Shown here in pieces: positions 1 through 22,377 of a stretch of 22,377 nt of DNA (its first letter is position 1; the number at the start of each line of letters is the position of its first letter). Made by a program: the position numbers and the translations under genes. The DNA is taken from IMG/VR virus record IMGVR_UViG_3300042542_004679, positions 1-22,377 of that record. The stretch is one strand, 5' to 3'. The notes beneath the pieces were generated by a model. It worked only from the letters and a program-made list of their open reading frames with translations, searched no databases and was not told where the DNA came from. This DNA comes from a virus.

Positions 1-597
1 AGAAGCTTTATTTAATTGTTCTAAAATCCATTCTTCATTGTATCCAAGTATTTTCATGTTTGATATTTTATCCAAATCTAAGACTTCTTCTTCTTTTAAA
101 TACGCTTTCCAATATATATTTCTTTTTTTAACATCTTCTCCGATATATAGTTCTAATAAATTAGCTAATTTATCAGATTTAGTAATGATAGAATTATGGA
201 TATTAGCACCTTGATTCCATCTAGATTCATTAAATAATAAATCTTTAAAATCATAATAATTACTTTGTTGTAATGATTGCCATTCATCTCCACTCATATA
301 ACTCCATTTATTCATTACTACTACTATATAATAACCAACATGTATAGTATCTTCATGTTCATCCAAACTCTCAAAATGTTTTTCTATTAATTTTTCACAT
401 TCTGGAGAGTATTTAAATACATGAAATACATAATCATCTGTTAAATTCCCTGATTTTTCAACATAAGCTGTACATTGACTATAAGAATTTTTATAATATT
501 TCTCAAAATCATAATACAATAATCTATGTTTTAAAATCATAGTAAATAAAGATGTTACATTGTAACTCATTAATTTATGTAACTCATCTAATGTCAT
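1..597 (-). CDS. Hypothetical phage protein, C-terminus cut by window edge
   Basis: An open frame starts at the ATG at 597-595 and runs without a stop to base 1, giving at least 199 residues. The start overlaps the stop of the upstream GIY-YIG-like gene as ATGA (597-594), so it is probably translationally coupled to it. The translation begins MTLDELHKLMSYNVTSLFT and is rich in aromatic and acidic residues (for example GDEWQSLQQSNYYDFKDLL). I see no signal peptide, membrane segment or catalytic motif, and do not recognise the family. That it is a real gene rests on the length of the open frame, the coupling, and base composition like its neighbours. Confidence 0.75.
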   Translation of the reverse strand, partial: MTLDELHKLMSYNVTSLFTMILKHRLLYYDFEKYYKNSYSQCTAYVEKSGNLTDDYVFHVFKYSPECEKLIEKHFESLDEHEDTIHVGYYIVVVMNKWSYMSGDEWQSLQQSNYYDFKDLLFNESRWNQGANIHNSIITKSDKLANLLELYIGEDVKKRNIYWKAYLKEEEVLDLDKISNMKILGYNEEWILEQLNKAS

Positions 598-1007
598 TCT
601 ATAAAATCTTTTTTAAATATCCTACCTAATATATTACCATTATAAGATAATTTATCAGGAAACCCACTTTTAAATATATAATAAAGTTCCCAAGCTGTAG
701 CTTGTTTTTTACCTTTAACATACTTAAGAATATCTCTTTTAAACTTATCTTTTCCTTTTTTTAATATATCGTTCTTTAAATCTATTGAACTACCATAATA
801 ATCTTTCCAATCACTTTCCTTAATGATATATTCATATATTTTTCTTGTATTTAATTCAAGTCTTCTTTTTTTACTTAATTTAACTCGTTTTTTATTGAAA
901 AATATCTTTTTACCAACATACCATTGTCCTGTATCTATATTATAAATAAAATGATCGTAATTTTTTGGAATATTCTTAACTTCTTTATTTTTATAACGCC
1001 AATTCAT
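594..1007 (-). CDS. GIY-YIG-like endonuclease (free-standing)
   Basis: A 137-residue protein resembling the small GIY-YIG-type nucleases of T4-like phages. The GIY element appears degenerate as F20-I21-Y22, and the YIG element is Y30-V31-G32 followed by KK. Next come a basic stretch (residues 39-49), the block SDWKDYYGSS (65-74), and GKDKFKRDIL (85-94). The expected metal-binding Glu is probably E107 in TAWELYYIF, and an Asn-rich end (N123, N125) matches the late conserved Asn. GIY-YIG enzymes cut DNA, often as homing endonucleases. No intron surrounds it, so it would be a free-standing mobile nuclease or a domesticated one. It overlaps the gene on each side (17 bp upstream, 4 bp downstream). 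The first Gly of GIY is missing, so activity is uncertain. Confidence 0.6.
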   Translation of the reverse strand: MNWRYKNKEVKNIPKNYDHFIYNIDTGQWYVGKKIFFNKKRVKLSKKRRLELNTRKIYEYIIKESDWKDYYGSSIDLKNDILKKGKDKFKRDILKYVKGKKQATAWELYYIFKSGFPDKLSYNGNILGRIFKKDFIE

Positions 1008-1398
1008 CTAAAATAGATCTTATTTCTTTTTCTGTATCAGACATTTCTTCTTTTTTTTCATACATAGTAATCATATCTAACATCTGATCTATAGCAGATA
1101 TATTAGAATATCTTATTTTTTCAGATTGTAAATAGTTTGTATTTTGTCCATTATAACAAGCTCCACGATCTCTAATTGATACAAATCTAAATCTTTTCTT
1201 TTTTAAATTATTTTCTAAAACCTCTCTCCAATACTTTATCTGTGTTTCTGAATAAGGAGTTCCAAATAATTTATCATATCTATTTCTATCTTCTTCTATA
1301 TATGCAATAAACTTATCTAATTCTGACATATTGCTAAATTTAATAGCATTATTATAATTATCTTTAAAATGTTTATCTTTTATTTCTGTTATTAACAT
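991..1398 (-). CDS. Hypothetical protein (135 aa)
   Basis: A soluble, charged protein of 135 residues that I do not recognise. It opens MLITEIKDKHFKDNYNNA, has a central basic segment NLKKKRFRFVSIRDRG (about residues 64-79), and an acidic, probably helical C-terminus (KKEEMSDTEKEIRSILDEL). No membrane segment or enzyme motif is visible. The start is an ATG at 1398. The end overlaps the start of the GIY-YIG-like gene by 17 bp, which places both in one operon. Function unknown. Confidence 0.7.
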   Translation of the reverse strand: MLITEIKDKHFKDNYNNAIKFSNMSELDKFIAYIEEDRNRYDKLFGTPYSETQIKYWREVLENNLKKKRFRFVSIRDRGACYNGQNTNYLQSEKIRYSNISAIDQMLDMITMYEKKEEMSDTEKEIRSILDELAL

Positions 1399-1403
1399 AT
1401 TAA

Positions 1404-1604
1404 TTATTTTACGTTTTCTAAAAATGTAAATACTTGTATTTCTACTTTTAATTTCTGTATTTCATCATCTTTTTCTTCTATTTTGTTTTCTAACTCTCTA
1501 ATTGCTTGAGTTAACTCATCAATTATGTCATTCTTAGTTTCTATTTCTGCAACTAAGTCATTAACATTTCCTATAATTACATCTCTTATTTTATCTGGAT
1601 TCAT
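1404..1604 (-). CDS. Small coiled-coil protein (66 aa)
   Basis: A 66-residue acidic protein. Residues 17-58 show heptad-like spacing of Leu and Ile among Glu and Lys (VAEIETKNDIIDELTQ, then IRELENKIEEKDDEIQKLK), so most of it should form one coiled coil. It begins with an ATG at 1604, inside the 3' end of the SH3-like gene (14-bp overlap), and ends 5 bp before the next start. Probably a dimeric adaptor or regulator; the specific role is unknown. Confidence 0.65.
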   Translation of the reverse strand: MNPDKIRDVIIGNVNDLVAEIETKNDIIDELTQAIRELENKIEEKDDEIQKLKVEIQVFTFLENVK

Positions 1605-1854
1605 AATTTTCTATTATTTTTAACATATTATCAATTAACTCTGGGTCTTTTATTACATTTTCTATTTGATAATAATTCATATATCCAGTATCCCATTCAA
1701 TTCCAACCCAATATTGAGTTTCAGAAGGAAAGCTCTTATATGGTTTTTCTACTATAGTTCCTATTGAGTAACAATCATTTTTAACATCATATGATTGTTC
1801 ATAATACTGACAATTAGGTTTTAATGTAACTCTATCTCCTATTTTTAATTTCAT
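1591..1854 (-). CDS. SH3-like beta-barrel protein
   Basis: An 87-residue protein with the pattern of a small SH3-like or KOW-like barrel: MKLKIGDRVTL at the start, then YSIGTIVEK and QYWVGIEWDTGYMNYY, a hydrophobic-Gly strand layout like that of MIB/HERC2 or CAP-Gly-type domains. Such phage proteins usually mediate protein-protein or nucleic-acid contacts. It starts as ATGA overlapping the primase stop (1854-1851), so it is coupled to the primase gene. Two other genes in the window (12960-13529 and 13526-13777) have a similar opening, which may reflect common fold rather than recent duplication. Function unknown. Confidence 0.6.
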   Translation of the reverse strand: MKLKIGDRVTLKPNCQYYEQSYDVKNDCYSIGTIVEKPYKSFPSETQYWVGIEWDTGYMNYYQIENVIKDPELIDNMLKIIENYESR

Positions 1855-2828
1855 AATTTCTTTCTTTTAAACATGCTTTCTAATTGTTTATAATTAAATC
1901 CGTTATTTAAATAATCAGCAAAATCTTCAATATTATAAAGATCATATAAATCATTAGGAATATTAAACCAACCCCAATTAGTTTGATTTGTTATGTTTAT
2001 ACTTTTTCTTTTTCCATCAGGATCTGTTCCATAACACATTATAGGTTTTTTAAATATTTTCTCTATATTTTGAACATTATTATGTAATAAAATAACATCT
2101 GATTCATTATTTGTAGCTATAGCAGGTCTACCTGTTTTTTGAACAATAAGAGCATCTTTAACACTTTTTACTACAAATCCTACATCTTTAGGATATAAGT
2201 TAACATAATCATTATAATACCATAAATAAGAATTAGGAGCGTTATTTCTCCATTTATCTTTGCTATCTATTTCAGGCCCTAATCTTAATATTTTACATTT
2301 ATCAATATCAGCAGCATAATAAGCAAATACATATTCATCTTGAGTAAATTGTATTATTTTTTTATTATGACCATAACCCATTGCCCATGATTTAACAGCA
2401 AATACATTTTTCTTTTCTAAGAAAGACTGATCCATTTCTAATTTAGCATAATATTCTATATGTTTATCTGTAAAAGGTCCATCTACAAAATCTATTTCTA
2501 AAGGCTTTATAATTTTAGGTTTTTTAATATTAATTTTTTGAGATTCTAAACCTTTATCTTTTTTTAAAACATTTAAAGCTTCTATAAAATTAATATTCTC
2601 CTTTTTCATTACAAAGTCTATAACTCCTGATCCTTTTATTTGACAAGCATAACATTGAAATGTATTGTTTTTAACAGAAAATGAAGGATTACTTTCATTA
2701 TGAAATGGACATGATCCTATATAATAATGACCTTGCTTTTTTAAAGATGTATATCTAGATATATATTCAATAATATCAAATTTATTTTCTATATCTTTCC
2801 AATCTAATTCTCGGTTTAATCTACTCAT
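1851..2828 (-). CDS. dnaG: DnaG-like DNA primase
   Basis: A 325-residue primase that would make RNA primers at the phage fork. The N-terminus is a CHC2 zinc-binding domain: C40-P-F-H43 and C59-x2-C62, with DIIEYISRYTSLKKQGHYY before it and the typical SNPSFSV between the ligand pairs. Residues 216-275 look like a phage TOPRIM domain: VGFVVKSVKDALIV (216-229), PAIATNNE (235-242), then the metal-binding D269-x-D271-G. The usual TOPRIM Glu is Lys (K221) in a VVKSVKD motif, as I recall in other phage primases of this type. At 325 residues it is shorter than bacterial DnaG, with no helicase-binding domain visible. It is the first gene after the terminator that follows ssb. Confidence 0.88.
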   Translation of the reverse strand: MSRLNRELDWKDIENKFDIIEYISRYTSLKKQGHYYIGSCPFHNESNPSFSVKNNTFQCYACQIKGSGVIDFVMKKENINFIEALNVLKKDKGLESQKINIKKPKIIKPLEIDFVDGPFTDKHIEYYAKLEMDQSFLEKKNVFAVKSWAMGYGHNKKIIQFTQDEYVFAYYAADIDKCKILRLGPEIDSKDKWRNNAPNSYLWYYNDYVNLYPKDVGFVVKSVKDALIVQKTGRPAIATNNESDVILLHNNVQNIEKIFKKPIMCYGTDPDGKRKSINITNQTNWGWFNIPNDLYDLYNIEDFADYLNNGFNYKQLESMFKRKKL

Positions 2829-2844
2829 ATTATTTTATATAAAT

Positions 2845-2875
2845 ATAAAAAAAAGACCTGAATTTATCAGGTCTT
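2845..2875 (-). terminator. Rho-independent terminator after ssb
   Basis: On the minus strand the 9-bp perfect stem AAGACCTGA / TCAGGTCTT (2875-2867 with 2861-2853) closes a 5-nt loop and is followed by a T-rich tract to about 2845. It lies 25 bp past the ssb stop and only 24 bp before the primase ATG, leaving no obvious room for a separate promoter. Confidence 0.9.
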
Positions 2876-2899
2876 AAAACAAATACAAATCAAAACAAA

Positions 2900-3658
2900 T
2901 TAAAACGGCAATTCTTCATTGTAAGAAGCTTCTTTTGTTTCTACTTTTTCAGGATTAGAGGTAATTTCTTTACTAATTACTCTATTTAAGAAATAGTCAT
3001 CAACTTTAATAGCTAAAGCATTAAATTCTTCATTTTGTTCTTGGTCCATAGCTTCATAATCAAATTCAGGTACAGTAAAATTAACTGCTCCATTTTTCTT
3101 AGATTTAGATCCATTAACAATTATAAAATTATCATAAATAGCTTGTCTACCTTTTGCTTTAGACAAATTATTCATAAAATTAATCCATCCATCTGTTTCT
3201 TGACCAGGAAACGTCACACCTGTTTTTTTATCTTTTAAAATCCCACCAGTTAATGCAGATTTATTTAACATAATTCTACATATTTCCCATCCAGAACCAA
3301 AATTTGCAGCAGCATATAATATTTGAGTATAATTAGCTGATTTAAATGCAGGACTATCTTTTACATTTTTCCATTCTGATTTTTTAAATTCACCTAATAT
3401 TGATTCTCCTGATTTAACAATTACCATTTCATTAGCATCTTTTACTTCATTTGACCAAATAGCTGTATTTGATTCTTCATCAAATCCATTAAATGATACA
3501 TACTTTTCTTCCAAAATAGCAAATTTAAAAGGTAAATCTACTGTTACATTCTGTTCTAAAGTTTTATCCCAATATTGGAATGAACCTTCAGATGATTTCC
3601 ATTTTAAAAGTTTCTTTGCAGGATTTTCTGCAATTTCAATTCTTGTTGTTCTTGACAT
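2900..3658 (-). CDS. ssb: Single-stranded DNA-binding protein
   Basis: A 252-residue protein that matches my recollection of phage SSBs from crAss-like and related Bacteroidota phages. The N-terminus (SRTTRIEIAENPAKK, then LKWKSSEGSFQYWDKTLEQN) and the aromatic-rich body (several Trp and Tyr) fit an OB-fold protein that would coat ssDNA. The C-terminus is acidic and ends YNEELPF, like the DDDIPF-type tip through which SSBs recruit partners. The ATG at 3658 has an A-rich leader (AAAAATAAATAATA) and no Shine-Dalgarno site. It has its own promoter-like sequence just upstream and a strong terminator downstream, so it may also be made as a short transcript. Family assignment is from pattern memory; the replication context supports it. 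Confidence 0.8.
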   Translation of the reverse strand: MSRTTRIEIAENPAKKLLKWKSSEGSFQYWDKTLEQNVTVDLPFKFAILEEKYVSFNGFDEESNTAIWSNEVKDANEMVIVKSGESILGEFKKSEWKNVKDSPAFKSANYTQILYAAANFGSGWEICRIMLNKSALTGGILKDKKTGVTFPGQETDGWINFMNNLSKAKGRQAIYDNFIIVNGSKSKKNGAVNFTVPEFDYEAMDQEQNEEFNALAIKVDDYFLNRVISKEITSNPEKVETKEASYNEELPF

Positions 3659-3678
3659 TATTATTTATTTTTAGATTA

Positions 3679-3705
3679 CAAATATACAACATTATTTAGA
3701 TTCAA
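3679..3705 (-). promoter_or_regulatory. Bacteroidota-type promoter for ssb
   Basis: Minus-strand TATATTTG (3686-3679) matches the Bacteroidota -7 consensus TAnnTTTG. A TTG (3705-3703), 16 nt upstream, could serve as a weak -33 element. The motif ends 20 nt before the ssb ATG. The longer string TTGTATATTTG (3689-3679) recurs exactly before the helicase gene. Confidence 0.55.
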
Positions 3706-4777
3706 TATAATTTACTTTACTCAAATTCATCATTTTAAGAGCATTTTGCAATTTCTTAACTTCAGCAGGTTCTGTTAAACATATAATATGTATATCAGCT
3801 ACTTTATTTTTAAAATCCATGATTTGTGCTCTTGCAATAACTTGTGATAACTCACTTTCATTATGCGTAAATCCATTTAATATAATAGAATCTAAATAAT
3901 TAAATGTGACACCAGATTTAGCCATATTTACTAAAGCTAAATGATTAATAACTTTATGTTGAAATTTCTTAAATCCAGAGTCACTCACTTTACTGTGATA
4001 CGAATCAATCCCTAAACTATCAGCAACTTTAGCTAATCCATTAAAAACCAAGACTCTTTTATCTTTCATCTGTTTTAATAAATCTTTAACATAATTAATT
4101 TTAGAAATTGAATTTTGAGATATTCTATTTCTTTGTAAAGATAAAAACATAAAGTCTTTTTTTTGTCTTTTTAAACTTTCTATTACTGCTGAATAAGCAT
4201 CATAATGATTTTTCTCACTTCTCATGACACCATTTTTAGCTTTAGTTTTAAATTTCGTATCTAATTTAACATAATGTACAGTTATTTGATAATCAGCTAT
4301 GATTTCATCATTAATTGCTGATTCTACACTATACTCATATGTTATAACCATACCTAGATATATTGATAATCTTTCATATGTTTTTTGAGAGATTGTACCT
4401 GATGGCATTAATATTTTAGAACATTTATCTTTTAATAAAACAACTTGTTCTAATTCAAAATCACTCAAAAATTGACATTCATCAATTACCAATATATCAT
4501 AACTCTCATTAACATATTTTTTTAAACTAGAAAAATTACAAAATGTAATATTTTCATTTTTATAATCCCATTTATCCATTTCAAATTCCCAACTTTCTTT
4601 AATTTTATTATCAGGATAAGAAATTAATATCTTAGGTTTATTTTTTAACGTTTTAAAATAATTTATTAATGCTTTTGTTTTACCAAGTCTCATTGAGACA
4701 TGAATACCTAAAACTTTATTACTATCCTCTTGAATAGCTTTTACTATATTATTTTGTATTACTTCACGTTTTGTCAT
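3692..4777 (-). CDS. SF2 DNA helicase
   Basis: A superfamily 2 helicase of 361 residues that would unwind DNA during phage replication or repair. Motif I (Walker A) is S28-M-R-L-G-K-T34, and motif II is D99-E-C-Q102 after the strand YDILVI. A motif III-like segment is MPSGTIS. Domain 2 contains KRVLVFNG and a motif VI-like QVIARAQ near residue 315, with the second Arg of QxxGRxxR replaced by Gln. An upstream in-frame TTG at 4792 could add five residues (MYICF), but it lies inside the promoter-like sequence, so I choose the ATG at 4777-4775. It precedes ssb with a 33-bp gap. Confidence 0.85.
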   Translation of the reverse strand: MTKREVIQNNIVKAIQEDSNKVLGIHVSMRLGKTKALINYFKTLKNKPKILISYPDNKIKESWEFEMDKWDYKNENITFCNFSSLKKYVNESYDILVIDECQFLSDFELEQVVLLKDKCSKILMPSGTISQKTYERLSIYLGMVITYEYSVESAINDEIIADYQITVHYVKLDTKFKTKAKNGVMRSEKNHYDAYSAVIESLKRQKKDFMFLSLQRNRISQNSISKINYVKDLLKQMKDKRVLVFNGLAKVADSLGIDSYHSKVSDSGFKKFQHKVINHLALVNMAKSGVTFNYLDSIILNGFTHNESELSQVIARAQIMDFKNKVADIHIICLTEPAEVKKLQNALKMMNLSKVNYIESK

Positions 4778-4781
4778 AAAG

Positions 4782-4792
4782 CAAATATACAA
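4782..4792 (-). promoter_or_regulatory. Promoter-like -7 element at the helicase start
   Basis: Minus-strand TTGTATATTTG (4792-4782) is identical to the string before ssb and contains TAnnTTTG. It ends only 4 nt before the helicase ATG (4777), so a transcript begun from it would be leaderless or nearly so. No good -33 TTTG is seen at the expected distance. Confidence 0.4.
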
Positions 4793-4794
4793 AA

Positions 4795-5157
4795 TTATTC
4801 GTAAACTGTAATAGTTTTTTGTTTAGGAGATACTTCTCTTAAACAATCTTCATAAGAATCAAAATCAGTTCCACTATAACTTTGATAATATCCACTTATT
4901 TTAAAATACTGATTAGTTTTCTCCATATGTTTAATAGAAAACCAATTAGAACCGCCTCCTTCCCCACCAATTTGTTCAATTTCTCTTATAGGACCAAATC
5001 CTAACTTATTCTGATCATAATTTTCATAAGCAAAATCTCCTGGTGTTATCTGAAGTTCTCTTAATTTAGCTATCAATTGTTCTCGTGTAATTTGAACAGT
5101 CTTAATACCTTGTATATCTTGAATTAAATCTTTTAATTCATTTAAATCTTTATTCAT
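4795..5157 (-). CDS. Hypothetical protein, tandem YE-tail family, copy 3
   Basis: A 120-residue acidic protein, last of three tandem genes whose products end in related tails; this one ends SPKQKTITVYE. It has a Gly-rich turn IGGEGGGSNW (about residues 62-72) followed by aromatic-rich GYYQSYSGTDFDSYEDCL, reminiscent of small soluble phage accessory proteins. The ATG lies in the 8-bp overlap ATGAATAA with the upstream gene's stop. Its own stop context is GAATAA without the ATG, consistent with being the last of the tandem set. Function unknown. Confidence 0.7.
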   Translation of the reverse strand: MNKDLNELKDLIQDIQGIKTVQITREQLIAKLRELQITPGDFAYENYDQNKLGFGPIREIEQIGGEGGGSNWFSIKHMEKTNQYFKISGYYQSYSGTDFDSYEDCLREVSPKQKTITVYE

Positions 5158-5497
5158 ATACTATTTTTTCTATTGTTTTAGGATTTACAATTTTTATATC
5201 TTTTTCTTTTAATACTTCTAAATCATCATAATTTTTAGATATTTTGATATAATTATTATTTAATTTATGTCTTAATATAATTATATCTTGATTATTTGTA
5301 AGATTTGAAGCTCTATATTTTTGTATTAATTCAAAATTTTCAAATATATACATTCCATAAATAAAATCACTAAAATATAGATCTTTCTTACTTATAGCAG
5401 ATTTAAATTCTTTTAAAATCTCTTTAGGAGTTAAAGGATAAGCTATAGGTTTTAAGCTATCATTTAACAATTGTATAATTTCTTCTTCTTTATTCAT
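5150..5497 (-). CDS. Hypothetical protein, tandem YE-tail family, copy 2
   Basis: A 115-residue protein, middle member of the tandem set. The tail NPKTIEKIVYE resembles the tails of the genes on either side; the body (MNKEEEIIQLLNDSL, then LTPKEILKEFKSAI) is lysine-rich and probably helical at the N-terminus. It shares 8 bp (ATGAATAA) with the stop of the preceding gene at 5497-5490 and again with the start of the following gene at 5157-5150. No recognised domain. Confidence 0.68.
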   Translation of the reverse strand: MNKEEEIIQLLNDSLKPIAYPLTPKEILKEFKSAISKKDLYFSDFIYGMYIFENFELIQKYRASNLTNNQDIIILRHKLNNNYIKISKNYDDLEVLKEKDIKIVNPKTIEKIVYE

Positions 5498-5780
5498 AAA
5501 TAGTTACAGTTTTAGATATTGGTGTTACATATTTAATACTTTTAATATGTTCATTTTCTCCATAAGAATCGGTTTCTTTAGTAACTTGAAGATATAAATT
5601 TTCTTCATTATTATAATATACAGATGTAAGTATACCATAATCTCCTTGACTCTTTTCATCATAATATCCTGTTGATGTTTCTTCTTCAACTAATCCAAAC
5701 TTAAAAAGTGCTAATCTATTTGTTATAGCACTAGGATTAAGATCTTCTAATATCTTTTCTAAAATCTCTAATTTATTCAT
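5490..5780 (-). CDS. Hypothetical protein, tandem YE-tail family, copy 1
   Basis: A 96-residue acidic protein, first of three tandem genes; its tail TPISKTVTIYE is closest to that of the copy at 4795-5157. The middle is rich in Tyr, Glu and Asn (GYYDEKSQGDYG, YYNNEENLYLQV). The ATG lies in an ATGAATAA overlap with the stop of the nucleotidyltransferase-like gene, so translation is likely coupled through the row. Function unknown. Confidence 0.68.
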   Translation of the reverse strand: MNKLEILEKILEDLNPSAITNRLALFKFGLVEEETSTGYYDEKSQGDYGILTSVYYNNEENLYLQVTKETDSYGENEHIKSIKYVTPISKTVTIYE

Positions 5781-6522
5781 TGTTTAAAAATTGTTTATAA
5801 TTAAAAAAAGGTTTTATTAATTTTGGATAATTAAATATAATAAATATAGCTTCCCATAAAGGAGCATGATTTAAAATAAATTTCTTTAACATTATATTAT
5901 AATTAATCCTATAATCTGAATGGAAACTTCTTTCCATTGCCATAACCATTACTTCTTCCTGAACTAAATTCAGTTTTTCTTCAAAAGATAACATATTAAA
6001 TTTATCTTCACTTACATCTACTTCACTATTATCTTTTAATATTTTACAATATGTTGGAATTAACTGTCCTTTAAAATGAGAATGTTTGATCAACATTTCA
6101 TGTAAATCATCATGTTTTATTGGATATTTAATAGCATTTGTAAAAAAATCACTAGCAGACATATCTAAATTACTTCGTTTATTCTTTTGATGTATTGTAT
6201 TCCAAAATAAATACAATTCATTAAATAATTCCATATCAAAAAGATAATTATATTCTGAATTAATAATTTTATGAATATCCCACATGTGCTTATCCCAACC
6301 AATATCGCAACCAACTACATGACTAACTTTTAAAGTTAATAAATCATTTAAAGAACATATTTCATCATTTCTTCTTGTAATAATTGGATTATATAGATAT
6401 TCAGTAATACCAATTTTACCTGAATGCTGTTTATCATCAACAGCATAATCTACATCTTTTATAGGTCTATTACTTAGACCATAAAATTGAAGGGCTTTAC
6501 TCCCTATTAATACTTTCTTCAT
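5773..6522 (-). CDS. Nucleotidyltransferase-like phage protein
   Basis: A 249-residue protein whose N-terminus fits the polymerase-beta nucleotidyltransferase fold: VLIGSKAL (G7-S8) followed by RPIKDVDYAVD with D23-x-D25, spaced like the hG[GS]-x(9-15)-Dh[DE]h signature. Next come CSLNDLLTLKVSHV (about 57-70) and DKHMWDIHKI (about 77-86), a layout I recall from phage and MNT-type proteins. The later part is helical, with E-rich and aromatic segments, and not assigned. Members of this superfamily transfer nucleotides to proteins, RNAs or small molecules; the substrate here cannot be read. The gene starts 26 bp inside the preceding gene and ends in an ATGAATAA overlap with the next. Confidence 0.62.
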   Translation of the reverse strand: MKKVLIGSKALQFYGLSNRPIKDVDYAVDDKQHSGKIGITEYLYNPIITRRNDEICSLNDLLTLKVSHVVGCDIGWDKHMWDIHKIINSEYNYLFDMELFNELYLFWNTIHQKNKRSNLDMSASDFFTNAIKYPIKHDDLHEMLIKHSHFKGQLIPTYCKILKDNSEVDVSEDKFNMLSFEEKLNLVQEEVMVMAMERSFHSDYRINYNIMLKKFILNHAPLWEAIFIIFNYPKLIKPFFNYKQFLNNE

Positions 6523-6862
6523 AATTTTTTATTGTTTCCTCAAAATAGTTAATAATACAATTATTTCTAACAGTTAAATATTCTTTATATATCTTTTGAT
6601 AATTATCCTCAGAACGATATAGATTATTACCATCTTTATGAAGAATTATATATCCATATTTATTTATTACATCATTTATCTTTGTATATTTATCTCCTGA
6701 TAATTGTTTTAATTCATTTAATATATCTTGCCATCTTGAATAATTTGATAATCTTATACTAGTTAAATGGTTTATTAATTGTTCTAATTCACTTATAAAA
6801 GTATTTATATCTCCCTGAAATATATAATAATGATGAGTATGACTACGAGTATAAGTTTTCAT
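6497..6862 (-). CDS. Hypothetical protein, paralogue of 7177-7551
   Basis: A 121-residue protein. It aligns by eye with the product of 7177-7551: YYIF..DI near the start, S(R)W in the middle, then YGY(I/L), an Asn-Leu-Tyr element, DN(Y/F)..(I/V)Y(K/R)EY, and a closing I..YE. This suggests a duplication separated by an unrelated gene (6843-7196). Helix-forming and mainly charged; no enzyme motif or membrane segment. Its start overlaps the upstream gene by 20 bp and its end overlaps the nucleotidyltransferase-like gene by 26 bp. Function unknown. Confidence 0.68.
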   Translation of the reverse strand: MKTYTRSHTHHYYIFQGDINTFISELEQLINHLTSIRLSNYSRWQDILNELKQLSGDKYTKINDVINKYGYIILHKDGNNLYRSEDNYQKIYKEYLTVRNNCIINYFEETIKNYEESINRE

Positions 6863-7196
6863 TGTTATTTATTTTTTCAGCTTTTTCAAATAATTTATCT
6901 AATTTTATAGATATATTTTTATTATTATCATTCATTATATCAGAGACAGTAATAAAATCTGTTATATTACTATTAATTTCTATATAACTTTCTTTATCTT
7001 GTGAAATTATTTTTATATATACTGTCTTATTTTTCAAATTAGTATAAATTATATCCTTCCATCCAGATCTAATTTCTCCTATATCATTAAACCATCCATC
7101 ATATTCTTTTTGATCTATGAATTCTTTATTAAGAGCGTCTTTTAATATGACTATAATATCTGAAATAAAATTAACTTTATAATAAATTTGTTTCAT
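6843..7196 (-). CDS. Hypothetical protein (117 aa)
   Basis: A 117-residue, Ile- and Asn-rich protein that I do not recognise. It contains WFNDIGEIRSGWKDIIY (about residues 35-51) and ends KAEKINNNENLYS. The stop is TAG inside the next gene, where a second frame (MKTYTRS) is already being read. It sits between two paralogues and overlaps each by 20 bp. No enzymatic motif seen. Confidence 0.66.
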   Translation of the reverse strand: MKQIYYKVNFISDIIVILKDALNKEFIDQKEYDGWFNDIGEIRSGWKDIIYTNLKNKTVYIKIISQDKESYIEINSNITDFITVSDIMNDNNKNISIKLDKLFEKAEKINNNENLYS

Positions 7197-7551
7197 AAGT
7201 TCTTATTATATCTTCTATTTTATTAATAGTTATCTCAGTTCTTTTAAATTTAGATTCTTGATATTCTCTATAAACGTTAGAGAAATTATCATTGCTATTA
7301 TGATAAAGATAATAATTACCGTTTTCATCTTGTTCTAATTCAAAAACTAAATAACCGTATTCTTGGTAACGTTTTTTAAGTGATACATATGATGTAAGCG
7401 GAGAAATTTTATTTTCTTTATCTATCCATGATCCATAATTTATTAAGTTATATAATTTATGTAAATCATTAACAAAATTAATTAGCATATCTTGATCTAT
7501 ATCTTCTTTAAAAATATAGTATTTTTTACCTTTATAAGTATATATTTCCAT
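7177..7551 (-). CDS. Hypothetical protein, paralogue of 6497-6862
   Basis: A 124-residue protein and the first gene after the terminator at 7598-7569. Shared elements with 6497-6862 are YYIFKEDI, YGSWID, EYGYLVFE, NYYLYHNSNDNFSNVYREYQ and the ending DIIRTYE. It opens MEIYTYKGKKYY. Highly charged, with no recognised catalytic residues. The ATG lies only 17 bp after the terminator stem, so expression probably depends on read-through or on a promoter I cannot identify. Function unknown. Confidence 0.68.
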   Translation of the reverse strand: MEIYTYKGKKYYIFKEDIDQDMLINFVNDLHKLYNLINYGSWIDKENKISPLTSYVSLKKRYQEYGYLVFELEQDENGNYYLYHNSNDNFSNVYREYQESKFKRTEITINKIEDIIRTYETNLL

Positions 7552-7568
7552 TATTTAATATTTAAAAT

Positions 7569-7598
7569 AAAAAGGTTAGATGTTACTCTAACCTTTTT
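7569..7598 (-). terminator. Rho-independent terminator after the split VWA gene
   Basis: A perfect 12-bp stem AAAAAGGTTAGA / TCTAACCTTTTT with a 6-nt loop. On the minus strand it starts 6 nt after the VWA stop codon (TAG at 7607-7605). Because the stem is A/T flanked on both sides it could also work on the plus strand, but there are no convincing plus-strand genes. Confidence 0.9.
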
Positions 7599-7604
7599 AA
7601 GAAT

Positions 7605-7853
7605 CTAATCATAATTAAATGAGATATAAGAACCTCCTGTATCTTCACATAATGCTTTTAATTGATCATTTGCTTGTGATATAGTTATAGCATTAGTTTT
7701 CCAGTTAACACTAGTTTTTACAGAATCATTCCCATCATTAACTATTAATATTTCAGGACGTTCATGAGAAAGATCTACATTTAAATTATATAGTTTTTTA
7801 TTATTTACTATTTCCTTTTCAATAGAATTAATAACGTGTCCGACCTGAGTGTC
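7605..7853 (-). CDS. VWA-domain protein, exon 2 (C-terminal 82 residues)
   Basis: This is the second exon of the VWA gene whose first exon is 9987-8995. The intron's P10 pairing places the start at the G at 7853. Joined in frame, exon 2 gives DTQVGHVINSIEKEIV and later HERPEILIVNDGND, ending SYISFNYD and TAG. It supplies the two MIDAS parts missing from exon 1: T333 (in DTQ) and D371 (in IVNDG). No independent start codon is needed and none is well placed. The first bases (7853-7833) are clearly richer in G and C than the surroundings. Without splicing this segment would not be translated as part of the VWA protein. Confidence 0.88.
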   Translation of the reverse strand, partial: DTQVGHVINSIEKEIVNNKKLYNLNVDLSHERPEILIVNDGNDSVKTSVNWKTNAITISQANDQLKALCEDTGGSYISFNYD

Positions 7854-8994
7854 CGTTAAATTAAAATTTAGTTTTTTTTCTTTCTAAGTAAATCGTTGCA
7901 TTTGAATAAATAAAATCTTTAAAGTTTTGTACATCTTTTTTAGATGAAAATCTTAAAGTTCTTGTTGTATTATTCCTATTAGGAAATCGACAACTTAATT
8001 TTGTTTTATTTAATCCAATTTTATTAATTAATAAATCTTGTAAACAAGTTAAAAACATTTCTGTTCCAACAATTTCTACACATGGATTTTTTCCATTTTT
8101 ATACCAAATACAACCATCCCCATCAAAATAACCTCTAATAAAATGATGAATTAAATTATCAGGGACTTGTGTAGGAAATTCAAGAATAAATGATTTATTA
8201 TTTAAACAACCTTTATCAATTAAATGCTTATAAAAATATTTATTAACAATCATTAACGTTTTTAAAACCTTTCTATGAAGAAATTTTTTAGGAGGTTTGA
8301 TTGTATAAATAGGTTTATTTGTATTAATAACGTCTTTAAATTTTTCAATTATAGGTAAATCCTCTTCTTGTAAAGTTAAAGTAACAGAATTTCTTTTAAT
8401 AGATACATATCCATCTGCATATAAATAACCTAAATAATAAGCTTTATCTTCCGTATCAATATCTTTAAAATATTGCTCATTTAATGAATATTTTTTCACA
8501 AACTGTGTATTATTTACAATTTTTACACCGTTTTCTTTTAATATTCTTGTAATAGGTATATTTGATAATTGAAATTTATCTGCTATTTTTTTAATACTAA
8601 ACTTTTTAATTGTATAAAGTTCTATAACTTCTTTGATTTGTTCTTTTGACAGATTTACTTTTTTCATATTATATTATTTGTATAATACAATATACGGAAA
8701 TATAATAATTTAACCAAATTTTAATTTATAATATTCAATATAATTCGTTAAATTATATTCGGAATTAAATCCAGCTTATAGTTTCCTATAAGATTAGACT
8801 ATATCTTCATCCTATACTCTATAGGATGTCTACCTTTTCCATTCACTTGAATGTACTCCCTTGCGGGATAGTCGTTACACCTTCTTATTTCTAAGCTTGG
8901 CTCGGTATTGTCTTCAGCATTATCTGTTAAGAGTTCCACCGAATTAGATAGATTTATTTTTGTATAAATTACTTTATACCGAGGCAACACTTTT
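7854..8994 (-). ncRNA. Group I intron (td-like, subgroup IA2) in the VWA gene
   Basis: A 1141-nt self-splicing intron. The last exon-1 bases GAGGT (8999-8995) pair with the internal guide GCCTC (8985-8981), giving the conserved U-G pair at the 5' splice site. AGTGTT (8991-8986) pairs with GACACT at the start of exon 2 (7853-7848) as P10, and the intron ends in G (7854). The core matches the T4 td intron closely by eye: AACGACTATCCC (P7 5' strand, CGACTAT at 8874-8868), GGGAGTA, AGATATAGTCT (P7 3' strand, 8806-8796), a P8 hairpin (8828-8808), a P9.1-type hairpin (8792-8775), and AGCTGGATTTAATTCCG. The core occupies about 8994-8740; the endonuclease gene lies between P9 and the 3' splice site, not in P6 as in td. 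The 327 bases 8994-8668 hold no protein gene. Confidence 0.93.
7861..8667 (-). CDS. Intron-encoded LAGLIDADG homing endonuclease
   Basis: A 268-residue homing endonuclease that would cut intronless copies of the VWA gene and so spread the intron. The N-terminus is a helix-turn-helix of the kind seen in resolvases (residues 24-47: SIKKIADKFQLSNIPITRIL). Two LAGLIDADG helices follow: YYLGYLYADG (77-86) and FIRGYFDGDG (176-185). Each ends with the acidic metal-binding residue, so the enzyme should act as a monomer. The gene is complete and its stop lies 6 nt before the intron's last base. T4-type group I introns more often carry GIY-YIG or HNH genes, so the pairing with a td-like core is notable. 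No frameshift, so it is probably active. Confidence 0.92.
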   Translation of the reverse strand: MKKVNLSKEQIKEVIELYTIKKFSIKKIADKFQLSNIPITRILKENGVKIVNNTQFVKKYSLNEQYFKDIDTEDKAYYLGYLYADGYVSIKRNSVTLTLQEEDLPIIEKFKDVINTNKPIYTIKPPKKFLHRKVLKTLMIVNKYFYKHLIDKGCLNNKSFILEFPTQVPDNLIHHFIRGYFDGDGCIWYKNGKNPCVEIVGTEMFLTCLQDLLINKIGLNKTKLSCRFPNRNNTTRTLRFSSKKDVQNFKDFIYSNATIYLERKKTKF

Positions 8995-9987
8995 ACCTCC
9001 ACCAGGATTAAAATTAAATGTTTTCCAAAATTCTAATGCGGATTGTTCATCATAAATATGTGTAAATTTATAGGATTTTATAGTTCCTTCAGTTAAAAAC
9101 ATACTTATAAATACTTCACATTCTTTAATCATAGCATATTGTAATCTATTAGCTACAATAGCATAAACCCATTCTTTTTTAAAATTCTCATTCATTGAAC
9201 CGCTGTCGTCAATGAGGATAATAATCTTTTGTTTTTTAGTTTCAGGTTTAACAGGAACATTAGTAATTAACGTTTTCTGAGCTAATCTAATATCATAATC
9301 AGGCAACATTCTTTGATATAATGGACTTCTCATAATATCTTCAAAATGGGTTAATCGTTTCTGTTTAGTTTTAGGAGCATTTTGTACTCTTTTATCTGTA
9401 ACTTTCTTTTTAACTTCAAAAGATTTACCAAAACTTTCTACTTTAGCTATACGTCTAAGAAAATCCACATTTTGTTTAAAAGTATTAATATCTTTTCTAT
9501 TTTCTTTTAATTTTTGTAAATTAGGGTTTTCCCATTCTCCTTTTCCTGGTAGATTATCTCTCATTTCTTGCATGAAATCATCTTGAGTAGAAGGTTCTGC
9601 TCCTTCCATAAAACTTTCTGGATCTTGTTGACCAGCTATTTCTTTCATATATTGCAATAAAAAGAGAGCTTTATCTATGAATGTATAACCTGGAATATAT
9701 TCATTATATAAACCTTCATAAAAATTTGTTTTTTTAGCTAATTTTTCTTGTTGTTGCTCATTAAATTTACTCATGTCTTTAAAACTATCATCAATATAGT
9801 CTTTATTCCACATCATTTGATGAGAAAAAAATCTAGTTAGTTCCTGAAAAAATTCAGGTCTAACATAATTCATCTTATTATTTTGTAAGATAGAAGTACT
9901 ATACCCCAAAGTAGGAGTATAGTACCATTCATTATCTTTAATAAATAAGGGTTTTTCTGTTTTTTCCTTAAAATTAAACCAATTCAT
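8995..9987 (-). CDS. VWA-domain protein, exon 1 (N-terminal 331 residues)
   Basis: First exon of a 413-residue von Willebrand factor A protein; exon 2 is 7853-7605. Residues 1-250 are a mixed, partly Q/E-rich region. The VWA domain begins near 254 with IIILIDDSGSM, giving the MIDAS D260-x-S262-x-S264. Exon 1 ends NPGGG at G331, directly before the MIDAS Thr. Unspliced message would read six intron codons (KSVASV) and stop at 8974, giving a 337-residue protein without T333 and D371. The start overlaps the stop of the AAA+ gene by one base (TAATG). MoxR ATPases and VWA proteins typically work as pairs (for example RavA-ViaA, CobS-CobT); the target here is unknown. Confidence 0.9.
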
Positions 9988-11165
9988 TATTTTTTATTTA
10001 ATTGATCGAGTCCTGTTAATTTTTGCAACTCATTCATATTTTTCTCTAAAATTTGATTCCATTTCTCATCTAACATTGTTACTTTCTTCATTAATTCATC
10101 ATCAGTTTTAGTTTTAGATAACTCTTCTTTAGATCTTTTAATTGTTTGTAACGCTTCTTTAAATACTGGTAAATTAATAGTTTGGAATCCACCAGAAAAA
10201 TCAATAGTATTAATTTGTTTAATAGCCTCATCAACTTTATCTGTTAATTCATCAATTCGAGCTACAGATTTATATTTTTTAATACTTTCTTGAACTACAG
10301 ATTTTGCTCTTTCAGAAGTAAATTCTGCAACATAAGACATATAATCTGTTCCTGCTTCTTCCATTCCTAATAATACTTTTACAGCAGTTCTTGGTGAAAC
10401 AATAAGTTTATCTTTAGCCAATTCTCCTAAAATATATGCTAAAGTTTTATTACTTTTTCCAAAACATTCTTTAAACATATGAGAATAGTTTTCTGCATTA
10501 TAAGCAGGCCATTCTACTTTAACTTCCATTACAAAACGTTCCATTAAAGCTTTTAAAGATGCATTATCTGTAGCAAAATCTGCACGAGATTTATTAGTAC
10601 AAATAACAATCATTTTAGTTTTTAAAGGATGACGTTGTGTACCATTTCTAAATTCTTTAGAAGTCAATATATCTTTTAATGCTTCTAAAACAAAATCTGG
10701 AGCATCTAAAGCTTCTTCAAATACTACATATTCCTCATTCATAAATGAATTTTCAATTAAATATTCGATTGCTCCTGGCTTTTTTATATAAATAGGTTGC
10801 ACATCATTAATATCTAATCCTGCTTCTAACGCAGCTTTCTTAGCTTCTGCTGTAGCTTTATGATCAATAATACCATGACTAAATAAACCTAAATCTACAC
10901 CACCTAATAGAGCATCAATAGTAGTACCACTACCTAAAGATTTTACATAAGGGTTAATGCCTAAATCTTTGAAATATTTATTAACTATTTCAGATTTACC
11001 AAATCCACCCATTCCCCATAAAATAATATTTTCTCCTGATTTACGAGCTAATTCAAGTCCTTTAAATACATGATCTGCATATACAAATTTAGAAGGGACG
11101 TGTTTTGTTTTAATTTCTTGTTGAATACCTTGTTCCATACTTGGAATTTCATTAATTGTTGCCAT
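9987..11165 (-). CDS. MoxR-type AAA+ ATPase
   Basis: A 392-residue AAA+ ATPase. Walker A is G51-M-G-G-F-G-K-S58, Walker B is YVVFEE (146-151), sensor 1 is N191 in IVICTNKS, the arginine finger is probably R210 in ALMERF, and sensor 2 is R259 in SPRTAVK. These features and the adjacent VWA gene fit the MoxR/RavA/CobS type, hexameric machines that remodel or load metals into partner proteins. The C-terminal 120 residues are helical and charged (a likely coiled coil near 335-380). Its start follows a 26-bp gap after three overlapping unknown genes that may be partners. A role in phage replication or late assembly is inference; no substrate can be read. Confidence 0.9.
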   Translation of the reverse strand: MATINEIPSMEQGIQQEIKTKHVPSKFVYADHVFKGLELARKSGENIILWGMGGFGKSEIVNKYFKDLGINPYVKSLGSGTTIDALLGGVDLGLFSHGIIDHKATAEAKKAALEAGLDINDVQPIYIKKPGAIEYLIENSFMNEEYVVFEEALDAPDFVLEALKDILTSKEFRNGTQRHPLKTKMIVICTNKSRADFATDNASLKALMERFVMEVKVEWPAYNAENYSHMFKECFGKSNKTLAYILGELAKDKLIVSPRTAVKVLLGMEEAGTDYMSYVAEFTSERAKSVVQESIKKYKSVARIDELTDKVDEAIKQINTIDFSGGFQTINLPVFKEALQTIKRSKEELSKTKTDDELMKKVTMLDEKWNQILEKNMNELQKLTGLDQLNKK

Positions 11166-11191
11166 TGTTTATAAGATTTTTTATTTGTTTG

Positions 11192-11710
11192 TTAAAAAGA
11201 GAGTAAATTAAAATTACTTTTTTGTTTATATAATATTTCTGTTCCATTGAATTTTCTAAATTCTATTATTTTTTTTATTTCTTCTAATGTTATATTAGTA
11301 GATACAGGATCATTAAAAAAGTCAATTCCTATTAATAATGCTTTATCAAAAATCATATCTTTAGGATGTTGACCTTTCCATAAAAATCCATTTATATCTA
11401 TATCGTGTTTTCTAAGCTTTTTAGAATTAATTATTTCTTGTTCAGCTTGTTGTTCTTCTTCACTTAATTTTTTTAATTTATCTTCTGTATATTTTTCAAT
11501 TTGAGAAGCAATATTTATTAAATTGTTCTTTTTTATATATAATATATGATTTAAACCATCTTTTTCTTGTTCAATATCACTATCCCATTCATCTCTATCA
11601 AAAAATGAATACATATAATCAAAACAACTTCCTGCTTCAGAAACAGGAATATCTACTTCTTTAATATCAAAAATATCAGGATCTATTTCAAAACCTTTAA
11701 TTATCTTCAT
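11192..11710 (-). CDS. Hypothetical protein upstream of MoxR
   Basis: A 172-residue protein that I do not recognise. A GTG at 11722 would add four residues (MKIF), but the ATG at 11710, giving MKIIKGFEIDPDIFDI, overlaps the upstream stop by 14 bp and is the likelier start. It has an acidic Asp-rich segment (FFDRDEWDSDIEQEKDG), a probable coiled coil (LKKLSEEEQQAEQEII), then NGFLWKGQHPKDMIFDKALLIGID-like alternation. Immediately precedes the MoxR gene and probably shares its transcript. Function unknown. Confidence 0.7.
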   Translation of the reverse strand: MKIIKGFEIDPDIFDIKEVDIPVSEAGSCFDYMYSFFDRDEWDSDIEQEKDGLNHILYIKKNNLINIASQIEKYTEDKLKKLSEEEQQAEQEIINSKKLRKHDIDINGFLWKGQHPKDMIFDKALLIGIDFFNDPVSTNITLEEIKKIIEFRKFNGTEILYKQKSNFNLLSF

Positions 11711-12233
11711 AAATATTTTCACTTCTTTCAGTAAAGTTTTCTTTTACTAGCTCTCCTGAAGTTAAATCAAATGAAAGAGCTGCTGTTGTATCTTTTGTAC
11801 GAATAATTGCAGTTAAACCTTTATTCATAGTAAACGTTTCATCACTCATTATTTCTTGTAATTCTTCTGCATCAAGTTTTTTTAATTCTTTTATAACATC
11901 TTGATCATCTTCCATGTATCCAATAGCTAAAAAATAATAACCTAATATATCCCAATTTTGAGTTTCTTTAACTTTTGTTAAAGAATAATTGAAAAATAAA
12001 CCTAAATTCAATTCTTCTTCTTTTAGTTTATTATCCTTCGTAGTAGCTTCTAATTTCCAAATCATTTGTAATAACATAAATTTTTGGTGATCTATGTTCA
12101 TTATTTTAATTTCATTAGTTTCTTGATCTTTAGCAATAATAACATATAAAGGATATTTAAAAGATTCATTATTTTTTAAGATATCACATGTTTTTTGTAC
12201 ATTTTTCTTAATGACATTATATAATTCCTGCAT
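11697..12233 (-). CDS. Hypothetical protein in the MoxR-VWA operon
   Basis: A 178-residue acidic protein. It opens MQELYNVIKKNVQKTCDIL, has a beta-like stretch YPLYVIIAKDQETNEIKIMNI (residues 27-47), a Trp/Leu-rich helix MLLQMIWKLEA and a C-terminal strand region (GLTAIIRTKDTTAALSFDL). No known motif. It overlaps the gene before by 17 bp and the gene after by 14 bp, so it is likely translated with them. Possibly a client or adaptor for the MoxR-VWA pair, by position only. Confidence 0.7.
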   Translation of the reverse strand: MQELYNVIKKNVQKTCDILKNNESFKYPLYVIIAKDQETNEIKIMNIDHQKFMLLQMIWKLEATTKDNKLKEEELNLGLFFNYSLTKVKETQNWDILGYYFLAIGYMEDDQDVIKELKKLDAEELQEIMSDETFTMNKGLTAIIRTKDTTAALSFDLTSGELVKENFTERSENIYEDN

Positions 12234-12690
12234 CTCTTAATAATTCTAATTCATTTTTTAATTCTTCTAATTCTTTTTCAAATCTTTGCATTGATTCTTC
12301 AATTACATTCATATCTTCTCCAACAGGACTATACTTTCTATGTAATAATTTATTGACTTTCTTTACTATAACATCTAAATTTCTTCCTAAAAAGAAACAT
12401 GTAGATGCTATTTCAGGCCATGTATAGTTTTCTTCTTTATCTAATTCTAATAAAAGATTATTAAGTAAAACTATAGTATTTCCTTTTACTGTAATACTAT
12501 CTTCTTCTTGTTCAACGTTTAGAACACTTCCTATTCTTTCTAAGAAACTATCATCACCTAATAAACTATCTAATCTTTTCTTAGCAGGATCAAATTTTCC
12601 AAAAATATCCCATGCTTCAAATTCATCTCCACTTCCTAATTGTAAGTCTTGAAAAGATAATAAATCTTCAAATTTATAAATTGTACTCAT
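12217..12690 (-). CDS. Hypothetical coiled-coil protein in the MoxR-VWA operon
   Basis: A 157-residue acidic protein. The first half holds SGDEFEAWDIFGKFDPAKK (about 19-37); residues 125-155 (ESMQRFEKELEELKNELELL) should form a coiled coil. TWPEIASTCFFLGRNLDVIVKKVNKLL looks like a helical, possibly HTH-like segment but without clear DNA-binding residues. It is the first of three overlapping unknown genes before MoxR and shares one base with the preceding gene's stop (12690). Function unknown. Confidence 0.7.
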   Translation of the reverse strand: MSTIYKFEDLLSFQDLQLGSGDEFEAWDIFGKFDPAKKRLDSLLGDDSFLERIGSVLNVEQEEDSITVKGNTIVLLNNLLLELDKEENYTWPEIASTCFFLGRNLDVIVKKVNKLLHRKYSPVGEDMNVIEESMQRFEKELEELKNELELLRDAGII

Positions 12691-12953
12691 TATTTTACTT
12701 TATATGTTATACCACTAATTTTTAATTCACTAATAGTTTGTAAATTAACATTACGTAAACCAGATGTACCATCTTTAATATTAGTATCTCGTAATAATAC
12801 ATATCCTAATGGATTTGTTTCACGTTTACTGTATTGTGCATTCATAATTCTTTTTGAACCGTCTTTTTCTGTAAAAGTCACTCCAAAAAAATGACCTTTA
12901 GTTTGCTGAATTAAATTGAATGCTACTGTTTTGTTAATGCGCTGCTTTGCCAT
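12690..12953 (-). CDS. Small SH3-like beta-barrel phage protein
   Basis: An 87-residue basic protein. The core FFGVTFTEKDGSKRIMNAQYS (22-42), GYVLLRD, then RNVNLQTISELKISGITYKVK matches a widespread small phage family often described as SH3-beta-barrel-like. Such proteins are abundant in T4-like and Bacteroidota phages and are of unknown role, possibly nucleic-acid binding given the net positive charge. It has a compact intergenic spacing of 6 bp after the previous gene, and shares a base with the next start. Confidence 0.65.
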   Translation of the reverse strand: MAKQRINKTVAFNLIQQTKGHFFGVTFTEKDGSKRIMNAQYSKRETNPLGYVLLRDTNIKDGTSGLRNVNLQTISELKISGITYKVK

Positions 12954-12959
12954 AATTTA

Positions 12960-13529
12960 TTATTTAATGTTATTTAATATGTTTTCTATGTTATTAATTA
13001 TTTTATCAGTAGATAAACGTTGTTTTTTATCTAAATGACTTTCTTCTATAAGATATATTCTATGATGTTTATCATAAACTAAATATACTCGTTCTCTTCT
13101 ACCATTTATATCTGTGATTATATATTCATTATTTTTAACATATAATAAAGTTTCTTGAGTTAAACTTATTGGATCAGAAATTTTTTTACCCTTAATTCTA
13201 TAAAAAGAACGTATTTTAGTGATATCTATTGCTACAAAAGAATATATAAAAATAAAAGAAGCTTTTATATATACTATAGATCCTTTTTCATATTTTGGTG
13301 GAATATATTCGAAATTTGGTACTAATTCAAAACTTGATTCACTAACAAATTTATCAAAATGCCCTGTTTTTGGGTTTCCTTCATATTTTTCTTTAATTCT
13401 ATATCCAAGAGAATTATTATAATATCCTGTTTCAGTAATTGTGGCTATTTTTCCTATTTGTGAAGGAGGAAAACCTGAACCCGCATTAATAATTTTTACT
13501 TTATCTCCTACTTTAAATTTATAGGTCAT
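12960..13529 (-). CDS. SH3/KOW-like protein with extra C-terminal domain
   Basis: A 189-residue protein. Residues 3-69 (FKVGDKVKIINAGSGFPPSQ, GKIATITETGYY, FVSESSFELV) form an SH3- or KOW-like barrel that is about 60 percent identical by eye to the product of the next upstream gene (13526-13777). The remaining 115 residues form a second beta-rich, basic region (YEKGSIVYIKASFIFIYSF, then RRERVYLVYDKHHRIYLIEE) which the neighbour lacks. The start overlaps the neighbour's stop as ATGA. The pair probably arose by tandem duplication followed by fusion or loss. Function unknown. Confidence 0.72.
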   Translation of the reverse strand: MTYKFKVGDKVKIINAGSGFPPSQIGKIATITETGYYNNSLGYRIKEKYEGNPKTGHFDKFVSESSFELVPNFEYIPPKYEKGSIVYIKASFIFIYSFVAIDITKIRSFYRIKGKKISDPISLTQETLLYVKNNEYIITDINGRRERVYLVYDKHHRIYLIEESHLDKKQRLSTDKIINNIENILNNIK

Positions 13530-13777
13530 ATTAATAATAATATAGAATTATTTTTTGGTGCTTTTTTATATAGTTTAAAACTTGCTTCTCCTACAAATCC
13601 ATCAAGCTTACCTGATGTTGGATTTCCATAATATTTTTCTTCAATTAAATATCCTGGTCCAGAAAAGTATTGTCCTTTAGCAGTAATTGTAGCTATTTTT
13701 CCTACTTCTGAAGGCCAAAAACCTGAACCAGAATCATTAATTTGTACTTTATCTCCTATGTTAAATTTGTATTTCAT
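13526..13777 (-). CDS. SH3/KOW-like protein, short tandem paralogue
   Basis: An 83-residue protein made of the SH3/KOW-like domain only: FNIGDKVQINDSGSGFWPSE, VGKIATITAKGQYF, YYGNPTSGKLDGFVGEASF. It then ends in a short tail KKAPKNNSILLLI that has no counterpart in 12960-13529. It could be an ancestral single-domain copy or a truncated duplicate. The ATGA overlap with the longer copy suggests coupled translation. Confidence 0.7.
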   Translation of the reverse strand: MKYKFNIGDKVQINDSGSGFWPSEVGKIATITAKGQYFSGPGYLIEEKYYGNPTSGKLDGFVGEASFKLYKKAPKNNSILLLI

Positions 13778-13794
13778 TAATCATTTGTATTTTA

Positions 13795-13872
13795 TTAATT
13801 AAATATTAATATAAGTCCTTGTTCATTTAATATTGAAATTATTTCTTTTACTCCTTTAATTTGTGTTGTCAT
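13795..13872 (-). CDS. Possible microprotein (25 aa)
   Basis: An ATG at 13872 with an A-rich leader (AAATAAA) opens a 25-residue frame MTTQIKGVKEIISILNEQG... ending LILIFN. It fills most of the 109-bp gap between two larger genes. Length alone is weak evidence; the leader and gap-filling position are in its favour. No function can be inferred. Confidence 0.33.
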   Translation of the reverse strand: MTTQIKGVKEIISILNEQGLILIFN

Positions 13873-13886
13873 TTTATTTAGTAAAA

Positions 13887-14387
13887 TTATTTAAGTCTTT
13901 TTAGAATAAATTGAAATTCTCCATATTTTTCATTAGAATCATATATATCAATTCTTTCTATTAACTCTTCACTTTCTTCTTTTTTCATAATAGTAATTGA
14001 TCGATCACTAAATTCACATGCTAAAACTAGACATGATTTTTTATCTGGATCTTCAGATACTTTAATATCATGTACTTCTTTAACTTCTTTTATATCTTTT
14101 TGTACATACCAAGCATTTAATATTGATATTAATAATATAGGTTTAATCTCCTCTTTTGATTGCTTCAATGTCATTTCTAAAGCTATTTTAGACGCTTTTT
14201 TAGACGTTTCATCTTCTGTATCAAGAGCAAACTTTGTATATTCTATTTCTTGAGTATCTAATCTTTCATATGCTAATATAAATACACTCGGTATTTCACT
14301 ACCATTCTTAATTGCCACATTATTAGCAATATTAACTTCTAATAAAAGTTTTTTTAATCTGTTTGTCAATGTTTCTATATAAGTCAT
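13887..14387 (-). CDS. Hypothetical protein (166 aa)
   Basis: A 166-residue mixed alpha/beta protein that I do not recognise. It opens with a helix (MTYIETLTNRLKKLLLEVN), followed by SVFILAYERLDTQEIEYTKFAL, an acidic segment DTEDETSKKASK, and PILLISILNAWYV. The C-terminal part (SCLVLACEFSDRSITIMKKEE) again looks like paired strands. No membrane segment or catalytic motif. The start context is ATATATAATG. Its 5' end overlaps a possible small gene by 56 bp. Confidence 0.7.
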   Translation of the reverse strand: MTYIETLTNRLKKLLLEVNIANNVAIKNGSEIPSVFILAYERLDTQEIEYTKFALDTEDETSKKASKIALEMTLKQSKEEIKPILLISILNAWYVQKDIKEVKEVHDIKVSEDPDKKSCLVLACEFSDRSITIMKKEESEELIERIDIYDSNEKYGEFQFILKRLK

Positions 14388-14499
14388 TATATATTGTTTT
14401 TATTTCATTTACATATAATATATATTTATAATATATGATGTTAATTTTTTTATTTTTTTGTTTAGCTTCTGCGTATTTAATAAGAAATTCTAAATTCAT
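14332..14499 (-). CDS. Possible small lysine/tyrosine-rich protein (55 aa)
   Basis: A 55-residue frame from the ATG at 14499 reads MNLEFLIKYAEAKQKNKKIN..., Lys- and Tyr-rich. Its start overlaps the stop of the preceding small gene as ATGA (14499-14496), the coupling seen elsewhere in the window. However, its last 56 bp overlap the start of the 166-residue gene at 14387, which is longer than is typical here. I give it modest weight. Confidence 0.4.
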   Translation of the reverse strand: MNLEFLIKYAEAKQKNKKINIIYYKYILYVNEIKTIYNDLYRNIDKQIKKTFIRS

Positions 14500-14642
14500 G
14501 GAATATATAATATTGTAAGGTTGTTTTTATGAATATCAATTTCAGGATATTTATCTTTAAATGTTTTTGAATCAAATTTTTCAGTAATTAAATGATGACT
14601 TAATTCTTTCTGTATAAAATCATAACTACTCTTTTGCTTCAT
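14496..14642 (-). CDS. Small hypothetical protein (48 aa)
   Basis: A 48-residue frame: MKQKSSYDFIQKELSHHLIT, a Lys/Asp-rich middle (EKFDSKTFKDKYPEIDIHK), and NNLTILYIP. The ATG at 14642 lies 17 bp inside the preceding gene's 3' end, matching the overlaps of neighbouring genes. It fills a 238-bp stretch that otherwise holds no gene. Probably real; function unknown. Confidence 0.55.
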   Translation of the reverse strand: MKQKSSYDFIQKELSHHLITEKFDSKTFKDKYPEIDIHKNNLTILYIP

Positions 14643-15024
14643 ATTTAGCTTTTAATTTATTATATAATTCTAATTCTTCTTGTGCTTGTTTTAACTTTCT
14701 TTCTTTTGCAGCTTTTTTTATAGCATTAGATCTTTTTTTCTGTAGTTCTTCTCTTTCACGACACTCTTCATCTGTTTCTAATCTATATACTTCTATTTCT
14801 AAATCTAAATCGTTATAATCTCTTTTAATATATATTTCTTCATATAGTTCAAAAGGAGTAAACTTTTCAGCAGGAACATTCTTTTGTCGTTCTAAATATG
14901 CTAAATGTAAATTTTGTCTAATATTTAAAATATTAGCACTAACTTCAGTTATATCTCCTTCAATAATATCTATATCTAAATAAATATAAGGAACGTCTTT
15001 AATTCTTATTTTTTGTTTTTCCAT
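14626..15024 (-). CDS. Hypothetical protein with charged helical tail
   Basis: A 132-residue protein. The N-terminal half (residues 1-80) contains IKDVPYIYLDIDIIEGDITE and EKFTPFELYEEIYIKRDYND. The C-terminal 50 residues (ECREREELQKKRSNAIKKAA, then a run of Lys/Glu) should form a long helix or coiled coil. The stop is TAG, backed up by a TGA two codons later. The start overlaps the upstream stop by one base (TAATG at 15026-15022). Unknown function. Confidence 0.7.
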   Translation of the reverse strand: MEKQKIRIKDVPYIYLDIDIIEGDITEVSANILNIRQNLHLAYLERQKNVPAEKFTPFELYEEIYIKRDYNDLDLEIEVYRLETDEECREREELQKKRSNAIKKAAKERKLKQAQEELELYNKLKAKYEAKE

Positions 15025-15215
15025 TAAAATAACTTTTTATAAGATTCTAACCAAATTTTAATATCTGTTACGACTTCTTCTTTATTAGTTGTAATTAATA
15101 TATTACTTGTCCCTTCTTTTTTTATTTGTTCTATTACACTCATAATTAACTCCCAATTAGTTTCAGGAGTTAATATTTTCTCAATAATATTAATTAAACT
15201 TTCATTTTTTCTCAT
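15024..15215 (-). CDS. Small hypothetical protein (63 aa)
   Basis: A 63-residue, mostly helical protein: MRKNESLINIIEKILTPETN, then SVIEQIKKEGTSNILITTNK and a C-terminal DIKIWLESYKKLF. No recognised family. It overlaps the gene before as ATGA (15215-15212) and the gene after by one base, so it sits inside a tightly coupled row. Confidence 0.62.
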   Translation of the reverse strand: MRKNESLINIIEKILTPETNWELIMSVIEQIKKEGTSNILITTNKEEVVTDIKIWLESYKKLF

Positions 15216-15424
15216 TGTTTTACTAATATTTCATGTAAAAAGACTTCAGCTTCAGAGTTTCCTTCATTATATTCTATTAATATAGGTGTATGTTTATCAA
15301 AATCTTCTATATTAATATCTTTTATATATGATATTGTATAATCGTTTCCTGGTATAGGATCGGGATCATTCCAAATTAATGGAATATTATTATCAATACA
15401 ATCTAATAATTGTTCTAAATTCAT
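15212..15424 (-). CDS. Conserved-looking small phage protein (70 aa)
   Basis: A 70-residue acidic protein: LLDCIDNNIPLIWNDPDPIP, GNDYTISYIKDI, TPILIEYNEG, SEAEVFLHEILVK. The pattern, with a Pro/Asp-rich loop then paired strands ending in an Ala-Glu-Val-Phe element, matches a small family I recall from other Bacteroidota phages, without assigned role. ATGA overlaps at both ends couple it to the zinc-ribbon gene and to the 63-residue gene. Confidence 0.65.
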   Translation of the reverse strand: MNLEQLLDCIDNNIPLIWNDPDPIPGNDYTISYIKDINIEDFDKHTPILIEYNEGNSEAEVFLHEILVKQ

Positions 15425-15726
15425 TTCTCTTTTTCTATAGTTGTTTTTCCTTCATGATGATGAATACTAACAGAAGATGTTTCTTTTAAAGGAATTATAT
15501 ATGTAATCCATCCAAATAAGAAATTAATTACATTTACAACTTTTGTAAAAGTTATAAAGTTTTTATAATCATTTTCAGTTAATAAATTAGAATTACAGTT
15601 TGGACAAGGTTTATTGATATATTCTTTTATATTATTATCAATACTTGGGACTGTATATGTACAGCTTGGATTGTCACACATAATTAAAGTTTCTTGTGAC
15701 ATTTCTATTATTTTTCCTTTTTTCAT
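15421..15726 (-). CDS. Zinc-ribbon protein with one membrane segment
   Basis: A 101-residue protein. C17-D-N-P-S-C22 and C41-P-N-C44 form a four-cysteine zinc ribbon (the first pair is C-x4-C). A hydrophobic stretch, about residues 63-79 (VVNVINFLFGWITYIIP), could be a single membrane helix, followed by a short, His- and charge-rich tail (SIHHHEGKTTIEKEK). It is the first gene after the terminator at 15774-15744 and heads a chain of ATGA overlaps. It could tether a complex to the membrane; this is inference from layout. Confidence 0.65.
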   Translation of the reverse strand: MKKGKIIEMSQETLIMCDNPSCTYTVPSIDNNIKEYINKPCPNCNSNLLTENDYKNFITFTKVVNVINFLFGWITYIIPLKETSSVSIHHHEGKTTIEKEK

Positions 15727-15743
15727 ATAAATTGTATTAAAAT

Positions 15744-15774
15744 AAAAAAGAGACCTATTGTAGATCTCTTTTTT
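15744..15774 (-). terminator. Terminator after the NAD+ salvage genes
   Basis: The minus-strand stem AAAAAAGAGA ... TCTCTTTTTT (10 bp) has three inner pairs beyond one mismatch, and a small loop. It lies 9 bp after the stop of 15784-16188 and 17 bp before the zinc-ribbon ATG. Confidence 0.85.
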
Positions 15775-15783
15775 ATTATTTGT

Positions 15784-16188
15784 TTAAACGTTAATTAATT
15801 TTAAATTTTTTATAGCGTTACTTTTACCTGGTAAATGCTCTAATTGACCTTTATATTTGTTATATAAGCTATCCATAGTACATATATATGCTAATTTACC
15901 TGAATAAAACACCCAAACAGAATTAGAGAAGATATGTTCTATTATAATTGTAAATTGTGTTGTCATAGCTGCTCCTCCTATACTTTGCCATCCACCAGAA
16001 GTATTTCCCCATGTTTGATTAACTAAATGTATATTATAGGATAACCACATTTCATATGATATTTTTTTAAAATTGATAGCATGTTCAGGTTTAATTAAAG
16101 TATAATTCTGACAAGCATGAATATCATTAAAAATATTAATAGCTTGTAACATATCACTAATTGTAGATATATTAAATTCATTTCTCAT
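15784..16188 (-). CDS. Hypothetical protein coupled to the NAD+ salvage genes
   Basis: A 134-residue protein. It has MWLSYNIHLVNQTWGNTSGGWQSIGGAAMTTQFT-like Gly-, Ser- and aromatic-rich core (residues 47-80), then FSNSVWVFYSGKLAYICTM and ends LPGKSNAIKNLKLINV. I recall similar short proteins in phages but no function. Its ATG shares one base with the stop of the Nampt gene (TAATG), and a terminator follows, so it is the third gene of the NAD+ salvage unit. A role as a partner or regulator of Nampt is inference from position. Confidence 0.7.
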   Translation of the reverse strand: MRNEFNISTISDMLQAINIFNDIHACQNYTLIKPEHAINFKKISYEMWLSYNIHLVNQTWGNTSGGWQSIGGAAMTTQFTIIIEHIFSNSVWVFYSGKLAYICTMDSLYNKYKGQLEHLPGKSNAIKNLKLINV

Positions 16189-17582
16189 TATAAATATTTA
16201 TTAGCTGTATTAATAATATCTTGAAAATGAGGTCTTTGAAATACTCCATTTTCAAATATAGTTTCTAAACAATCTTGATATCCTGCAAATTGAGGTGCGG
16301 ACATTTTTCCTGCTTCTAAAGTAGTAAATCCATGTAAAGATGTTGTAGTTTTAACTCTTCCTAATTTAGAATTCTTAGTAGGATCAGATAATGGTGTTTT
16401 TTGTACATTAACAATATCATCTCCAAATCTCATTTCAGAAGGCTTCATAGCTATTCTATGTGTATCTCTAGTTAAGTTTTTAACTAATAATCCACCACCA
16501 GAACCAGTTACTAAATTATCTGCTGACCAACCTGCTTTAGTATATTCTTTATATAAATTAGGAACAGTTTCATCAATATCATCACCTTGAATAAATCCTA
16601 CATTATGATTTATTACTTTATAGCCTTTTCTATTAATAGAATAAGTATATGCAGCAGCAACTATATCAGAATATCTAGGAATATTAATATATTTATCTCC
16701 TGTATCAGGTCTCCATATTAATCTTCCTGTTCTTGATTTTTGTTTATCAATTACTTCTGGATGACAAGCTATATTTTTAATAAAATTATCCTGATCAAAT
16801 GCATCTATAACAATAGAAACGTTAGCATCAGGAGGAGCTTGATATAATTGATGTAATACATAATCTAATTCATTATTTCTACCAAAAGACATGGCTACAC
16901 TATGTTCTGTAGCCCATACAGATTTTAATCTTCCTTTATATTGATAAATATCTTTAATTACAGCTCTTGATGCAGCAATATTATCAGAACCAGGAAAATT
17001 AATCATATGTGCAAAACCATCTATAGCAGCAGCTTCAAAACATTTATCTCCTCTAAATCCAAAATCATTTACAGCATAATCTAAATTATTTAATGTATCT
17101 GAAGATAATTCATAATAAGGTTTGATGTTTTTTTTCATTAGAAAACTTCGTGTAGCAACAGCAGAAGGACTCCATGTATGTTGAAATAAACCTTCAAATT
17201 GTCCTACATATGGTGCAAACCAATCTTCAGTAGCTTCACAAGTTAAATAAGCTGTCCCAGGTCTAATAATAGTACCTTCAGGTAAAGCTTTAACTCTTAA
17301 TGGTAAGTATCCTAATTTCATAACTTTCTTCCATACTTCTTCATCAATTAAATTATAACCTGCTCCTGATATAGATTCTTCAATAGCCTCATCTATCATT
17401 TCTTGTGTTACTGGATTTAAAAAATGTTCATGAATAACTACCCCTATACCAGCTACTTGCATTATAGGTTGTTTTCCTATTCTATTTTCTAAATATTCAT
17501 ACATACCTGTTATACCAGGTTTTAATGCTTTAGGATGACATAATTTATAAAAATCAGTATCCAGTATTATATTCTTTCTCAT
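16188..17582 (-). CDS. nadV: Nicotinamide phosphoribosyltransferase (NadV/Nampt)
   Basis: A 464-residue enzyme that joins nicotinamide and PRPP to give NMN in the cytoplasm. It opens DTDFYKLCHP (8-17), like the Nampt DSYK-H motif. D173-F-G-F-R-G corresponds to the substrate-site DFGxRG; the loop INFPGSDNIAA follows. H227 in ATEHS aligns with the phosphorylated catalytic His of human Nampt. VIDAFD (258-263), R291-P-D-T-G-D, the IQGDDID element (331-337) and TGSGGGL (359-365) complete the PRPP and active site. Length matches the family. Start ATG at 17582 with an A-rich leader, 28 bp after nadM. With the NMN adenylyltransferase upstream it forms a two-step nicotinamide-to-NAD+ route. Confidence 0.95.
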   Translation of the reverse strand: MRKNIILDTDFYKLCHPKALKPGITGMYEYLENRIGKQPIMQVAGIGVVIHEHFLNPVTQEMIDEAIEESISGAGYNLIDEEVWKKVMKLGYLPLRVKALPEGTIIRPGTAYLTCEATEDWFAPYVGQFEGLFQHTWSPSAVATRSFLMKKNIKPYYELSSDTLNNLDYAVNDFGFRGDKCFEAAAIDGFAHMINFPGSDNIAASRAVIKDIYQYKGRLKSVWATEHSVAMSFGRNNELDYVLHQLYQAPPDANVSIVIDAFDQDNFIKNIACHPEVIDKQKSRTGRLIWRPDTGDKYINIPRYSDIVAAAYTYSINRKGYKVINHNVGFIQGDDIDETVPNLYKEYTKAGWSADNLVTGSGGGLLVKNLTRDTHRIAMKPSEMRFGDDIVNVQKTPLSDPTKNSKLGRVKTTTSLHGFTTLEAGKMSAPQFAGYQDCLETIFENGVFQRPHFQDIINTANKYL

Positions 17583-17610
17583 ATTGTGTTAATTTTTGAT
17601 TAAATTTTTT

Positions 17611-18492
17611 TTATTTTAATAATTTTAAAAAATGTTTATGATTATCTCCTAAGATATAATATGCATCTTTAATAGAAAAGAATTCTAATCTTTCTAAATC
17701 ATCTCCAGCAATTAAATCACCAGATACATATTCTGCTTGATATAAATGAGTTAATACAGAATCTTTAGAATTTATATATCTTCTATCAGCTATAACTACA
17801 TCTTGGATATATTGTAATTTTTTATATTTGATATGAGGACATTCTTCTGATAATTCTCTTTTAATGGCTCCTTCTGAAGTTTCATAAAGGTCTATAAATC
17901 CTCCAGGAATACACCATTTTTGGGTATTATTTTTAAGACCTAATAATATTTGTTTTCCAAATAACCATGATTTTCTAATAATCATACAATCAACTGTAGA
18001 ATAAACTATAGGAAATCTTGTATTTTGAGCATATATCATTCCTTTTAAGAAATCTTCAGATATTACTGGTTTTACATTACTTCTTAAAAATGAAGAAGAT
18101 AAATATGATTTATTTTCAATATATTTTGATTTATATTTTCCATAATCTTGATATGTATTTAAAAACGAGTCTCTACTACCATATAATTTAATATAATCAG
18201 TTGATTCTGTATTTATTGTTATTAATTCATCTAATTTGATAGTCCATACAAAATCATCTAATGGACAATCAGGTAATATTAAATATGATATATTATCATT
18301 ATTTAATTGTTGTTCTATACTTTGTTTTATTAATTCTGCTGGAATTGGATTTCTATCTTCTAAATTAGATAAACTTTGTCCAATAATAATAATAACTCTA
18401 TCATTTTCTTCTACTACTTCATTAATAAGATGATGATAACCATCATGTAATTTGTAATTCTGAAATCGTCCTACGATTACACCTACATTCAT
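17611..18492 (-). CDS. nadM: Bifunctional NMN adenylyltransferase / Nudix hydrolase
   Basis: A 293-residue fusion. The N-terminal nucleotidyltransferase (1-140) adds AMP from ATP to NMN to make NAD+: GRFQ (8-11), H16-x-G18-x-H20, VIIIIGQS (33-40), and SSSFLR (132-137) in place of ISSTxxR. The usual HxGH appears as HDGYH, so the second His is shifted by one. The C-terminal Nudix domain (about 160-293) has G198-x5-E204-x7-R212-E-L-x-E216-E217, with P219 replacing the following Gly. In relatives (KVP40 NatV, Synechocystis slr0787) this domain hydrolyses ADP-ribose. It precedes nadV with a 28-bp gap. A tRNA-like gene lies just upstream (higher coordinates). Confidence 0.93.
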   Translation of the reverse strand: MNVGVIVGRFQNYKLHDGYHHLINEVVEENDRVIIIIGQSLSNLEDRNPIPAELIKQSIEQQLNNDNISYLILPDCPLDDFVWTIKLDELITINTESTDYIKLYGSRDSFLNTYQDYGKYKSKYIENKSYLSSSFLRSNVKPVISEDFLKGMIYAQNTRFPIVYSTVDCMIIRKSWLFGKQILLGLKNNTQKWCIPGGFIDLYETSEGAIKRELSEECPHIKYKKLQYIQDVVIADRRYINSKDSVLTHLYQAEYVSGDLIAGDDLERLEFFSIKDAYYILGDNHKHFLKLLK

Positions 18493-18530
18493 AATTTTTA
18501 AGGTTTTTATTTAATGTTTGTTTTTAAAAA

Positions 18531-18600
18531 GGGGTTATAATAGGATTCGAACCTACATCCGATTATTAATAATCATAATACCAATTATACTATATAACCC
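18531..18600 (-). tRNA. tRNA-like gene with shortened anticodon arm, isotype uncertain
   Basis: On the minus strand the acceptor ends pair (GGTTATA near 18599-18593 with TATAACC at 18539-18533), the D loop reads AATTGGTA, and the T arm GTAGG-TTCGAAT-CCTAT is normal (GGTTCGAATCC at 18553-18543). Only 18 nt separate the D and T stems where about 23 are usual. That segment contains the perfect palindrome GATTATTAATAATC (18574-18561). No standard 7-nt loop with U33 can be drawn without mismatches, so I do not name an anticodon. No CCA is encoded. It may be a decayed tRNA or a structured RNA derived from one. Confidence 0.6.
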
Positions 18601-18603
18601 AAA

Positions 18604-18834
18604 TTAGAGCTTATCTAAAATAAACTCTGGAATAGAATAAGTGTATAAACTTGATTTAAATTCACTTATTCCAGGATTTTCACAATCACATACATTAGTA
18701 TGTCCACAATAACATTCATTTCTTCTTATTTTATTATAATTATCAACAATCTCTTGTTGTTTTATAATATCTTCATTTTTTTCAGATTCAAATAAAAGAA
18801 TTAATCTTTTATTTATAAAACCAGGTTTTGTCAT
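18604..18834 (-). CDS. Small Cys-rich phage protein
   Basis: A 76-residue protein with a compact cysteine cluster: C41-Y-C43-G-H45 and C49-D-C51, then ENPGISEFKSSL. The pattern suggests a small zinc site, though the ligand order is not a standard zinc finger. The N-terminus (MTKPGFINKRLILLFESEK) is basic; I see a helical stretch (residues 18-38). It sits just before the tRNA-like gene (3-bp gap). I recall similar proteins in other Bacteroidota phages, function unknown. Confidence 0.68.
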   Translation of the reverse strand: MTKPGFINKRLILLFESEKNEDIIKQQEIVDNYNKIRRNECYCGHTNVCDCENPGISEFKSSLYTYSIPEFILDKL

Positions 18835-18903
18835 TTCTTTTTAAATATATCTATCCAATTCTCATCATTTATAGATAGAATCAATACAATAAATATTCTG
18901 TCA

Positions 18904-19479
18904 TTATTTTCTAAAACTAGTTTTAGGATCAAATCCTGCGGATAGAAGTCTTACTTTATCGTCTCCAACAGGAACAATTGGTTCTCCTTCTGTTACTTTT
19001 CTAGATAAATATTCATTTAATATTAACCATATAGTATGAGGATCTAAAATAAAAGAAATATTATAATCTGATAATTTAGGATATTTATATTTAACTCCAA
19101 GAATTACACTCTCTTTATATTTAGGGACTGTATATTCACATATTGCAAATTCTGTATCATTGTTAAAACCTTTAATATTACAATTAAGTCTTGTGTCTAA
19201 AATCCAATGAGTTACACCTTCTTCTTCATCCCATCTATTTACTTTTTTACTTTTAGTTATTTCATTTAACTTATCTAATCGTTTTTGTCCAAAATAATAT
19301 TCATTATTATAATGATATCCTGCTAAAATTTTATCTCCAATAATTAATTGTACTTTTTCATTACATCTATCTTTTGGAATAGAATTAAAATCTCTTCGAT
19401 CTAGAATTAATTTATCATCTATACCATATATACCCTGCAAGTAATCATAATAGTCTTTATATTTACTTATTATTTTCAT
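18904..19479 (-). CDS. Hypothetical protein (191 aa), phage family
   Basis: A 191-residue protein. The opening MKIISKYKDYYDYLQGIYGI, followed by DDKLILDRRD, is one I recall from many Bacteroidota phage genomes without function. QLIIGDKILAGYHYNNEYYF (44-63) looks like paired strands; later come THWILDTRLNCNIKGFN and SFILDPHTIWLILNEYLS. The C-terminus ends LSAGFDPKTSFRK, overlapping nothing downstream (69-bp gap to the next gene). The start overlaps the preceding gene by 17 bp. No catalytic motif visible; function unknown. Confidence 0.72.
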   Translation of the reverse strand: MKIISKYKDYYDYLQGIYGIDDKLILDRRDFNSIPKDRCNEKVQLIIGDKILAGYHYNNEYYFGQKRLDKLNEITKSKKVNRWDEEEGVTHWILDTRLNCNIKGFNNDTEFAICEYTVPKYKESVILGVKYKYPKLSDYNISFILDPHTIWLILNEYLSRKVTEGEPIVPVGDDKVRLLSAGFDPKTSFRK

Positions 19480-19789
19480 AATCTTTAATCATTTTTAATA
19501 TATATTCTACTTTATCCTCTAAAGTAGAAGACAAAAGAGGTTTAACATTGTGAATAGTAAAAAAATAATATCGTTCTTCTGGGTTTCTAGTATGATATAT
19601 ATCATTACCTTCTTCATCATACCAATAATCTTTTTGAGGTGCACTATGTCCTGTATTGATAGAATCTTTAATTTTTTTAAATACACCTGCATCTTTTCGA
19701 GCATCTAAACCAACTAATTGCCAAATATTTTCTTTATCAGAAGATCTTATATCTCTATAAAACTCATATAATTTAAGTTTTTGACTCAT
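19463..19789 (-). CDS. Hypothetical protein (108 aa)
   Basis: A 108-residue charged protein: MSQKLKLYEFYRDIRSSDKE, NIWQLVGLDARKDAGVFKKI, YWYDEEGNDIYHTRNPEERY, FFTIHNVKPLLSSTLEDKVE. The pattern suggests an alpha/beta soluble protein; no motif is recognised. It overlaps the genes on both sides by 17 bp each. An internal alternative frame at 19519-19704 is only a shadow. Confidence 0.66.
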   Translation of the reverse strand: MSQKLKLYEFYRDIRSSDKENIWQLVGLDARKDAGVFKKIKDSINTGHSAPQKDYWYDEEGNDIYHTRNPEERYYFFTIHNVKPLLSSTLEDKVEYILKMIKDYENNK

Positions 19790-20117
19790 TTTTTTTTATT
19801 AAATCTAATAAATCATCTATATCTCTGAATAAATCATTACAATAAATATCCTTAATATCAATCACCTTTCTATCTGTACTGTTAATAATATTTTCCAAAC
19901 TTGTACTAGTCCACACTGAAGATGGATCATATAAATCAAATAACTTATTGCTACTGTTAATATATTTATTACTATCGGTTGCTTTAGTTTCTGTTATTTT
20001 CATTAAATAATCCCAATCTTTAGGTGTATGACATAATATAGAAACTCTCCTATTAAGATATTGTTTAATATTAGAAGAATTAATAACCTTATTAAATTCT
20101 ATACCGTTATGAGACAT
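19773..20117 (-). CDS. Hypothetical protein (114 aa)
   Basis: A 114-residue protein: MSHNGIEFNKVINSSNIKQY, ILCHTPKDWDYLMKITETKA, NKLFDLYDPSSVWTSTSLEN, DIDDLLDLIKKNESKT. Rich in Ser, Asn and Asp, mostly polar, no recognised family. The ATG at 20117 immediately follows the stop of the upstream gene (20118) with no spacer. Ends inside the next gene by 17 bp. Confidence 0.66.
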   Translation of the reverse strand: MSHNGIEFNKVINSSNIKQYLNRRVSILCHTPKDWDYLMKITETKATDSNKYINSSNKLFDLYDPSSVWTSTSLENIINSTDRKVIDIKDIYCNDLFRDIDDLLDLIKKNESKT

Positions 20118-20759
20118 TTATTTTAATAATTTCATTATTTCTGGAGAATCTTTAATAATTTGTTTAATAAATTTAGCTTTATAAGAATTATCTGAAGTAA
20201 TTGTTAAAATCTCATATTCTAACTCATTAATCTCAATATATAGTTTTTCTAATACTTCTTCTGTAAAAGAATTATATTTTTTAATTAAATCTTCAATAAT
20301 TTTATTAGATTTTAAAATAATATATTTACTTTTATTAATAATAAATCCTTCTGAGTCTTCATGTTGTTGATATATATTAACAAGAGAATTTTTTATATTG
20401 ATAGTATTTGAAAATTTAATAGTTTTTTTAGAATTGATTGATTTTCTAAAGTTTTTTAATTGAGATAGATATTCCATATCATACAATTGTACATACTTAC
20501 CAGCTGTATTAAAGAAATAATCATGATTAAAATCTATTGGAATTTTATTTAATTTTTTGATTTTATTTATAATATCTTTTTTTATATTTTCTTGAGTATT
20601 TTCAATATCTTCAATTTGTTTTTTTAAATCATTAATTTTAATATTAATGTCTTGTATTTTTTCTTCTTGTAATACTAAATAAATATCATCTTTAGTTAAA
20701 TTAAAGTCTACTTTAGCTTGTGTTTCTAAAGCTATACTTTTTGTTTGTTTTTCCATCAT
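20118..20759 (-). CDS. Coiled-coil hypothetical protein
   Basis: A 213-residue Lys/Ile-rich protein. Residues 33-72 (EKIQDINIKINDLKKQIEDI, continuing ENTQENIKKDIINKIKKL) form a strong coiled-coil stretch. A central beta-like patch includes FNHDYFFNTAGKYVQLYDME. A second helical region spans 155-190 (EDLIKKYNSFTEEVLEKLYI). Either of two Mets (20759, 20756) could be the start. It is the first gene after the polymerase (19-bp gap). Probably an oligomeric phage protein; function unknown. Confidence 0.7.
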   Translation of the reverse strand: MMEKQTKSIALETQAKVDFNLTKDDIYLVLQEEKIQDINIKINDLKKQIEDIENTQENIKKDIINKIKKLNKIPIDFNHDYFFNTAGKYVQLYDMEYLSQLKNFRKSINSKKTIKFSNTINIKNSLVNIYQQHEDSEGFIINKSKYIILKSNKIIEDLIKKYNSFTEEVLEKLYIEINELEYEILTITSDNSYKAKFIKQIIKDSPEIMKLLK

Positions 20760-20778
20760 TGTATTTTGTTTTTTAAGT

Positions 20779-22377
20779 TTAAAATAAAGAAATTTGATTA
20801 GGATCTTTAAATTTCTTGTTTTTTATTTTTTTATTTATAATAATAGGATTTATTATTTTATAACATTCTTCTATATACCAATCTCTATTAACTTTAGATA
20901 AATGATCAGAATATAAAGATTTAGGTAAATAATTACATGTAATTTTCTTTAATTCAGCAGGAGATAATAAAGTATTATTAGCATTTGTAGGATTTTTAGG
21001 ATCCTTAATTTTCATTATTTTTTGTGCTGAATTATCATTTGAAGGATAATATCTAATTAAATAAGGTAATCTTTCTTTAGAAATAATATCTTCATGATAG
21101 AATTTATTTTTAGATGCTGTAGATCTACCTACAAAATCAAAAATATTATCATGAGATTTAATAAAATCCTCAACTTTAATATCATTTATAAAGTATTGTT
21201 CTAATGCTAAAGCAATAACTCTAAATGATTTGTTTTTATGTAATTCTGTAGAAGTTAAAAAACTACCTTTTTGTTTAATTTTCCCATCAAGTGTTAAAGC
21301 AGTATAACTATTAACGTTCTGAAAGAATATCTTTTTAAAATAAGTATATTCTAAAGAATAAGTAGTATCCTTACACCATTTATCACAAATCTGGAAAAAT
21401 AAGTCTTTTTTACTTTTTTTTACTTGAAAAGAAGCTCCATCGGTATTTGACATAAAACATTTAAAACCTTCAAGTTCTAATTGTTCAATTAACATTAAAA
21501 TAGCTAATTGTCCTGCTATACAGATATGTAACCTACTTTGAGGATCATACATCCAATTAGAAGGGTCACCCATCTTGCCATATAATGACACAGCCGATTC
21601 TTTGTATCCTGCTACTAAAGCTTTATATTCAGGTTTGGTTTTTACTAAGGGTTTTAATTTAATTCTTTCATTAAATAACCATTCTACTACATGTAAAAAC
21701 TCTTTTTTTAAATGTTTAGGTACTATTTTTTGAGATATAATAGTCCAAACATAATATCCTGAAACATCTACATCTATTAATTCATATTCATCATCTTCAA
21801 TAAATGATTCATTTTCTGTTACAGAGTGTAATCCTCCTAAAGCAAACGTATGTTTTCTATCTCCTATCTTAATAGTTTTTTCATATTTGTCACTTGGTTT
21901 AATTTCTTTTAGTTTAAGATCATTTAAAAAATTATTAAGTGTAGAAGTCTGAAATTTAATAAAGTCAGGGATACAATTTTTAAATATTAATTTCTTTCTA
22001 AATGTACCTTTTTTAGGTAAATCCTTTATATCTATTCCTAATTTCTCAGAATAGATTTTCTTCATTATTTCATCACCATATTTAGAATTAGAATAATTTA
22101 AACAATTAATATTAAAAGTTTTACTTAATGCTTCTCTTAATTCAATCATATTAGTACCTTGATAAAAAGCATTAGTAGTATCACCAATTAAATATTTATA
22201 ATTATTATATGTTTCTTTAATATCATTATGACAATAATCTTTTAAATCTTTAACTTCAGCAGGTGTGAATGTAAGTTTTGTATGAGGAATATTCATTTCT
22301 CTTACATCTTCTGCATCCATTTCAAATTCTAATCTTTTTAGCCCGCATCTTCTATTTTTATTGTCAAAATGTTGTAT
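20779..22377 (-). CDS. Family B DNA polymerase, N-terminus beyond window
   Basis: The frame stays open to the right edge, adding 19 codons (..NKNRRCGLKRLEFE) before the Met at 22320, so the N-terminal exonuclease part lies outside. Numbering from that Met: exonuclease motif III is Y29-C-H-N-D33; a YxGG-like element is ALGGLHS (160-166); motif A is D183-V-D-V-S-G-Y-Y; motif B is K240-x6-Y247-G248; motif C is S-N292-T-D294-G. The first Asp of the usual DTD is Asn, as I recall in other phage polymerases with NTDG. The C-terminus QISLF is a textbook sliding-clamp-binding peptide. This enzyme would replicate the phage genome. Confidence 0.93.
   Translation of the reverse strand: MQHFDNKNRRCGLKRLEFEMDAEDVREMNIPHTKLTFTPAEVKDLKDYCHNDIKETYNNYKYLIGDTTNAFYQGTNMIELREALSKTFNINCLNYSNSKYGDEIMKKIYSEKLGIDIKDLPKKGTFRKKLIFKNCIPDFIKFQTSTLNNFLNDLKLKEIKPSDKYEKTIKIGDRKHTFALGGLHSVTENESFIEDDEYELIDVDVSGYYVWTIISQKIVPKHLKKEFLHVVEWLFNERIKLKPLVKTKPEYKALVAGYKESAVSLYGKMGDPSNWMYDPQSRLHICIAGQLAILMLIEQLELEGFKCFMSNTDGASFQVKKSKKDLFFQICDKWCKDTTYSLEYTYFKKIFFQNVNSYTALTLDGKIKQKGSFLTSTELHKNKSFRVIALALEQYFINDIKVEDFIKSHDNIFDFVGRSTASKNKFYHEDIISKERLPYLIRYYPSNDNSAQKIMKIKDPKNPTNANNTLLSPAELKKITCNYLPKSLYSDHLSKVNRDWYIEECYKIINPIIINKKIKNKKFKDPNQISLF

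Follow-up and report, generated by a model that had tools for sequence, protein, structure and literature searches.

A td-like group I intron that encodes a LAGLIDADG endonuclease in a phage VWA-like gene next to a MoxR-type ATPase gene: three alleles point to homing

Introduction

Why is a VWA-like gene, which lies next to a phage gene for a MoxR-type ATPase, split into two parts, and how did the element that separates them get there? These questions are raised by an IMG/VR virus record of 22,377 bases, the complete stretch of which was analysed here and is referred to as the window. Several host genes of phage introns have been described: in the Bastillevirinae, introns are located in genes for DNA polymerase, terminase, ribonucleotide reductase and thymidylate synthase (PMC11878797), a gene for an RNA polymerase subunit is also known as a phage intron host (PMC11620839), and a database record adds recA. 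Group I introns tend to insert at conserved protein sites (PMC2814812). For phage 0305phi8-36, a MoxR pair has been described (PMC2147016). A search of the literature on group I introns together with von Willebrand/VWA or MoxR retrieved no report of such a host gene; besides an unrelated Clostridium paper, it gave a comparison of T4-like genomes, in which VWA genes are listed and no group I introns are said to have been detected in the newly sequenced genomes. For DUF2201 in connection with phage introns, a coral genome paper was the one entry among the matches listed that combined these terms. The kind of intron described here is known, and its host gene was not found to be reported in the literature searched.

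Results

Exon-intron structure of the locus

When exon 1 was compared with viral contigs, two related strains were recovered, G001 (locus L002, contig UViG_3300036406_001035) and G002 (locus L003, contig UViG_3300042879_003877). In G002, the gene is a single, uninterrupted open reading frame coding for 413 residues. No match to the terminase family PF03237 was found in the window or in the records of G001 and G002, and the phage is therefore left unplaced; the 15 DNA polymerase matches listed share 28-31% identity. The locus comprises the following features:

9987..11165, minus strand: gene for a MoxR-type AAA+ ATPase, directly upstream of exon 1 (PF20030, bpMoxR, 49.8 bits, cut-off 27)
8995..9987, minus strand: exon 1 of the VWA-like gene, 993 nt, 331 residues with C-terminal GGG, identical to residues 1-331 of the uninterrupted gene of G002
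7605..7853, minus strand: exon 2 of the VWA-like gene, 249 nt, 82 residues and stop with N-terminal DTQVGH, identical to the remainder of the G002 protein
7854..8994, minus strand: group I intron, 1,141 bases ending in G, missing as a single block in G002 and present letter for letter in G001
8775..9004, minus strand: ribozyme core (RF00028 match, 95.9 bits, E 4.4e-25)
8995..8999, minus strand: P1 exon strand GAGGU, with U at 8995 as the final base of exon 1
8981..8985, minus strand: P1 intron strand GCCUC, read from the sequence and base-paired in the computed fold
8986..8991, minus strand: P10 guide strand AGUGUU, pairing with GACACU of exon 2 (-4.8 kcal/mol)
7848..7853, minus strand: P10 exon strand GACACU, read from the sequence
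8840..8868, minus strand: two P7.1/P7.2-like hairpins between the P7 and P3 strands (minimum-energy fold; an insertion in the RF00028 alignment)
7861..8667, minus strand: gene for a homing endonuclease of 268 residues with two LAGLIDADG motifs
8712..8728, minus strand: 5' arm of a 17-pair stem around the endonuclease gene (inverted repeat, 94%)
7857..7873, minus strand: 3' arm of the same stem, stopping three bases short of the final intron base 7854
8665..8694, minus strand: 13-pair hairpin whose 3' arm ends in the endonuclease start codon (fold of 8775-8640)

The original prediction had derived the splice points 8995/8994 and 7854/7853 from the pairings P1 and P10, and both coordinates and pairings proved to be exact. 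P1 consists of GAGGU (8999-8995) and GCCUC (8985-8981) with a U.G pair at the 5' splice site, P10 is formed by AGUGUU (8991-8986) and GACACU (7853-7848), and the G at 7854 terminates the intron. The insertion point lies between the codons of G331 and D332, one codon ahead of that of the putative metal-binding residue T333. The joined exons are in frame and code for 413 residues followed by a stop codon, as had been proposed, and the uninterrupted gene of G002 encodes a protein that is identical to this joined product letter for letter. The junction residues GGGDTQ, which were expected in intronless homologs, are present exactly in the one intronless relative found, G002, and this known strain was also the only match to the degenerate pattern GGGDTQVGH in IMG/VR.

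The assignment to group I introns was corroborated by the covariance model RF00028, which matched positions 9004..8775 over the full model length with 95.9 bits (cut-off 50; E 4.4e-25 with permissive filters and a scanned segment of 1.6 kb). A scan of the whole window with default filters reported tRNA only and missed the intron. When whole records were searched, RF00028 again gave 95.9 bits for the window, the same score for G001 and no match for G002; in this search, 8 of 14 control genomes also gave matches at E <=1, and 2 of 14 did so above the cut-off. When four loci were scanned with Rfam at E 0.01, L002 was absent from the matches, although the whole-record search had found the intron of this locus. 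The fold of the core lies 4 SD below that of shuffled sequences, and none of 200 shuffles was as low. Two hairpins occupy the position expected for P7.1 and P7.2; such a pair of extra hairpins is a feature of the td-like subgroup IA2, of which the intron is a candidate member.

LAGLIDADG enzymes are common in inteins, too, and the element could in principle be an intein, an unrelated insertion or an artefact of assembly. In an unspliced RNA, however, the frame (8974-9987) is not continuous but reaches a TAA after six intron codons, and the element is matched by RF00028 at the E value given above. The premature stop and the covariance match already refute these explanations. The same element with the same junctions is also present in another IMG/VR contig, in which the flanks differ, and the probability of all three explanations taken together is negligible. 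Somewhat less remote, though still very improbable, is a broken gene, in which splicing has been lost and translation ends after exon 1. The frame 8974-9987 would then yield 331 residues plus six intron codons; however, the core, P1, P10 and the final G are intact, both exons are open, and exon 2 and its counterpart in the intact strain are identical apart from one silent base. The reading of a broken gene was set aside.

The host gene and its MoxR neighbor

The neighboring gene, whose product would be the MoxR partner of the VWA-like protein, matches PF20030 above the cut-off of this family. The VWA label of the interrupted gene stood in part: it is based on a match of the protein to phrog_5359 (E 9.8e-5; the function of this phrog is unknown), on motif letters, on the MoxR neighbor and on Pfam VWA matches that remain below their cut-offs (VWA_2 14.9 bits, cut-off 27; VWA_CoxE 12.3 bits, cut-off 26.4). 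These sub-threshold matches have E values of 0.035-0.11, and an unrelated family appears at 0.066 in the same list. A comparison of the protein with the PDB gave one match (E 0.82). The MIDAS motif of VWA domains is composed of DxSxS, T and D, and letters of this type, D260-x-S262-x-S264, T333 and D371, are found in the window protein in the order expected for a VWA metal site. The full MIDAS site of the original prediction is thus present in the motif letters and putative at the level of structure; the model predicted for the uninterrupted protein was unusable (pLDDT 33). Taken together, the profile support for the VWA label is modest. Among 50,697 phage records, no relatives of the VWA-like or MoxR proteins were found at E 1e-5 or E 0.1, and three matches appeared at E=5; a search of the genome collection yielded no relative of the VWA-like protein.

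The intron-encoded endonuclease

The intron codes for a protein with two stretches that match PF14528 (LAGLIDADG_3; 43.5 bits, cut-off 22.5), and the protein also matches phrog_4645 with an E value of 7e-60. Both motifs are kept, and the residues D85 and D184 are invariant in seven aligned proteins; relatives of the endonuclease occur in 115 of 50,697 phage records. The reading frame is located within the loop of an extra stem of 17 pairs (8728-8712/7873-7857, 94% complementary), which adjoins the 3' splice site and whose score of 16.3 was reached by none of 1,000 simulated pairs (maximum 15). The support for the 13-pair hairpin at the start codon is moderate (z -2.06), with 8 of 200 shuffles being equally good. 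In phage T4, endonuclease genes are held down by start-codon hairpins (PMC2988022). The window enzyme would most likely cleave the intronless site.

Three alleles of the insertion site

G002 and the window differ at 42 of 21,236 aligned positions, to which the intron of 1,141 bases and a 9-base insertion in G002 near position 943 have to be added. From 10487 to position 1, a stretch of 9,346 aligned bases, substitutions are found only at 8995 and 7851, besides the intron and the distant 9-base indel. Position 8995 (-1 relative to the insertion point) is T in the window and A in G002, position 7851 (+3) is C in the window and T in G002, and both changes are silent (GGT/GGA and GAC/GAT); the alignment of the whole region prints the substitution at 8995 as 7854. 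Each of the two bases affects one of the splicing pairings: the P1 hairpin has a calculated energy of -6.8 kcal/mol with the window base and -2.5 kcal/mol with the G002 base, and the corresponding values for P10 are -4.8 and -2.9 kcal/mol. The chance that two random substitutions in 9,346 bases both fall within the 11 pairing exon bases is about 1e-6, a value that was reckoned after the fact.

G001 carries the identical intron flanked by the same T and C; its background, with 294 substitutions in 22,359 aligned bases, is more diverged from the window than that of G002. The nearest differences between G001 and the window are located at 9040 and 7778, and the window is identical to G002 at both positions. 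The intron could thus have been accompanied by a tract of 1-45 bases on the exon 1 side and one of 3-75 bases on the exon 2 side. The identical run over the intron spans 1,261 bases and is the longest that the window shares with G001; other runs comprise 1,234 and 1,184 bases. Such long runs elsewhere indicate that the strains recombine generally, and identity of the intron alone is therefore weak evidence for homing. The specific evidence for the putative homing event is the comparison with G002.

Homing with co-conversion of short exon tracts explains these alleles best, the direction being either a gain in the window or a loss in G002. It is conceivable, albeit unlikely, that there was no recent homing and that G002 is derived, an ancestral intron having been lost through recombination with the empty allele of a third strain. 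The long identical runs that the window shares with both G001 and G002 speak for frequent general recombination, and three alleles cannot fix the direction; however, an exchange of at most 45 and at most 75 exon bases fits the repair of a break better than ordinary crossovers. Loss via a spliced RNA copy would leave T and C, but G002 has A and T, and this route was rejected as unlikely on account of these differing bases at -1 and +3. If homing with co-conversion is adopted, it is tempting to speculate that the co-transferred bases are not passengers: the A at -1 breaks P1, so that the intron might be unable to splice unless homing converts this base. This proposal is a tentative one, to which we give slightly less than even chances. 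If true, the intron would bring its own splice site within the exon, and the silent A at -1 would amount to a defense, as an insertion without co-conversion would kill the host gene.

Enzyme relatives in DUF2201 genes of other phages

A profile search of viral contigs yielded at least 552 relatives of the enzyme, from which 80 loci were kept, one of them being the known strain. A gene of the VWA-like family DUF2201 is present in 11 of the 79 other kept loci (10/40 and 1/39), and this family also has matches in 2 of 14 control genomes. In eight of the 11 records, the domain is encoded on the strand opposite to the enzyme at a distance of 0.9-2.1 kb; these eight form one strongly supported group in the enzyme tree together with two records that lack a DUF2201 match, and in L041, the one of them inspected, the DUF2201 gene is whole and directly adjoins the enzyme gene. 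The other three (L066, L104 and L053) have the DUF2201 gene on the strand of the enzyme, split by an insert that bears the enzyme gene. With splice points that were chosen to fit, the exons rejoin in frame at LLHEV/LHIALGH in L066 (insert of 1,150 bases) and within KHELLHIAFFH in L104 (1,097 bases), in both cases inside HExxH, and beyond HExxH at NIAQD/AEVN in L053 (1,159 bases). With this choice, the exon ahead of the insert ends in T in each of the three, and all of them show a P1-like hairpin and a G as the last base of the insert. A gene for a P-loop ATPase then follows in all three loci; the one of L066, the only one scanned, matches AAA with 25.0 bits (cut-off 21.2).

RF00028 matches these inserts in two pieces below the cut-off of 50 in L066 (29.5 and 25.2 bits) and L104 (28.9 and 32.8 bits), with no match at the insert of L053 and none for L066 in a wider scan at E 0.01. 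The enzyme frame of L066 contains a stop, and that of L053 is in pieces. In L066, the DUF2201 protein matches the metallopeptidase and the VWA-like domain above the Pfam cut-offs. When the VWA-like protein of the window was compared with the kept loci, the best E value besides the known strain was 0.035, and L066, which has a genuine DUF2201 gene, reached 1.3. Among 13 loci scanned of the 79 further ones, one was matched by Rfam at the gathering cut-off, and 20 of the 80 kept loci contain a short P7-like string on the strand that encodes the enzyme. The tree was calculated from 80 enzymes, 72 of which are different, with stops written as X and pieces joined from tblastn; 35 of its 69 inner branches are open, and the enzyme of the window is not firmly placed. 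On this tree, and with that many open branches, the label of an intron in a VWA gene requires at least three changes. Introns with this family of LAGLIDADG enzymes thus probably entered VWA-like genes more than once, and at three sites.

Discussion

The locus is very probably explained by a mobile td-like group I intron, which carries its own LAGLIDADG enzyme and entered a VWA-like MoxR-partner gene; splicing, cleavage and spread are deduced from the alleles and the computed pairings. The intron is real and probably active and mobile, and its empty site is exactly defined. In the proposed mechanism, the guide of the intron RNA would pair both with the last bases of exon 1 (P1) and with the first bases of exon 2 (P10), whereupon the intron would excise itself and join the exons in frame. 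The endonuclease, whose start codon presumably lies in a hairpin, would most likely cut the intronless allele of a co-infecting sibling, and repair from the intron-bearing copy would then spread the intron together with short adjoining stretches of both exons, as suggested by the three alleles. In other phages, relatives of the enzyme have probably entered VWA-like genes beside ATPase genes in a like manner at other sites, as part of inserts that would splice. For the td intron of phage T4, homing with exon co-conversion is established (PMC2988022). In phage PhiPA3, an intron endonuclease harms an intronless competitor (PMC11620839), and by analogy, such harm is a possible extra role of the window enzyme.

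The three natural alleles bound the exchanged exon tract to tens of bases and tie both bases to the splicing pairings. Whether a homed intron requires co-conversion in order to splice can therefore be tested cleanly. Furthermore, the known hosts of phage introns are extended to VWA-like genes of ATPase partners, and as three more likely cases are found at different sites in DUF2201 genes, this class of genes may be a recurrent target.

Comparison with known systems

The original prediction described the intron as td-like, which applies to the RNA core and not to the endonuclease. The core resembles that of T4 td, including the stretch after P9, with identity at 70 of 98 aligned positions for the 5' part and at 104 of 147 for the 3' part (about 71% each). 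The alignment scores of 81.5 and 99.5 exceed the maxima of 60.5 and 61.0 obtained with 200 letter shuffles for each part, the 3' part being scored on its first 110 bases. In td, the gene of the GIY-YIG enzyme I-TevI separates the 5' part of the core from the 3' part, whereas the LAGLIDADG gene of the window is located near the 3' end of the intron. The td intron resides in a thymidylate synthase gene, in contrast to the MoxR-partner gene of the window. An endonuclease start within a hairpin is common to the window and the intron endonucleases of T4 (PMC2988022).

Slightly closer than td are introns found in Staphylococcus phages (SapYZU04, phage 812 and relatives), whose cores share 73-78% DNA identity with the window; for three cores of one such phage, 169/220, 159/217 and 165/212 bases are identical. 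The hosts differ, with recA, tmpA, a tail tube gene or no feature under the match, and the intron of SapYZU04 lies between capsid and hypothetical genes. The recA intron of a Sepunavirus encodes a DOD (LAGLIDADG) endonuclease that is about 28% identical to the window enzyme. Higher identities of 34-43%, with both motifs kept, are shared with phrog_4645 enzymes of crAss-like, Alicyclobacillus and Staphylococcus phages, whose annotated neighbors include recA, DNA polymerase, MRE11-like and ATPase genes.

Beyond the motif, no similarity between the DUF2201 genes and the window gene could be detected, the match in L066 having an E value of 1.3. Their insertion sites lie at HExxH (L066 and L104) or further on (L053), whereas the site in the window is found at the VWA threonine. 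As in the MoxR-VWA pairs of the RavA-ViaA type, a MoxR ATPase and a protein with a VWA-type motif are likewise encoded by neighboring genes in the window.

Relatives of the intron enzyme near DUF2201 genes

In eight of the viral contig loci that carry relatives of the intron's LAGLIDADG enzyme (L040, L041, L046, L051, L054, L055, L060 and L069), a gene of the VWA-like DUF2201 family lies on the opposite strand from the enzyme relative, at a distance of 0.9-2.1 kb between the relative and the DUF2201 domain. The enzyme relatives of these eight records form one close group, and in L041 the DUF2201 gene is uninterrupted and adjoins the gene of the enzyme relative. Members of this group are possibly free-standing enzymes, which may have the neighbouring DUF2201 gene as their target.

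Other features of the window and an additional gene in strain G001

The window contains a free-standing endonuclease gene, a likely phage NAD salvage pair, a tRNA-like gene and a repeat:

597-1007, minus strand: gene for a SegE-type GIY-YIG endonuclease, free-standing (PF19835, 63.4 bits)
12960-13777, minus strand: repeat of about 210 bases (76% identity), common to two adjoining genes
16188-18492, minus strand: nicotinamide phosphoribosyltransferase gene and adjoining NUDIX-domain gene
18531-18599, minus strand: tRNA-like gene with a two-base anticodon and no amino acid assigned by ARAGORN

The locus of strain G001 (L002) has an additional gene at 1376-2113, which is missing from the window at the corresponding point, near 13885; its 245-residue protein has a P-loop-like start (GANGSGKS).

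A possible second insert with altered exon bases

A td-like core is also present in a separate phage group, represented by the loci L025, L026 and L028, where it lies at the start of the locus (reversed in L026). L025 and L026 contain an insert of 288 bases, whereas L028 lacks it. The sole nearby substitutions are located about 12 and about 9 bases ahead of the insert, and the 498 bases preceding them are free of substitutions. The three loci may represent a second case of an insert accompanied by altered exon bases.
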